64,000 bases of DNA. Source: Sphingomonas daechungensis. GTDB taxonomy: Bacteria > Pseudomonadota > Alphaproteobacteria > Sphingomonadales > Sphingomonadaceae. The position numbers were made by a program, and so were the translations under genes. The DNA lies in the NCBI RefSeq assembly GCF_014489495.1, contig NZ_CP060780.1, positions 2,801,001 to 2,865,000 on the forward strand, read 5' to 3'. This document shows positions 1 to 64,000 of this stretch, in pieces. The notes beneath the pieces were generated by a model. It was not told where the DNA came from and ran no database searches. It was given only the letters and a program-made list of their open reading frames with translations. Position 1 is the first letter of the stretch; each line of letters opens with the position of its first letter.

Positions 1-273
1 GGTCGGTGGCACGTCGGTACGGGTGGCTCGCTTTTTCGGCGACCTGTCCTACCCCTGTACATCACGCACTATCCCCTCATGTACATTTACACAGGCTGGG
101 TTATCGACAACCAGGTTCCGGCGGCTCAAGGAGCTTTGGTCGGAGCGGGGGTGTTAGTCGCGTGCGTAGCGCTCGCGTACGCGTGCCTCAAATGGTACGA
201 CCTGCCCGTTCGCCGGGCCTTGGCCGCTCGCTTCTTGGTTCGTAGCCGCCAGCAGGACGCGGTTTCCGCCTAA
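1..273 (+). CDS. Acyltransferase 3 (OafA-like) family protein, 3' end only
   Basis: This is the C-terminal end of a membrane O-acyltransferase that starts before the window. Frame 2 reads VARFFGDLSYP up to about base 52, and frame 1 continues LYITHYPLMYIYTGW, the typical penultimate-helix motif of the acyltransferase 3 family. A last hydrophobic helix follows and then a basic tail with YDLPVRRAL. Joining the two frames needs one missing base in the run of C near 54-58. Members acylate sugars or lipids of the cell surface, but the substrate cannot be told from this fragment. The family call rests on the motif order only. Confidence 0.6.
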   Translation, partial: GRWHVGTGGSLFRRPVLPLYITHYPLMYIYTGWVIDNQVPAAQGALVGAGVLVACVALAYACLKWYDLPVRRALAARFLVRSRQQDAVSA

Positions 274-399
274 GGGACAGGCGTTGCCGGTGACCGGTCC
301 CGCTTTTCACCCATTGCGGACAGGATCAATCGCCTGCCGTCGGAGACATTGATCGAGCTACGGCTAGCACGAGACGTCACTCCACGTCAGAGGTTCACG

Positions 400-911
400 A
401 TGACCTACGCTCATTCAGCTCGGATCGTGTTCGACGATATGCTCGGCGCGCTCGATCGTATTGTTGCCAAGGCCGAAGACGCCGGGATGCCGGATACTGT
501 GCTTGCCGAGCAGCTCACCGAGGACATGTTTCCGCTGGAGCTACAGTTACGCGTCGCGCTGAACCAGGTGCTGCTGGCGCTCAATCAGGTGGGCGGGAAA
601 GCTCTTCCGCTTGAGGAGGAGGAATATCGCTCGCTGGCCGAAGTTCGCGAGCGGATTGCCGCGGTTCGTTCGCTGATCGATCAGGCCGACCCTTCCGAAT
701 GGGCAGCACCGGACGCGGTCGTCGACCTGACATTGCCGAACGGCGTTCGTTTCCTGATGTCGTCCGAAGAGAACATCCGCGACTGGATCATGCCGAACTT
801 CTATTTCCACGTGACGATGGCCTACGCCTTGCTGCGGAACGCGGGCGTCCCTTGGGCAAGATGGATTTCCTGCCGCATATGGCCCGGCACATTGTTCCGG
901 ACGCCGAATAG
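400..911 (+). CDS. DUF1993 domain protein (frameshifted near 852)
   Basis: A protein of about 170 residues starting MTYAHSARIVFDDML, of the DUF1993 family, whose function is unknown. Members are small helical cytoplasmic proteins. The family's end, an ALLRNAGVPLGKMDFL-type motif, is only recovered by moving from frame 1 to frame 3 at about 850, where a base is missing beside CCC. An upstream in-frame start at 349 exists, but the family normally begins close to the ATG at 400. It stands alone, about 245 bases before the acyl carrier protein gene. The family call is fairly safe and no function is proposed. Confidence 0.6.
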
Positions 912-1156
912 CTAGCGTTCATCCGCCGACCGGACTTTCAGCTGGCAAAGTAGGATTCGGTTTGCTTCGATCGAGCGGTGTTCGGACAATCCTGTCAGTT
1001 CGTGGAGCGTAAGCGATCGTGCGATCGGCAGGAGTGTCGGATTTCGACCACGTCAGTGCGAACATTGGGACCATTCGCGCCGCTTTCGGACCCTCCGCCG
1101 CCGCAATCGCGCCCGATTGCGTTGCGAAAGCGCGGGCTGCCGCATAGGGGCCATGC

Positions 1157-1405
1157 ATGACCGACCGTGACGAAACCGAAGCCAGGATCCGCGACCTGAT
1201 CGACCCCTTCAACAAAAAGGGCGTCGCAATCTCCGGCGACACGCGCTTTGCGCAGGACCTCGAATGGGACAGCCTGACCGTGATGGACTTCGTCGCCTCG
1301 GTCGAGGACGAGTTCGACATCCTGATCAGCATGAACCGCGCAGCGGAGATCGAGACGGTCGACCAGCTCGTCGATGCCGTCCGCCAGCTTGAGGGCGAGC
1401 GTTGA
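1157..1405 (+). CDS. Acyl carrier protein linked to serine palmitoyltransferase
   Basis: An 82-residue acyl carrier protein. The phosphopantetheine attachment serine is in LEWDSLTVMDF at about residue 39, with acidic helices on both sides, as expected for this four-helix fold. The ATG at 1154 neighbours and the one used at 1157 agree with the usual length. The stop overlaps the next gene, serine palmitoyltransferase, as TTGA. In Caulobacter and sphingomonads a dedicated carrier protein sits beside this enzyme and delivers the acyl chain for sphingoid base synthesis, which is the role inferred here. It differs from the general fatty-acid AcpP, which carries a more acidic DSLD/V motif. Confidence 0.85.
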   Translation: MTDRDETEARIRDLIDPFNKKGVAISGDTRFAQDLEWDSLTVMDFVASVEDEFDILISMNRAAEIETVDQLVDAVRQLEGER

Positions 1406-2601
1406 GCGACCTTTTCTCCAAGTTCGACGACCTCATCGCGCTGCGCGAAGGTCTCCTTTCGACTGGCGTCACCGACCCGTTCAACCTGGTGATGGAAAAG
1501 GTCGAAAGCCCGACGGTCGCGATCTGCAACGGCAAGCGGACGATCCTGCTTGGCACTTACAATTACATGGGCATGACCTTCGATCCGGACGTCGTCGCCG
1601 CCGGCAAGAAGGCGCTCGACGAGTTTGGCTCAGGCACCACCGGCAGCCGCGTGCTCAACGGCACCTACGCCGGCCACCGCGCCGTCGAGGATGCGCTCAA
1701 GGATTTCTACGCCATGGACCATGCCATGGTGTTTTCGACGGGATACCAGGCGAACCTCGGCATCATTTCGACGATCGCCGGCAAGGATGACTACATCATC
1801 CTCGACATCGACAGCCACGCGTCGATCTACGACGGCTGCGCGATGGGCAATGCGCAGGTTGTCCCCTTCCGCCACAACGACATCGAGGCGCTCGAAAAAA
1901 GGCTGAAGCGCGTGCCCGAAGGGGCCGGCAAGCTGGTCGTCCTGGAAGGCGTCTATTCGATGCTGGGCGACATCGCTCCGCTGAAGGAAATGGTCCGGGT
2001 CTCCAAGGACAACGGCGCGATGGTCCTCGTCGACGAGGCTCACTCGATGGGCTTCATCGGAGAGCATGGCCGTGGCGTCGCCGAAGCCCAGGGCGTGATG
2101 GACGACGTCGATTTCATCATCGGCACCTTCTCCAAGTCGGTCGGCACCGTCGGTGGCTTCTGCGTCTCCAACCATCCAAAGTTCGAGATCCTGCGGCTGG
2201 TCTGCCGCCCTTACGTCTTCACCGCCTCGCTTCCACCCTCGGTGGTCGCGACCGCCGCGACCTCGATCCGCAAGCTTATGAATGCCGCCGACAAGCGCGC
2301 GCATCTGTGGGAGAATTCGAAGCGGCTGCACGCGGGCCTCCGCCAGCTTGGCTTCACGCTCGGCACCGACGAGCCGCAGTCCGCCATCATCGCCGTCATC
2401 ATGCCCGACCTCGAAACCGGCGCCGCAATGTGGGAAGCGCTTCTGAAGGAAGGCCTCTACGTCAATCTCGCCCGGCCGCCCGCGACACCTGCCGGAATGA
2501 CGCTTTTGCGCTGTTCCTTGTGTGCGGAGCACAGCAGTGAGCAGGTTGAAGAGATACTCGGAATGTTCGCTGCGGCGGGCCGTGCGACTGGCTGTATATA
2601 A
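1402..2601 (+). CDS. spt: Serine palmitoyltransferase
   Basis: A 399-residue PLP enzyme of the alpha-oxoamine synthase family. It condenses serine with a palmitoyl thioester to give 3-ketosphinganine, the committed step of sphingolipid synthesis. Visible are GTYNYMGMTFDP near the N-terminus, the PLP-contacting VDEAHSMGFIGEHGRG at about residue 210 and the Schiff-base lysine in GTFSKSVGTVGGF at about 245. Translation starts at a TTG that overlaps the acyl carrier protein stop (TTGA), so the two are probably coupled. 2-amino-3-ketobutyrate CoA ligase and 5-aminolevulinate synthase share the fold, but the partner carrier protein and the sphingomonad setting favour serine palmitoyltransferase. 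The reading frame is intact. Confidence 0.9.
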   Translation: MSDLFSKFDDLIALREGLLSTGVTDPFNLVMEKVESPTVAICNGKRTILLGTYNYMGMTFDPDVVAAGKKALDEFGSGTTGSRVLNGTYAGHRAVEDALKDFYAMDHAMVFSTGYQANLGIISTIAGKDDYIILDIDSHASIYDGCAMGNAQVVPFRHNDIEALEKRLKRVPEGAGKLVVLEGVYSMLGDIAPLKEMVRVSKDNGAMVLVDEAHSMGFIGEHGRGVAEAQGVMDDVDFIIGTFSKSVGTVGGFCVSNHPKFEILRLVCRPYVFTASLPPSVVATAATSIRKLMNAADKRAHLWENSKRLHAGLRQLGFTLGTDEPQSAIIAVIMPDLETGAAMWEALLKEGLYVNLARPPATPAGMTLLRCSLCAEHSSEQVEEILGMFAAAGRATGCI

Positions 2602-2651
2602 TCGTTAACGCGCGGCTTCCGTCGGGATGCAGACAGGTTTAGACTGCTGAC

Positions 2652-4635
2652 ATGACGCCCAGTGGGGACGATCTCCAGTTCGACTGGCGACGGGGTGGGG
2701 CAGCAGCAGGGGCGCTTCTTGCCACCCTTATCCTGCTCGCCATGGTCACTCTTGTCGCCATGTCCAATGGCGCGCGCGACAGTGCGCTCCAGGGCGAGCG
2801 CCACGCTTACGACGTCAACCTGCTGACCCGCGCGGTCGATGCGAGCATCTCCAGAGCCGAAGCTGGACTCGGCCGCTTCGTCCTCGACGAGGAGGTGAAG
2901 ACCAGCGGCAATATTTATTACAGCCAATGGCGGCTCGCCGGACAGCAGATCTATCAGCTGGAACGCCTCGTCCGGTCAGACCCGAGCAGCGCCAGCGGGT
3001 GATGGAGCTGATGCGGCTATACCAGATCCGCGGCGAGGAATTCGCCCTCGCCGCCCGAGCGACGGTCGCTAAGCAAGGGTCCGGCGGCACCGGCTACTTC
3101 TATCAAGCCGCCCAGTCTCCCGTGGGTGTCGACCTCTCGGTCAAGCTCGCGGAGATTGCTGCGGCGGAACGCACGCTGCTTCGCCAGCGGATGGAACAGA
3201 CCAAGTTCTTCTCGGCGCAGGCCGACCGCCTGACCGACTATTTGAGCTGGCTTGGCGTCATCGTCGGGCTCGGCGCGATCCTCCTTGGCTTTGTCTCTGT
3301 CCAGGCCATCCGCCAGTTCGCCTACGCGAAGCGGCTCGCCGAGTCCGAAACGGAGCGCGCGGAACTGCTGGAAGAGCGCGTCACCGAGCGCACTCGCGAG
3401 CTCAGCGAGGCCAACGTTGCCCTGAAGGCCGAGATCGAGGAGCGCGAGGCAGCGGAAGCGCAGCTGCGCCAGGTTCAGAAGATGGAAGCGGTCGGTCAGC
3501 TGACGGGCGGCATCGCGCACGACTTCAACAACATGCTCGCGGTGGTCGTCGGCGGCATCGACCTTGCCCGCCGGCGTCTCAACGGGCCGCGCCGCGAGGT
3601 GCTCAACCATCTCAACAACGCAATGGAGGGCGCGACGCGCGCGGCCGCCCTCACCCGCCGCTTGCTATCCTTCGCCCGGTCGGAGCCGCTACTGCCGGAG
3701 CGCGTCGACAGCCGCGAACTTGTGTCGGGAATGTCCGACCTCCTCGACCGCACGCTCGGCGAGCGGATCCATGTCGAGGTCGATCTCGATCCGGACGTCT
3801 GGCCGATCTACGTCGACCCGCATCAGCTCGAGAACGCCATCGTCAACCTGGCGGTCAACGCGCGCGATGCGATGAGCGGCGAAGGCCTGATGCGGATTAC
3901 CGCGAGCAACCAGGCGCTCACAGCCAATGAAGTCGGCGATGTCCGTGCCGGCGATTATGTCCGCATTTCGGTGACCGACACCGGCTGCGGAATGTCAGCC
4001 GAGGTCATGGAACGGGCGTTCGAGCCGTTCTTCACCACCAAGCCGGTCGGCAAGGGCACCGGCCTCGGCCTCAGCCAGATCTTCGGCTTCGCCCACCAGT
4101 CCGGCGGCGAGGTCGGCATCCAGAGCGAAGAAGGCAAGGGAACCACGGTTTCCATCTATCTTCCACGGACGATCGCCGCAGAGACGCCCGTCCGCCTGCA
4201 TCCGACCGTCCAGCGTGCGGATAATGAAGCGCATGTGCCCGGCGCACGCATCCTGGTCGTCGAAGACGATCCTCGCGTGCGGTCGTCGACCATCGAGGCG
4301 CTGCAGGATCTCGACTACGACCCGGTCGCCTGCAGCAGTGGTGCAGAAGCGATCGAGATCTTCGCGAACCAGCAGTTCGACCTCGTCATTTCGGACGTCA
4401 TCATGCCCGAGATGACGGGACCCGAGCTGATCAAGCACCTGAAGCAGTCCCACGACGACTTCGCGGTCCTCTTCGTCACCGGCTATTTCGGGAGGGCGAA
4501 ACGGGCGACCTCGTCGGTCACGAACTGCTGCGCAAGCCGTTCACGGTCGGCGCGCTTGCGAACGCCGTGGCGATCGCGCTTTCCCGCCGGCCTACCGAAC
4601 CGCGCCGGACCGGAGGAGCCGCGGCAGCAGGCTGA
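2652..4635 (+). CDS. CHASE3-type hybrid histidine kinase (two frameshifts)
   Basis: One gene read in three frames, with breaks near 2980 and 4490. The N-terminus has a membrane helix at residues 15-37, a helical CHASE3-like periplasmic sensor, a second helix (SWLGVIVGLGAILLGFV) and a coiled coil. Next come a dimerization helix with the phosphorylatable histidine in [11 protein letters not shown], an ATPase domain with VNARDAM, DTGCGM and GKGTGLGLSQIFGF, and a C-terminal receiver with VVEDD and the phosphoacceptor in ISDVIMPEMTG. The last part, with the receiver lysine in ELLRKPFTVG, lies in frame 1 and ends at 4635. The signal is unknown. It lies just downstream of serine palmitoyltransferase and overlaps the convergent nucleotidyltransferase gene by 44 bases. 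Confidence 0.85.
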
Positions 4636-5455
4636 TCGCGGCCAGCAGCGGCCACTTTCGCTGCCACGGCTTGAGCTCGATATCCGTTCCCGCATGCCGA
4701 TTGATTTTCCAGGCGATATAATCGGCGCCTCCGGCGAAGGTGAAGCTGGCCTTCGCAAGACGCGCGACGGACAGCAGTTTCCCTTCCACCCGTCGACGCG
4801 CCCAGCTCGTCGGTCGCGCGAGCAACGCCGGAACTGCGGCAATGGCAGGCTCGCTGAAGCGCTCGTAACGCTCACGATCGGCATCGACGACGGAGCCGCT
4901 ACGGCCTTTCCGCTCGGCGCGCAGCTCGGCGGAATAGGTGAGCGAGAAGGCACGCCGCCACCATTCCAGCGGGCTCTCGCCATCCACCTGACCGGCCGCC
5001 GCGAGCAAGGTCGGGGCCGCGCGGGAGATTGCCGCAATTGCCGCCGACCGCGCCTCGGCATCCGCCGACCACGCCAGCCGCGACGGCTGCGCGAAGCGGG
5101 CCCACACCGACACGTTGCGAGTCTCGGGACCGTTCAGCCGATAGAAGTCGCTCTCGCAGAGCACGGCATATTTGGCGACCAAGCCATCATGCTCGAAATA
5201 GAAGACGTTGGGCGGGATCATCGCGTTGGCCGGGGCCAGCCACGTCTTGCCGAAAGCTTCGCGGTAGCTGGAGACGATCAGGTAGAAATCGAGCATCAGC
5301 CCTTCGAGCTTCTTCTCCCGAAGGCAAGATCCGTAGAAAAGGACCGCGCGGGAGGCCTGTCCGTATTTCGCGGCAATCGCAGCGGCCATGCCGGTGACCT
5401 GACTATCGACGGGCGTCGACAGTTCTTCAGCGACGAGATCGCGCAAGGCAGGCAT
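4592..5455 (-). CDS. Tam41-like lipid nucleotidyltransferase
   Basis: A 287-residue protein with FYGSCLREKKLEG-LMLDFYLIV at residues 40-62, the glycine-serine and aspartate pattern of polymerase-beta-type nucleotidyltransferases. Further on, LVAKYAVLCESDFYRL and FAQPSRL match the order of conserved blocks in Tam41, the mitochondrial CTP:phosphatidate cytidylyltransferase that makes CDP-diacylglycerol. Its ATG lies one base past the stop of the lipid kinase gene, so the two form an operon and probably act in sequence: kinase makes a lipid phosphate, this enzyme activates it with CTP. The substrate could be phosphatidate or a ceramide phosphate. The Tam41 resemblance is motif-level only. Confidence 0.55.
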   Translation of the reverse strand: MPALRDLVAEELSTPVDSQVTGMAAAIAAKYGQASRAVLFYGSCLREKKLEGLMLDFYLIVSSYREAFGKTWLAPANAMIPPNVFYFEHDGLVAKYAVLCESDFYRLNGPETRNVSVWARFAQPSRLAWSADAEARSAAIAAISRAAPTLLAAAGQVDGESPLEWWRRAFSLTYSAELRAERKGRSGSVVDADRERYERFSEPAIAAVPALLARPTSWARRRVEGKLLSVARLAKASFTFAGGADYIAWKINRHAGTDIELKPWQRKWPLLAAISLLPRLLRSGAVR

Positions 5456-5456
5456 G

Positions 5457-6440
5457 TCAGGCCGCGAGGCGGACGAACGACAACGGCTGCGCTGAACTCA
5501 GGGTGATTGGGCGGCCGACCTTGGTCTGGAACATCTCGCCATCCAGGATGAGGTTCGTGTTCTCGCCCTCGATGCTGATCTCGTCAGCCTCTTCGAAATG
5601 CACTCCGCGCAACCGCGCAACGCCGAGCTTGCCGAGCGCATTCGCAACCACGGCCTTGATCAGCGACACCGGGCGCTCTTCGATCGCTACCAGCTTCAGC
5701 CGCCCGCCCTGGCCTGAACCGTTGAGCTCAGCGGTGAGCAGCATTTTCTCGAGCGTGGTCACAGCGAAGAATGCGAAGCGGCCCTGGATCGGGTCGTCCG
5801 GCCGGATCGACACCTGCATGTGGCTCGGCTCCGGCGGTAGGAAGTTGGCCTTCAGGCGCAGGAACATCCGCGCGAGGAAGGCTACCGCAGTCAGCGCATG
5901 GCTAAGGCCGTTGGGCAGACCGAGCGGGTAAATCTTGTCCCGGCAGTACAGCATCGTGTCGGCAAGGCCCGCGCCGCCGAGGAACATGCCGATCACCGGA
6001 CGCGAAGTCGGATCGCAGCGGAGCGCAATCAGCTCCCGCGCGACGATATGCGGGCTGAGGTCCGACTGGGCGAGTTTCGCCAGCTTTTCGAGCGCCTCGA
6101 TCGGATCGCCGTGCGAGCCGAGATCAATGGCGATCAGGTTGGTCTTTCCGTTCGGAAGCACGGCGACCGGCGGCGGCTCGTCCTCGAAATGGCCGCCGTT
6201 ATGGATTTCGGTCAGCGCGGCCTGGACGGTTCCGTCACCGCCATTGATGATCAGCATCTTCGGCCGGACACGGGCGATCGTCCGCATGCCGTCACCGATC
6301 TGGTCGGCGTGCTCGACCTCGTAGTGGAAGATGTCCGGATGCTCGGCGCAATACTCCCGGATGCGGGCGAGCTGCGCGATATTGCCTGTCGACTTCGGAT
6401 TGGACAGGAGGGCGATCCTCGGACGCGATCCCTCAACCAT
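5457..6440 (-). CDS. Diacylglycerol/ceramide kinase family lipid kinase
   Basis: A protein of about 327 residues with the DAG-kinase catalytic domain: NPKSTGN near the N-terminus (usually NPxSG), the nucleotide-binding LIINGGDGTVQAAL at about residue 60, and AVLPNGKTNLIAIDLG, which corresponds to PxGTxNdfA. It transfers phosphate from ATP to a lipid alcohol. The start at 6440 (MVEGSRPRIALLSN) is chosen because the catalytic domain begins there; an upstream in-frame start at 6545 adds an unconserved tail. It is divergent from lptF and forms an operon with the Tam41-like gene. Diacylglycerol is the default substrate, but in Caulobacter a member of this family phosphorylates ceramide, so ceramide is a real alternative beside the sphingolipid genes. 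Confidence 0.8.
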   Translation of the reverse strand: MVEGSRPRIALLSNPKSTGNIAQLARIREYCAEHPDIFHYEVEHADQIGDGMRTIARVRPKMLIINGGDGTVQAALTEIHNGGHFEDEPPPVAVLPNGKTNLIAIDLGSHGDPIEALEKLAKLAQSDLSPHIVARELIALRCDPTSRPVIGMFLGGAGLADTMLYCRDKIYPLGLPNGLSHALTAVAFLARMFLRLKANFLPPEPSHMQVSIRPDDPIQGRFAFFAVTTLEKMLLTAELNGSGQGGRLKLVAIEERPVSLIKAVVANALGKLGVARLRGVHFEEADEISIEGENTNLILDGEMFQTKVGRPITLSSAQPLSFVRLAA

Positions 6441-6600
6441 TGCTACACCGTGCGACGAAACGCGATTTACGCATGATTTTCGAGTTCCGTCCGCTATAGC
6501 CCTGCCAAGGGCCGCGGCACCGTTCAGCAAGGTGCAACTGCCCACTACGCTATCTCGGCCCGGTTTGCGGCCAAATCATGGTGTTGGAACGACATAATCC

Positions 6601-7803
6601 GTGCGCCGGCTGTCTTTGATCGATCGCTACCTCACGAAGCAGATTGCGGTGCCGCTGTTCGGCACCCTCCTGCTCGCGGCAATGCTGCTCGTACTCGACA
6701 AGATGTTGCGCCTGTTCGATTTCGTCGTGACGGCCGGCGGACCGGTCAGCGTGGTGTGGCGAATGCTTGCCAACCTGCTTCCGGAATATTTCTCGCTCGG
6801 AATCCCGATTGGGCTGATGCTGGGGATCCTGCTGGCCTTCCGCAAGCTGGCGCTGTCGTCTGAGCTGGACGCCCTGCGCGGCATCGGCGCGGGCTTCGGA
6901 CGGCTATTGCGGGTGCCCTACGGGTTCACGGTGGTCCTTTTGCTGCTGAACCTGTTTATCGTCGGCTGGATCCAGCCGTGGACCCACTATGGCTATGAGC
7001 GGCTCCGGTTCGATCTTCGCTCGGGCGCGCTGGGGGCTTCGGTGAAGGTCGGCGAGTTCAACAATCTCGGCCGGAAGATGACTCTTCGCATCGACCGCAG
7101 CGAGCATAAGGGGACGCAGCTCCACGGCATCTTCGTCCAGGTCGACGACCGTTCCGGCATGTCGGTGGCGGCGACCGCGCAGCAGGGGCGATTCCTGTCC
7201 ACGGATGATCCCGACGTGATCCTGTTCCGCCTGGAGCATGGCCGCCTGATCCAGAATTCGCCGAAGTTCGCGACACCGCGGACCTTGTCGTTCGATCTCT
7301 ACGATCTGCCCATCAACCTGCCGCGCGTCGACAGCTTCCGGCAGCGCGGGCACGAGGAGCTCGAAGAGCTGACGCTGCCCGAGCTGTTCCGGGTCGGCTA
7401 CTTCGACCCCAAGGCGTCGAAGGACGACCGCATGGGTGCGCAGGCCAACTTCCACTTCCGCATCGTCGAGGTCCTGATGATGCTGATGCTTCCGCTGTTG
7501 GCGGTGGCCCTCGCCGTGCCGCCAAAGCGAAGCAGCTCGGCATTGGGCATCTTCATCGGGATCGTGATCATCGTCGCCTATCACAAGGTGAACCAATATG
7601 CGGAGCAGGCGGCGGCACGCGGAAGCATGGACCCGATCCTTGCAATGTGGATCCCGCTTTTCGCGCTGAGCGCATTGATCATCTGGATGTATCATGTGCT
7701 CGCGCACCGACCCGGTGGCCAGCCGATCGGCGCGCTGGAACGTGCGTTCGCCCGAGTCGGCAAGTCGCTCCGCAAGCTCCTGCCGAAGGTCCAGCCGGCA
7801 TGA
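6601..7803 (+). CDS. lptF: LPS-export ABC permease LptF (YjgP/YjgQ family)
   Basis: A 400-residue inner-membrane protein with the family layout: three N-terminal helices (SLIDRYLTKQIAVPLFG, then NLLPEYFSLGIPIGLMLG), a periplasmic jellyroll domain at about residues 140-260, and three C-terminal helices. With LptG and the LptB ATPase it extracts lipid from the inner membrane for transport to the cell surface. The start is GTG at 6601; a TTG five codons in is possible. The stop overlaps the lptG start as ATGA. In sphingomonads, which carry glycosphingolipids in place of lipopolysaccharide, the cargo is uncertain. Confidence 0.9.
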   Translation: MRRLSLIDRYLTKQIAVPLFGTLLLAAMLLVLDKMLRLFDFVVTAGGPVSVVWRMLANLLPEYFSLGIPIGLMLGILLAFRKLALSSELDALRGIGAGFGRLLRVPYGFTVVLLLLNLFIVGWIQPWTHYGYERLRFDLRSGALGASVKVGEFNNLGRKMTLRIDRSEHKGTQLHGIFVQVDDRSGMSVAATAQQGRFLSTDDPDVILFRLEHGRLIQNSPKFATPRTLSFDLYDLPINLPRVDSFRQRGHEELEELTLPELFRVGYFDPKASKDDRMGAQANFHFRIVEVLMMLMLPLLAVALAVPPKRSSSALGIFIGIVIIVAYHKVNQYAEQAAARGSMDPILAMWIPLFALSALIIWMYHVLAHRPGGQPIGALERAFARVGKSLRKLLPKVQPA

Positions 7804-8897
7804 TCAACCTTCGTTTCTTTCCGTCGCGAAGGATCGCGCTTTACACCATCAAGCTGTTCGTCACGCGAAGCCTCGCAGTGCTGATCGCGCTGGTGCTCGT
7901 CCTGATGACGCTCGACCTGCTAGGCGAATCCGGGAAGATTCTTGCGGTGCCTGGGAACGGCGAGGCCGAGCTCTGGAAGTATGTTTCCCTGCGGCTTCCG
8001 CTCCTGATTTCGCGGTTCCTGCCCTTTTCCGTTCTGCTCGGGACCTTGATCGCATTCACCGCGCTCAACCAGCACAGCGAAGTCGTGGCGATGAAGGCCG
8101 CGGGCATCTCGGCGCACCAGATGCTTGCGCCTCTGATCCTGGCCAGCCTGATCATCGCGGCAGGCCTTTTCGTCTTCAACGAGAAAGTCGTGGTGAACGC
8201 CAATCGTCAGGTCACGGCGTGGAGCGACAACGACTACAAGCCCGTGCCGCCGGAAAGCGGGATCCTGAGTAATGTCTGGCTGCTGAGCGGCAACGATCTG
8301 CTCCAGGCGCGGCACGTCGGGGGCCGCGGCTCGGCCTTCCATATCGAAGATCTCACCATCTACGACCGCGAAGGTGGAGAGCTTCAGCAGGTCATCAACG
8401 CGAAGCGAGCCGTCCCATACGGCAATGCCTGGAAGCTCAGCGACGTCTCGATCTACAGCACGGCAATGAACATGGTCCGCCGTCAGCCGGAGTTGGTCGC
8501 GCTGGAGGGCGTGAAGCCGGAGCAACTCAAGCTCGCAAAGGTCGACCCCGACCAGCTCGACTTCTGGACGTTGCGGAAGAGGATCGATGAGCTGGAACGC
8601 GCGGGACGTCCGACGGACGAGGCACGTGCGGGCCTATGGCACAAGGTTTCCGGTCCACTTTCGACGATTCTCATGCCGCTCCTGGCAGCAACGGCCGCCT
8701 TCGGGCTCGCGCGTTCGGGCCAGGTGCTGCTCCGCGCCTGCATCGGCATGGCGCTGGGATTTGCTTACTTCGTCGCGGACAACTTCAGCCTCGCTATGGG
8801 CAACGTCGGCGCTTATCCGCCCTTCCTGGCAGCTTGGGCACCTTTCCTGCTGTTCCTGCTGGTCGGCGAGTCGGTCCTTATCCGGTCGGAGGAATAG
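7800..8897 (+). CDS. lptG: LPS-export ABC permease LptG
   Basis: A 365-residue partner of LptF with the same layout: N-terminal helices (TIKLFVTRSLAVLIALVLVL), the conserved coupling segment HSEVVAMKAAGISAHQML that contacts LptB, a periplasmic beta domain, and C-terminal helices ending FLLFLLVGESVLIRSEE. The ATG at 7800 overlaps the lptF stop, so the two are translationally coupled. LptF and LptG form the heterodimeric membrane part of the lipid exporter. The gene is intact. Confidence 0.9.
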   Translation: MINLRFFPSRRIALYTIKLFVTRSLAVLIALVLVLMTLDLLGESGKILAVPGNGEAELWKYVSLRLPLLISRFLPFSVLLGTLIAFTALNQHSEVVAMKAAGISAHQMLAPLILASLIIAAGLFVFNEKVVVNANRQVTAWSDNDYKPVPPESGILSNVWLLSGNDLLQARHVGGRGSAFHIEDLTIYDREGGELQQVINAKRAVPYGNAWKLSDVSIYSTAMNMVRRQPELVALEGVKPEQLKLAKVDPDQLDFWTLRKRIDELERAGRPTDEARAGLWHKVSGPLSTILMPLLAATAAFGLARSGQVLLRACIGMALGFAYFVADNFSLAMGNVGAYPPFLAAWAPFLLFLLVGESVLIRSEE

Positions 8898-8961
8898 CTT
8901 CGTATCCAATTCGGACGGAAGCACAGCATGGGATTAAGCGCGTTCCACGGAAAGGTCGGCG

Positions 8962-9165
8962 GTGCTTCTGCTCGCCGTCCTATCAGCTGCCGTCCAACAG
9001 CCGGTCTCCGTCCCTCGCGGCCGGGCGGAAGCACGCATTCGGATTGTTCGAGGCGTCCGGGCATCGGCCAGCGAGTGGCGAAGCATGCCTACCAATCGCA
9101 AGCGAGAGCTGATCATCGTTGAAGGCGGGCGGCAACGCGCCTTTCGCCTTGTCGAATACGAGTGA
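8962..9165 (+). CDS. Small exported protein, unknown function
   Basis: A 67-residue ORF starting MLLLAVLSAAVQQPVSVP, a short signal-peptide-like start, followed by a basic region (ARIRIVRGVRASASEW) and a C-terminal stretch ending RLVEYE. The composition and layout resemble small sphingomonad proteins with a signal peptide and a conserved RASxxxW motif, but I do not know a function. It ends two bases before the stop of the convergent desaturase. The start could be a little upstream. This could be a chance ORF. Confidence 0.4.
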   Translation: MLLLAVLSAAVQQPVSVPRGRAEARIRIVRGVRASASEWRSMPTNRKRELIIVEGGRQRAFRLVEYE

Positions 9166-9166
9166 T

Positions 9167-10266
9167 CTAGCGGGTGGAATTCCAACTGCTCGACGCGAGC
9201 CGGCCAACCAGCCCGTAAAGGCCGCGGTGGCTGGACTCATGATAGGCCGAACCGCTGTCGAGCGCCTTGCAAAGCCGGCGATGAGCTTCGCCGAGCGCAT
9301 GGTAGGGGAGACCCGGAAGCAAGTGATGCAGCGCGTGGTAGCGTAGCCCAACCGGTGCCCAGAAGACCGGTAGGGTGGCGGGTGGCGGAACGTTGACGCT
9401 GTCGAGGAACTGGGCGGTGACCGTCATCGGCTCGCCGTCGTTCTCCCACAAATGCGCAACCAGGGTCCGAACCTGGTTCAGGAACATTACCCCTGACGCG
9501 ACGCCCAGGAAAATCAGGAAGGCGCGAAACGGAACGACGCCAGTCGCGGTCATCGCCAGCAGCGCGATTGCCCAGAGGCTGCAGGCAACTTCCATCGCCA
9601 GCCACTGACGGCGGAACTCCCCTCGGGCTGCGGACGACGGAACTGCGGATTGATCTGCAGCCCCGAATATTTGGCCACGACCTGGTCGCGCAGCACGGGC
9701 GACAGGAGCGACAGCGGCGCCAGAATGCCGAAGCGGATCAACAGCCCGACGGGAGCCAGCAAGGCGGCGACCATGAACACCGGCAGGGTCCATGGCTTCA
9801 TCAATGCCAGCGGCAGATATTCGGGATCGTTGACCGTGCCGTAGTAACGCTTGGCGTGATGCTGGTTGTGAACGCCCTCGTACATGAAGGATGGCACCAG
9901 CAGCGGAATCCCGATCAACAGGTTCCAGACCAGGCGAAAACCGGGGACCGCGTTCGGCTTGATATGCGTCAGCTCGTGGATGAAGCTACCAGCCCGGTAA
10001 AGGGCCAGCACGGCAACGACGCCGGCAGCGACCGCAGCCAGAGCGGAGTTCGCGAATATCGCCAACAGCAACCCCGCGTATCCCACGGCTGCCGACCCGA
10101 TCATATCGGCCCAGTAGATCGCCGGTCTGGCGACATTGAGGTCGCGAGTCAGGTCCGCCGCAGCCTTCAGCATCGCCTTGTCGTCGCTGGCGGGCGTGCG
10201 CGCGGCCTCGCCCGAAAGCGGACGGTTGCTGGCGCGCTGCAGCTCGAGAGTGGTCGATCCGGACAT
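9167..10266 (-). CDS. Membrane fatty acid desaturase/hydroxylase (frameshift near 9628)
   Basis: A protein of about 365 residues with the histidine boxes of the membrane di-iron desaturase family: HELTH, HNQHH and, after the break, LRYHALHHLLPGLPYHALG. Several hydrophobic segments surround them (GYAGLLLAIFANSALAAVAAG and others). The N-terminal 215 residues lie in one frame and the rest in another, joined near 9628. The start MSGSTTLELQ at 10266 is preferred over an upstream ATG. Such enzymes insert double bonds or hydroxyls in acyl chains of lipids; here the substrate could be a fatty acid or a sphingoid base. It is divergent from the GNAT gene that follows. Substrate specificity cannot be read from the sequence. 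Confidence 0.8.
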
Positions 10267-10361
10267 GATTTGACTGCCTCTGCAAAGAGATAGTGGCGCG
10301 ATCATGGCGTTGAAAGGGCCGGCTACTGGCGTTGCCTGTGGCAAGCGGCTAGCCATCGCGA

Positions 10362-11501
10362 ATGAACGCCCCCGTATCGATCCGCCCGGTCGTGACCAAG
10401 GCCGACCGCAAGGCCTTCGTGAACTTCGCCTGGGACGTTTATCGAAACGACCCGGCGTGGGTCCCGCCGCTGAAGGACGAGGTCCACGGGCTCCTCAATC
10501 CAAAGAAGAATCCCTGGTTCGGCCATGCTCGCGCGGAGTTGTGGCTGGCAGAGCACGGCGGAAAAATCGTCGGGCGGATCAGCGCACAGGTGGACGATCT
10601 GGTCCAGGAACATATGGAGCGGGGCACCGGCCAGTGGGGAATGTTCGAGGCTCTCGACGGCGAGGCCGCGGCGGCTCTGATCGCGACTGCGGAGGGCTGG
10701 CTCCGCGAGCAGGGCATGACGAGAGCCCTTGGCCCCGTCAGCCTGTCAATCTGGGATGAGCCGGGCCTCGAAATCGAAGGCTTCGACGAGCCACCCACCG
10801 CGATGATGGGCCATCATCGCCCGGAATATCAGCCTTGGATCGAAGCAGCCGGTTACGAAAAGGCCAAGGACCTGATCACCTACGAGCTCGACATTACCAA
10901 CTGGCACGACCCGCTGATCAGCCGCCTGATCGAGGCGGGTGAGCGCAATCCTCGCATCCGTATTCGAAGCGTCGACAAGTCGCGCTTCGACGAGGAGGCC
11001 CGGCTCATTCTCAACCTGCTGAACGACGCCTGGTCCAACAATTGGGGCTATGTTCCGCTGACCGAGGCCGAGATCGCCTATGCAGGCAAGAAGCTGAAGC
11101 CGATCATCTTCAGCGAGTTGGTGCGGATCGCGGAAGTTGATGGCGAGGCAGTCGCCTTTATGCTGACCATCCCGGACATCAATGAGCTGACCAAGGACCT
11201 CAACGGCGAGTTGTTCCCGTTCAACTTCGTCAAGCTGCTGTGGCGCTTGCGGAAGCCCCGGACACGGCGGCTGCGGGTGCCGCTCATGGGCGTTGCAAAG
11301 AAGCTGCACGGCTCACGGCTGGCGAGCCAGTTGGCTTTCATGATGATCGAGTTCACCCGGCGCGACGCCGTTTCCAAGTTCGGGGCCACTCACGGCGAGT
11401 TCGGCTGGATCCTCGAGGACAACAAGGGAATGCTTTCCATCGCCCAGCTCCCCGGGGCGCACATCAATCATCGCTACCGGATCTACGAAAAGGTGCTTTG
11501 A
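10362..11501 (+). CDS. GNAT-fold N-acyltransferase-like protein; candidate ceramide synthase
   Basis: A 379-residue intact protein starting MNAPVSIRPVVTKADRKAF, with a conserved N-terminal block (NDPAWVPPLKDE, LNPKKNPWFGHA, GKIVGRISAQVD) and a second half with SELVRIAEVDGEAVAFML and FGWILEDNKGM. This is the widespread YghO-like group, often labelled N-acetyltransferase or, misleadingly, dATP pyrophosphohydrolase. It has the layout of a double GNAT-fold acyltransferase. In Caulobacter the bacterial ceramide synthase is also a GNAT-type acyltransferase in the same genomic region as serine palmitoyltransferase, so N-acylation of a sphingoid base is a fair hypothesis; I cannot confirm that the two are orthologous. 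It is divergent from the desaturase. Confidence 0.55.
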   Translation: MNAPVSIRPVVTKADRKAFVNFAWDVYRNDPAWVPPLKDEVHGLLNPKKNPWFGHARAELWLAEHGGKIVGRISAQVDDLVQEHMERGTGQWGMFEALDGEAAAALIATAEGWLREQGMTRALGPVSLSIWDEPGLEIEGFDEPPTAMMGHHRPEYQPWIEAAGYEKAKDLITYELDITNWHDPLISRLIEAGERNPRIRIRSVDKSRFDEEARLILNLLNDAWSNNWGYVPLTEAEIAYAGKKLKPIIFSELVRIAEVDGEAVAFMLTIPDINELTKDLNGELFPFNFVKLLWRLRKPRTRRLRVPLMGVAKKLHGSRLASQLAFMMIEFTRRDAVSKFGATHGEFGWILEDNKGMLSIAQLPGAHINHRYRIYEKVL

Positions 11502-11509
11502 CGCCTCGG

Positions 11510-11848
11510 TCAGGGGTCCTGATACGGCTCGCACGCAATGCCGTCGCCGTCTGAATCAAGCGCTTGGCGATACCCCTTCTGCCCTTTGGCAATCGGCGCT
11601 GCGCCAACGAAGCGCGCCCAGTCGCAGGTCGGATAGTAGAGCGGCAGGTTGTTGCGATTGGTGAAGGCCATCCCGAGGAGGAAGACCAGGGTGGTTGCGA
11701 GCAGCCCTACGGCGATCGTCTGGCCGAGCCCGCGGCGGCGTCTTGCGGCAGATTCGAAGAAGGCTGGATCATAGGTCCAAGGAGTGCGCTCGACCGGACC
11801 CTCGAACCACTTGTTCACCTGCCTGCTCCCGCCGACTACCGAGCGCAT
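11510..11848 (-). CDS. Membrane-anchored excalibur-domain protein
   Basis: A 112-residue protein with one membrane helix (TIAVGLLATTLVFLLGMAF, about residues 44-62) and a C-terminal excalibur domain: YPTCDWARFVGAAP then LDSDGDGIACEPYQ. The excalibur domain is a short extracytoplasmic calcium-binding module with two cysteines and a DxDxDGxxCE loop, often found with nucleases or envelope proteins. A GTG at 11817 (VNKWFEGP) could also be the start. It converges on the GNAT gene. Its partner or role is unknown. Confidence 0.75.
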   Translation of the reverse strand: MRSVVGGSRQVNKWFEGPVERTPWTYDPAFFESAARRRRGLGQTIAVGLLATTLVFLLGMAFTNRNNLPLYYPTCDWARFVGAAPIAKGQKGYRQALDSDGDGIACEPYQDP

Positions 11849-11867
11849 TCTCGGCGATCGGTAACCT

Positions 11868-11889
11868 TATGTAAATGTCTCTTTACATA
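11868..11889. repeat. Inverted repeat TATGTAAA-N6-TTTACATA
   Basis: Two perfect 8-base arms with a 6-base spacer, unusually AT-rich for this genome. It lies upstream of the excalibur gene (start 11848, minus strand), so it could be an operator for that promoter. No regulator can be named from the sequence. Confidence 0.45.
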
Positions 11890-11954
11890 TAATTGTGGCA
11901 GGGCACGGCTTTATCGAGGGCCCTGATTTCCGCCAAAAGTCCATCGGAGCTGCT

Positions 11955-11978
11955 CCGGGTTCAAATCCCGGGGCCGCT
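11955..11978 (+). other. tRNA 3'-end fragment (T-arm plus acceptor strand)
   Basis: CCGGG-TTCAAAT-CCCGG at 11955-11971 is a perfect T-stem and T-loop with the invariant TTC and A, and GGCCGCT follows where the 3' acceptor strand would be. The required 5' strand AGCGGCC and the D- and anticodon arms are not present upstream, and there is no CCA. It therefore looks like the 3' remnant of a tRNA gene, as left by integration at a tRNA attachment site, not a working tRNA. Confidence 0.5.
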
Positions 11979-12203
11979 CTGCGATTCACTTCGCGCTATT
12001 CCGCAACAACTAAGCCAATTGTAAAGTTTTCTTGATGATCTAAGTTGGCGGCGAGCCTCTTCCGTTGCGGCGAATCGTCTAGCGATGTTCCCTGCAGCGA
12101 GAGGCTCCTCTTGGGATGAAGGCGCCCAATGCCCCCAAGGGCGGGAGCGGTTGGGTAAGGAGCACCCACTCGGCGCTTGGCCGCTCCCAAATCTATCGCC
12201 GTT

Positions 12204-12977
12204 TCAGATCAGCTGAATCCAGGTCGGCGCGTGGTCGGACGCCTTTTCCTCTCCCCTCGCCCATTTGTCGACGCCCGCGCCGTCCAGGCGGTCGGATACC
12301 TCCGGAGAACAGAGCAAGTGGTCGATGCGGAAGCCGGCATCGCGTTGCCAGCAACCAGCGGTGTAATCCCAGAACGTATAAAGTCCGGCATCATCGGGAT
12401 GATAGGCCCGCAAAGCGTCGGTCCAGCCCTGGTTGAGCAGCCGGCGCCACTGCGCGCGCGTTTCCGGCTGAACGAGGGCGTCGTTGGCGGCGGCGCGGAT
12501 CGAGAAGACGTCGCGGTCTTCGGGTACGACGTTGAAGTCCCCAGCGAGGACGACCGGACGCTCTTCGCGCAGCAATTCGGCGGCCCGTTCCTCCAGGCGC
12601 GACATCCATCGCAGCTTGTAGTCGAATTTCTCGGTGCCGATCGGATTCCCGTTCGGAAGATAGATGGAAGCCACCACGACGCCGCTGACTTCCGCTTCGA
12701 TGTAGCGGCTGTGGGTGTCGTCCGGATCGCCAGGCAGACCCACACGCCGCAGCTCAGGCGTATCGCCGCGTGCGAGGATGGCGACCCCGTTGAAGCCTTT
12801 CTGGCCATGCCAGACTGCGCCGTAGCCGGCGCCTTCGATGTCAGCGATCGGCAAGCTCTCATCCGCGCACTTCAGCTCTTGCAGGCAGACGACGTCGGGC
12901 TTTTCGCGCTCGAGCCATTCGAGCAACCGCGGGAGGCGTGCGCGGATGCCGTTGATGTTGAAAGTCGAGAGCCTCAA
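12204..12977 (-). CDS. xth: Exodeoxyribonuclease III
   Basis: A 257-residue AP endonuclease/3'-exonuclease of base-excision repair. Visible motifs are [12 protein letters not shown] at the start, [11 protein letters not shown] with the metal-binding glutamate, [11 protein letters not shown], the catalytic [22 protein letters not shown], and the terminal KASDHAPTW with the catalytic histidine. The start is a TTG at 12977 that overlaps the erpA stop, because the conserved LSTFNI block begins there; the first ATG at 12998 adds residues inside erpA. The frame is intact. Confidence 0.92.
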
Positions 12978-13305
12978 ATTGAGAAGCTCGAGCCGCAACC
13001 GCAGCCCGAAGCGGCATTCGGGTTGGTCACCTTGAACGATGCTCCGCCAAGATCCTCGACGAAATCCACCGCCGAGCCCGCACCAGGTCCAGGCTCACGG
13101 GATCGACAACCAGCTTCACGCCATCGGTCTCGGCGACTGTATCGTCGTCGGCCTGAGCGTCCGCCAATTCGAACTTGTATGTGAAGCCGGCGCAACCGCC
13201 GCCATCGACAGCAAGCCGGAGGATTGCAGGCTTCGATTGCCGTTCTGCGATCCACGAAACGCGCTTGGCAGCGCTTGCCGTCAGGATGATGTCAGGCTCG
13301 CTCAC
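12974..13305 (-). CDS. erpA: Iron-sulfur cluster insertion protein ErpA/IscA family (frameshift near 13080)
   Basis: A protein of about 110 residues of the A-type Fe-S carrier family. The three cysteines are in [11 protein letters not shown] (about residue 37) and in the C-terminal [11 protein letters not shown]. The middle block [10 protein letters not shown] is followed by [20 protein letters not shown], but the two halves are in different frames, with one missing base near 13080. It hands Fe-S clusters to apoproteins in the cytoplasm. It forms an operon with xth (TTGA overlap). ErpA and IscA cannot be separated with certainty; ErpA is the usual member standing apart from isc or suf genes. 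Confidence 0.85.
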
Positions 13306-13346
13306 CAGAGCGAGATAGGAACGCGGCCGGTAATGAGCAACCGGTC

Positions 13347-14297
13347 TTAGCGCTTGCCGCCGGTCGGTCCGCCGAGCGCAATCGTATCCATCGAGTGCGA
13401 ACCGGCATTCTTCTGCATTTCGACCAGGTAATCGGTCGACTTCATGAACGGAATTGGATTGACCGGACGGCCGTCGATGCGAACTTCGTAATGGAGGTGG
13501 CTGCCGGTCGAGCGGCCCGTCGAGCCCATACGGGCAATCAGCTGCCCGCGGGTGATGCGGTCACCGGCCGAAACGAGCACTTGGGAAAGGTGGCCGTAGC
13601 GCGTTGCAATTCCGCGGCCATGGTCGATTTCGACGAGATTACCGTATCCGCCATTGTTCCAACCGGCGCGGAGGACAGTGCCATCGGCAGTCGCGTAGAT
13701 CGCCGTGCCATAAGGACCCGCCAGGTCGATGCCCGGGTGCATTGCAGCCGCGCCGCGGAACGGGTCGGAACGGACGCCGTAGCCGCTGGTGAAAGCCGCA
13801 GTCTTTACCGGCTTGTCCGACGGGACGGCGATGGCGCCGGAAGCGAGATTGTCGAGCTTCTTCCAACTCGTGAAGAGCTGCTTGAAGGTCGGGTCGGCAT
13901 TGCCATCGAACGGGCCGCCCTGGCCGTCCTGGCCAGCCTTCGCCGGCGTGAAGCCAAGGCGGGCAAGAGTGGCCTGATCGATGTTCTCACTGGCGAGAGC
14001 TGCTGCCAGAGCCATCTGGCGCTGCTCGATCACCTGCACGCGGCGTTCGGTCTCAGCGGTCAGCTGAGCGATGCGGGCGGAATATTCAGTGGTGGAGTTC
14101 TGGGCGGTGGCGGCAGGAGCAGGAGTGAGGAAACGAGCGACGGCGTAGCTGGACCAGGCGACGAGAGCGAGCAGAGCGGCAATGGCCACGACCTGGGCCG
14201 ACGCGGACAGACGAAAGCGCCGCAATTGCGCACCATCATGCACGAAAAAATCGCGATCCCTGAAAAGACCGGACGTTGCCGTCAGAACCGTCAACAT
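13347..14297 (-). CDS. M23 family metallopeptidase, membrane-anchored
   Basis: A protein of about 316 residues with a cytoplasmic start (MLTVLTATSGLFRDRDFFV), a membrane helix (SAQVVAIAALLALVAWSSYAV as hydrophobic core), a coiled-coil segment, and a C-terminal lysostaphin-type peptidase domain. Zinc ligands are in AMHPGIDLAGPYG and GSHLHYEVRIDG, with YGNLVEIDHG between. Such proteins cut peptidoglycan cross-links or, when inactive, activate amidases at division; both histidine motifs are kept, so it is probably active. ATG at 14297 fits better than the one at 14312. It is divergent from serC. Confidence 0.88.
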   Translation of the reverse strand: MLTVLTATSGLFRDRDFFVHDGAQLRRFRLSASAQVVAIAALLALVAWSSYAVARFLTPAPAATAQNSTTEYSARIAQLTAETERRVQVIEQRQMALAAALASENIDQATLARLGFTPAKAGQDGQGGPFDGNADPTFKQLFTSWKKLDNLASGAIAVPSDKPVKTAAFTSGYGVRSDPFRGAAAMHPGIDLAGPYGTAIYATADGTVLRAGWNNGGYGNLVEIDHGRGIATRYGHLSQVLVSAGDRITRGQLIARMGSTGRSTGSHLHYEVRIDGRPVNPIPFMKSTDYLVEMQKNAGSHSMDTIALGGPTGGKR

Positions 14298-14615
14298 GAC
14301 CCCTCGCTCCAAGCACTACACGGGCCGCACGGAAGCGCGGTCCGAAGCTACAATTTCAGGAGCTCCCCAGCCCCAAAGCCTGCAGATATTGCCCACCACC
14401 TGCTGACGAGAGGGAGACTGACCCGGGGGGTTAATGAATTCAACCTTCAGTTCCGGTTGCCGGGACGAACTGTCGGCTCACTGCGGTGAAACGAGCAAAT
14501 CGCAGCATTCACAGAAGGCAGGGCACCCGAATCAACCGTTTCATGACCTTGATCTGCGATAATTTCGCACTGCCTTGCTCGCGCCGCATTCACCGTTAGA
14601 ACCGCCCACGGGCCA

Positions 14616-14653
14616 CGCCGTCCCAACGCGGCGCGTGCTCTCTGCGAGGAGAG
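14616..14653 (+). promoter_or_regulatory. Candidate serC leader RNA: two hairpins, second over the ribosome-binding site
   Basis: CGCCG (14616-14620) pairs with CGGCG (14629-14633) over an 8-base loop, and CTCTC (14638-14642) pairs with GAGAG (14649-14653). The second stem contains the AGGAGAG ribosome-binding site, 5-6 bases before the TTG start of serC. A conserved serC RNA motif of tandem hairpins at this place is known in alphaproteobacteria as a presumed cis-regulator; this matches its layout, but I could not test it against the model. Confidence 0.45.
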
Positions 14654-14658
14654 TTGAA

Positions 14659-15817
14659 TTGACGGAATTTCTGACGGCCGGCGCGGACGTGCGCGCGGCA
14701 AAACCCAATACCCGCCCGCGAGGCCACATTTCTCGTCCGGACCGTGCGCAAAGCCGCCCGGTTGGGACGCTTCGAAAATCGCCACCGAATCCCTTGGCCG
14801 CTCGCACCGCGCCAAGATCGGCAAGTCGCGCCTGCAGCATTGCATCGAACTGATGCGCGAGTTGCTGGAGCTTCCGGACACGCACCGGATCGGCATCGTT
14901 CCCGGGTCCGACACCGGCGCCTTTGAGATGGCCATGTGGACCATGCTCGGCGCTCGCCCGGTCACCACGCTCGCGTGGGAAAGCTTCGGCGAGGGTTGGG
15001 TTACCGATGCCGCTAAGCAGCTTCAGCTCGATCCCACCGTCCTGCGCGCCGACTACGGCGCGATCCCCGATCTCTCCCAAGTCGATTGGTCGAGCGACGT
15101 TCTGTTCACCTGGAACGGCACGACCTCGGGCGTACGGGTGCCGGATGGCGAATGGATCGCCGACGACCGCGAGGGCCTGAGCTTCGCGGACGCGACGAGC
15201 GCTGTCTTCGCCTATCATTTGCCGTGGGAGAAGATCGATGTCGCGACCTTCTCCTGGCAGAAAGTTCTGGGCGGCGAAGGTGCTCACGGCATCCTGATCC
15301 TTGGCCCGAGAGCGGTAGAGAGGCTCGAAAGCTTCACGCCCGATCGGCCGCTGCCGAAGGTCTTCCGCCTGGTTTCAAAGGGAAAGCTGACCGAGGGCAT
15401 CTTTAGGGGTGAGACGATCAACACGCCGTCCATGCTGGCTGTCGAAGACGCGATCTGGGCGCTGGAATGGGCGAAGTCGATCGGCGGAGCGAAGGCGCTC
15501 CAGCAACGCTCGGATGCCAACGCCGCCGCGCTCGATCGCATTGTCCAGGAGCGGAGCTGGGTCAGCCACCTCGCGGCCGATCCTGCCTGCCGTTCGACGA
15601 CATCGGTCTGCCTTTCCGTCGAGGGGCAGACGCCGACTTCATCAAGGCCTTCGCGGGCCTGCTCGAGAAAGAGGGCGCCGCCTACGACATCGCGGGATAT
15701 CGCGACGCACCTCCCGGACTTCGCATCTGGTGCGGCGCAACTGTCGACACCGCAGACATCGAGGCGCTCGGGCCGTGGCTCGACTGGGCCTACGAGGAAG
15801 TGCGCTCCTCTCGATGA
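14659..15817 (+). CDS. serC: Phosphoserine aminotransferase, SerC (two frameshifts)
   Basis: A protein of about 385 residues of the alphaproteobacterial (Methanosarcina-like) SerC type. It converts 3-phosphohydroxypyruvate to phosphoserine in serine synthesis. The conserved start [17 protein letters not shown] is in frame 3, and the first residues ([16 protein letters not shown] from TTG 14659, next to a good AGGAGAG site) are in frame 1, so a base is missing near 14715. PLP motifs include [12 protein letters not shown] and the Schiff-base lysine in [15 protein letters not shown] second missing G near 15627 moves the C-terminus ([16 protein letters not shown] to EVRSSR) into another frame. 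serA follows, separated by an inverted repeat. Confidence 0.88.
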
Positions 15818-15821
15818 CCCC

Positions 15822-15892
15822 GTGCTCCTGCGAAGGCAGGGGCCCAGTCCCTTTTTTTCCAGGAAGCTAGGTTCCTGCCTGCGCAGGAACAC
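15822..15892. repeat. Inverted pair of REP-like elements
   Basis: A 26-base sequence starting GTGCTCCTGCGAAGGCAGG at 15822-15847 recurs as an inexact reverse complement at 15867-15892 (GTTCCTGCCTGCGCAGGAAC within it). The two arms can fold into a long hairpin between serC and serA. Each arm also contains its own CCTGC/GCAGG palindrome. This is the style of the short interspersed palindromic repeats common between genes in sphingomonads; it may act as a transcript stabiliser or attenuator between the two genes. Confidence 0.6.
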
Positions 15893-15911
15893 AATTCTAC
15901 AGGATCAGCGA

Positions 15912-17494
15912 ATGACCCAACCCAAAGTGCTCATCAGCGACAAGATGGACCCGAAGGCCGCCGCGATCTTTCGGGAGCGCGGCCTTCAGGTCGACGAGAT
16001 CACCGGAAAGACACCGGAAGAACTGAAAGCGATCATCGGCGATTATGATGGCCTCGCCATCCGCTCTTCGACCAAGGTCACCCAGGACATTCTCGATGCA
16101 GCGACCAATCTGAAGGTCGTCGGCCGGGCGGGGATCGGCGTCGACAATGTCGATATCCGGCTGCGACCGCACGCGGCGTCGTCGTGATGAACACGCCGTT
16201 CGGCAACTCGATCACCACCGCGGAGCATGCCATCGCGCTGATGTTCGCGCTTGCCCGGCAACTGCCGGAAGCGGACGCATCGACGCAGGCGGGGAAGTGG
16301 GAAAAGAACCGCTTCATGGGAGTTGAGGTCACCGGCAAGACCCTCGGTCTGATCGGCGCAGGCAATATCGGTTCGATCGTCGCGAGCCGCGCATTGGGTT
16401 TGCGCATGAAGGTGGTCGCCTATGACCCATTTCTGACCGCGGAGCGAGCGGTCGAGTTGGGTATCGAGAAGGTCGAGCTCGACGACATGCTTCGCCGCGC
16501 CGATTTCATCACCTTGCACACGCCGCTGACCGATCAGACGCGCAACATCCTGAGCCGCGAGAACCTCGCCAAGACGAAGAAGGGCGTGCGCATCGTCAAT
16601 TGCGCGCGCGGCGGGTTGATCGACGAAGCGGCTCTGAAGGAGGGCCTCGATTCCGGTCACATCGCGGGTGCCGCGCTTGACGTGTTCGAGACGGAGCCCG
16701 CGAAGGATTCTCCGCTGTTCGGGACGCCCAACTTCATCTCCACGCCGCACCTTGGCGCATCGACGAACGAGGCGCAGGTCAATGTCGCCATCCAGGTGGC
16801 GGAGCAGATGAGCGATTTCCTCCTGCTCGGCGGTGTGACCAACGCGATCAACATGCCGTCGCTTTCGGCCGAGGAAGCGCCTCGCTTAAGGCCTTACATG
16901 GCGCTGGCGGAAAAGCTCGGCAGCCTCGTCGGGCAGCTCGCGCACGGCAACATTGCGGGCCTGTCGATCGAGACGGAAGGCGCGGCCGCGGATCTCAACA
17001 TGAAGCCGATCACCGGCGCCGTCCTCGCGGGCTTCATGCGCGTGCATTCGGACACGGTGAACATGGTCAATGCGCCGTTCCTCGCGAAGGAGCGTGGCCT
17101 CGACGTTCGCGAAGTCCGGCACGACCGCGAGGGCGATTACCACACGCTGCTGCGAGTTACGGCAGAGACGAAAGCGGGTCCGCGAACGGTCGCCGGCACC
17201 TTGTTCGGAAACGCGCAGCCGCGCCTGGTCGAGCTGTTCGGGATCAAGGTCGAAGCCGACCTCGTCGGCGACATGCTCTACGTCGTCAACGAGGACGCGC
17301 CCGGCTTCATTGGTCGGCTCGGGACGACGCTGGGCGAAGCCGGCATCAACATTGGCACCTTCCACCTCGGCCGCGTGGAAGCCGGTGGCGAGGCGGTCCT
17401 GTTGCTATCCGTCGACGAGCCCGTGAATCCACAGGTCATCGCGAAGGTCGAAGCGCTGCCCGGCGTAAAGCTGGTCCGCGCGCTGAAGTTTTAG
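15912..17494 (+). CDS. serA: D-3-phosphoglycerate dehydrogenase (frameshift near 16158)
   Basis: A protein of about 527 residues. It oxidises 3-phosphoglycerate, the first step of serine synthesis. Motifs are VLISDKMDPKAA, GRAGIGVDNVD, the NAD-binding GKTLGLIGAGNIGSIVA, NCARGGLID with the substrate-binding arginine, AALDVFETEP and the catalytic histidine in STPHLGAST. The C-terminal 200 residues hold the intervening and ACT regulatory domains (DAPGFIGRLGTTLGEAGINI), so it is the long form, which is commonly subject to serine feedback. One missing C near 16158 separates residues 1-83 from the rest. It lies downstream of serC and probably shares its transcript. Confidence 0.93.
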
Positions 17495-17634
17495 ACGGAC
17501 ACATTGCAACCGCGCTCGCCTGTTGCAGTTCCCTCCGAAATGGCGAAGGCGCGCAACCGCACCTGTTCCAACGGCTGGACGATGCAGGCTTCGGCCCGTA
17601 GGAGCGCCCCTGCCTCCGCAAAAAGGGATTCGAC

Positions 17635-18924
<1,290 letters not shown>

Positions 18925-18933
18925 GAGCGATCT

Positions 18934-20588
18934 TCACGGACGCCGATTTGCTACTCTCGATCGGCGCGCCCTAAAGAAGCGATATAGGCCCGCGACGAAG
19001 GCGATGAGCAAGAGGCCCGCCACAGCGAGAACGCCGTACAAGTGCCAGTAAACGAACCGCGCGACTCCGTAGACCTGATCAATCCGACGAAGCCGGGACT
19101 GATCTGCAACCACTGATGCCTGCAACATCGGTCCCAGCTGCATGACCCAAGCGCCTTGCCGGTCAAACTTCGGCCAGCGCGGGAGGTTCGCTCCATTAGG
19201 GTCTCCAGTTTTCGCGAAGTTCGTCCAGTAAAGCTGAACCGCCTCGGAGAGCGCACGATCATTCGAGTTCCAGTCGGCTACGTTAGGGTCGAGGTCGCCG
19301 AATACGTAGGGCAGCTCTGCGCCGTGGGTTGGGCCAAGTCCGAAGAGGGGATGGCCTGGGCGATAAGCGGGCGGCTGGGTGAAGGAATAGAAGTAGACAG
19401 GACGCCGTCCGGTTTTGGAAGCATTGCGTGCCCAAGCCCACATATCCCAAATGAACCTAAGGTCAGAGTCGATCGCCACCGCGGCAAGGCGCGCATCCGA
19501 GTCCGTTTTGCCTGGCGACGCGCCGATCGCTCGCAGCAGAATTGATGGATAGGTGCGTTCGAGCACCGCGTCGAAATTGGTTGTCGTAACCTTCCGAGAA
19601 TCGAAGAAGAACGAGCCCTCGCTGGCATTGGTGCCGATAAGGAGATCGGAATCATTCTGACTACCCGACGCATACGCATCACGCGGAGATTTCGGAAGCA
19701 CGTAGCCGTCGACGTTGAACTGAGGACTGAACGGCAATTTCAACAGCGCAGCGAAAGGCAGCCGGCGCAGATCCGCCAGCGATTTCGCTCCCGCCTTCCT
19801 GGCAAAGGTCAGACCCACTTCCGCGGAGCCGTCCGGCGTGAATCGTGGATCGAGCTCCACAGGCTCGAACACCGCTCCGCTCTGTCCAATCGCCCGACGG
19901 AAGAGACCTTTCGCCAACGGGGTCGACGCTAGCATGCTGACGGAGAAGCTTCCTGAAGATTGACCGAAAATCGTGACCCGATCCGGATCGCCGCCGAAAG
20001 CGGCGATGTTTCGTTGAACCCACTGCAACGCCCTGATTTGGTCCAGCAATCCGTAATTGCCCGACACGCCGTGCGCCGATTCCTTGTTGAGCTCTGGGTG
20101 CGCGAGAAAGCCCAGGGCGCCGAGGCGGTAATTAAGCGTGACCACGATGACGCCGTGGCTGGCAAGCTGCTCGCCTGCATATTGAGGCACAGAACCCGAT
20201 CCGCCGGTCAGTCCACCGCCGTGGATCCACACCATGACTGGCAGTTTCGTGTTGGATCTTGGGACTGGCGCCCAGACATTAAGGGCGAGACAATCCTCGC
20301 TGCTTTGCTCCTTAGGCGCATCGGGAGGATAGGTTTCAAGCTGAGGGCAGGCCGGGAAAAAAGAGGTCGCCTGCCGGATTCCTGCCCACGGCGAGGGTGC
20401 GTGCGGGGGTTGCCATCGAAGCGGACCGACCGGCGGGCAGCATACGGAATGCCCTTGAAGATCCGGATTGCGCCGGATTGGAGACCCTCTATTTTCCCGC
20501 TGTCGATCATGACCGGAGCGGCCTCGGCAAGGCCCGGTACCAAGCTCAGAAGCAGCGAGAGAAGGGCGAAAACCGATCCCTTTGTCAT
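18934..20588 (-). CDS. Type B carboxylesterase with C-terminal membrane anchor (frameshift near 20435)
   Basis: A secreted or membrane alpha/beta hydrolase of about 550 residues. A signal peptide (VFALLSLLLSLVPGLAEAAP) starts the protein. Family motifs are GIPYAA-PPVGPLRW, SEDCLALNVW, VWIHGGG (oxyanion hole), the nucleophile serine in FGQSSGSFSVS, the acid in NASEGSFFF and the histidine in THGAELPYVFG. The C-terminus has a helix (LYGVLAVAGLLLIAFVAGLY) and a basic tail, which is unusual for the family and suggests it is held in the membrane. One missing base near 20435 breaks the frame after residue 50. The natural ester substrate is unknown. Confidence 0.88.
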
Positions 20589-20676
20589 GGCCGAAGTTTA
20601 GCGAATAACGAGCGCTGCGGGGGCTATCGGTTCCATGCGTGACGGGAATGCATCGATCCGACAGACTAGCCGGCCT

Positions 20677-21480
20677 TCACACCGTCGCGATATCCGGCGC
20701 GTCTTCAGCTTTCATCCCGACGACGTTGTAGCCGGCATCCACATGGTGGATTTCTCCGGTGACTCCGGACGCAAAGTCGCTGAGCAGGTACAGTCCGGCG
20801 CCGCCGACGTCTTCGATCGTCACGTTGCGGCGCAACGGGGAATTATATTCGTTCCACTTCATGATGTAGCGGAAGTCGCCGATGCCGCTCGCGGCAAGCG
20901 TCTTGATCGGACCGGCCGAAATCGCGTTCACGCGAATGCCTTCCGGGCCGAGGTCGGCCGCCAGATACTTCACCGAGGTCTCGAGAGCGGCCTTGGCAAC
21001 GCCCATGACGTTGTAGTGTGGAATGACCTTCTCGGCGCCGTAGTAGCTCAAAGTCAGCATCGATCCGCCGGGTTTCATCATGGCCCGGGCGCGCTGGGCG
21101 ACGGCGATGAAACTGTAGACCGAGATGTTCATGGTCAGCAGGAAATTGTCGATCGTGGTGTCGACGAACTTTCCGCGAAGCTCGTTCTTGTCCGAGAAAC
21201 CGATAGCGTGGACGACGAAATCGAGCCCGCCCCACTTCGAGTTGAGATCCGCGAACGCCTTATCCAGCGCGTGCATGTCCGAGACATCGCAGTCGATCAG
21301 GAGGTCTGACCCTAGTTCTTCGGCCAGGGGCCGGACCCGCTTCTCGAGGGCGTCGCCCTGGTAGGAGAAGGCCAATTCGGCGCCCTGCTCGCCCAAGGCT
21401 CGGGCGATGCCCCATGCCAGCGAGCGATCGTTCGCGAGGCCCATGATCAGGCCTTTCTTGCCCTGCATCAATCCACTCAC
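20677..21480 (-). CDS. fabI: Enoyl-ACP reductase (NADH)
   Basis: A 267-residue short-chain dehydrogenase-like enzyme that reduces trans-2-enoyl-ACP in fatty acid elongation. Motifs are GKKGLIMGLANDRSLAWGIA, HAIGFSDKNEL, the catalytic tyrosine and lysine in HYNVMGVAKAALE, and SAGPIKTLAASGI. The usual FabI start MxGLMQGK is reached at the GTG at 21480, which overlaps the inferred yihY stop as GTGA; an internal ATG lies four codons in. FabI is the target of triclosan and isoniazid-like inhibitors. Confidence 0.94.
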   Translation of the reverse strand: MSGLMQGKKGLIMGLANDRSLAWGIARALGEQGAELAFSYQGDALEKRVRPLAEELGSDLLIDCDVSDMHALDKAFADLNSKWGGLDFVVHAIGFSDKNELRGKFVDTTIDNFLLTMNISVYSFIAVAQRARAMMKPGGSMLTLSYYGAEKVIPHYNVMGVAKAALETSVKYLAADLGPEGIRVNAISAGPIKTLAASGIGDFRYIMKWNEYNSPLRRNVTIEDVGGAGLYLLSDFASGVTGEIHHVDAGYNVVGMKAEDAPDIATV

Positions 21481-22526
21481 AGCTGGGCTCCCCTCGTTTC
21501 GGCGCGGTTTCAGGTTTCGGCACTATTTCCACGTCCTCCCCAGGTTGCGGCTCCTCGACTTCGAGCTCGTCCTGGAACGGACCGGAATAGATTTCGCCCC
21601 TTAGCGCCGTCGGCGAAGCTTCCGCCAGCGCCGCGTTGAGCTCCGCGCCCATAACTACGCCAAGCCCGACCATGAAGAAGAAAATCAAGACGACCATCAC
21701 CCCGGCCAGGCTTCCGTAGGTCAGGTCATAACCACCCAGCAGGCCAATCACCTGCGGCAGCAACTCGGCCGTCATCAGCCACCAGACCGTGACCAGCAGA
21801 GCCCCTGGCCACTTGCGGCAACCGCGTCGGCGGTACCTCGAAGGCGTCAGCGCCACGAAGACGAGGTAATTGGTTACGAACAGCATGAGCGCCGGGATCA
21901 CGCGGTAGAATGTCAACGTATCGGCGACGTTCTGGAAAAGCGGAATCCAATGTTCGATGCCATGTTGGATCGAGCTCAACGTGATGCTGACCGCGAACGC
22001 CACCATCAGGAGAAAGACCGAGCCGATGATGATGGCCATCGACCCAAGCCGATATTCCCAGAACGGGGCGCAATATTTCACGCCGTAGGCCCGGCGAAGG
22101 ATGTCGCGGATCGTTTCGATGAAGCTCCCCACCGTCCACAATCCGACGATGGCCCGATCCAAAGCAGTGGCCCCGTACGCGCGGATAGGACTTCGATGAT
22201 CGGCTCCCGAAGGACATCGGAAACGTTCGGCGGCAGCTGCGCAAGCACCGTCGCCACAGTCTTCCGGCTGCTCTCCGATTGGCCGAACAGATTGGCGAGC
22301 GCGGCGGCGACGATGAAGAAGGGGAACAGCGCCAGCAATGCAAGATAGGCCAGATTGCCGGCGTGAATGAACCCGTCGTTGTAAACGCCAACCGCGACCC
22401 GCTTGATCACTTCCCAAGCCACGATGCGCGGTTTTACGCGCTCCGCGGCATCGCGGCCGTAAGCGGCGCTCAGGCTGGCAAGCTGCTTGCGGCGTTCCTC
22501 GGGGATAGCGGTGAGTGGTCCTGCAT
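21477..22526 (-). CDS. YihY/BrkB family membrane protein (about three frameshifts)
   Basis: A protein of about 350 residues spread over several frames. The start is probably ATG 22526 (MQDHSPLSP), joining after a missing C near 22506 to ERRKQLASLSAAYGRDAAERV and the membrane block NLAYLALLALFPFFIVAA. A second break near 22155 leads to IVGLWTVGSFIETIRDILRRAY, then further helices and MVVLIFFFMVGLGVVMGAE. The last few residues before an overlap with fabI need one more base in GGGG near 21490. Family members have about six helices. Some were once called RNase BN, but they are membrane proteins of uncertain, possibly transport, function. Confidence 0.8.
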
Positions 22527-22550
22527 GCGTGGGTCTAGAGACTAAGGCCG

Positions 22551-23495
22551 TTAAACCCCAAGGGAAGCCCGCGGGTTGCCCCGCCCTCCACGTCTCCGCA
22601 AACTTCCGCAACTGCGCGTCGTCGGCGGGCAGGTCCACTTCAAGCGCGACCAATTGATCCCTCTCTTCCCGCCCTTCCCGGTAAAACCACGGCCCTTCAG
22701 GCGAAGCACGCGTCCGGACGAGCTCCCCTTCGGAACCGTCAGCATGACGGGTCCTTCCGGCGTCGGCACCTTGACCTTGGCTCCAAGCACAGCCTCCTTC
22801 AGGGTTACCGGGAGCTCAAGACGGATGTTGTCGCCTTCACGCTTGTAAAACGGGTGGGGCTCGATGGCGATTGTGACCAGGCCGTCTCCAGCGCCTCCGG
22901 GCCCTTGCTCGCCCTTGCCGGCGAGGCGGATCTTTGTCCCCTCTTCGACGCCGGCCGGAAGCTTGAGATCGATCGTCTTGCCGTCAGCCAAAGTGATCCG
23001 CTGGGGCTTGAGTGTCGCCGCATCAACGAACGAAATCTTCAGCCGATAGGCGATGTCCGCACCTTTCTGCGGCGCTCGACGTTGCCGGAAGCCGCCGAAC
23101 CCACCGCCGCCTTTTCCGGACCCACCGCCGAACAAGCCTTCGAACAGGTCGCTGAGGTCGGCCGTCTCCCCACCGAAGCCGCTACCCTGGAAACCGTCGA
23201 ACCCGCCGCCACCTGAGCCGGGACGGCCGCCGCCATAGCCTCCGCCGAACCCGCCGGACCCGAACGGCATCTTGGGGTTGCCGTCCTCGTCGATTTCCCC
23301 GCGATCATATTGCGCGCGCTTGTCCTTGTCGGAGAGCAAGTCGTAGGCGGCCGTGACCTCGCCGAACCGCTTAGCGGCGTTCGGATTGTCCTTGTTGCGG
23401 TCGGGATGGAGTTGCTTGGCGAGGCTGCGGTAGGCCTTCTTGATCTCCGCTTCGCTTGCGCCGCGCTGCACGCCTAGCCGTTGATAAAGGTCCAT
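22551..23495 (-). CDS. DnaJ-type co-chaperone without zinc finger (CbpA-like; two frameshifts)
   Basis: A protein of about 314 residues with an N-terminal J domain (MDLYQRLGVQRGASEAEIKKA, HPDRNKDNPNAAKRF), a long Gly/Phe-rich linker at residues 80-145, and the two C-terminal beta domains (KGADIAYRLKISF, IRLAGKGEQGPGGAGDG, VLRLKGRGF). The four CxxCxGxG zinc repeats of DnaJ are absent, so it is the CbpA/DjlA-like class that stimulates DnaK without zinc-linked binding. Near the C-terminus a segment (QLVALEVDLPADDAQLRKF) is in another frame, with breaks near 22660 and 22605; the end GRGNPRASLGV is back in the first frame. It is divergent from pdxH. Confidence 0.88.
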   Translation of the reverse strand: MDLYQRLGVQRGASEAEIKKAYRSLAKQLHPDRNKDNPNAAKRFGEVTAAYDLLSDKDKRAQYDRGEIDEDGNPKMPFGSGGFGGGYGGGRPGSGGGGFDGFQGSGFGGETADLSDLFEGLFGGGSGKGGGGFGGFRQRRAPQKGADIAYRLKISFVDAATLKPQRITLADGKTIDLKLPAGVEEGTKIRLAGKGEQGPGGAGDGLVTIAIEPHPFYKREGDNIRLELPVTLKEAVLGAKVKVPTPEGPVMLTVPKGSSSGRVLRLKGRGFTGKGGKRGINWSRLKWTCPPTTRSCGSLRRRGGRGNPRASLGV

Positions 23496-23587
23496 AGTGC
23501 TCCAATGCCGTAACACACTCGGTGTTTCTAGATGGGGCCTGCCAGATGGGTTGCGGCGACGGCGCCTCCAAGCCTAAGCGGCTAGCC

Positions 23588-24168
23588 GTGTCAGAGACCG
23601 ATCCCATCCAGCTTTTCGGACAATGGCTCGCAGAGGCGCGCCAGTCAGAGCCGAACGATCCCGAGGCCATGGCACTGGCGACTGCCACCCCTGACGGGCG
23701 TCCGTCCGTTCGCATGGTCCTGTTGAAGGGCCACGGTCCCGACGGTTTCACATTTTACACGAATCTCGACAGCCGGAAGGGAGCGGAGCTTGCAGCCAAT
23801 TCCCAGGCTGCACTGCTATTCCATTGGAAGTCGCTCCGGCGGCAGGTTCGCATCGAGGGAGGCGTTGGACCCGTGCCGGACAGCGACGCCGATGCCTATT
23901 TCGAGAGCCGAGCCCGAGATTCTCAGCTTGGTGCCTGGGCGTCCTGGCAGTCGCGGAGCCTGGATCGCCGCGAAACCTTTGAGCGTCGATTTGAAGAGAT
24001 GAGCAAGCGTTTCGAGGGCGAGGTCGTGCCGCGTCCACCTCGGTGGAGCGGGTTTCGATTGAACCCACCGCGTTCGAATTCTGGACGGACCGTCCACACA
24101 GGCTGCATGAGCGACGTATCTTCTCGGCAGAAGGCGGGGGCTGGCGCGAAGGCCTGCTCTACCCGTGA
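23588..24168 (+). CDS. pdxH: Pyridoxamine 5'-phosphate oxidase (frameshift near 24055)
   Basis: A protein of about 193 residues. It oxidises pyridoxine or pyridoxamine 5'-phosphate to pyridoxal phosphate using FMN. Motifs are EPNDPEAMALATATPDGRPSV trimmed to the family start, VRMVLLKG, FTFYTNLDSRKGAEL, LFHWKSLRRQVRIEG, and RPPRWSGFRL. The conserved C-terminus (FEFWTDRPHRLHER, ending WREGLLYP) is in a neighbouring frame after a break near 24055. GTG 23588 (MSETDPIQLFGQW) is the better start by family length; an ATG at 23546 adds an unconserved 14 residues. The stop overlaps the next gene as GTGA. Confidence 0.9.
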
Positions 24169-25112
24169 GCGGAGTTCACGCCCACCAGGCGCATGGTGAG
24201 GAACGGGCGTCGCTGACGACGCGCGCCGCTTTCGCCAGTATCGTCATGGCGATCTCTCTCATTGGTCTGAAGATTTGGGCCTCCATCGAAACCTCCTCGA
24301 TGGCGATGCTCGGATCGCTGGCGGACAGCAGCCTCGATCTGCTTGCCAGCCTCGTCGTTCTGATGGGTGTCCGCATCGCCGCGGCGCCGGCCGACTCCGA
24401 CCATCGCTTCGGCCACGGCAAGGCGGAGGCGCTCGCTGCCTTGGTCCAAGTCATCTTGATCACCTTGTCGGCGTTGTTCATCGGCTACCAGTCGGTCATC
24501 CGCTTGATCAACGGTGCGCAGACCAGCGCGGCCGAGCTTGGAATCGGAGTTTCGCTCGTCGCGATTGCTGCGACGCTGGCGCTGATCACGTATCAGCGGC
24601 ACGTGGTGAAGCGGACGGGTTCCGTCGCGATCTCGACCGATCGCTTGCACTACGCCTCCGATCTCATGCTCAACGGATCGGTCATCGTTGCGCTTGTGCT
24701 GGACCAGTATGCCAACCTGACCGGGGCCGACGCGGTCTTCGGCGTGCTGATCGCCCTCTGGCTCCTGTGGGGCGCCTGGACCTCCTCCAGCCATGCGCTA
24801 GACCAGTTGATGGATCGCGAATGGCCCGAAGAGCTGCGCGCCAAATTCCTCGCTGCCTGCGGCGACTATCCGGAGCTGGCCGGCTTGCACGACCTGCGCA
24901 CACGCACCAGCGGCACCCACAACTTCGCGCAGTTTCACGTCTGGGTCCCGGCGGACTGGACGATTGCGCACGCACATGACCGGATGGATCGGATCGAGGA
25001 AGAGCTCCAGAGCCGCTTCCCGGCCACGGAAATCCTGATCCATCTCGATCCCGAAGGTCACACCGATCGCGAGACCATGCTTCCGTCGGAAATCACGGAG
25101 ACGGCGTCCTGA
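24165..25112 (+). CDS. Cation diffusion facilitator (FieF-like) metal exporter
   Basis: A 315-residue inner-membrane protein with six helices and a cytoplasmic C-terminal domain. The metal-site residues of the family are visible: the aspartates of MLGSLADSSLDLLASL in helix 2, HRFGHGKAEA in the following loop, and RLHYASDLMLNGS in helix 5. The C-terminal domain has GTHNFAQFHVWV and a histidine in IAHAHDRMDRIEE. It exports divalent cations such as Fe(II) or Zn(II) against protons. GTG 24165 overlaps the pdxH stop. The DxxxD and HxxxD pattern is FieF/ZitB-like; the exact metal is not decided. Confidence 0.9.
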   Translation: MSGVHAHQAHGEERASLTTRAAFASIVMAISLIGLKIWASIETSSMAMLGSLADSSLDLLASLVVLMGVRIAAAPADSDHRFGHGKAEALAALVQVILITLSALFIGYQSVIRLINGAQTSAAELGIGVSLVAIAATLALITYQRHVVKRTGSVAISTDRLHYASDLMLNGSVIVALVLDQYANLTGADAVFGVLIALWLLWGAWTSSSHALDQLMDREWPEELRAKFLAACGDYPELAGLHDLRTRTSGTHNFAQFHVWVPADWTIAHAHDRMDRIEEELQSRFPATEILIHLDPEGHTDRETMLPSEITETAS

Positions 25113-26385
25113 ACGAGTCACGGGATGCCCTGCCGCGCCGTATCGGCTTCGGTGGAGCGATCCTGCTTGCATTCAACGGTGCGATCGGCGCTTCGATTTT
25201 CGCGCTGCCGCAAACGCTCGCGAGCGATTTCGGCACATCTTCGCCGTGGCTGTTCCCGCTGGTCGGGCTCGCCTCGTTGCTCATCGCGATACCGTTCACG
25301 CGGTCGGTCGCCGCATTCCCCAGAGCGGGGGACCCGCGACCTATGGCCGCGTTTTCGGACGGCTCGCCGGGTTCGAACTCGGATGGATTTACTACATCGC
25401 GCGGGCAACCGCCTTTGCCGCCAACCTTAACGTTCTGGTGTCCTATTTGGCACGCTGGCTGATCGGGGCCGACGCTGGACTGGCGAGACTTGCGCTGATC
25501 CTCGGCCTGGTCGCGGCTTTCACCGCGATCAACGTGTCGGGCGTAAAGTCGGCGATGCGGGTTCTTGGAGGCCTGACCCTGCTCAAGACTCTTCCGCTGA
25601 TGCTCATCGCCTTCGCTGTGCTCGCCTTGGCGGGAGTTCCAGCACCCGGCCCTCTACCGCCGATCGGCGATGTGGAAGCCGGCGTCCTGATCGTTTTTTA
25701 CGCCTTCGTCGGTTTTGAAAACGCCACGGTCACCGCCGGCGAGACGAGGGATCCCGGCCGTACCCTGCCGCAAGCGCTCTTGGCGACGATTGGTACGGTC
25801 GCCTTGCTCTATTTCATCGTCCAGCTCGCTTTCGTTGCCGTGTTTCCTGGGGGTCTCGAAGAAGGTGCGGACGCGCCGCTCCTGGCGCTCGGTGATTGGC
25901 TCATGGGTCCGCCCGGCGCTCTGGTAATCGGGCTCACGGCCATTTTCTCCACTGCCGGAAACCTGCACAGCAACATGGCCGCAACTCCCCGAGTGACATT
26001 CGCCATGGCGGAGCGGGGTGAACTTCCCGGGTGGCTCGCAAAGGTCAATCGCCGGTTCGAGACTCCCGTCGCGAGCATTGCCTTCTTCGCGATTCTCGTC
26101 GCGGCCCTGGCAGTGAGCGGGAGCTTCGTCTGGCTGGCGGTTATCAGCACGCTCGCGCGGATGATCATCTATTCGGTGACGATCCTCGCCCTGCCCCGCG
26201 CACCAGAGCGTCCGGCACGTTTGCGGGCTTCGCACTGGCTCCTGTCCGGCATCGGCGTTCTGATCTGCATTGCAGTCGCCGCGCAGGCCGACGCCAAGGC
26301 GAGGCTGACGCTCTTCGTACTAGCGGTTGCCGGTCTCGCGCTGTTCGGGCTGACCACTGCCACTCGCCTGGTTACCCGAGACTAA
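25109..26385 (+). CDS. APC-family amino acid permease (frameshift near 25335)
   Basis: A protein of about 425 residues with about twelve helices. The N-terminus has GFGGAILLAFNGAIGASIFALP, the glycine-rich substrate loop of helix 1, and after a missing G near 25335 the second frame continues PATYGRVFGRLAGFELGW. Helix 6 is the usual FYAFVGFENATVTAGETRDP. It imports amino acids or amines with protons. The only in-frame start near the beginning is a CTG at 25109 that overlaps the stop of the metal exporter (CTGA); this may be an ATG or GTG misread, so the start is uncertain. The substrate is unknown. Confidence 0.82.
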
Positions 26386-26838
26386 GCTTGGCCCCAGGGC
26401 ATCCAGAATCGGCAGCTGGCTCGGCAGCATCATCCGGCGCGCCTCGTCCAGCGTCATCCACCGGGCCTCTTCCGCTTCGGGATAGCTCTGCATCCGCCCG
26501 CTCCTGGGCGGCCATTCCATTTCGAATTCGAGGCTGCGGATCGAGCCCGGATCGAATTCACCCTCGGCAGCGAACACCTCGACCTTCTTCCCGCCGGCCT
26601 GGGTGACGCAGCAAAGCGGAAAGGGTACGCGCCCGAGCGCCGTCCCGGTTTCTTCCTCGAATTCGCGGATCGCCGCGTCGGCGGAGGACTCCCCGGGCTC
26701 AAGAGCGCCTTTGGGAATCATCCATGCGCCTTCGTCCTTGTGCCGCCAGAACGGGCCGCCGGGCTTGATCAGCAGGACCCGGGTAATGCCTTCATGCTCG
26801 CGGTAGAGCAGGATTCCCGCACTAAGCGGCGGCGGCAT
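26372..26838 (-). CDS. NUDIX hydrolase
   Basis: A protein of about 155 residues. The NUDIX box G-x5-E-x7-REUxEExGU is seen as GALEPGESSADAAIREFEEE, after VLLIKPGGPFWRHKDEGAWM. The start [17 protein letters not shown] fits the family; it overlaps the 3' end of mnmA by 17 bases. The open frame runs on to 26320 with an unconserved tail; adding one G near 26395 gives a natural end ILDALGAKLSLG with a stop at 26372, which I prefer. It hydrolyses a nucleoside diphosphate linked to another group; the substrate is unknown. Confidence 0.78.
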
Positions 26839-27938
26839 CCAGGGCTCCCTCGGCCACCGAGGTCGTCTCGGCGATCCAGCCTCCACCAAGCAGCCGCGTG
26901 CCGTCATAAAAGACCGCCGCTTGCCCGGGCGCAACGCCATATTCGGCACCAGCGAACTGCACCCGGTCGCCCAGGATTGTCGCCGGCACGGGCGGAGCAA
27001 GCGAGCGGACCTTCACACCGACGTCCGTCTGATCCTCGGCGATCCAGTTCATCTCCTCGATCCGCATTGAATCGACCGCGAGGGCCCGGCGCGGTCCGAC
27101 GACGAGGCGCTGCTGCTCCGGCTCGATCCGTACGACGTAAAGCGGCTCCTTCTGCCCGCCGACCTCGATCCCGCGGCGCTGGCCCACCGTGAAGTGCACG
27201 ACGCCTCGGTGGCTCCCCAGGACCTTCCCCTGCAGATCGACGATCTCACCCGCAGCGATCGTTTCCGGCCGAAGCCGCTGCACCAATCCCGCATAATCCC
27301 GTCGGGAACGAAGCAGATGTCCTGGCTGTCCGGCTTGTTGGCGACGACCAAGCCCTCTTCCTCGGCAAGCCTGCGAACCTCGCGCTTGGGAGGTCGCCGA
27401 GCGGGAACCGGAGGAAGTCGAGCTGCTCGCGCGTGGTCCCGTAGAGGAAATAGCTCTGGTCGCGGGCCGGGTCGGCGCCCTTGTGAAGCTCCACGCGGTC
27501 GCCGTTGACGACCCGCCGGACATAATGCCCCGTTGCCAGGCAGTCGGCGCCAAGCTCCTTCGCGAACGCGACGAGGTCCATGAACTTCACGCCCTGATTG
27601 CAGAGCGAGCAAGGGACCGGCGTTCGGCCGCGGGCATATTCGTCGGCGAAATGCTCGATCACGCTGTCGCGAAAGCGGCTTTCGTAATCGAGGACGTAGT
27701 GAGCAATTCCGAGCCGGTCGGCGACCATGCTGGCGTCGTAAATATCCTGGCCGGCGCAGCAGGACCCGCTGCGCTTCACCGCTTCGCCATGGTCGTAAAG
27801 CTGCAGCGTCACGCCGATGACCTCGGCACCCGTTCGTGCGGCGAGCGCGGCGACGACCGAGCTGTCGACGCCGCCGGACATGGCGACGACGATGCGTGCT
27901 TCGCGAACTTCGCGATCAAGGCCGAAATCAATCTGCAT
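26822..27938 (-). CDS. mnmA: tRNA-specific 2-thiouridylase MnmA (two frameshifts)
   Basis: A protein of about 373 residues that places sulfur on U34 of Lys, Glu and Gln tRNAs. The ATP PP-loop is [14 protein letters not shown] at residue 17. The catalytic cysteines are in [12 protein letters not shown] and in the [12 protein letters not shown] block. [19 protein letters not shown] and RDQSYFLYG are further signatures. The C-terminal beta domain has [17 protein letters not shown]. Breaks near 27398 and 27297 put the middle third in a separate frame. It overlaps the NUDIX gene start. Confidence 0.93.
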
Positions 27939-27993
27939 TGGAGCTATCTCGGCGCTCTTTACCTGAATTTCACCCCTCTCAGCTAGGCCGGTC

Positions 27994-28326
27994 GTGGAGT
28001 GGGTTGTTCAAGAGGGTAATTTGTCTCGGCCGGAGTCGAAATTCACCGCCGCGGGACTTGCTGGACTGGATGCCGCGGAGCTCGTTGCAGCTTTCGGCGC
28101 GCAGTCGGGCAGGACTTGCGACGATCGGACTTTGGCCATCGCCCGGCTCCTGGCGGCAAGCCCCGGGTGGGCGGAGGCACGGGATCGCGTTGGCGGTGCC
28201 TTTGCTGAAGCGGCGTCCGAGGAAGAGTCAAAGGACGTTAAGGGTCGTGAGGGGGAAATTAACCAGCGCGTTTCAGAATATCTTCAAGGGGCGCGGCTTA
28301 AGACCAATGCCATCGACAATGACTAA
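27994..28326 (+). CDS. Hypothetical protein upstream of sciP
   Basis: A 110-residue ORF from GTG 27994 with evenly mixed codons and a plausible soluble composition: a basic-acidic start, the helix-like [12 protein letters not shown] and [20 protein letters not shown], then an acidic region ([15 protein letters not shown]) and a C-terminus ending NAIDND. I do not recognise the family. It ends 17 bases before sciP and points the same way, so the two may be cotranscribed. It could be a chance ORF, but no better gene occupies the space. Confidence 0.4.
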
Positions 28327-28343
28327 GCGGGTTTAACCAAGAG

Positions 28344-28643
28344 ATGCTCGAGAACCAGAAGATTCGGCCAGCGCAGGTCATCGGACCGCTCGGAGAGCCT
28401 TTGACGCTCGACAGCCTTCCGCCTGCCAGCACCACCCGTTGGGTCGTCCGCCGCAAGGCGGAGGTCGTCGCGGCTGTTGCGGGTGGCCTGCTTTCGGTCG
28501 ACGAGGCTTGCCAGCGCTACACGCTGAGCCTCGAGGAGTTCACGAGCTGGCAGCGCGCGGTCGACCGCAGTGGAATGCCCGGCCTGCGCGTGACTCGCAT
28601 CAAGCATTATCGCGACCAGTACGAGCGCCAGCAGCGCTACTGA
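28344..28643 (+). CDS. sciP: DUF1153 protein, SciP-like CtrA inhibitor
   Basis: A 99-residue helical DNA-binding protein. The conserved block TRWVVRRKAEVVAAVAGGLL-SVDEACQRYTLSLEEF is the helix-turn-helix of the DUF1153 family. In Caulobacter the family member SciP binds CtrA and stops it from recruiting RNA polymerase in G1 cells. Start MLENQKIRPAQVIGP is typical. The upstream spacer has one TTAACC, a half CtrA site (28333). In sphingomonads the family is conserved, but its place in the cell cycle is less studied. Confidence 0.88.
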   Translation: MLENQKIRPAQVIGPLGEPLTLDSLPPASTTRWVVRRKAEVVAAVAGGLLSVDEACQRYTLSLEEFTSWQRAVDRSGMPGLRVTRIKHYRDQYERQQRY

Positions 28644-28732
28644 CGCGGCTGTGGCTGATCGTTACGCGCAGTAATCTTTCGGCCTGTTCCGCGGGCAGTT
28701 AACCAAAAAACTGGACAGTTCCTTCCGAATCC

Positions 28733-28758
28733 GGAACAACCGCCCTGCATCAGCGTCT
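28733..28758 (+). promoter_or_regulatory. Possible EcfG (general stress sigma) promoter for the GlsB-type gene
   Basis: GGAAC at 28733-28737 is followed after 17 bases by GTCT, close to the alphaproteobacterial EcfG pattern GGAAC-N16/17-cGTT. The position, about 60 bases before the ATG of a stress-type membrane protein, is suitable. The -10 half is imperfect, and GGAAC alone is common in this DNA. Confidence 0.35.
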
Positions 28759-28816
28759 AGATGCCGGAAGGCCGCTGAGTAGTTACTGGCGGCCCACGAA
28801 CAGGAGGGAACGCTAC

Positions 28817-29068
28817 ATGGGTATTATCATTTGGCTGGTCGTCGGTGGTATTTGTGGCTGGCTCGCCAGCCTCATCATGCGCACTGACGCTCAACAGGGC
28901 ATCATCCTCAATGTTGTGGTGGGCATTGTGGGCGCTGTCATCGCCGGATTCCTCTTCGGTCAGAACATGAACCAGGGGATTACGGTCGAAAGCTTCCTTT
29001 ACGCGCTGCTAGGCGCAGTGATCCTCTTGGCGATCGTCAACCTGATCCGTCGCGGAACGGTTCGCTAA
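28817..29068 (+). CDS. GlsB/YeaQ/YmgE family membrane protein
   Basis: An 83-residue protein with three helices (MGIIIWLVVGGICGWLASLI, LNVVVGIVGAVIAGFLFG, SFLYALLGAVILLAIVNL) and the GxxxGWLAS motif of the transglycosylase-associated (YeaQ/GlsB) family. It is small and glycine-rich, expressed under stress in many bacteria, with no firm biochemical role. A strong AGGAGGGAA ribosome-binding site precedes the ATG. A terminator follows. A second family member lies at 29947-30207 on the other strand. Confidence 0.88.
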   Translation: MGIIIWLVVGGICGWLASLIMRTDAQQGIILNVVVGIVGAVIAGFLFGQNMNQGITVESFLYALLGAVILLAIVNLIRRGTVR

Positions 29069-29091
29069 GGTTCGAACATTCGGGAGAAACA

Positions 29092-29125
29092 AAGGCCGCT
29101 CGGGGCTCCCGGGCGGCCTTCTTCT
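29092..29125. terminator. Bidirectional rho-independent terminator
   Basis: AAGGCCGC (29092-29099) pairs perfectly with GCGGCCTT (29113-29120) over a GC-rich loop, with CTTCTT on one side and, on the other strand, TTTGTTT. It lies between the convergent GlsB-type and SIMPL genes and can serve both. Confidence 0.75.
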
Positions 29126-29128
29126 TGA

Positions 29129-29848
29129 TCAGCGCAGGTCAAATACCATTGAGACGGTGACCTGCAGCTTCTGCTCGCCGGGCAAAACCTTTGAGTCGGC
29201 GCTGGCGCGCGCTTCCATGAACATCGGGGGCGGTGCTGGCGGCGGCGGGTACGCGCCTCCTCCACCCTCGCTGACGGAAACAACCCGCACCACCTGCATT
29301 CCGAGCGATCGTGCATAGAGCGCGGCCTTCGCCTTGCCGTTCGCGATGGCATTCTGACGCGCCTCGTCCAGCGCCGCTTCCGGCTTGTCGATGGTCAGGT
29401 TCGGCCCGTTGATCTGGTTCGCGCCCTCGGCAACCAGCGCGTCGAGAATCTTCCCGCTGTTGCGGATGTCGCGGAAGCGGACCGTCACCTGATTCGTCGC
29501 CGAATAGCCCACGAGCTGGGGCGGCTGGTTATCCTGATAGCGATAGTCGGGATTGAGGCTGATGGCGCTCGTCTGGATGTCGCGTTCCGCAACTCCGGCT
29601 CGCTTCAATGCCGAAAGTACCCGATCCATGCGGGTACTGTTCTCCTGGATGGCCGAGCTCGCGGTGGCCTGCTTGGTCACAACTCCGGCCGAAATCACCG
29701 CGATATCGGGAACGCGGGTGGCTTCACCCGTCGCCGAAATGTCGAGGCGTGTTCCCGTGATCGGAGGCATTGGGGCCTCCGCCTGCGCGTTCGCCGCCAT
29801 CGGCAGCGCGGCCGCGGTTAGCGCGAGGGCCGCCATTATGCTCTTCAT
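29129..29848 (-). CDS. SIMPL domain (DUF541) periplasmic protein
   Basis: A 239-residue protein with a signal peptide (MKSIMAALALTAAALPMAANAQA) and a SIMPL/DUF541 domain: ISATGEATRVPDIAVISAGV, VLSALKRAGVAERDIQTSAISLNP trimmed to its family order, and GANQINGPNLTI. The C-terminus has a proline run (AYPPPPAPPPMF). Family proteins such as BP26 and YggE are outer-membrane-side or periplasmic, and YggE lowers oxidative stress; the exact role is unknown. It converges with the GlsB-type gene at a shared terminator. Confidence 0.88.
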   Translation of the reverse strand: MKSIMAALALTAAALPMAANAQAEAPMPPITGTRLDISATGEATRVPDIAVISAGVVTKQATASSAIQENSTRMDRVLSALKRAGVAERDIQTSAISLNPDYRYQDNQPPQLVGYSATNQVTVRFRDIRNSGKILDALVAEGANQINGPNLTIDKPEAALDEARQNAIANGKAKAALYARSLGMQVVRVVSVSEGGGGAYPPPPAPPPMFMEARASADSKVLPGEQKLQVTVSMVFDLR

Positions 29849-29946
29849 TCAAACCTCCAAACTCGGAATCAGGAGGCGCAAGCGTCACATCAGCCGAATG
29901 GCTGTTCCCTGAACGCCGGAGTTACGTTTGCACCCGGGGAAAGGGC

Positions 29947-30207
29947 TCAGCCCCGCCTGGAAAGGACCAGTCGGTAAATCAGCAGGATCACGAAGGCGCC
30001 GACGATCGCGGCGATAAAGCCCGCACCCTGTCCGTCGGTGTACCAGCCGACGGAGCGACCGAGGAAGCCCGCCAGGAGGGCGCCGGCGATTCCGAGCAGG
30101 ATTGTGATGATGCATCCGCCGGGGTCGCGCCCGGGCATCAGCAGCTTCGCGATCGCGCCAGCGAGACCGCCAATTACGATCCAGCCCAGGATACCGTAAT
30201 GCTCCAT
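29947..30207 (-). CDS. GlsB/YeaQ/YmgE family membrane protein, second copy
   Basis: An 86-residue protein with three helices and the family motif ILGWIVIGGLAGAIAKLLMP, then GGCIITILLGIAGALLAGFL. The start MEHYGILGWIV at 30207 follows a ribosome-binding site-like GGGAAG. It is divergent in sequence from the copy at 28817, so the two are old paralogs, not a fresh duplication. It stands between the SIMPL gene and the efflux operon. Confidence 0.88.
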   Translation of the reverse strand: MEHYGILGWIVIGGLAGAIAKLLMPGRDPGGCIITILLGIAGALLAGFLGRSVGWYTDGQGAGFIAAIVGAFVILLIYRLVLSRRG

Positions 30208-30413
30208 ATTCGCTTCCCTTTCGTTTCGCCCGTGCAACGCAAGGGCACTGCAGTTTTGCGCCAACGCGTCTTCGCGACTCAAGTGCCGCCGTTAGTCGAA
30301 AAACTGTAGCGGGGCACGATTTGACAAGTTCAGTTGCGGCAACTGACTTATTCGCGTAATACAGTGCCGCCGATCCGCTGTAGTGAATCGCGAACAGGGC
30401 GAAAGAAGTGAGA

Positions 30414-31596
30414 ATGAACCGGGAAACATCATCGTTCGAGAGTTCCGACACGCTGGTGGTCGTCGATCGCGCGCGCCGCCGCCGCATGATGTTCATCGCG
30501 GCGGGTGTCGCGGCAATCGTCATCATCGTCGCATTCATGCTGATGCGCGGGGCAAGGATGAGCAGGCCGCCGCCGGCGGAGCGTCGGGCAGCGGCCAGGT
30601 GCCGACGGTCACCGTGGTGGTGCCCGGCAGGAGCGACGTACCCAGAACCGTGACGGCCAGCGGCGCGCTCGCGGCCCATCGCGATCAGCCGATCGGCATC
30701 GCCGGTTCGGGCGGTCGCGTCACCAGCGTTCGCGTCGATGCCGGCAGATGGGTCGGTGCGGGCGCCGTGCTGGCGACGGTCGATCGCTCGGTCCAGTCCC
30801 AGCAGGCCGCGCAGCTTGCGGCCCAAGTGGCGTCGGCGAAGGCAAACGCGCAGCTCGCCCAGAACAATTACGAGCGCGCGGTTGCCCTCCAGGGCCGCGG
30901 GTTCGTCTCCAAGGCAGAGATCGATTCGAAGCGCGCGGCGCGCGACGCCGCCAATGCCCAGGTCCGGGTCAGCCAGGCACAGCTGGACGCCACCCGCGCC
31001 GAGATCGGACGGCTGGACGTTCGGGCTCCTGTCAGCGGGCTGGTTCTCGCCCGTAATGTCGAGGTCGGCCAGATCGTCAGCCCAGGCACCGGGCCTTGTT
31101 CCGGTTGGCCGAGGGCGGGCGCATGGAAATGCGTGCGCAGCTTTCACAGCAGGACCTCGTGCTCGTTCATGCGGGGATGCCGGCAAGCGTTACGCCGATC
31201 GGCACCGACCGCGCCTTCTCGGGCCAGGTCTGGCAGGTTGCGCCGATCATCGACCCTCAGTCGCGCCAGGGTGAAGTTAGGATCCTGTTGCCTTACGATC
31301 CTTCCATCCGGCCCGGCGGCTTCGCGGAAGCAAGGATCAATGCCGGCGAGACATCGGCTCCGCTGCTGCCGCAAAGTGCCGTGCTGAGCGACGACAAGGG
31401 CAACTACGTCTACATCGTCAACGCCAAGAATGAGGTCGAACGGCGCGGTATCAAGATCGGAACGATCAGCGATGCCGGCGTGACGATCGCCGAAGGTCTC
31501 ACTGGTCAGGAGGCGGTCGTCCTGTCGGCTGGCCCTTCCTCAACCCGGACAGAAAGTCTCGCCGAAGCGTCAAAGCGCAAGGTGAGGATCGAGTAA
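30414..31596 (+). CDS. RND efflux periplasmic adaptor (two frameshifts)
   Basis: A protein of about 394 residues with a single N-terminal membrane helix (MMFIAAGVAAIVIIVAFMLM), not a lipoprotein signal. Then come the barrel-sandwich half-motifs (GGRVTSVRVDAGRWVGAGAV and LDVRAPVSGLVLARNVEVGQ), a helical hairpin and beta-barrel domains (ILLPYDPSIRPGGFAEARI). Missing bases near 30551 and 31093 split it into three frames. It bridges the RND pump to an outer membrane channel. The permease gene follows 12 bases downstream. No outer membrane factor gene is present, so it may share one encoded elsewhere. Confidence 0.9.
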
Positions 31597-31608
31597 GGCT
31601 CAGTCGCG

Positions 31609-34600
31609 ATGAATTTCCGTAACATCTCAGCCTGGTGCATTCGCAACCCGGTCCCGCCGATTGTCTTCTTCGCCGGCCTGCTGCTGGCCGGCATCGTCTC
31701 CTTCATGGGATGCAGGTTAACAACAACCCGGACATCGATTTCCCGGCGGCGCAGGTGAACATCTCCCAGCCGGGCGCGGCACCTTCGGAAATGGAAACGC
31801 AAATTACGCAGCGAGTGGAATCGGCCATTCGCGGCGTGAACGGCGTCGATGAGATCAACAGCTCGATCCGCGAGGGGAACAGCAACACCTTCGTCCAGTT
31901 CGAGATCGGAACGCCGACCGACCGCGCGGTCAACGATATCCGCGACGCACTCGCGCAGATTCGCGGCGACCTGCCGGAAGGCATCCTCGAGCCGCAGATC
32001 AGCCGCGTCGACATCGCCGGCGATCCGATCGTCTTCGTTGCCGCCGAGACGTCGGACATGAGCCTTGAAGAGCTCAGCTGGTACGTCGACAACACCGTGG
32101 CCAAGCGCCTCCTCGGCGTCGAAGGCATCGCGGCGGTCTCCCGCGAGGGCGGCGTCGATCGCCAGATCCGGATCATCCTCGACCCTGCCGCGCTCCAGGC
32201 GCAGGGCATTACGGCCGCGCAGGTCAACCAACAGCTTCGCCAGACCAATCTCAATGCCGCGGGCGGGCGGGCCGAGATTGCCGGATCGGAGCAGTCGGTC
32301 CGCGTGCTCGGTAATGCCCGCGATGCCTATGAACTCTCGCAGACGCAGATCTCGGTCCCAGGAGGACGGACTGTTCGGCTCGCCGATCTTGGCGAAGTGC
32401 GGGACGCCTATTCCGAACAGCGCACTATCGCGAAGATGAATGGCCGCCAGGTCATCAGCTTCAACGTCCAGCGCTCCAAGGGCTCATCCGAGGTCACCGT
32501 CTACGACAAGACCTGGGAAGAGTTGAAAAAGATCGAGAAGGACGATCCGCGCATCCACTTCTCGGAAATCTCGAACAACGTCGATTACACCATCGCTCAA
32601 TATCATTCGGCGATGGAAGGTTTGTGGGAAGGCGCGGTCCTCGCCGTCCTGGTGGTCTTCCTGTTCCTTCGCGATATTCGCGCTACGCTGATCTCGGCTC
32701 TCGCTATTCCGTTGTCCGCAATCCCGGCGTTCTGGTTCATGAGCCTGATGGGGATCACGCTGAACGGCCTGTCGCTGCTGGCCCTCAGCCTCGTCGCCGG
32801 CGTGCTGGTCGACGACGCGATCGTCGAGATCGAGAACATCGTCCGACACATGCGGATGGGCAAATCGGGGTATCAGGCTTCGATCGATGCGGCCGACGAG
32901 ATCGGTCTCGCCGTTCTCGCGACGACAATGTCGATCGTCGCGGTCTTCCTGCCGGTCGCGCTCATGCCGGGCATTTCGGGGCAGTTCTTCAAGGCATTCG
33001 GCTTCACCGTCGTCATCGCGGTCCTGATGAGTTTGCTCGTCGCCCGAATGATCACGCCAATGATTGCCGCCTACTTCCTGCGTGCCAAGGGCATTCAGCC
33101 GCACGCGTCCGGCCCGATGATGAACAAGTATCTGGACATCCTGAAGTGGAGTCTCAGCACGGAGCGGGCGCGCGCCTACCGCGAGCGGAAGCCCGGGGCG
33201 ATCCGGGCCGTGCTGTCCATGTTCCGCGATCATCGCGTCTGGATGGTCGGCGTCGGCCTTGGACTGTTCGTCCTTCAAGGTGTCCTGTTCGCCACGCTTT
33301 CGATCACCTTTCAGCCGGCGATGAATTTCGATTTTTCGAACGTGCGCATCGGCATGGCGCCGGGATCGACGCTCGAGCAGACCGAGGCCGTCGTCGACCG
33401 GACCGCGGCGATCGTAATGAAGGATCCGGACGTCGAGAAAGTGTTCGAGCGCGTCTATGTCGGCTCGGGCTACGTCAATATCGTCCTCAAGAAGGACCGC
33501 AAGAAGACCAGCACGGAATTCGAACGCAGCCTGGGGCCGGAAATTTCGGCAATTCCGGACGCGCAGGTCAACTTCCTCAGCCAGAATGGTGGCGGACCTG
33601 GCGGCGCTGCCCGCGATATCATGCTATATCTTGGCAGCGACAATCCCGTCCTGCTCTATGAAACGGCGAACAAGATTTCCGACGAAATGGCGAAGTTGCC
33701 AGGGCTGCGCGCACCCCGCGTCGCAGGCGACCTCGTCCGTCCCGAAATCACGATCAAGCCCCGTTTCGATCTCGCCGCCGATCTCGGCGTGACCACCACC
33801 GCTCTTAGCCAGACGATCCGCATCGCGACCTTGGGCGATATCGAGCAGAACAGCGCCAAGTTCTCGCTCGCCGATCGCCAGGTGCCGATCATGGTGTCCC
33901 TATCGGAGAGGAGCCGTCGTGATCTGGCAACGCTCGAGAACCTCCCGGTCCCGACTTCAAGCGGCGGTTCAGTACCCTGAAGTCGGTCACGGAGATCGGG
34001 TTCGGCGCTGGCCCCACCACGGTCCAGCGCACCAACCAGATTCGCCGTATCGCGATCGGTGCGGACTTGGCGCCCGGTCTCGTGTCCGGCGACGTCTGGC
34101 CGAAGATCAACGAGCTGCCGACGGTGAAGAACCTTCCGCGCGGCGTGAACAAGCTCGATCTGGGCGACCAGAAATGGCAGGCCGAGTTGTTCTATTACTT
34201 CCTGATCGCGCTCGGATCGGGCGTCTTGCTCGTCTTCGCGGTGCTGGTGCTGCTCTACCGACGCTTCCTCGCTCCGTTCGTGAACATGGGGTCGCTTCTG
34301 ATCGCTCCGCTCGGAGCTGCCATCGCACTCCACATCACGGGCAATCCGCTATCGATGCCGGTGTTCATCGGAATCCTGATGCTGTTCGGCATCGTTGCCA
34401 AGAACTCGATCCTGCTGGTCGATTTCGCGGTCGAGATGATGAACCACGGAATGCCCAAGGATGAGGCGATTTATGAAGCCGGGCACAAGCGCGCCCAGCC
34501 GATCGTGATGACGACCGTCGCAATGGTCGCGGGCATGGTTCCCATCGCGCTATCCCTGACGGGCGATTCGAGCTGGCGCGCACCGATGGGCGTCACCGTG

Positions 34601-34768
34601 ATCGGCGGCCTGATTTTCTCGACGATCCTGACCCTGCTGCTGGTCCCTGCCTTCTTCTCGATCGCCATCGACATCGAGCAGTGGATTGGGCGGAGATTCC
34701 ACAAGATGGTCGGCCAGGGCGCACACCGCGCGCCCTCGTCAGGGCAAGCGCCGCAACCCGCGGAGTGA
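31609..34768 (+). CDS. RND efflux permease (two frameshifts)
   Basis: A protein of about 1050 residues with twelve membrane helices and two large periplasmic loops. The proton-relay aspartates are in GVLVDDAIVEIENIV in helix 4 (about residue 402), and the lysine of helix 10 in GIVAKNSILLVDF (about 929). The start MNFRNISAWCIRNPVPPIVF at ATG 31609 is joined to the rest by a missing base near 31710, and a second one near 33977 separates the C-terminal 260 residues. It belongs to the multidrug/solvent (HAE1-like) efflux group, driven by protons; the substrate is unknown. It forms an operon with the adaptor. Confidence 0.92.
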
Positions 34769-34800
34769 ACCGGCGGCCAAGCTCGTCTATTGATGGGCCG

Positions 34801-36072
34801 ATGGATGCGAGAACTCAGTCCCGGAATGCCCTAGCGCGGTTCAACCCGGCGCAGCCCGGTGCTGCCGGAATGAAGCTGGCCGCGACCGGACTTCTCGTCC
34901 TGATGGCCGCGTTGTTTTTCGTGACGCGCGCATACGAGCAGCAGTATCCGTGGCTGTCGTACGTGAAGGCGTTTTCTGAAGCGGCAATGGTCGGTGGCCT
35001 TGCAGACTGGTTCGCAGTCACCGCGCTCTTTCGCCACCCGCTCGGCCTGCCCATCCCGCACACGGCGATCATTCCGAGGAACAAGGATCGCATCGGCGAA
35101 GCGCTCGCGAACTTTATCCGTGAGAACTTCCTCATCCCGTCAGTGGTCGCCCGGCGCATGCGCAACATCGACGTGGCCGGAGCCGTCGGCCGTTTCCTGC
35201 AAACCCCTGCGGGAGAGGGCACCCGCATCCGTGCCGGCGCGTCCCGCCTGATCGCCGACGTCTTCGAAGGTCTCGACGACGAGCGGCTGGGCGGCATCGT
35301 CAAGGGTGCAATCTCGACCCGCATCCGCAAGATGGAGGTATCGCCGCTCCTCGGCCATGCGCTGGCGTCAGCGATCAACGAGGATCGCCATGTTCCGATG
35401 CTCGAGGCCGCGATCCGCTGGACCGCGCGAGCCCTCGAAGCGAACGAGCCCCTGATCCGGGAGATGGTGCAAAAGAAGGCCAATTGGGCCCTCAAGTTGG
35501 CCGGGCTGGATGCCAAGCTCGCCGACGCGATCCTCGACGGACTGCGCAAGCTCACGGTCGAAATGTCAACCGATCCCGCCCACCCCGTTCGCGTGAAGGT
35601 CGAGGAAGCGCTCGCCCAACTTGCCAACGACCTCCAGACGCGTCCGGAAACACGGAAGCGGGTGGAGGCGATCAAGGAGCAGCTTCTCGATAATCGATCG
35701 GTCAGCCTGTGGCTCGACACCTTGTGGCAGAAGTCGCGCGAGGCGGTGATCAAGGCGGCGCGCAATCCCGATGCCGCTTTTGCCGGCAAGCTCGGAGAGG
35801 TGCTGAAGTCGATGGGAACGACGCTGGAAAGCGACGCCCGCATCCGCGCCGCCATCAACCAGTTTGCCCGCCGCGCTGTCGTCGGCATGTCCGCGAGCTA
35901 CGGCGGATCCATGGTCAAACTGGTGTCGGAGACCGTGCGAGGCTGGGATGCGGGGACGGTGACGGCGCGCCTGGAAAGCGCGGTGGGCCGCGACCTCCAA
36001 TACATCCGCATCAACGGTACCCTTGTCGGCGGACTCGTCGGTGTCGCCATTCACGTTCTGGATACGCTTTGA
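34801..36072 (+). CDS. DUF445 family membrane protein
   Basis: A 423-residue protein with an N-terminal helix (KLAATGLLVLMAALFFVTRA), the conserved family block FSEAAMVGGLADWFAVTALF followed by RHPLGLPIPHTAIIP, long amphipathic helical repeats and a C-terminal helix (GTLVGGLVGVAIHVL). This is the YjiN/DUF445 family, inner-membrane proteins with no known function. The stop overlaps the start of the next gene as TTGA. The frame is intact. Confidence 0.88.
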   Translation: MDARTQSRNALARFNPAQPGAAGMKLAATGLLVLMAALFFVTRAYEQQYPWLSYVKAFSEAAMVGGLADWFAVTALFRHPLGLPIPHTAIIPRNKDRIGEALANFIRENFLIPSVVARRMRNIDVAGAVGRFLQTPAGEGTRIRAGASRLIADVFEGLDDERLGGIVKGAISTRIRKMEVSPLLGHALASAINEDRHVPMLEAAIRWTARALEANEPLIREMVQKKANWALKLAGLDAKLADAILDGLRKLTVEMSTDPAHPVRVKVEEALAQLANDLQTRPETRKRVEAIKEQLLDNRSVSLWLDTLWQKSREAVIKAARNPDAAFAGKLGEVLKSMGTTLESDARIRAAINQFARRAVVGMSASYGGSMVKLVSETVRGWDAGTVTARLESAVGRDLQYIRINGTLVGGLVGVAIHVLDTL

Positions 36073-36496
36073 CGATCGTCATCCGCGAAGCCCGAGAGTC
36101 GGACGCACCGCGGCTCGTCGAACTCATCATTGCCCTGGGACATCCCATCGAAGAGGCGGATGTCCGTCGTAATCTCGAGATCCTTGGGAAGAATGAGATC
36201 CTGCCCTGGTCGCCACGGATGCCGAGCGAGTGATCGGCATGTGCGGCCTGTCAGCCATGGTGACCGTCCATCGTCCGGCACCCGTCGGCCGGGTTTCAGT
36301 AATGATTGTCGACGAGAGCTATCGCGGACGCGGAATTGGTGCCTTGCTCATGGCCGAAGCGGAGAAGCGCCTCTCCGCGCACGGATGCCATATCCTGGAA
36401 GTGACGAGCAACGTCAGCCGCGAGCGCGCCCACCAGTTTTACGAAAAGCTCGGGTACGAACGTACGAGCTACCGCTTCATGAAGACGCTAGCCTAG
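36069..36496 (+). CDS. GNAT family acetyltransferase (frameshift near 36208)
   Basis: A protein of about 142 residues. The fold motifs are [17 protein letters not shown] at the start, [20 protein letters not shown] (acetyl-CoA-binding R-G-x-G-I/A) and [16 protein letters not shown] near the end. The first 48 residues lie in frame 3 and the rest in frame 2, joined by one missing base near 36208. TTG 36069 overlaps the DUF445 stop. It acetylates an amine, but the substrate is unknown. It converges with murA and shares its last codons. Confidence 0.8.
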
Positions 36497-37776
36497 CCGG
36501 CGCTGCGCCGCTCGATCGTCGCCCCGACGGCACTGAGCTTTTCTTCCAGTCGCTCATAGCCACGGTCGAGGTGATAGACGCGCAGAACCTCCGTCTCACC
36601 CTCAGCAGCCAGACCGGCTAGGATCAGACTCATCGAGGCACGAAGGTCGGTTGCCATGACTTGCGCGCCGGTCAGCTTCGGCACGCCGTGAACAACTGCG
36701 GAACGGCCGTGAATTTCGACCTCCGCGCCCATGCGGCGCAGCTCGGGCACGTGCATGTAACGGTTCTCGAAGATCGTCTCTTCGAGGAAGCTCTGGCCCT
36801 CTGCCCGGCACAGCATCGCCATGAACTGAGCCTGCATGTCCGTGGCGAAACCAGGGAACGGAGATGTCGAAAGCGCCAACGGCTTGAGCCCACCATTCGC
36901 GCTTACCCTGATGCCCTTTTCGTGGAACTCAATGACGAGGCCGGCCTGGGCAAGCGCATTGAGCGTGGCCTGCATGTCGTCCGGCCGGGCGCCAATCAGG
37001 TTGATCGACCCGCCCGTCAGCCCGGCAGCGCAGGCGTAGCTACCGGCTTCGATGCGATCCGGCATGACTTCGTAAGTCGTTCCATGAAGGCCCTCGACGC
37101 CGTCAACGATCAGGTGCCCCGATCCGATGCCTTCGATCTTTGCGCCCATGGCAACCAGAAGATTGCAGAGATCGACGATCTCCGGCTCACGGGCAGCATT
37201 GAACAATTGAGTCCGCCCGTTTGCCAGAACCGCCGCCATCAGCACGTTCTCGGTGGCGCCGACCGACACGACCGGAAAGCTGTAGTCCCCTCCCGTGAGC
37301 CGACCCTTGGGCGCCGAAGCCTTCACGTAGCCGGCAGCCAGTTCGATTTCGGCGCCGATTGCTTCTAGCGCCTTCAGGTGAAGGTCGATCGGTCGATCGC
37401 CGATGGCGCAGCCGCCCGGCAGCGATACCGTGGATTCGCCAGCGCGCGCCAGCATCGGCCCCAACACAAGGATTGAGGCGCGCATCTTGCGCACCATGTC
37501 GTACGGCGCGACCGTCGAGCTAATGTCACTGGCCTGGAAGGTGACCTTCCGTCCGAACTCGCCCTTCTTGACGCCCGCGACGCTGGTCGAGACGCCAAGC
37601 TGGTTCATCAAATGCCCGAAGCTGTCGACATCCGCGAGCCGCGGCAGGTTGGCGAGGGTCAGCTTCTCCTCGGTAAGGAGGGCGCAGGGTATCAGGGTCA
37701 GCGCAGCATTCTTCGCGCCCGAAATGGGAATGTCGCCCTTGAGCGTGCTGCCGCCCTTGATCCAGATACTGTCCAT
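36493..37776 (-). CDS. murA: UDP-N-acetylglucosamine 1-carboxyvinyltransferase
   Basis: A 427-residue enzyme. It transfers enolpyruvate from PEP to UDP-GlcNAc, the first step of peptidoglycan synthesis. Motifs are [18 protein letters not shown] at the N-terminus, the catalytic cysteine in [18 protein letters not shown] at about residue 121 (so fosfomycin-sensitive by that residue), TNF-like [15 protein letters not shown] and [18 protein letters not shown]. The last bases overlap the convergent GNAT gene. The gene is intact. Confidence 0.95.
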
Positions 37777-37823
37777 CGGCGCGCTTTAGCGCCGATCAGC
37801 GGACTCGCAAGCAGCGGTAGGGC

Positions 37824-38153
37824 TCAGGCCTTTTCGAGAGTGCACTGCAGCGGGTGCTGATTTTCCCGCGCGAAGTCGATCACCTGGCTGACCTTGGTTT
37901 CGGCGACTTCGTAAGTGAACACACCGCAGACGGCGATTCCCTGTTGATGCACCTGCAACATGACGCGGGTCGCGTCCTCGATTCCCATTGAGAAGAATTG
38001 TTGCAGCACCAGGACGACGAACTCCATCGGAGTGTAATCGTCGTTCAGCATCAGGACTTTGTAATTGCTCGGTTTCTTGGTGCGCGGGCGCGTGCGCGTG
38101 GCGACACCTGTTTCCATGTCGCCAACGCCGCCATCATCAGGCTCGTCTGTCAT
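37824..38153 (-). CDS. clpS: ATP-dependent Clp protease adaptor ClpS
   Basis: A protein of about 109 residues. It brings N-degron substrates to ClpAP. Motifs are [20 protein letters not shown] and the pocket-forming region [25 protein letters not shown]. The start is placed at MTDEPDD (38153), since the N-terminal arm is variable; in-frame ATGs at 38165 and 38171 are also possible. The gene is intact and stands alone; clpA is not in the window. Confidence 0.92.
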
Positions 38154-38251
38154 CGTCCAACGCATACCCATAACACCCCTAAGATATGGCAAGCGGCGAA
38201 CGCCTCGCAAGGAGGCTAGTGGCCGGGAGCGTCCAAAAAAGCGTCGGGCAC

Positions 38252-38293
38252 AAAAAAAGACGGCCGCCCGGGGAGAGAGGTGGGCGGCCGTCT
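38252..38293 (-). terminator. Rho-independent terminator after the phasin gene
   Basis: AGACGGCCGCCC (38258-38269) pairs perfectly with GGGCGGCCGTCT (38282-38293), a 12-base stem. On the minus strand it is followed by TTTTTTT from the run of A at 38252-38258. It is the strongest terminator in the window and ends the phasin transcript. Confidence 0.85.
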
Positions 38294-38323
38294 GGTCATT
38301 GCCTGATCAGGAGGGGAGAGGCG

Positions 38324-39058
38324 TCAGGCAACAAGCTTGTTGATACGCTCCGCGTTCAGCGTGGCGCGGGTCTGGATCGGCTGGATGGCCTCACCCGCGA
38401 GCTTCACGAACGTCTCGGTCAAACGCGAGCTCTCGGCGACGAAGCGGTCGAACTGCGCACGAGCGAACTCGCTCTGCAGCTGAAGGAACTCGCTGGCCGA
38501 CTTGGCTTCGGCGAGGGCGCGGACTGCGTCAGCAGCCTTCTCCACGCCTTCACGGCTGGTCTCGACGACGTCCTGGCCGAGCGACTTGGCGCCTTCGACG
38601 GCAATCTTGCCGGCGTCGACAAGCGCTTCGACGTTGGCCTTGCTGACTTCCGTCAGCTCTTCCATCGCCTTCTGCGAACGCTTCACGACTTCCTGGCCAC
38701 GCTCGCCGGCGTCGGCGAACAGCGTCTGGAACGAACCCGTGTTGGGGAGGGCGTTGAAGCCCGCAAACCAGTTGTTGGTGGTCTTGGTCACAGTCTCAAT
38801 CCTTTCCTGGGCCACGCGGGGCTTACGAGCACCGGCGACCTTTGCAGCGCGGCGCGGCTTGGCGCGGCGAGCGGTTTTCACAGCCGAGCGGGTGGCTTTC
38901 GCCTGACGCTTGGTGGCCCGTGCCACCTTCGAGGTCGTCCGCTTGGTAGTCTTCACGGCAACGGCCGGAACCTCTTTCGCAACCTCGCCTGCGGCTTCAA
39001 CCGCCTTGGTGGCGACCTCCGCGCTGGTGTCGATTGCCGTCTGAGTTTCGTCTGCCAT
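38324..39058 (-). CDS. Phasin family protein with basic N-terminal arm
   Basis: A 244-residue protein. The C-terminal half is a phasin domain: FAGFNALPNTGSFQTLFADA, EELTEVSKANVEALVDAGKI, and LQLQSEFARAQFDRFV, the pattern of granule-coating helices. The N-terminal 80 residues are rich in Ala, Lys and Arg (KTTKRTTSKVARATKRQ, TARRAKPRRAAK), like a histone tail or PhaF/PhaM-type proteins that bind DNA. So it may coat polyhydroxyalkanoate granules and also tie them to the nucleoid. It has a strong terminator downstream and a triple repeat upstream. PHA synthase is at 45998-47771. Confidence 0.88.
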   Translation of the reverse strand: MADETQTAIDTSAEVATKAVEAAGEVAKEVPAVAVKTTKRTTSKVARATKRQAKATRSAVKTARRAKPRRAAKVAGARKPRVAQERIETVTKTTNNWFAGFNALPNTGSFQTLFADAGERGQEVVKRSQKAMEELTEVSKANVEALVDAGKIAVEGAKSLGQDVVETSREGVEKAADAVRALAEAKSASEFLQLQSEFARAQFDRFVAESSRLTETFVKLAGEAIQPIQTRATLNAERINKLVA

Positions 39059-39078
39059 TGCTACAATTTCCTTCTTTT

Positions 39079-39139
39079 GTGCGCTGCAACATAATCTTTT
39101 GCAGTGCACCTTTCAAGGTCTTTTTTTGTGCAGTGCAAC
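39079..39139. promoter_or_regulatory. Three TGCA-N-TGCA-type repeats in the phasin promoter (candidate PhaR operator)
   Basis: GTGCGCTGCAAC (39079-39090), TTGCAGTGCACC (39099-39110) and GTGCAGTGCAAC (39128-39139) each contain a near-palindromic TGC(A/G)-N-TGCA core. They lie within 80 bases of the phasin start. The PHA-responsive repressor PhaR binds TGC-rich repeats of this type before phasin genes. The sites also cover the start region of the divergent gmk promoter. Confidence 0.5.
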
Positions 39140-39183
39140 AGAGCGCTCCTTGACGCTTTTTCAGCGTCGGACCAAGAACAGTC

Positions 39184-39840
39184 ATGGACCTAGACGACGC
39201 CGATCCTTCGACCCGCCGCCGCCGTGGCCTTCTGGTGGTGTTGTCCTCCCCCTCCGGCGCGGGCAAATCGACGATCTCCCGAATGCTTCTCGATGCGGAT
39301 CCCCAGATCACGATGTCGATTTCGGCAACGACTCGGCCGAGACGCTCCGGCGAAGTGGACGACGTCGACTACCATTTCGTGGCCCCCGCGCGGTTCCAGG
39401 AATTGGTCGATCAGGACGAGTTGGCGGAGTGGGCCTACGTGTTCGATCACCGATACGGGTCCCCGAAAGAGCCGATCAAGGAAGCGCTCCGCCTCGGCCG
39501 CGATATCCTGTTCGACATCGATTGGCAGGGCACCCAGCAGCTCCGCGGCGCGTTCGGAACGGACCTCGTACGCATTTTCATCTTGCCGCCGTCCATGGCG
39601 GAACTGGAACGCCGCCTAAGGGCGCGCAACACCGACAGCGACGAGGTTATCGAGAGCCGGATGAAGCGCGCTGCGTCGGAGATCGGCCATTGGGGCGAGT
39701 ACGACTATGTGCTCATCAACGAGGATATGGATCACTGCCTGCATGACGTTCAGGCAATCATCGCTGCCGAACGTATGAAGCGGGACCGCCAGCCCTATCT
39801 CATTCCGTTCGTTCGCAAGCTGGTAGAACGGCCGAACTAG
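39184..39840 (+). CDS. gmk: Guanylate kinase
   Basis: A 218-residue enzyme phosphorylating GMP to GDP. Motifs are the P-loop VLSSPSGAGKSTISRML, SISATTRPRRSGEVDDVDYH for GMP binding, YVFDHRYGSPKEPI and DIDWQGTQQLR. The ATG at 39184 fits. It is divergent from the phasin and converges with the ATP12 gene, whose stop overlaps its own last codons. Confidence 0.95.
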   Translation: MDLDDADPSTRRRRGLLVVLSSPSGAGKSTISRMLLDADPQITMSISATTRPRRSGEVDDVDYHFVAPARFQELVDQDELAEWAYVFDHRYGSPKEPIKEALRLGRDILFDIDWQGTQQLRGAFGTDLVRIFILPPSMAELERRLRARNTDSDEVIESRMKRAASEIGHWGEYDYVLINEDMDHCLHDVQAIIAAERMKRDRQPYLIPFVRKLVERPN

Positions 39841-40532
39841 GCCTCCAACAAATCCAGGAACCGCGCCGCGGCGAGGAAATCCCGCCGACGGTTGGCGAGT
39901 GCCGCCTCGGCCTCGGTGTCGGATCCCCATTGCTCAAGCTGCCAGCGGTCATCGACGCTGACGGCCTCCCACGCCCTCGCTGCATCGAAGGCGTCTTCCA
40001 GCACACCAAGCGCTGCGAGAAGGGAGCCGCCGATCGTGACGAGCGGCGAGAGTCCCGCGAGGTGGAAGGCGTCGAGAGCGGCCACCGCATGTGACAGACG
40101 TTCTACCGTCGCCACCGGCTGGCTGACATGCACCACCCCGGTGGTGACGTTGAAATCGACGTCGAAGCGCCGCCTGCCCCAATTGATGAGGGCATCCCAC
40201 TCCCGGGATTGCAAGTCGACCAGACCCTGCGGTTCCTCCGCACGATAACAGGCGAGATCGGCCTCCGCGTAGCGCGCAAGATCCGCAGCAAAGGCTTTCC
40301 TGGCGGGCTGGACGCGATCGATTGCGGCATTGGCCAACCCCGTGAGCGGCATTGCTCTCGGATCGATGGTTTCGGCGACGTCATTCCATTCGGCCGCGAT
40401 GCCTTCCGCAAGAGCTTCGGTCGGCACGACCAGCGGCACTCGCGCCGGCGTCTTGACCGGCTTGCCATCCAGCACAACACCCCAACCGCCGTCTGCTTCG
40501 ACGACCTCCGCCTTCGCCCAGAATCGCTTCAC
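39837..40532 (-). CDS. ATP12 family F1-ATPase assembly chaperone
   Basis: A 231-residue protein. Motifs are MKRFWAKAEVVEADGGWGVV-LDGKPVKTPAR-style N-terminus, EWNDVAETIDPRAMPLTGLAN, and the C-terminal LSPLVTIGGSLLAALGVLE. ATP12 proteins bind the alpha subunit of F1 before assembly; in alphaproteobacteria the gene is conserved, which fits their relation to mitochondria. The stop overlaps the gmk stop (convergent). Its start is next to the small membrane protein gene. Confidence 0.92.
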   Translation of the reverse strand: MKRFWAKAEVVEADGGWGVVLDGKPVKTPARVPLVVPTEALAEGIAAEWNDVAETIDPRAMPLTGLANAAIDRVQPARKAFAADLARYAEADLACYRAEEPQGLVDLQSREWDALINWGRRRFDVDFNVTTGVVHVSQPVATVERLSHAVAALDAFHLAGLSPLVTIGGSLLAALGVLEDAFDAARAWEAVSVDDRWQLEQWGSDTEAEAALANRRRDFLAAARFLDLLEA

Positions 40533-40759
40533 CGGGCGTCGTTGTCCTGCTGGTCCCAGGCGCGCTTGAGCACCATTGGCGCGAACACCGCGTCGATCAC
40601 GCCAACGATGACGATGATCGCGCCCAGCGACGGCCAGCCGCCCTCTCGCACCAGGTCAGTGTAGACAATTGCAAGGCCAAGGAAGAATGTGAGGACCCCG
40701 ATCAGCCGGACAGCCATGAAGATCTGAAAGCGCCTGCGCCAAAGGTCGTCGTCAGCCAA
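40529..40759 (-). CDS. Small two-helix membrane protein
   Basis: A 76-residue protein from TTG 40759 (LADDDLWRRRFQIFMAVR), with helices RLIGVLTFFLGLAIVYTDLV and LGAIIVIVGVIDAVFAPMVL and a charged end AWDQQDNDAR. Its TTG overlaps the stop of the HAD gene, and it ends on the ATP12 start, so it lies within one minus-strand operon. I know no named family; it is a typical conserved sphingomonad small protein. The upstream ATG (40885) lies inside the HAD gene and is unlikely. Confidence 0.65.
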   Translation of the reverse strand: MADDDLWRRRFQIFMAVRLIGVLTFFLGLAIVYTDLVREGGWPSLGAIIVIVGVIDAVFAPMVLKRAWDQQDNDAR

Positions 40760-41423
40760 TTGCGGCCTCCTTGCCGGGAATGAGAGAGAAGACATCGCGC
40801 GGTGCGGCCGCGACCGCAATTGCGCCGGCTTCGAGCATCTCGTGGGCCTCGTGATAGCCCCAGCCCGCACCGATCCCGGTCGCACCTGCGGCTGCAGCCA
40901 TCGCCATGTCGAAGGCCGTGTCGCCGATCACAATGGTTGTTTCCGGCGAAGAGCCCGCGTCCGCCATCGCTTGTTCGACCATCGAAGGGTGCGGCTTGCT
41001 CGGATGCCGGTCGGCCGTTTGCAGCGAAACGAAACGGTCGACGATCCCGTGACAGTCGAGGCAGAGCGTCAGCCCGCGGTCCGACTTCCCAGTCGCCACC
41101 GCGAGAAGCCAACCATCGGCTTCCAGCCGGTCCAGCAAGTCCGGGATCCCTTCGAACAAGGGCTCCTCGACACGCCCTTCAGCACGAGCCCGCTGGAAGT
41201 GGCGCTTGTAGCTCTCCGCCAGGAGCACGTGTCGATCTCGCTCTTCTTCCGGAAGCAGGGTGGCGATCGCCTCGACGAGGCTTAGGCCGATTACCTTGCG
41301 ACTAACCTCGGGCGACGGGACGGCAATGCCATGCTCACCGAACGCGCCCGACAGGGCCGTGAAGATGTTGGCGCCGCTGTCGACCAGCGTTCCGTCACAA
41401 TCGAACACCGCCAGCTTATTCAT
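40752..41423 (-). CDS. HAD-superfamily phosphatase (phosphoglycolate phosphatase-like)
   Basis: A 223-residue hydrolase. HAD motifs are VFDCDGTLVDSGANIF (motif I nucleophile), LAVATGKSDRGL (motif II), the lysine in HPSKPHPSM (motif III) and VIGDTAFDMAMAAAAG (motif IV). It most resembles the Gph/PpaX group, which removes phosphate from 2-phosphoglycolate, pyrophosphate or similar. The start at MNKLAVFDCDG (41423) is clear from motif I. It overlaps the PaiB-like gene upstream by 8 bases. Confidence 0.88.
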   Translation of the reverse strand: MNKLAVFDCDGTLVDSGANIFTALSGAFGEHGIAVPSPEVSRKVIGLSLVEAIATLLPEEERDRHVLLAESYKRHFQRARAEGRVEEPLFEGIPDLLDRLEADGWLLAVATGKSDRGLTLCLDCHGIVDRFVSLQTADRHPSKPHPSMVEQAMADAGSSPETTIVIGDTAFDMAMAAAAGATGIGAGWGYHEAHEMLEAGAIAVAAAPRDVFSLIPGKEAAIG

Positions 41424-42027
41424 TGTAGCCACGCGCTTCCCGGATCGCCGCGACGATATCTGCCCTGCCGGCCTCCTCCTGCCCGGCGATCGTTGCCGCA
41501 AGGTCGGCGTCAGACTTGTGCTGGTTGAACTTGCGCGTTCCGCGGATTCCGGTCGGACTGACTTCGAAGCCGACGATCGCCTTGGTCATCGCGTCGAACC
41601 TTCCAGGTTCCATCTTGTCCCGGGTCCAAGGCTTCTCGGGCTGATGAATGTCTTCGAAGTGCTTGCTCAGCCGGTCGAGAAGATCGACGAGTTCTTCATC
41701 GGCAAGCGTTTGCGCAGTCCCCTCGATCTCGACGGCTTCGTAATGCCAGGTCGGGACCTGGTTCTCCGCAACGTACCAGTTGGCGCTCTGATACGCCTCC
41801 CGGCCGGAGACGCTGATCAGGACACGGCGTTCGCCCAGATGATCGGCAACTCGGTTCCGGCGAGCAACGTGGAAGCGAATGTTCCCCTCGGCGGTCACGA
41901 GGACTGGAGCGTGCACGACAAACAGACCGGAATCGGACGATGTGAAGACGTGGGCGAACGCGCGGTCGGCGACGAACCGCAGGAGCTCGTCGCGATCCTC
42001 CCAGGCGAAGGCGCGGTTCGGATGCAT
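41416..42027 (-). CDS. PaiB-like FMN-binding protein
   Basis: A 203-residue protein. The family blocks are MHPNRAFAWEDRDELLRFV, FVVHAPVLV, VSGREAYQSANWYVAENQ-VPTW, YEAVEIEGTAQ and PWTRDKMEPGR. PaiB of Bacillus represses protease and sporulation genes, and the fold is that of FMN-binding split barrels. Its role in proteobacteria is not known. It starts on the stop codon of the pseudouridine synthase gene, so it belongs to the same operon. Confidence 0.88.
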   Translation of the reverse strand: MHPNRAFAWEDRDELLRFVADRAFAHVFTSSDSGLFVVHAPVLVTAEGNIRFHVARRNRVADHLGERRVLISVSGREAYQSANWYVAENQVPTWHYEAVEIEGTAQTLADEELVDLLDRLSKHFEDIHQPEKPWTRDKMEPGRFDAMTKAIVGFEVSPTGIRGTRKFNQHKSDADLAATIAGQEEAGRADIVAAIREARGYNE

Positions 42028-43124
42028 CAGCCCCGCCGCGTCGACTGGCTGCGCCCGCGCCTCTCTCCGCGTCGGCCACGGCGGCGGTCGCGGGCGATGG
42101 CATTCGCCTTGCGCTGCTTAGCCTCCGGCGTCTGCGAGAGCTTCTCAACGTCGAGCGGCATGTTCTCGCCATGCATTAGCTCGAAGCCCAGAGTGCCCAG
42201 GCTTTCCGCAATGTGCGGCGGCAATTCCGCCGTGACGTCAATCACCCCGCCCGGCGCATCGATCCGGATTCGCCGGGCGTGGAGATGAAGCTTGCGACTG
42301 ATCCCGCCGGTCAAAAATGCTTCGGGTCCACCATATTTCGCATCGCCGACAATGGGATGCCCGATCGCGGCCATATGCGCGCGCAGCTGATGGGTCCGGC
42401 CGGTTAAGGGCTGCAGTTCGACCCATGCCGCGCGATTGCCGGCTCGGTCGACAATCCGCCAGCGGGTCTTTGCGGGCAGCCCGTGCTCTTCGCTAACGTG
42501 CATCTTCTCGCCGCCGGTGCCCGGTTGCTTGGCAAGCGGAGCATCGATCAGTCCTTCGTCGCCCGAAGGCACGCCGACGACCAGCGCCCAATAGACCTTG
42601 CGAGCAGTCCTTCCGGAGAAGGATTTGGCGAAATGCCCCGCGGACCGCGCAGTTTTGGCAACTAGCAGGGCGCCAGAGGTGTCCTTGTCGAGCCGGTGGA
42701 CGAGCTTCGGCCGACTGCCCTCGTCGTCGGCGAGGCCATCGAGCAGCTTGTCGAGGTGAAAATGCGTCTTGGTCCCGCCCTGTGTGGCGAGGCCGGGCGG
42801 CTTATTGAGAACGAACGCGCTCGGGTCTTCGTAGATGACCATTTCACGAACGAGTTCCTCTTCCTCCGGAGTCAGCGGCTCGCGCTTGCGCTCGGGCCTT
42901 GCAGCCCGCGTGGGCGTCGCCTCCGCCGCAGGTACCTGGATTGTCTGTCCGGCCTCGATCCGGTCTCCCGGCGTCGCGCGCTTGCCGTTGAGCTTGAGCT
43001 GACCGGTCCGCGACCAGCGCGACAGGATGTTGAAGCTGATGTCCGGCGCATGCCGCTTGAACCAGCGGTCGAGGCGGATGCCATCATCGTCTTCGGAAAC
43101 AGTGAAAGTGCGCGGCTCGGCCAT
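42027..43124 (-). CDS. RluA/RluC-type 23S rRNA pseudouridine synthase
   Basis: A 365-residue protein with an N-terminal S4 RNA-binding domain (DDGIRLDRWFKRHAPDISF, LKLNGKRATPGDRI) and a catalytic domain with the aspartate in VHRLDKDTSGALLVAKT. Further blocks are GRTARKVYWALVVG and LTGRTHQLRAHMAAIGHPI. The C-terminus ends in an Arg-rich tail (RDRRRGRRGERRGRSQS). It probably modifies 23S rRNA; RluC (positions 955, 2504, 2580) is the likely function by domain layout, but RluD cannot be ruled out. Confidence 0.88.
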   Translation of the reverse strand: MAEPRTFTVSEDDDGIRLDRWFKRHAPDISFNILSRWSRTGQLKLNGKRATPGDRIEAGQTIQVPAAEATPTRAARPERKREPLTPEEEELVREMVIYEDPSAFVLNKPPGLATQGGTKTHFHLDKLLDGLADDEGSRPKLVHRLDKDTSGALLVAKTARSAGHFAKSFSGRTARKVYWALVVGVPSGDEGLIDAPLAKQPGTGGEKMHVSEEHGLPAKTRWRIVDRAGNRAAWVELQPLTGRTHQLRAHMAAIGHPIVGDAKYGGPEAFLTGGISRKLHLHARRIRIDAPGGVIDVTAELPPHIAESLGTLGFELMHGENMPLDVEKLSQTPEAKQRKANAIARDRRRGRRGERRGRSQSTRRG

Positions 43125-43133
43125 GCCCGCCGC

Positions 43134-43505
43134 TTAGCCGCGCGTTCTCCAATAGTCGAACGCCTGGCGCTGGAGCTTGTTGATCAGCCGCTTCGCCTTG
43201 GGTCCTTCCCACAGCCCGGTGAAGCCATGCTTCTTGGCGCCTCCGATCCACCAGCCCTGTCCCGGCAGGCCGTCCGATTGCCGTACGACAAGTACTGCAA
43301 GCTCGGGCTCACCCAATTCCTCGGCGTTGTCGTCGACGTAAGCCAGCACCTTGCACAAAGCCCGCATCTTCGGGCGCGTGAAATGGTGCCCGAGAAGAGC
43401 AAGCGTTTCCGAATAGGTGATCGGCTCACCCGCCGAGGCGCTCGCGACAAGGATCGCTCGTACCTCCGCGGGATCGGCGAGCAGGCCCGCGCGGTCTGCG
43501 TCCAT
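43134..43505 (-). CDS. Conserved hypothetical protein
   Basis: A 123-residue soluble protein starting MDADRAGLLADPAEVRAIL. It has an apparent winged-helix layout: EPITYSETLALLG, RPKMRALCKVLAYVDD, ELAVLVVRQSDGLPGQGWW, then a basic C-terminus. The order TYxE...PxxR..L...LAVLVV..DGxPGxGW recalls the DNA-binding domain of alkyltransferase-like proteins, but without the PCHR active site, so this is only an idea. The ATG overlaps the DUF4893 stop (TGATG), so the two are coupled. Confidence 0.55.
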   Translation of the reverse strand: MDADRAGLLADPAEVRAILVASASAGEPITYSETLALLGHHFTRPKMRALCKVLAYVDDNAEELGEPELAVLVVRQSDGLPGQGWWIGGAKKHGFTGLWEGPKAKRLINKLQRQAFDYWRTRG

Positions 43506-44164
43506 CACTGGGGCTGTTGGGCGACCGGCGTCAGCTCGAACACGTCGAGCTTCGAATTGCCCTGCGGCCATGGAATGACCAGGCGCCACTTGAACGGCGC
43601 AATGCGCTCGAGCACGCCGGCCATGTCGCGCTTGGCATCCTCGCCATAGGCTCGCGGCTGCTCCTCATCGCCAAGCGCAAGGCTCCCGAGAAAGATGAGG
43701 CGCTCCGGCCGGTCATCCTCCCAAAGGCGTCCAGCGGGTCGCTGGCTCCCGGTCTGCTTGACGATGGTCAGGAGGTCGCCCTCCACCTCGACGTAGCAGA
43801 AGAAGGGCTTGAATCGCTCGAACGCGGGCCCCTTCGGCTCGACCCTGCCGAGCTTGATCAAGCGGCAATTGTAACTTCCAGGCGTCGGTGCCGGCCGCGC
43901 AAGACCCGCACGAGGAAGCAGAAGCGCGCCCTCGGCTTCGACGTCCTTGGGCGACGTCTTGTTGGCTTCCTGAAGGCCTTCCTGCCATGCGATACCGAGC
44001 CGAGCGATCCTCTGCTCGTCGGCGTCGGTCGCAACGCCCTTCCATGTGTCGGCTTTTGTCGGCGGCTCGGCCGTCACGACCGGGCGCAGCTTCTCCTTCT
44101 CGCCCCCGGTCGTGCAGGCGGCGAGACACAGAGCCATCATGAGGGACAGGCTGCGACGTGCCAC
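43505..44164 (-). CDS. DUF4893 lipoprotein
   Basis: A protein of about 219 residues. GTG 44164 gives VARRSLSLMMALCLAACTTG, a lipoprotein signal with lipobox LAAC, which argues for this start over ATGs up to 44275. The domain follows: LGIAWQEGLQEAN, YNCRLIKLG, FCYVEVEGDLL, LIFLGSLALGDEEQPRAYG and FKWRLVIPWP. DUF4893 is a sphingomonad envelope family of unknown function. It forms a pair with the hypothetical gene at 43134. Confidence 0.75.
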   Translation of the reverse strand: MARRSLSLMMALCLAACTTGGEKEKLRPVVTAEPPTKADTWKGVATDADEQRIARLGIAWQEGLQEANKTSPKDVEAEGALLLPRAGLARPAPTPGSYNCRLIKLGRVEPKGPAFERFKPFFCYVEVEGDLLTIVKQTGSQRPAGRLWEDDRPERLIFLGSLALGDEEQPRAYGEDAKRDMAGVLERIAPFKWRLVIPWPQGNSKLDVFELTPVAQQPQ

Positions 44165-44258
44165 GACGCGAAGGTGGCACCGGCGGTGGCCAGTTGCAAC
44201 TAACATGGCGTTCAGCATGCCCTTTGAATTGCCGCTTACCGCCGGTAGGCGCGCAATC

Positions 44259-45167
44259 ATGAATCGTCCCGACACGCACGGCCACGCACGCCAAGGCTTC
44301 TTGCTCGGAGCCGCAGCCTACGGCCTGTGGGGCGTACTTCCGATCTACTTCAAGGCGTTACGGGCGATCGACTCCGTCGACATCGTCGCCCACCGCATCG
44401 TCTGGTCGATCCCGGTTCTTGCAGGTCTGCTCTCCTTCACCAATGGCTGGAGCGAGGTTCGCGAGGCTTTGAGAAACCGCCGCGCCGTCATCATGCTCAC
44501 CATCACGGCGTTGCTGATCGGAGTAAACTGGCTGCTCTACGTCTACGCAGTGAACAGCGGCCATATCCTGGCCGGCAGCCTTGGATATTACCTTAACCCG
44601 CTCGCCAACGTACTGCTCGGCAGGGTCATCCTCAAGGAACGCCTGCATTGGCTCCAATGGGCGGCGGTCGCACTGGCGGCCGCGGGCATCAGCGCGCTGG
44701 CCATCGGCGCTCTTGGTCAATTGTGGATCAGCCTGACGCTCTGCGTCAGCTTCGCGACCTACGGGCTGCTGAGGAAGATTGCTCCCGTCGACGCGGTAGC
44801 GGGACTAGCAATCGAGACGGGCATTCTTTTCCCGCTCGCCGCGGGCTGGCTGATCTGGGACCTCGCCGCCGGCAATGCGATCTTCGGAAATTCGACGATG
44901 GACATCGTACTCATTGCCGGCGCGGGCCTGGTCACCGCCATCCCTCTCCTATTGTTCACGGCCGCGGCCAAGCGCCTGCGCTATTCGACACTCGGAATGC
45001 TCCAGTTCCTGGCCCCCACTCTGCAGTTCCTGCTTGCCGTCCTAATCTACGGCGAGCCGTTCACGACGGCCCACGCAATCGCTTTCGGGTCGATTTGGAC
45101 GGCTCTCGCGCTCTATGTCATCGCGCTGGTCCGGCATGCCCGGGCCTCCGTGACCTTGCCGGAATGA
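44259..45167 (+). CDS. rarD: RarD-type EamA family transporter
   Basis: A 302-residue membrane protein with about ten helices. RarD signatures are GFLLGAAAYGLWGVLPIYFK, AHRIVWSIP, NWLLYVYAVNSGHILAGSLG, YLNPLANVLLG and PLLLFTAAAKRLRYSTLGML. The family (DMT superfamily) exports small metabolites; the E. coli member is associated with chloramphenicol resistance by name only. The start ATG is 44259. It is divergent from the DUF4893 gene. The frame is intact. Confidence 0.9.
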   Translation: MNRPDTHGHARQGFLLGAAAYGLWGVLPIYFKALRAIDSVDIVAHRIVWSIPVLAGLLSFTNGWSEVREALRNRRAVIMLTITALLIGVNWLLYVYAVNSGHILAGSLGYYLNPLANVLLGRVILKERLHWLQWAAVALAAAGISALAIGALGQLWISLTLCVSFATYGLLRKIAPVDAVAGLAIETGILFPLAAGWLIWDLAAGNAIFGNSTMDIVLIAGAGLVTAIPLLLFTAAAKRLRYSTLGMLQFLAPTLQFLLAVLIYGEPFTTAHAIAFGSIWTALALYVIALVRHARASVTLPE

Positions 45168-45195
45168 GGAACATGGCGCAGGCTCGATAATTGCC

Positions 45196-45722
45196 ATGCA
45201 TATGAAGAAGATTCTTGCCGCCGCCGCGCTGCTCTCGGTCACCGCCTGCGACCCGTATTACGGTCAGGATCCCTACGGTCCGCAACCGTATCCCGGTCCG
45301 GCTCCCTATCCGCAGGAGCCGTATCCGGGCCCCGCGCCCTACCCGCCTACTCCATACCCAGGGCAGCCACCGTGCCAGCCGACGCCCCGGAGTGCCTGAT
45401 CAGCGCGTCACGGGAATGGACGGCCTGGATCAATCGAATGCCCGGAACAGGCGCACCGACCCTCGTCGTCAGTGGAAAGGTTACTACGCCGACCGGCGGC
45501 TATCAGGTTGCGTTCGACCCGCGCATCCAGATCCGCAAGGGCTATCCGGCGCAGGCGTTCGTCACGCTCAATGTCGCCGCGCCGACCGGCCCCGCCACGC
45601 AGGCGACCGTGACGCACGAAGTCCGCTGGGAATGGCCGCTCAATCAGCCGGTGGGCAGCGTCATCGTCAGTTGCGGCGACAAGACCCTCGCCGACATCAC
45701 GCGCATCCAGACCGCTTACTAG
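45196..45722 (+). CDS. Proline/tyrosine-rich lipoprotein (frameshift near 45373)
   Basis: A protein of about 175 residues. A lipoprotein signal (MKKILAAAALLSVTACDP) leads into a repeat of about seven PYPGPAPYP-type units at residues 20-58, which is likely to be an extended spacer in the periplasm. The second half, in another frame after a missing base near 45373, is a beta-rich domain (TPTGGYQVAFDPRIQI, VRWEWPLNQPVGSVIVSCGD). I do not recognise the family. Start can be 45196 or 45202. It lies between rarD and a small membrane protein gene. Confidence 0.6.
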
Positions 45723-45761
45723 GACTGCCGAGGTCGGCCCACGCAGAAGGAATTGCCGCGC

Positions 45762-45983
45762 ATGTTCAATATCGTTTCAGTGATCATCGGGCTTGTCGCG
45801 CTTGTATTGGCGGTTGTCGCCTTTCTTCCGCTGTTGGGATGGGCCAACTGGCTGATCATCCCGCTTGCGATTATTGGCGCAGGCGTCGGAACGCTGGGCG
45901 GAGGAACGGCTGGCCGTAACCTCAACTTGTTCGTGATTGTCGTCGGCATTGTCCGCCTGATGCTCGGCGGCGGGATTCTTTGA
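45762..45983 (+). CDS. Small hydrophobic membrane protein
   Basis: A 73-residue protein starting MFNIVSVIIGLVALVLAVVA with two to three helices (LIIPLAIIGAGVGTLGGG and LNLFVIVVGIVRLMLGGG). It is glycine-rich, and I know no named family. It follows the lipoprotein and converges on phaC, 14 bases away. Confidence 0.6.
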   Translation: MFNIVSVIIGLVALVLAVVAFLPLLGWANWLIIPLAIIGAGVGTLGGGTAGRNLNLFVIVVGIVRLMLGGGIL

Positions 45984-45997
45984 TCAGCTCGCGCTGA

Positions 45998-47771
45998 TCA
46001 GCGAGCTTTGACGTAGCGCCCGGGCGCGTCCTCGATCGGCTTCAGCTTACCCTTGCCTGGGACTCTTGCGCCGTTGGCCGGCACAGTCGCCGGATCCTGG
46101 CTTTTCAGCCAGGCGAGCCAGTCCGGCCACCAGCTTCCCTTGTGCTCTTCCGCGCCGGCAATGAAGGTTTCCAGAGTGTCGGCAGGCTCGTTATTGGTCC
46201 AATGCTGGTACTTTTCCGCCGCCGGCGGGTTCACTACCCCGGCGATATGTCCGGACCCCGCCAGCACGAACCTTTTCGGCCCGGTGAAATGACCCATGAT
46301 CTTCCACACGCTTTCTGGCGGCGAGATGTGGTCCTCTCGCCCGGCCTGGACATAGGTTGGCGTCTTGACCGTATCGATGTCGACTGCGGTCCCGGCGACA
46401 TTGATTCCGCCTTTCTCCGCCAGCTTGTTCCCCTTGTAGAAGCTCTCGATGTAATCGCGGTGCCATGAGGCCGGCAGGTTGGTCGTATCGCTGTTCCAGT
46501 GGAGCAGGTCGAATGGCGCCGGCTCATCTCCCATCAGGTAATTGTTGACGACGTAGCTCCAGATGAGGTCGCGGCCGCGCAGCAGGTTGAAGGTCGCAGC
46601 CATGTAGCGTCCGTCGAGATAGCCGCTGTCGCGGGTAATCTCGTCCAGCAGCGCGACGGTGTCCGCACCGGTGAAAAGCTTGAGGTCCCCGCGCTCGAGA
46701 AATCGACCTGAGCCGTGAGGAAGGTCGCGGACTTCACCTTCGATTGCTGCTTGTGGGCCGTCAGATAGGCGAGAGTTGCCGCAAGGGTCGTACCCGCCAC
46801 GCAATAGCCAATGGTGTGCACACTCTCGACACCCAGCAGGTCGCGAACGGTGTCAATCGCATCAATCTGTCCGTTGAGGACGTAGTCGTCGAGCGTTGCG
46901 TCCGCGATGCTTTCGTCGGCCGACTTCCAGCTGACCATGAACAGGCTGATGCCCTGGTCCACGCACCATTTGACGAAGCTCTTCTCGGGCGTGAGGTCGA
47001 GGATGTAGAAGCGGTTGATCCACGGCGGAAAGATGACAAGCGGCGTTTCAAGCACCTCGTCCGTGGTCGGCGTGTATTGGATCAGCTGGTAGAGCGGCGT
47101 TTCCTTGATGACCTTCCCGGGCGTCGTCGCCAGGTTGCGGCCAACCTCGAACACGCCTTGCTTCGTCTGCGTCAGCTGCCCGGCCGCGATATCGTCGAGC
47201 ATGTTGGCGAGGCCCTTGAGCAAGTTCTCGCCGCGCGTTTCCATTGTTCGCTTCAGCACCTGCGGGTTGGTCAGCGCGAAGTTCGACGGGCTCATCGCGT
47301 CCACGAAGCTGCGCACCGCAAACATCAGCCGGTGACGGCTTTCGTCGTCGAGCCCGTCCAGTTCCTCGGCAGTCCCAGCAGCTTGTCGGACAGCGCCAGG
47401 TAGGTCTTGCGGATGGTGTCGAAGACCGGACTCTCCTGCCATTCGGGCGCGGCGAAGCGCCGATCCTTGGCATTCTCCTTCGCCTCGGGATCGAGACCGA
47501 TCATCTTCCCCCACGTCTCGAGACCCTTGGCCCAGGCTTCGGCGCCGGCGCTGAACAATGCGGCCGGATCGGTGGTCATCGGCGAGCCGGCGGGGAACGC
47601 GGGCGGGAAAGCGCCCCAGGGCGACGCAGCGGCGGGCCAGCCGGCATCCTTGGGGAGGCCGTCGGCCCAGGTCTCCATGAGCATCTGCTGGGCGCGTCCC
47701 ATCACCCAGGTCCAATGCTGCCAGTCCTCCAGCGTGGGAATGGCGCTCGCCGTGTCCGTGTCGTCTGCCAT
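45998..47771 (-). CDS. phaC: Class I poly(3-hydroxyalkanoate) synthase (two frameshifts)
   Basis: A protein of about 590 residues. It polymerises hydroxyacyl-CoA into polyhydroxyalkanoate granules. The N-terminal domain has FALTNPQVLKRTMETRGENL and FEVGRNLATTPGKVI. The catalytic domain has TPLVIFPPWINRFYILDLTP, the lipase-like box HTIGYCVAGTTLAATLAYL with the catalytic cysteine, GREDHISPPESVW with the aspartate and VLAGSGHIAGVVNPP with the histidine. Missing bases near 47375 and 46710 put it in three frames. The start MADDTDTASAIPTLEDWQ is 47771. The granule phasin is at 38324. Confidence 0.93.
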
Positions 47772-47787
47772 GCGTCCCTTGTAAGCA

Positions 47788-47808
47788 ATTCGCACTACTG
47801 CTGCGAAT
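47788..47808. repeat. Inverted repeat ATTCGCA-N7-TGCGAAT upstream of phaC
   Basis: Two perfect 7-base arms sit about 20 bases before the phaC start and 45 bases before the divergent TRIC-type gene. GCAATT/AATTGC extends the symmetry less regularly outwards. It could be an operator for either gene. It shares TGCG/GCA sequence with, but is not the same as, the phasin repeats. Confidence 0.4.
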
Positions 47809-47851
47809 CCCCGCAATTGCATCACGCCGCAACAGTCGCGAAAAGCGCTCG

Positions 47852-48467
47852 ATGCATCCGGAGGCCTTCTCTCTAGCACTCAGCTTCCTCGATTATCTGG
47901 GAATCGGCGTGTTCGCGATTTCGGGTGCGCTTCTGGCGGCCGAGAAGCGTCAGACGCTTGTCACGTTCATCTTTTTCGCGGTCGTGACCGGTGTCGGTGG
48001 AGGAACGCTTCGCGACCTCCTCATCGGGCGCCGGTCTTCTGGGTTTACCGCAACGCGACGCTCATGATCTGCATCGGAGCGGCGCTGATCACCTGGGTCG
48101 TCAGCCGCCGCATGATTGCCGAGCGAGCACTGCTGTGGTTCGACGCCGTCGGTCTCGGGGCGTATGCGACGTATGGCGCGGCCAAGGCGCTGAGCTTTGG
48201 TGTCGCGCCGGTACCGGCCTTTGTCATGGGGTGCTGACCGCCTGCGCAGGAGGGATCATCCGCGACGTTCTTGCCGGAGAACCGTCCATTCTCATGCGCC
48301 CGGAATTGTATGTGACCGCCGCGGCGCTTTCGTCGGGCTTGCTGGTAGGACTTCCCTACCTCGGTGTGCCGCCCGATCCAGCGGCCTTGATTGCAGCCGC
48401 TGCGGGTTTTGCGCTCCGGGGACTGGCCGTCGCTCGCGGATGGGCACTCCCGACTTACAGCAACTAG
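47852..48467 (+). CDS. TRIC family (UPF0126) cation channel-like protein (two frameshifts)
   Basis: A protein of about 206 residues with seven helices in two repeats. The first half is [41 protein letters not shown]. The middle ([39 protein letters not shown]) and end ([20 protein letters not shown]) are in other frames, with breaks near 48032 and 48230. The GGGTxRD motif occurs twice as in bacterial TRIC trimeric potassium channels (the YadS/YicG group). It is divergent from phaC. Confidence 0.85.
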
Positions 48468-48504
48468 GCTTGCCGCACTGCAGCACGGACGGCATGAGTA
48501 TCCG

Positions 48505-49682
48505 GTGACCGACGAATTCTACCGCATCCAGCGCCTGCCGCCCTACGTCTTCGCCGAAGTGAACGCGATGAAAGCGGCTGCCCGCGCGCGTGGCGAGGAC
48601 ATCGTCGACCTCGGCATGGGCAATCCGGACGGTGCCCCGCCCAAGCATGTTATCGACAAGCTCTGCGAGGTCGCTCAGAAGCCGAACGCCCATCGTTATT
48701 CGGCCAGCCGGGGCATCCCCGGGCTTCGGAAAGCGCAGGCGGCCTATTACCAGCGGCGCTTCGGCGTGAAGCTCGATGCCGACAAGGAAGTCATCGTCAC
48801 CCTGGGTTCGAAGGAGGGCCTCGCCAACCTCGCCCAGGCGATCACTGCGCCGGGCGACGTCGTCCTTGCCCCGAACCCTAGCTATCCAATCCACACCTTC
48901 GGCTTCATCATCGCCGGAGCCGCCATCCGCTCGATCCCCGCCGCCCGGGCGAGGAGTTCTTCGAGCGGCTCACCAACGCCATGCGCTTCACAGTGCCGAG
49001 GCCCAAGGTCCTCGTTGTCGGCTACCCGTCCAATCCGACGGCCTACGTGGCCGACCTGCCCTTCTATGAGCGCCTCGTTGCCTTCGCCCGCGAGCATGAG
49101 CTCATCGTCATTTCCGATCTCGCTTATGCGGAGATCTATTTCCGCGACACGCCCACGCCATCGATCCTGCAGGTCGAAGGCGCCAAGGAGGTCGCTGTCG
49201 AGTTCACATCCATGAGCAAGACCTACTCCATGGCCGGCTGGCGGATGGGCTTCGCGGTCGGCAATGAGCGCCTGATCGCTGCCCTTGCCCGCGTGAAGTC
49301 GTACCTCGACTATGGCGCTTTCACGCCCATTCAGGCCGCCGCAGTTGCCGCCCTCAACGGCCCGCAGGACATCATCGAGGCGAACCGCAAGCTCTATCGC
49401 AAGCGCCGCGACGTCCTGGTCGAAAGTTTTGGCCGCGCCGGCTGGAACATTCCGGTCCCGGAGGCCAGCATGTTCGCCTGGGCGCCGATCCCCGAGCGGT
49501 TCCACAATCTCGGCGCGATGGAGTTTTCGAAACGGCTGCTGACTGAAGGCCATGTCGCGGTCGCGCCCGGCGTCGGCTTCGGCGAAGAAGGCGAAGGTTA
49601 TGTCCGCATCGCGCTCGTCGAAAATGAGCAGCGGCTGCGCCAGGCCGCGCGCAGCGTGAAGAAGATGCTGGCCGGGTCCTAA
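48505..49682 (+). CDS. Class I/II aminotransferase, AlaC-like (frameshift near 48950)
   Basis: A protein of about 393 residues. Motifs are [55 protein letters not shown], the aspartate/tyrosine in [12 protein letters not shown], and the PLP lysine in [17 protein letters not shown]. This is the glutamate-pyruvate aminotransferase AlaC group, often mislabelled LL-diaminopimelate aminotransferase. The start is GTG 48505; an ATG at 48494 is out of frame. One missing base near 48950 moves residues after 148 into frame 3. It transfers amino groups between alanine, pyruvate and glutamate. Confidence 0.9.
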
Positions 49683-49683
49683 A

Positions 49684-50241
49684 TCAGCGCAGCAGGGCGC
49701 TGGAAACCGTCACCACGCCCCACTGGGTCATCTCACCCTTGCTCGGGATCGAGGCGATGCGGGTCGAACCGCCGAATGCGAACGCGAAGTGACTGTGATC
49801 GCCCTCGTCCAGGGACTCGACGAGTTGATAACCGGCATTGCGGAACGCCGCTGCAATCATCGAGTGGGTCACGCCGGGCCGGCGAGCGATGTCGATCGCA
49901 CGACCACGCAAATGATAGCTGTTCCGTACTCCGCCGACCGCTCGATTGTGCGCCGGAGTGCGGTACGTGCTCGTCACGCGGCCCCAGTGCGAACCGACAT
50001 TGGCAGCGGAATTGAGACTGCCCGACCCGCCGCCGATCGGCGCCCAGTTGCCGCCGGCCAGGACAGGCTCGGAGGCGACGCGTGCCTGCACATTGGTCGA
50101 TTCGCGGACGGCGGCCTTTTCGGCAACGCCAACCCTGACCGTCGCACGCTGTCCGGACAGTGTACGGATTCCGAAGTCCGTTCCTGCCGAAGCGCTCGTC
50201 GCGCTTGATAACAGTATCAAACCGATGACGAATCGCGTCAT
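49684..50241 (-). CDS. M15A-type peptidoglycan peptidase, exported
   Basis: A 185-residue protein with a signal peptide (MTRFVIGLILLSSATSASAG) and a C-terminal Peptidase_M15_3 domain: VTSTYRTPAHNRAVGGVRNS-YH, GRAIDIARRPGVT and GDHSHFAF. The zinc ligands are the histidine of SYHLRG, the aspartate of AIDI and the last histidine. It should cut D-Ala-containing peptide bonds of peptidoglycan in the periplasm. It is convergent with the aminotransferase, two bases apart. Confidence 0.85.
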   Translation of the reverse strand: MTRFVIGLILLSSATSASAGTDFGIRTLSGQRATVRVGVAEKAAVRESTNVQARVASEPVLAGGNWAPIGGGSGSLNSAANVGSHWGRVTSTYRTPAHNRAVGGVRNSYHLRGRAIDIARRPGVTHSMIAAAFRNAGYQLVESLDEGDHSHFAFAFGGSTRIASIPSKGEMTQWGVVTVSSALLR

Positions 50242-50311
50242 ACATGAGCCCCGCTCTATGCGGCTTTCTTAGCTCTTTCAGTGAGTCCCAACAATCGTCA
50301 GTAATCAGGGC

Positions 50312-51882
50312 ATGTTCTCAAGACGGGACAGCATCGCCGCCGGGGCCGCAGCATTGCTTGCCGGTTCGGCATCTCCGTCCGCCGCATCGGAAGCCGGCGA
50401 GAGCATGGCGAGCCACCCTGTTCCCGACTGGTTTCGCGACGCCAAGTTCGGTCTCTGGGCGCATTGGGGCCCCAATGCGTGCCCGAAATGGGCGATTGGT
50501 ACGGGCGGCTCATGTACGTGCCCGGGTTCGCCGCGTGTGATCATCACGCCCGCACCTACGGGCACCCCAGCCGCACAGGCTTTCTCGACATCATCGGCCA
50601 TTGGAAGCCCGACGAGTGGCAGCCGGAATATCTCCTGCGCCGCTACAAGCAGGCGGGGGCGAAATATTTCGTCGCGATGGCCTGCCATCACGACAATTTC
50701 GATCTTTTCGATAGTGCCCACCATCCCTGGAACAGCGCTAGCGTCGGCCCGAAGCGAGATTTCGTCGGAACCTGGGCAAAGGTCGCACGGGACGCCGGAC
50801 TGAGGTTCGGCGTATCGAACCACAGCAGCCATGCCTGGCATTGGTGGCAGACCGCTTACGGCTACGACGCCGAAGGTCCAATGCAAGGTCGCCGCTACGA
50901 TGCATATTGGCTGCGGAAGCAGCATGGCCGCGGAACCTGGTGGGATGGTCTCGACCCGCAGGATCTCTACACCGGCCCCAGTTTCGTCCCGCCCGATGGC
51001 CTCAACAGCAACAAGGCGATGGCCGACTGGCACGGCGCACGCGATGGCCAGTGGCTGGAAGATGCTCCGCAAAATCCTGGGTTCGTCCGCAAGTGGCTGC
51101 TTCGACAGAAGGATCTCGTCGAGAAGTATCGGCCCGACCTCCTCTACTTCGACGATTACGGCGTCCCGTTTGGTCCAACGGGCCTGGAAGCGGTTACCCA
51201 TTTCCAATCGCTGACGCCGGAGGGGGTTTTGACCGCGAAGCAGCTCAACGACGACCAACGCAGATATGTCGTCGAGGACGTGGAGCGGGGTTTTCTCGCC
51301 GATACCCGGCCGAGCGCCTGGCAGACCGATACGTGCATCGGCAACTGGCACTACGATCGCCCCTCTACGAGAAGGGGGCTACAAGAGCGCGAAGCAGGTC
51401 ATTCAGCGCCTTGCGGATGTGGTTTCCAAGAATGGCTGTCTGCTGCTCAGCATTCCCGTTCGCGGCGACGGATCCATCGACGACAAGGAGGAGCGCGTCC
51501 TCGACGGGCTGGCGGCCTGGTTCCAGGTCAACGGAGAGGCGATTTACGGCACGCGGCCGTGGCGCCGCTTCGGCGAAGGCCCGACCAAGCCACCCCTGGG
51601 GGTCATGGCCGAAGCGGAAGCGAAGCCTTTCACGAGCGAGGACATCCGCTTTACCTCTCGCGGTGGGACGCTTTACGCCTTGCTGCTCGACTGGCCATTG
51701 AGCGACATTACCATTCGTTCGCTCGGGCAAGCCGAGGGTGAAGTGCATCGCCTGACGTTACTCGGGGACCTGAGCTGAAATTCAGCCAGGACCGGCAGGC
51801 TTTGAAGCTCTCTGCCCTACCACCTGGCGACGGCCGCTTCGTTCCCGTTCTGAAGGTCGAGGGCAATGGCTTGGCGGCGTGA
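50312..51882 (+). CDS. GH29 alpha-L-fucosidase with Tat signal (three frameshifts)
   Basis: A protein of about 523 residues. A twin-arginine signal (MFSRRDSIAAGAAALLAG) leads to the GH29 barrel: FRDAKFGLWAHWGP, VPEMGDWYGRLMYVP, AKYFVAMACHHDNFDLFDS, GLRFGVSNHSSHAWHWW and the nucleophile aspartate region RPDLLYFDDYG. Later NWHYDRP, KNGCLLLSIPVRGDGSID and a C-terminal beta domain. Breaks lie near 50475, 51362 and 51776; the last one restores a tail (SQDRQALKLSALPPGDGRF to GNGLAA) ending at 51882. It should remove terminal fucose in the periplasm. No other fucose or polysaccharide genes are near, so its substrate is unclear. Confidence 0.9.
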
Positions 51883-51952
51883 CTGCGGATCGCAGAATGG
51901 GGCCGCCGTCGGAACGCTTTGACAAACCCACCCGCTGGCGCACAGAAATCGC

Positions 51953-52429
51953 ATGGCCATCGACTCCCCGGCATCCGCCTACAATGTCGCACAGATCATC
52001 CAGCTAGCTGTCGCTCCCGTGTTCCTGTTCGCCGGGATCGGCGCCTTCCTGAACGTATGCACCGGCCGTCTTTCGAGAATCGTCGACAGGGCACGCGACG
52101 TTGAGCCCTTACTCCTCGCCAGCAGGGGATCGGAACATGAGAGATGGCTCAACGAACTTCGCGTGCTCGATCGCCGAATGGTGCTCGTGAGCCGCGCAAT
52201 CTTCCTTGCCGTGCTGGCCGCCGTGCTGACCTGCGCAGTCGTCGTCCTTCTGTTCGCCGCAACTCTCACCAACGACAAGTTCGGCACGGAAATCGCCGTG
52301 CTGTTCATCGTCTCGATGCTGTCGATCGGTGCGGCGTTTGCGGTCTTCCTGATCGAGACCCGAGTCGGCTCGCGGGCGGTCCGTATTCGGTCCGAACTTT
52401 TGGCGCATGAGGCCGATCCGGACGCCTAG
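51953..52429 (+). CDS. DUF2721 membrane protein
   Basis: A 158-residue membrane protein with three helices (QLAVAPVFLFAGIGAFLNVC, AIFLAVLAAVLTCAVVVLLF, EIAVLFIVSMLSIGAAFAVF) and the family loop TGRLSRIVDRARD, ELRVLDRRMVLVSRAI. Function is unknown. It lies 62 bases before glpX. Confidence 0.85.
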   Translation: MAIDSPASAYNVAQIIQLAVAPVFLFAGIGAFLNVCTGRLSRIVDRARDVEPLLLASRGSEHERWLNELRVLDRRMVLVSRAIFLAVLAAVLTCAVVVLLFAATLTNDKFGTEIAVLFIVSMLSIGAAFAVFLIETRVGSRAVRIRSELLAHEADPDA

Positions 52430-52491
52430 CGTCGCCTCGACAAGAGCGGTCGCCCCCTTATCGCGCTTCCCATTAGGGAGACCCGCCAACC

Positions 52492-53481
52492 ATGCTTCAA
52501 CACCCTCGCGTACCCGCGTCCCAGGTCCTTGACCGAGTCCTCGTGCTGGAAATGGTCCGCGTGACCGAGGCGGCTGCGGTTGCTGCCTCCAGGTGGATCG
52601 GCCGGGGCGACAACGATGCGGCGGATGCGGCGGCGGTCGAAGCCATGCGTGAAGCGCTCAACGAGCTCCCGTTCGATGGAACGGTCGTCATCGGCGAGGG
52701 CGAGCGCGACGAAGCGCCCATGCTCTACATCGGGGAGAAGGTCGGCTCGGCCCAGGGGACCGGTCCGAAGATCAACATCGCGCTCGACCCGCTCGAGGGA
52801 ACGACGCTGACTGCGAAGGCAGGGCCCAATGCGCTCTGCGTGCTGACCATTTCAGAGGAGGGAGGCCTCCTCAACGCACCCGACACCTACATGGACAAGC
52901 TGGCGATCGGGCCGGGCTATGCTGAAGGAACGATCGACATCTCGCGCAGCGTTACGGACAACATCCGCGCGATCGCCGAGGCGAAAGGCGTCCCGGCCAA
53001 TGAAATCATCGCCTGCGTCCTCGACCGGCCTCGGCACGACGCGATCATCGACGAGCTGCGGTCTCTCGGCTGCGGTGTGAAGCTGATCACCGACGGCGAC
53101 GTTGCGGGTGTGATTGCGGTCACCGATCCCGACACCAGCGTCGACGTCTATCTCGGCAGCGGCGGAGCGCCCGAAGGCGTGCTCGCGGCGTCCGCGCTTC
53201 GCTGCGTGGGCGGTCAGATGCAGGGCCGCCTCGTCTTCCGCAACGATGATGAGGTCGCCCGCGCGCGCCGCTGGGGGATCGAAGACCTCGACCGGGTCTA
53301 CTCGCTCGAGGAAATGGCGAAGAGCGATTGTATCTTTGCCGCCACCGGGGTCACCGACGGCTCATTGCTCAAGGGCGTCCATCGCCGCGGCGATCGCTTG
53401 ACTACGGAAAGCATCGTCATGCGCGCCAGCTCGGGGACCGTCCGCAGGGTCTGGGCCGAGCATCACAAGTGGGACGACTAG
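52492..53481 (+). CDS. glpX: Class II fructose-1,6-bisphosphatase
   Basis: A 329-residue phosphatase of gluconeogenesis. Motifs are VTEAAAVAASRWIGRGD, the metal-binding VVIGEGERDEAPMLYIGE and INIALDPLEGTTLTA, GGAPEGVLAASALRCVGG and GVTDGSLLKGV. A purine-rich GGGAGACC precedes the ATG. The gene is intact. Its stop overlaps that of a minus-strand fragment. Confidence 0.94.
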   Translation: MLQHPRVPASQVLDRVLVLEMVRVTEAAAVAASRWIGRGDNDAADAAAVEAMREALNELPFDGTVVIGEGERDEAPMLYIGEKVGSAQGTGPKINIALDPLEGTTLTAKAGPNALCVLTISEEGGLLNAPDTYMDKLAIGPGYAEGTIDISRSVTDNIRAIAEAKGVPANEIIACVLDRPRHDAIIDELRSLGCGVKLITDGDVAGVIAVTDPDTSVDVYLGSGGAPEGVLAASALRCVGGQMQGRLVFRNDDEVARARRWGIEDLDRVYSLEEMAKSDCIFAATGVTDGSLLKGVHRRGDRLTTESIVMRASSGTVRRVWAEHHKWDD

Positions 53482-53613
53482 GCCGCCTCATCCAATAGCC
53501 GCCTCAGCGGCTCGGAGCTGTCGACAAAGTCCGAGATTGCACGGTCCAGCGGGCGAAGCAGGACGCCTCGGCTGCTCGTCAGGCTGGTATCCGACGGTTC
53601 GTCGTGGTCCGGA
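53478..53613 (-). pseudogene. Possible C-terminal remnant of an unknown gene
   Basis: On the minus strand one frame reads [18 protein letters not shown] and continues [16 protein letters not shown] to a TAG inside the glpX stop. Codon use looks coding (mostly G or C in third position). Upstream the frame runs into the receiver fragment, where it is antisense to a clearly better plus-strand protein. It may be the tail of a gene cut off at about 53600. This is a guess from codon pattern only. Confidence 0.25.
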
Positions 53614-53814
53614 ACGATGATGATCGCGGTGACCGCCAAGGCGATGAAGGGCGACCGGCAGAAGTGCCTCGATGCCGGCGCTTCGGATTACATCGCCAAG
53701 CCCGTCGACATCGAATTGCTGCTCGCCCTCCTTCGCGTCTGGGTCGCACGGGCAGAGAGGCCGGCGCAACGGCCGAGCCACCGTTGTCCATGGAGGCGGC
53801 GGAGTAGGCCATGA
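53581..53814 (+). pseudogene. C-terminal fragment of a response-regulator receiver domain
   Basis: The reading frame gives [20 protein letters not shown] and [20 protein letters not shown], which is the beta4-alpha4-beta5-alpha5 end of a receiver, with the conserved threonine/alanine and KP. The first two thirds, including the phosphoacceptor aspartate, are absent; upstream codons are unlike a receiver. It is almost certainly the 3' end of a lost hybrid kinase, since the next gene begins next to its end and is itself a receiver-kinase. Confidence 0.7.
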
Positions 53815-55878
53815 ACGGACCGGTGGGAGAGATCGCCGTTCCTCGCGTAACGGAGGAAGCCGCACAGAATTCAGAGACTGAACGGGCTCGCATCCTCCTG
53901 GTGGACGATGACGAGCGCAACCTGCTTGCCCTAGCCACCGTGCTGGAAGACCTGGGAGAGGTTGTCCTCGCTCATTCGGGCGAAGAGGCGCTTCGCCACC
54001 TGCTCCGGGGCGAGTTCGCCGTCATTCTCCTCGACGTCTACATGCCCGGGATCGACGGTTATGAAACCGCGCAAATCATTCGCAGCCGGGAGCAGACCAA
54101 GGGGATTCCGATCGTGTTCCTCTCGGCGGTGAACAAGGAGACCGAGCATTTGATGCGCGGCTATTCGATGGGCGCGGTCGACTATGTCTTCAAGCCGGTC
54201 GATCCGATCGTCCTAAGGTCGAAGGCCACGGTATTCGTCGACCTGTTCCAGAAGACCAAGGAGGTCGAGCGGAAGGCGGCTCACGAGCAGGCGCTGATGG
54301 ACGCAACCATCCGCGCCAATGCCGAGCGGCTGCGCGCGGAGCAGGAACTCCGCCGCTCGGAGCAGCGGCAGGCAGCGATCATCCAGTCCCTGCCGATGGT
54401 GCTCTACCTCGAACCGTTCGATGCCCGGGATCGCGGCCCGACCTACGTCAGTGGGACCTTCACGCGATCACTGGGTTCACGTTCGAGGAAGTTCAGGGTC
54501 AGCCCACGATCTGGAACGATCGGCTGCATCCGGAAGATCGCGATGGCGTGATCGCCGCGATCGAAGCCCGCAAGTCGAATGGCCGATCGTCAGTCGAGTA
54601 TCGCTGGCTATGCGCCGACGGCAGCTACCGGCACTTCCTCGATCAGGCCGTGCTCCTGAAAGACAATGAGGGACGCCCACTGGAGTTCGCCGGCACCCTT
54701 ACGGATATCACCGACCAGAGATCGCTTGAGAGCCAGCTGATGCAAGCCCAGAAGATGGATGCTATCGGCAAGCTCACAGGTGGAATCGCTCATGATTTCA
54801 ACAACCTGCTGGCTGCGGTGATCGGCGGCCTGGGGATCCTCGAAAAGCGCGCGACCCTTGGGAATGAGGAAGCGAAAATCCTCGGAATGACCCGGCGCGC
54901 CGCCGAGCAAGGCAGCGAGCTCGTCCGCCGACTGCTCGCCTTCGCGCGCCGGCAGACTCTAGAACCGAAACCCGTCAGCATCGCCGCCTTGAAGGAGTCC
55001 GTCTCGGATCTTCTGACGCATACGCTCGGCGGGCTGGTCAGTATCGAGTGGGAAATCACGAAGGACATCGGGAACCCATTCGCCGACAGGGCTCAGCTTG
55101 AGCTCGCGTTGCTCAACCTGATCATCAACGCCCGTGACGCCATGCCCGATGGCGGAACCATCACGATCGCGGCCGATGACCGGTCTGTCAGCAGCGGAGA
55201 GATCGCCGGCCTGGCTCCAGGCAATTACGTCCGGCTTGCGGTGACCGACACCGGCACTGGCATCGCTACTGAATATCTCGAAAAGGTCCTTGAACCCTTT
55301 TTCACGACCAAGGACGTAGGAAAGGGAAGCGGACTGGGCCTCCCGATGGTCTACGGCTTCGCCAAGCAGTCCAACGGAGCATTCCGGATCGAGAGCCGGG
55401 TCGGTCGCGGGACGACGGTTGAACTTTGGCTACCCGAAGCGTCGGAAGACGGTGCATCGCGTGACGTGCCTAAGAAGTCGGAGGCTGTCGCGGTGGATAG
55501 CGATGTCCGCCCATTGAAAATCCTGCTGGTCGATGACCACCCGAAGTCCGGACGACGACGGCTGCGTTGTTGGAAGACCTGGGACACACTGTCTTCGAAG
55601 CTGCGAATGGCGGCGAGGCTCTGACCGCTCTGGAAGATGGGGCGAGCGAATGCGATCTGCTGATCAGCGACTACGCCATGCCTCATCTCTCCGGGACGGA
55701 ATTCGTCAGGCGCGCGCGGCAGATCTCGCCTGAAATCCCGGCCTTGATCATTACGGGATACGCGGAGTCCGACGCCGTGCGCGATCGGCCGGAGGACGTC
55801 GAAATCCTCCTGAAGCCATTCACGCCCAAGGCTCTCAAAGGCGCGATTGCCCGAATCTGCGGTGAGCCGGCGGCCTGA
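53811..55878 (+). CDS. Hybrid histidine kinase, REC-PAS-HisKA-HATPase-REC (two frameshifts)
   Basis: A protein of about 689 residues. It starts with a receiver ([42 protein letters not shown]), a coiled coil, a PAS-type domain ([20 protein letters not shown] region), a kinase core with the histidine in [30 protein letters not shown] and [17 protein letters not shown], and a second receiver ([29 protein letters not shown]). Breaks lie near 54465 and 55548. It has no membrane segments, so it acts in the cytoplasm. It follows the receiver fragment, and likely both belonged to one signalling cluster. The input and output are unknown. Confidence 0.87.
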
Positions 55879-55967
55879 CGCTCTGGCAAACGTTCGTTCG
55901 TCGCGACGAGCCGAGGACACCCCGTTCCAACCGCGCGTTCTGAGTCAAACAATCTGGAGACTCGGTC

Positions 55968-56132
55968 GTGTCCCCGACCAACGATTCACCTGACGAGAGA
56001 ATGGAAGAGGTAAGCGACCGTCTGGAGGAGAGCTTACGGACCTGTCGGTCGGTGTTGAACGACTATCGCCAGTTGCTCTTGAACAATCCGAACGAGTTCG
56101 ATGAAGGCCAAGGCATCGACCGCGACAGCTAA
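55968..56132 (+). CDS. Small acidic hypothetical protein (54 residues)
   Basis: GTG 55968 opens a frame with VSPTNDSPDERMEEVSD, RLEESLRTCRSVLNDYRQLL and LLNNPNEFDEGQGIDRDS to a TAA. It is acidic and helical, with balanced codons, and lies 90 bases after the hybrid kinase. The SLRTCRSVLNDYRxLL pattern resembles small proteins I associate with sphingomonads. No function is known. Confidence 0.5.
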   Translation: MSPTNDSPDERMEEVSDRLEESLRTCRSVLNDYRQLLLNNPNEFDEGQGIDRDS

Positions 56133-56257
56133 GCTTCAGCTAACTGCCGGAAATTGCATCAAAACATGAACCGTCGTTTGTCGGAGCACCCCGCCGCTTC
56201 GTCGAACTGGCGGGCGATGTCAGGGAGTGTTCACAGTCCGGGCGTAACGCCGCCCCA

Positions 56258-58793
56258 ATGACAAAGACCTGCCGCCAGTTCGTACCCTTCGTGGCCACCG
56301 CAACCGCTTTGGGACTTGCCGCTCCTGCCGAAGCCCAGGCGCCCCTCCTCCCTCGACCGATCAACCGGCAGCACCGGTCACCGACGATCAGGCCAGTACG
56401 ACCGAGCCCGCGCCGGCTGCTGAGGACGAAGGCTATGACGAGGGCAGCGAAATCGTCGTTACTGGCGTCCGCCGCGGAAGCGTGGTCGGCGACATTCCGC
56501 CGGAAAATATCCTTGGAGCGCGCGACGTTCGGGCTACCGGTGCCAACAGCATCGACGAGTTGCTAGAATCGTTAGCACCGCAAATCGGCAGCGCGCGCGG
56601 CCGAGGCGGTGAGCGCCCCATCCTTCTTCTGAATGGCCAGCGCATCTCCAGCTTCCGCGAGATGCGCGACATCCCGACCGAGGCCATCGAGCGGGTCGAA
56701 ATCCTCCCGGAAGAGGTTGCGCTCAAATACGGTTACCGGGCGGACCAGCGCGTGGTGAACATCGTCCTTCGCGAGCGCTTTCATTCCACTGTCGCGCGGG
56801 TGGACGGCAATCTTTCCACGGAGGGCGGTTACACGGGCGGCCTGGGCGATCTCACTCGCCTTTCGATCCAGAAGAATTCCCGAACTACCGTCAATCTCCA
56901 TGCGGAAGGCAATTCGTTGCTGACCGAGGATGAGCGGGACGTCAGTCCAGCGGACCCCTCCCGCAGCCTGGTCGGATCAAAAAGCCAGCTTCGCGCAAGT
57001 ACGACAATCAATCGCACGATCCTGACCGACGTCGGTGCCACGCTGAATGCCGAAATCGAGCATAACCAAGGCCGTTCGCTGTTCGGCCAGTCCGACTTTG
57101 CGCTGAACACGTTGGTGCGCAACACGCGGAGCGACACCGCACACGTCGGCTTCACGCTCAATGGCGACAAAGGCAAATGGCATTGGTCATCGACTGGAAA
57201 CGGCGACGTCGGCAAGTCAATCACAAGGAGCGATCGCGCCGACGAGACGGGCCGCGACCGGGCGGAGACCACCTCCGCATCGGCCGACGTCGACCTGACG
57301 GCCAACGGTCCCTTGTTCGCAGTCCCGCGGGAGATGCGAGCATGACCGTGAAGGTGGCCGGCCGGACACTAAGTTATGATAGCGAGGACCGCACTGCCGG
57401 AGTCCTTTCGAAGAGCAATCTCGACCGAACGTCGGGTACTGCCAGCGTGAACTTCGATCTTCCCATCTCGCGGCGGAACCGCGACTTCAGCGCGCTCGGC
57501 AACCTTACGTTCAACGCCAACGCTGAAGTCGATCAGTTGTCGGACTTCGGCACACTCACGACAATCGGCGCCGGACTCAACTGGTCCCCGTGGACCGCCT
57601 CAACTTCATCGGGAGCTGGACCCGCGAGGAGGGCGCGCCGACGGTGCAGCAGCTCGGCGATCCAGTCATCGACACTCCGGGAACCCGCGTTTTCGATTTC
57701 ACAACGGGCCAGACCGTGCTGGTCACCGCGACCAGCGGCGGAAACCCGGCATTGCTGGCGGACCGCCGCAACGTGTTCAAGATTGGCGGGAATTGGAAGC
57801 CGTTTCAGGAGAAGGACCTTCGCCTGAGGGCTGAATATGTTCATTCGAGGCTTGATCGCCCAATTTCGACGTTTCCCGGCGTAACTGCGGAGATCGAGGC
57901 CGCCTTCCCCACCCGCTTCGTCCGAGATTCGACGGGCCAGTTGGTCAGCGTCGACTTCCGGCCGGTCAATTACGACGAAGCTCGCAAGGACACCATCCGC
58001 TGGGGCTTCGACTTCACCAAGTCTTTGACGTCAGCGCGGCCATCACAAGCCGCAATCGAGCGCTTCCGTGCTCGCCGCCCTGCCGAAAGCCGACAGTCCG
58101 GCCAAGCAGGGCAAGACGCTCCGCCGCAGGGACCAGCACCGGCAGGCGCAGCGCCGCCAGCCGAAGGTGCTGGGCCTCCGCCGGGCGGATTTGGGGTGGT
58201 GGTCCAGGCGGCGGATTTGGCGGACCTGGTGGTGGATTCGGGCGGTTCGGAGGCGGCGGTGGCCGTCAGGGCGGGCGGCTGCAATTCTCGCTCACTCACA
58301 CGATCAACCTCGTCGACGAGGTCACGATCCGTCCAGGGATTGCGAAGCTCGACTACCTCGATGGAGATGCTTCGGGATCGAGCGGAGGGACTTCGCGGCA
58401 TCTCGTCGAAGCGCAGGCCGGCTATTACAACAACGGGCTCGGCGCCCGTCTCTCGGCGAATTGGCGGTCCGGCACGCATGTCAACGGCAGCAACGGCAAC
58501 GATCTCGACTTCTCGTCGCTGTCGACTTTCAACCTCAGGCTTTTCGCCAACCTCGGCGAGCGCTTCGATCTCGTGTCCAAGCATCCATGGCTCCGCGGCA
58601 GCTCGCTCAGACTGGAGGTGAACAATATCTTCGATTCCAAGCCCCGTGTTCGGGATTCGGCCGGCGGAGTGCCCTTCAACTACCAACCGGACCTGCTCGA
58701 CCCCTCGGTCGGACGATCACGATTTCAATCCGTAAGCTCTTCCTTCCGCCGCGCAGCTATTTCCGACGGCAGTCGGATCGGCCTGCGAGCTAA
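56258..58793 (+). CDS. TonB-dependent receptor with glycine-rich insert (at least five frameshifts)
   Basis: A protein of about 845 residues spread over several frames, with breaks near 56343, 57325, 57588, 58195 and 58708. A signal peptide (VPFVATATALGLAAPAEAQA) is followed by a Pro/Ala-rich linker, the plug start EIVVTGVRRGSVVGDIPPE, the plug (ANSIDELLESLAPQIG, ILLNGQRISSFREMRDIP, AIERVEILPEEVALKYG) and beta strands to NNIFDSKPRVRD and a terminal RTITISIRKLFLP. Before the last third is a Gly-rich stretch (GGGPGGGFGGPGGGFG, GGGGGRQGGRLQFSLTHT). It imports an unknown ligand through the outer membrane with TonB energy. Confidence 0.85.
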
Positions 58794-58854
58794 AGCCGCC
58801 GGATCGGAGCGAGGGTCAACACTCTGGTAAGCGTCAATTGATACGCCTTGTGCC

Positions 58855-59518
58855 ATGACAAAGTCTCCGTCGGAGTTGGGAGTGGAAGAACAGCCCGTCG
58901 AAACGACGCTCTATTCCCTGTCCGACCATGCACCCGATCCGGTCGAGCGCCGCGATGGTGAACGCTATCTGACCTTGTTCAGAGTGGGGTCGCTGATGAT
59001 CGGAGATCGACGTGAGCTCTGCCTGATCCGCAACATCTCGGCGGGCGGCATGATGATCCGGCCCTATTGCAAGCTGACGATCGGCGACGGTGTTTCCGTA
59101 GAGCTCAAGCGCGGCGAGCAAATTCACGGAACGATCAACTGGGTTCGAGACGAAACAGCTGGCATTGCTTTCGACGAGCGCATCGATGTCGTCGAACTGC
59201 TCGCAAGCTCGATGGACGGCCCCGCCTCGCATGCCGCGGGTGGAGGTACGCTGCATTGCCTCGGTCCGGCATGGCGCGAGTGTCTTCGGCATGCGGGCGC
59301 ATGATGTTTCACAGGGGGGCATGAAGGTTGAGTCGAACAGCGACATTCCGGTCGGCGCACAAGTCCTCGTTACTCTGCCAGGACTGCCGTCGAGGGACGC
59401 GGTTGTGCGCTGGAAGGAAGGCCGCGCTTACGGGATCACGTTCCGTCGACTGATTGCGCTCTCGGAATTGGTCGAGTGGCTTCGTGGCCAGCGGGAGCTC
59501 CTTAGAGCTGCAAACTAG
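58855..59518 (+). CDS. Tandem PilZ-domain protein (frameshift near 59230)
   Basis: A protein of about 220 residues with two PilZ-like domains. The first has RRDGERYLTLFRVGSLMIG, LCLIRNISAGGMMIRPYC, GTINWVRDETAGIAFD. The second, in another frame after a break near 59230, has RMPRVEVRCIASVRH, VFGMRAHDVSQGGMKVESNS and ALVTLPGLP-like VLVTLPGLPSRDAVVRW. The RxxR and (D/N)xSxGG motifs bind cyclic di-GMP: the first keeps NISAGG, the second DVSQGG. It is a likely c-di-GMP receptor with unknown output. It converges with another PilZ gene. Confidence 0.83.
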
Positions 59519-59521
59519 GCA

Positions 59522-59937
59522 TTATTCGCCGAGGCGGGACATCGACGACGGCGACCAAACCCAGCTTTCTGCCAATCGCCGCTGATCGTCGTTCATGTTC
59601 CGCTGAGTCAGGCCGGGTCGCCAATAGCGCGGCTGGATCTTCGGCCTCGGCGCCGGGATGTGACGGAGCACTTCGGCGGGCTCCAGCTTGGCGTCGAACG
59701 CGATGCCGGCGTAGCTGCCGTTAACCCAGACGACGCGCCCGCGAGTGCAAAGATCGTTGCGGCAGAACACCACCGTCGTCCCTCGATCGGAAGCTTGTCG
59801 CTTTCGACCAGAGCGCCCTCAGACGATAGGTTGCGCAGCTTCACCGAATGCTTCGAGTTTCCATGCTCGAGCGTCGCTGTCAGCAGCACCTGCGATCGGC
59901 GCGACTTGCGATTCTGGTCCGGCGTGGCGTTGTCCAT
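59522..59937 (-). CDS. PilZ-domain protein (frameshift near 59770)
   Basis: A protein of about 138 residues starting MDNATPDQNRKSRRSQVLL. A PilZ domain follows: KHSVKLRNLSSEGALVES, KLPIEG, then after the break near 59770 VVFCRNDLCTRGRVVWVNGS and YAGIAFDAKLEPAEVLRHI. The c-di-GMP RxxxR motif is RKSRR, and the DxSxxG motif appears as NLSSEG. It ends three bases after the tandem-PilZ gene on the other strand. A single-domain effector is likely. Confidence 0.8.
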
Positions 59938-59972
59938 CCGCAGCGTGATAAACGGCCACGGTAAAGCTTTGC

Positions 59973-60622
59973 TTAAGTGCGATCGCTTTCGCCCTTGCGA
60001 AATCGAAGCATGAGGTTGTTCGCGGGCATCTGCGGCCAATCGACGAACTCGAACCCTTTATCGGCTGCGGCCTGCGCAAAGTCCTCGACGCGGCGGAGCC
60101 CCAGTGAGGGTCGCGCCTCTTGAGGTCGGCGTCGAACCCAAGGTTGGACGACGCCGTCGGAATCTCGTCCTTCAACCACGGCCCATAGAGGATGAGGCTG
60201 TCTCCTGGCGCAAGAAGTCGCGCTGCGCCGGCGATCAGGCCAAGGGATGCCGCCCACGGACTGATATGCGCCATGTTGATGTTCAATACGGCATCCGCTC
60301 GGTCGATCGGCCAATCGCCGGATCTGGCATCGATCACGACCGGCTCGCGAAGGTTGGACAGGCCCGACCTGGCGCGCCAGCCGCGGATCGAAGCCAGCGC
60401 GTCCGGATGCGTTTCGCTCGGCTGCCATTCGATGTGCGGAAATCGCTCCGCGAACCACACGGCATGCTCTCCGGTCCCGCTGGCGACTTCTAGAACGGTC
60501 CCGCTCACCGGCAGCCACTCGGAAAGTACGTCGGCGATCGGATCACGATTCCGCTGCACCGCAGGCGCAGACCGCCTCGCATCCTCGCCCACGGGACTTT
60601 CGTAGAAGCGCCGCTGGCTCAT
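59973..60622 (-). CDS. DUF938 SAM-dependent methyltransferase-like protein (frameshift near 60105)
   Basis: A protein of about 216 residues. The SAM-binding motif I is VLEVASGTGEHAVWFAERFP. Other DUF938 blocks are SAPAVQRNRDPI, WQPSETHPDALASI, NINMAHISPWAASLGL, LILYGPWLKD and NLMLRFRKGESDR at the end, which is in another frame after a break near 60105. The family is thought to be methyltransferases of unknown substrate. It is close to, and convergent with nothing; gcvPB lies beyond on the same strand. Confidence 0.83.
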
Positions 60623-60638
60623 GGCGACCGGTTCGACC

Positions 60639-62205
60639 CTACTCCGCCGCCTGCGCCGGTTCTGGCTCCTTGTAAACCAGGACCGGTTTCCTCGCGGCGA
60701 GCGTTTCGTCGAGGCGGCGGCGCGGCGCGTGGATCGGGGCGGCCTTCAGCGATTGGTCGCCTGCCTTAGCGCGACCAGCGATGGAGCGAAGCGCGAGGAT
60801 GAACTGATCCAGGCTTGCCTTCGACTCCGTTTCGGTCGGCTCCACAAGCATGGCGCCGTGGACGACCAGCGGGAAATACATGGTCATCGGGTGGAAGCCT
60901 TCGTCGATCAGCGCCTTGGCGACGTCGATTGTGCTGAGGCCCTCGCCGAAGCCGCGGTCGGAGAATATCGCTTCGTGCATGCATGGGCCGGTGTCGCCGA
61001 ACGGAGCGTCCAGGACATCTTCCAGGCTACGAAGAATGTAATTGGCGTTGAGCACGGAATCCTCGGCAACCTGGCGGAGGCCGTCGGCGCCGTGGCTGAG
61101 GATGTACGACAGAGCCCGCGTGAACATGCCATCTGCCCGTGGAAGGCCACCATGCGGCCAAAGGTCGTCGGATGCTCGTCGGCGGCATGCTCTTCCTCGA
61201 CGATCTTGAAGCTGCCGTCGGGATATCTCGCCGCGAACGGAAGCGGGCCGTAGGGTGACAAAGCCTCCGACAAGACTACCGGTCCCGAACCCGGGCCACC
61301 GCCCCGTGCGGCGTGGAGAAGGTCTTGTGGAGGTTGATGTGCATCGCATCGACGCCAAGGTCGCCGGGACGAACCTTGCCGACGATCGCGTTGAAGTTTG
61401 CACCATCGCAATAGACGAACCCGCCCGCCGCGTGCACGGCGTCGCTGATCGCCTTCATGTCCGGCTCGAACAGGCCACACGTGTTCGGATTGGTGATCAT
61501 CACCGCCGCAACGTCCGGCCCGAGCCGCGCCTTCAGCGCTTCGAGATCGACGCGTCCGGCCTTGTTCGCCGGAATGTTCTCGACGCGATAACCGGCGAAG
61601 GCTGCCGTTGCCGGATTCGTACCATGAGCACTTTCCGGTACCAGAACCACCTCGCGCTTGTCGCCGCGGGCTTCCAGCGCCGCACGGATGCAGAGCAAGC
61701 CGCAAAGCTCGCCATGCGCGCCGGCCTTCGGGCTCATCGCGACGCCGTGCATTCCGGTGAGGTCGAGCAGCCAAAAGGCGAGCTGGTTAATCAGTTCGAT
61801 CGCGCCTTGCACCGTTTCCTGGGGCTGCAGCGGGTGGATGTCCGCAAAGCCCGGAAGCCGAGCGACCTTCTCGTTGAGGCGCGGATTGTGCTTCATCGTG
61901 CACGACCCGAGAGGGAAAAGGCCGAGGTCGATTGCGTAATTCTGGCGAGAAAGACGTGTGTAGTGACGAACCGCTTCCGGCTCGCTCAGCCCCGCCAGAC
62001 CAATTCCTCGATTGCGCTCCAGGCCGCCTAGGCGACCGGAGTTGGTCTCGAACTTCGGAAAGTCGACGCCGCTCTGCTCGGTCGATCCGATTTCAAACAG
62101 AAGGGGTTCTTCGAGCATCAGCGCGCGGTTGCCGGTTACGGTCTGGGTCTCGCCCTCCTCGTTTGCCGGGGTGGACGGCCGCCAGCCTGAAGGATTGACG
62201 GTCAC
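60639..62205 (-). CDS. gcvPB: Glycine dehydrogenase (decarboxylating) subunit 2 (two frameshifts)
   Basis: A protein of about 522 residues, the C-terminal half of the split P-protein of the glycine cleavage system. Motifs are LGLFPLGSCTMKHNPRLNE, PKAGAHGELCGLL, VPESAHGTNPATA, ITNPNTCGLFE and the PLP lysine region INLHKTFSTPHGGGGPG (break near 61295 inside). A second break near 61145 precedes MFTRALSYILSHGADGLRQV. It decarboxylates glycine and loads the aminomethyl group on the H-protein. GTG 62205 overlaps the gcvPA stop as GTGA. Confidence 0.93.
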
Positions 62206-63559
62206 TGGCACACCTCCTTCAGGCCCGCTTCCAGGGCCGCGATATCCTCGTCAGTCACGGTTTCGGTCACGGCAATGACCAACCCTTCTGAAGCGCGTCC
62301 GCGCTCGGATAGAGCCGGCCGAGCGACACGCCGCCAAGGATGCCCTTTTCGGCAAGATGGTGGACGGCGGGGCGCGCTTCGACAGGAAGCTCGATGGTGA
62401 ACTCGTTGAAGAAGCTGTCGTTGACGACACGAACGCCGGGGATCCCCGCCAAACGGTCCGCAGCCTCGCACGCGCGCGCGTGATTCAGCTGAGCCAACTG
62501 CCTGAGGCCCTTCTCGCCGAGCAGGCTCATGTGCACCGAGAACGCCAGCGCGCAGAGGCCGGAATTGGTGCAGATGTTCGACGTCGCCTTCTCGCGGCGG
62601 ATGTGCTGCTCGCGGGTCGAGAGCGTCAGCACGAAGCCGCGCTTGCCTTCCGCGTCCACCGTCTCACCGGCCAATCGGCCCGGCATCTGTCGGACATACT
62701 TTTCACGGGTGGCGAACAGGCCGACATACGGCCCGCCGAACTGGAGGCCGACGCCGATCGACTGCCCCTCGCCGACGACGATGTCGGCGCCCATTTCGCC
62801 GGGCGACTTAATCAGCCCAAGAGCGACCGGCTCCGTCACGACTGCGATCAGGATCGCGCCATTGGCGTGAGCGGCTTCGGCAATCGGAGCCAAGTCTGTG
62901 ATACGGCCGAGGATATCGGGATACTGGACGACGACGGCGCTCGTCTCGCTGTCGATGGAGGCAATCAACTTGCCAGCGTCCGTTTCAGTAGAAAGCTCCG
63001 GCAGCGACGTCTCGAGCCGGTCCTCGGTGAACTTCGCCATCGTCTTGGCGACGCTGACATAATGCGGGTGCACGCCTGACGAGATGATCGTCTTGTTCCG
63101 GCACGTGATGCGGTGGCCCATGACGATGGCCTCCCACATGGCGGTCGAACCGTCATACATCGACGCGTTGGCGACTTCGCAGCCATAAAGGCGCGCGACC
63201 TGCGTCTGGAACTCAAACAGCACTTGCAGCGTGCCCTGTGCGATCTCGGGCTGGTACGGCGTGTAGGCGGTCAGGAACTCGCCGCGCTGGATGATGTGAT
63301 CGACGCTTGCCGGAATATGGTGCTTGTAGGCTCCGCAGCCGAGGAAGAACGGCGCTTCTCCGGCGGTCAGGTTCTTGCGAGCGAGGGCGCTCAGCTGGCG
63401 CTCGACCGAAAGTTCCGACGCGTGGAGCGGAAGCCCTTCGATCGGCCTTGAGAGCAAGGCGCCGGTCGGCACGTCCTTGAACAGATCATCGACAGTCGCG
63501 GCGCCGATCGTCTGCAGCATCGCGCTGCGGTCGGCGTCCGACAAAGGGAGATAACGCAT
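62202..63559 (-). CDS. gcvPA: Glycine dehydrogenase (decarboxylating) subunit 1 (frameshift near 62285)
   Basis: A protein of about 452 residues, the N-terminal half of the split P-protein. Motifs are [68 protein letters not shown] and [19 protein letters not shown]. The last 25 residues ([20 protein letters not shown]) are in another frame after a missing base near 62285. It forms the alpha2beta2 P-protein with gcvPB, coupled by overlap. gcvT and gcvH are not in the window. Confidence 0.93.
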
Positions 63560-64000
63560 CTAGTGTGGCTTCCTCATGATGAAGCGAAGGCGGACATAAT
63601 CTGCCGTTGGAGAGCCGACGGCGTGGGCAACGGCCTCGCTGATCTCGGCGCGCTCGGCCTCCGGCACGCCGGCGCGATCGAGCCACCCGCGTCGGAAAGT
63701 CGTCACCCACTGGCCAATGCCGTCGGGCATCGGCGTCGGCCGTTCGATGAGGCGGGCATCGATCTGGGTAAAGCTCGCCGCTTCGTACACGGCCGCGAAG
63801 TCGTCCACTGACGGATACCAGTTCGAGGATTTGAGCGGCGGCGGGTAACCGCGGGCCACCAGTTCGGCATCGAGGACCTCGCGGAGCTTCGCGAGATTCC
63901 CGTCGCCGCCCATCTCGCCGGCAAAGCGTCCGCCGGGTTTAAGGGCACGGAAGATCGCCTTCGCGACCCGCTCCTTTTCCAGCATCCAGTGCAACGCCGC
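63560..64000 (-). CDS. Class I SAM-dependent methyltransferase, 3' part
   Basis: The last 147 or so residues of a methyltransferase whose 5' end is outside the window. Visible are ALHWMLEKERVAKAIFRALK, PGGRFAGEMGGDGN, a substrate region (SSNWYPSVDDFAAVYEAASF) and the end VRLRFIMRKPH. The trans-aconitate methyltransferase/BioC-like layout (HWM after motif III, then PGG of motif post III) is clear, but the substrate is not. Its stop directly touches the gcvPA start, so it probably belongs to that operon. Confidence 0.8.
   Translation of the reverse strand, partial: AALHWMLEKERVAKAIFRALKPGGRFAGEMGGDGNLAKLREVLDAELVARGYPPPLKSSNWYPSVDDFAAVYEAASFTQIDARLIERPTPMPDGIGQWVTTFRRGWLDRAGVPEAERAEISEAVAHAVGSPTADYVRLRFIMRKPH

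Follow-up and report, generated by a model that had tools for sequence, protein, structure and literature searches.

The window analysed here, a 64,000-nucleotide stretch of Sphingomonas daechungensis DNA, carries on its minus strand a CpgB-type lipid kinase gene, coding for a probable ceramide kinase (5457..6440, PF00781 match, 327 amino acids from an ATG), followed by an ORF of 287 amino acids for a Tam41-like nucleotidyltransferase of CpgC type (4592..5455). The longest start of the kinase ORF is a GTG at 6545, and the ATG at 6440 was adopted. A kinase of the DAGK family and a Tam41-like gene had been placed one base apart in the preliminary description, and these coordinates proved exact, the two genes being joined as TGA-C-ATG. 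A scan of 4400-6700 for promoters and terminators returned no promoter-like and one terminator-like site, with no excess over shuffled sequences.

The surrounding genes, on the plus strand unless indicated, bear out the sphingolipid neighbourhood described before. An acyl carrier protein in the AcpR position (1157..1405, PF00550, E 3.4e-8) precedes a serine palmitoyltransferase-type alpha-oxoamine synthase in the Spt position (1402..2601, PF00155, E 9.6e-52), whose place is kept in relatives. Between spt and the pair lies a hybrid sensor kinase gene (2652..4600, end approximate; HATPase_c and Response_reg domains), apparently frameshifted in this assembly; the corresponding place in two Sphingobium loci (L119 and L127) holds single ORFs of 667 and 663 amino acids with a start similar by eye. 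Beyond the pair, two LptF/LptG-family permeases (6601..7803, PF03739, E 9.6e-66; 7647..8897, E 1.2e-76, its true start probably downstream of the listed one) account for every PF03739 match in the genome. They are followed by a fatty acid desaturase-like gene on the minus strand (9167..10356; its 5' part matches PF00487 at E 6.1e-12), apparently split into two overlapping ORFs in different frames, the counterpart of which in L163 is one ORF of 355 amino acids with a start similar by eye. ORF-based gene maps such as those used here overlook frameshifted genes or divide them, and they include some antisense frames. The GNAT-type bacterial ceramide synthase in the CerS position (10362..11501) is assigned from its position in other clusters and its full-length relatives, its match to Acetyltransf_1 being weak (18.5 bits, cut-off 20.7).

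Of 61 genomes (that of the window and 60 relatives), 51 have the gene for the Tam41-like protein and 10 lack it. Immediately upstream of this gene, in the same orientation, the kinase gene is found at 75 of 80 named loci, and at 18/20, 17/17 and 29/30 loci sampled at class, order and genus level, respectively, counts that include seven duplicate loci and the window itself. Chance juxtaposition was rejected, since the adjacency is kept across the class. An adjoining kinase was missing at five named, two class-level and one genus-level loci: L118 starts at the Tam41-like gene itself, L022 has, about 470 bases away, a kinase truncated where the contig ends, in L122 the kinase lies about 1.6 kb upstream, and none was found within the stretch examined in L119, L124, L127, L138 and L143. 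The two genes are sometimes separate in a genome.

The kinase matches DAGK_cat (PF00781, E 2.4e-14), and its fold resembles those of SphK1, DgkB and YegS (Z 21-23). Bacterial CpgB was delimited, in passages of PMC10331486, by a GGDG motif without the CxxxCxxC of eukaryotic ceramide kinase; the window kinase has GGDGT and, by eye, no CxxxCxxC. A CpgB-type profile built without the window kinase, in which three rows were misassigned (L133, L139 and L140), scored it at 280.7 bits versus 30.8 and 17.0 for paralogues from its own genome; with a clean profile that includes the window kinase the values were 362.1 versus 32.8 and 18.2 bits, and the adjacency counts were unchanged. The genome has three other DAGK_cat genes, two of them above the cut-off.

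A closer view of the second protein was obtained from its AlphaFold model (pLDDT 90.3), for which the best five Foldseek matches in the PDB were all Tam41 (E 1.2e-6 to 5e-5). Comparison by VIA aligned residues 14-240 of the model with the Firmicutes Tam41 7ecd (Z 17.7, rmsd 3.1, 217 aligned residues) and gave Z 13.9 for Schizosaccharomyces pombe Tam41, while the entries listed next (ANT, HalB, MNT and others) all had Z of 7.6 or less. Identity to Tam41 in these structural alignments is about 15%. The C-terminal helices of the model span 217-239, 243-255 and 269-283, any of which would be no more than a candidate for the membrane-binding helix that Tam41 has at its C-terminus. At the level of sequence the protein had no match in Pfam or NCBIfam, with none to PF09139 even at E 10, nor did PF09139 match anything in the genome of the window, so membership of PF09139 proper was rejected. 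Among 28 relatives of the protein a single one, L128, from a genome outside the class and with a DAGK-type kinase upstream, reached PF09139 (E 1.4e-4; 21.8 bits where the cut-off is 24), and this was also the only match, again sub-cut-off, across 299 genomes of the phylum; against S. pombe Tam41 it gave E 1.6, outranked by an unrelated chain (E 0.27). A first family profile, of 18 rows, retrieved no PDB chain of Tam41; one of 28 rows retrieved two chains, of which one is a nucleotidyltransferase-domain protein (E 0.066) and the other, aligned in register, is 7ecd (E 0.32). In a profile-profile comparison with Tam41, 101 columns aligned at P 1.4e-4, and the kinase control gave 0.55. Taken alone, the 28-row profile, the L128 match and the profile-profile comparison are each weak evidence of kinship. 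Neither a Firmicutes Tam41 fragment searched against plasmids nor the family profile searched in 18 genomes gave a match, the latter run having had no positive control, although another profile of this family did give matches elsewhere. The predicted likeness to Tam41 is remote in sequence and clear in the modelled structure: of the earlier assignment, the structural part (Foldseek, VIA) stands and a Tam41 HMM match for the window protein was not obtained.

The Tam41-type blocks quoted earlier, GSCLR...LDFYLIV and KYAVLCESDFYRL, are present in the 4592..5455 protein. Residues Y41, G42, D56, P82, K95, R120, P124, E177 and R179 are the same in all of the 141 distinct sequences compared, a set that leaves out the row from locus L159, a fragment of the window gene. 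Asp56 is thus found in 141/141, and the second acid position is occupied by Tyr in 138, His in two and Phe in one. Tam41 itself keeps only one of the three nucleotidyltransferase acids (PMC11646218), and the single-acid active site of Tam41 type appears to be kept here, as read from these two sequence positions. The fold and the active site leave the choice of lipid substrate unfixed.

Information on the substrate comes from the distribution of the genes. In 289 alphaproteobacterial genomes, 41 of which have ceramide synthase matches, ceramide synthase occurs in 33 of the 34 genomes with the Tam41-like gene versus 8 of the 255 without it, an association assessed by a Fisher test that takes no account of relatedness. 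The one genome with the Tam41-like gene and no ceramide synthase match (G131) is 82% complete, and in one of the eight with ceramide synthase alone (G244) the match spans only 160 of 379 residues. All eight lack a full-length CpgB-type kinase. Moreover, GGDG is lost in each of four related clusters that keep the kinase without the Tam41-like gene, about two events since three of these genomes belong to one family, whereas at loci that have this gene 130 of the 133 distinct kinases carry GGDGT or GGDGS.

The gene order of the window fits the published Caulobacter cluster CC_1165 to CC_1154, an order deduced from locus numbers and gene roles given in passages of PMC11324152, and the pair therefore looks like the counterpart of CpgB and CpgC, judging from the order of the genes, the spread of the family and the roles published for the genes. 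Passages of PMC11324152 and PMC10331486 identify CC_1160 (CpgB) as the Caulobacter ceramide kinase, and CC_1161 (CpgC) is described in the former as required for ceramide phosphoglycerate (CPG), by deletion and complementation. It is likely that the pair forms a CpgB-CpgC module of phosphosphingolipid synthesis, running from ceramide through ceramide-1-phosphate to CDP-ceramide. In this scheme the kinase would phosphorylate ceramide, made by the products of the neighbouring spt and ceramide synthase genes, to ceramide-1-phosphate, a step in print for Caulobacter CpgB. The Tam41-like protein, having the fold of an enzyme that acts from CTP on lipid phosphates, would then probably make an activated ceramide, transferring CMP from CTP onto ceramide-1-phosphate to yield CDP-ceramide and pyrophosphate. 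A CDP-alcohol phosphotransferase or similar enzyme might, more speculatively, exchange glycerate for CMP to give CPG, and a distant CpgA-type gene with an NTP-transferase could extend the headgroup. On balance we favour the view that CpgC-type proteins are a distinct family of Tam41 fold, CTP:ceramide-1-phosphate cytidylyltransferases, with CDP-ceramide as a previously unobserved activated intermediate and counterpart of CDP-diacylglycerol. No report of CDP-ceramide was found in the literature searched, and we know of no enzyme that uses it.

A different step on ceramide-1-phosphate, with another nucleotide or by direct attachment of phosphoglycerate or glycerate (the 2022 model as retold in passages of PMC11324152), is unlikely but is the alternative with some weight, as the mechanism of CpgC was left open in papers of 2025 and 2026 (the latest of May 2026), and the CC_1161 mutant loses CPG with no separate CPG synthase known in the published passages concerned. 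Against this, glycerate transfer onto ceramide-1-phosphate is described there as energetically not very favourable (PMC11324152), CpgD, the maker of CDP-glycerate, is dispensable for CPG, and the protein retains the blocks that align with Tam41, a user of CTP. The preliminary description had given first place to a salvage route, in which the kinase would make phosphatidate and the Tam41-like protein CDP-diacylglycerol. This has in its favour that CDP-diacylglycerol is the product of the Tam41 enzymes that have been characterised (PMC7018664, PMC11646218), that DAGK_cat covers diacylglycerol kinases, and that the kinase fold fits DgkB about as well as SphK1. It is nevertheless improbable, even parallel to CdsA, because the genome carries a CdsA gene, detected at a single site as two pieces in separate reading frames, and the Tam41-like gene co-occurs with ceramide synthase across the class; the other DAGK_cat genes and the separate type of the window kinase also speak against it, and the proposed bypass of CdsA was rejected. 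Finally, a non-catalytic kinase partner or lipid-binding scaffold, which would fit both the single classical acid left of the GS...DxD motif and the decay of the kinase where the Tam41-like gene is absent, is very improbable, given that a single acid is the Tam41 pattern, that D56, K95, R120, E177 and R179 are invariant as in an enzyme, and that the two genes can lie apart.

The coupling of a Tam41-like nucleotidyltransferase to a DAGK-family kinase is thus supported, and so is the activation of ceramide phosphate, raised before as a second option, by the tracking of ceramide synthase. The idea itself is not new, since a 2024 paper had suggested NDP-activated ceramide for CpgC; the present contribution is the fold, active-site and co-evolution evidence for CpgC-type activation. 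CpgC is an unsolved step of the ceramide diphosphoglycerate pathway, and the evidence for a CTP enzyme of Tam41 type makes the printed suggestion assayable, predicting a CDP-ceramide intermediate. Viability of Caulobacter without LPS depends in part on ceramide diphosphoglycerate (PMC12275187). No LpxC was found in the genome of the window and its only LptF/LptG pair lies in the cluster; for this lineage it may mean that the pathway supplies the outer membrane itself.

With respect to known systems, CpgB and CpgC of Caulobacter crescentus likewise lie between spt and CDP-alcohol transferase or permease genes, and CpgB is a DAGK-family kinase with GGDG, as is the window kinase. The window pair differs in having no adjoining CpgA or phosphoesterase gene; a CpgA-type CDP-alcohol phosphotransferase gene is found beside an NTP-transferase gene about 1.4 Mb away in the same genome. 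On the side of likeness, Caulobacter CpgC is reported to carry an InterPro domain of CDP-diacylglycerol synthase, and the window partner is Tam41-like. CpgD (CC_1152), a phosphoglycerate cytidylyltransferase, also uses CTP for its step in this pathway, but it makes CDP-glycerate and its fold has been likened in print to inositol-1-phosphate cytidylyltransferase, not to Tam41. The DgkB, YegS and sphingosine kinase families share the fold and the GGDG motif with the window kinase, which the profile of the pair's kinases sets apart from the other DAGK_cat genes of its genome. Tam41/TAMM41 CDP-diacylglycerol synthase (PF09139; PDB 6ig2, 6ig4 and 7ecd) has its fold in common with the window protein (Z 13.8-17.7), and the K...RFxxP and Y..[DE]xR blocks are in register between the two; unlike Tam41, the window protein is missed by PF09139 and is set among ceramide genes.

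The lipid kinase gene (5457–6440, minus strand) matches Pfam DAGK_cat with an E value of 2.4e-14; its start was taken as the ATG at 6440, the longest open frame opening with a GTG at 6545. Downstream of it by one base (TGA-C-ATG) and on the same strand lies the Tam41-like gene (4592–5455), encoding 287 residues. Domain searches placed an acyl carrier protein (1157–1405), a serine palmitoyltransferase-type enzyme (1402–2601) and two LptF/LptG permeases (6601–8897) in the vicinity, and a ceramide synthase-type gene (10362–11501) was assigned by position and relatives. Among named relatives of the Tam41-like protein, the closest (the best 80 of at least 571) come from Sphingomonas and related genera. 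Relatives with 34–42% identity also occur on 17 plasmid records (Roseomonas, Pseudomonas, Diaphorobacter and Qipengyuania), and the gene may therefore be mobile. Between the palmitoyltransferase gene and the pair, a hybrid sensor kinase gene (2652–4600), a possible regulator of the sphingolipid cluster, looks frameshifted; in two Sphingobium loci (L119 and L127) open reading frames of 667 and 663 residues with a similar start occupy its place. A desaturase gene (9167–10356), cdsA (loci L152/L153) and an NTP-transferase gene (locus L172, 7078–7952) also seem split over frames, which suggests error-prone assembly and not true gene loss. In Sphingomonadales clusters (several of loci L031–L047) a protein of about 190 residues regularly neighbours the kinase, and the example at L039 549–1127 matches DUF2141.

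The preliminary description had called the second gene Tam41-like, and the predicted structure bears this out, the likeness being remote in sequence and clear in the model. No Pfam or NCBIfam model matched the window protein at E 10. The AlphaFold model (18-row alignment; pLDDT 90.3, pTM 0.89) retrieved Tam41 chains as its top five Foldseek matches in the PDB (6ig4, 6ig2 and 7ecd; E 1.2e-6 to 5e-5). Superposition with VIA-align gave a Z of 17.7 with the Firmicutes Tam41 (rmsd 3.1 over 217 residues) and of 13.9 and 13.8 with that of S. pombe, the next family being the aminoglycoside nucleotidyltransferases (Z 7.6). At the sequence level, searching the PDB with the 18-row profile brought up no Tam41 chain and solely an NTase-domain protein (E 0.13); with 28 rows the same protein appeared at E 0.066 and 7ecd at E 0.32, in register over K...RFxxP. 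The relative from locus L128 reached E 1.4e-4 against PF09139 (21.8 bits, under the cut-off of 24), and its alignment with S. pombe Tam41, in the same register, had an E value of only 1.6, an unrelated chain ranking ahead of it at 0.27. Profile-profile comparison with two Tam41 fragments covered 101 columns at P 1.4e-4 and a probability of 52; as control, the kinase profile gave P 0.55.

The 148 loci compared, that of the window among them, yielded 141 distinct sequences, all of which keep Tyr41, Gly42, Asp56, Pro82, Lys95, Arg120, Gln123, Pro124, Glu177, Arg179 and Glu181. Where the classical NTase motif has its second acid, the proteins carry Tyr (138 sequences), His (2) or Phe (1). Tam41 retains a single one of the three NTase acids (PMC11646218). 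As judged from these residues, Asp56 among them, the nucleotidyltransferase active site appears to be retained, so that its loss, which the preliminary description had named as refuting the Tam41 reading, is not seen here. The model ends in helices, as does S. pombe Tam41, which is described in the available part of PMC7018664 as consisting of NTase, winged-helix and C-terminal membrane-binding parts; from this we infer that the window protein may bind the membrane.

Of the named loci, 75 of 80 have the kinase gene directly upstream of the Tam41-like gene, and at class, order and genus level the counts are 18 of 20, 17 of 17 and 29 of 30. Eight genomes with the Tam41-like gene were searched for the kinase, among them the six (three Sphingobium, Sphingomonas parva and the survey genomes G246 and G183) whose loci lack an adjacent kinase and are uncut by a contig end. 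In each of the eight a CpgB-type kinase was matched over its full length, at 245 to 330 bits, with GGDG kept. No full-length CpgB-type kinase was found in the eight class genomes with ceramide synthase alone, nor in six same-genus genomes lacking the Tam41-like gene, the best matches in these two sets being partial (43.7 bits). Four order-level genomes without the Tam41-like gene hold a full-length kinase (L160 6615–7601, L161 7414–8376, L162 7978–9153 and L165 7806–8762) beside the palmitoyltransferase gene, on stretches that also carry ceramide synthase. In all four GGDGT is altered (GGDAT, IGDKAL, LGDRAL and VGGQAI), and these are possibly retained pseudokinases; three of them come from one family, so that about two events are represented. 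Such decay is expected if the cell can use the product of the kinase only with the second enzyme present. Loci with the Tam41-like gene yielded 133 distinct kinases: 129 carry GGDGT and one GGDGS, that of L128 has AGDGT, and the remaining two are truncated by contig ends.

With respect to the substrate, the Tam41-like gene was detected in 34 and ceramide synthase in 41 of 289 alphaproteobacterial genomes. Both occur in 33, the former alone in one (an 82% complete assembly) and the latter alone in eight (Fisher p 1e-34, relatedness ignored). CdsA is encoded in the window genome, as two pieces at a single site, and besides the window kinase the genome has three DAGK_cat genes, of which two exceed the cut-off. 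With a profile built from the pair's kinases but without its own sequence, the window kinase scored 280.7 bits, and the paralogues 30.8, 17.0 and none. The preliminary description had proposed a salvage route from diacylglycerol to CDP-diacylglycerol bypassing CdsA; given CdsA, the paralogues, the kinase scores and the co-occurrence with ceramide synthase, this is unlikely. In the ceramide route, the kinase would phosphorylate ceramide to ceramide-1-phosphate, from which the Tam41-like enzyme, with CTP, would form CDP-ceramide, an activated donor of the lipid part. We consider this CDP-ceramide step by the predicted Tam41-like enzyme probable. Near ceramide synthase, L129 (15615–16826), L130, L132 and L138 encode another CDP-alcohol phosphotransferase, about 400 residues long, which is a candidate for the enzyme that would consume CDP-ceramide.

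In the window genome, whose assembly is given as 86.6% complete and so cannot prove a gene absent, a search for LpxC gave no match; 4 of 14 control genomes had one. Since, in addition, the two LptF/LptG genes of the cluster are the only such matches in the genome, the permeases are suggested to serve sphingolipids. This fits a lineage having sphingolipids instead of LPS, as stated for Sphingomonas koreensis in the available part of PMC11324152.

Four alphaproteobacterial loci (L129, L130, L145 and L148) allow a comparison with Caulobacter. They start with AasR, CerR and Spt (and ACP where mapped), followed on the other strand by the Tam41-like gene, the kinase and a CDP-alcohol phosphotransferase, and then by a metallophosphoesterase, two LptF/G genes (absent in L145), a fatty acid hydroxylase and ceramide synthase. 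An NTP-transferase closes the order in L145 and L148, and in L145 the last three genes deviate in order and strand. In Caulobacter crescentus, the available part of PMC11324152 lists CC_1162 (spt), CC_1161, CC_1160 (kinase), CC_1159 (CDP-alcohol type), CC_1158 (phosphoesterase), CC_1156 and CC_1155 (transport), CC_1154 (ceramide synthesis) and CC_1153 and CC_1152 (nucleotidyltransferases); from CC_1165 to CC_1152, numbers and roles match these loci, the hydroxylase excepted. Assays have shown CC_1160 (CpgB) to be a ceramide kinase (PMC10331486, in part), and CC_1161 (CpgC) is needed for ceramide phosphoglycerate (PMC11324152, same part). The window pair is thus almost certainly of the CpgB-CpgC type, a correspondence drawn from position and family. 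In the window genome, some 1.4 Mb from the pair, a CpgA-type CDP-alcohol phosphotransferase gene (36% identity over 377 residues to that of L148) adjoins an NTP-transferase gene that is split over two frames, in agreement with the scattered orthologues of S. wittichii mentioned in that source. The same text (2024) notes that an InterPro domain of CC_1161 suggests a CDP-diacylglycerol synthase and that CC_1161 might form NDP-activated ceramide; the available parts of PMC12275187 (2025) and of the preprint PMC13228409 (May 2026) give the mechanism of CpgC as unidentified. In the literature searched, outside which most subscription papers lie, no paper on CDP-ceramide or CDP-dihydroceramide was found, nor a link between CpgC and Tam41 among the matches listed (all 4, three of which are cited above, 15 of 5,996 and 15 of 31). 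The pair therefore represents an already described kind in one more organism, to which the present analysis adds the match to the Tam41 fold, the conserved single-acid site and the evidence from co-occurrence and co-decay.
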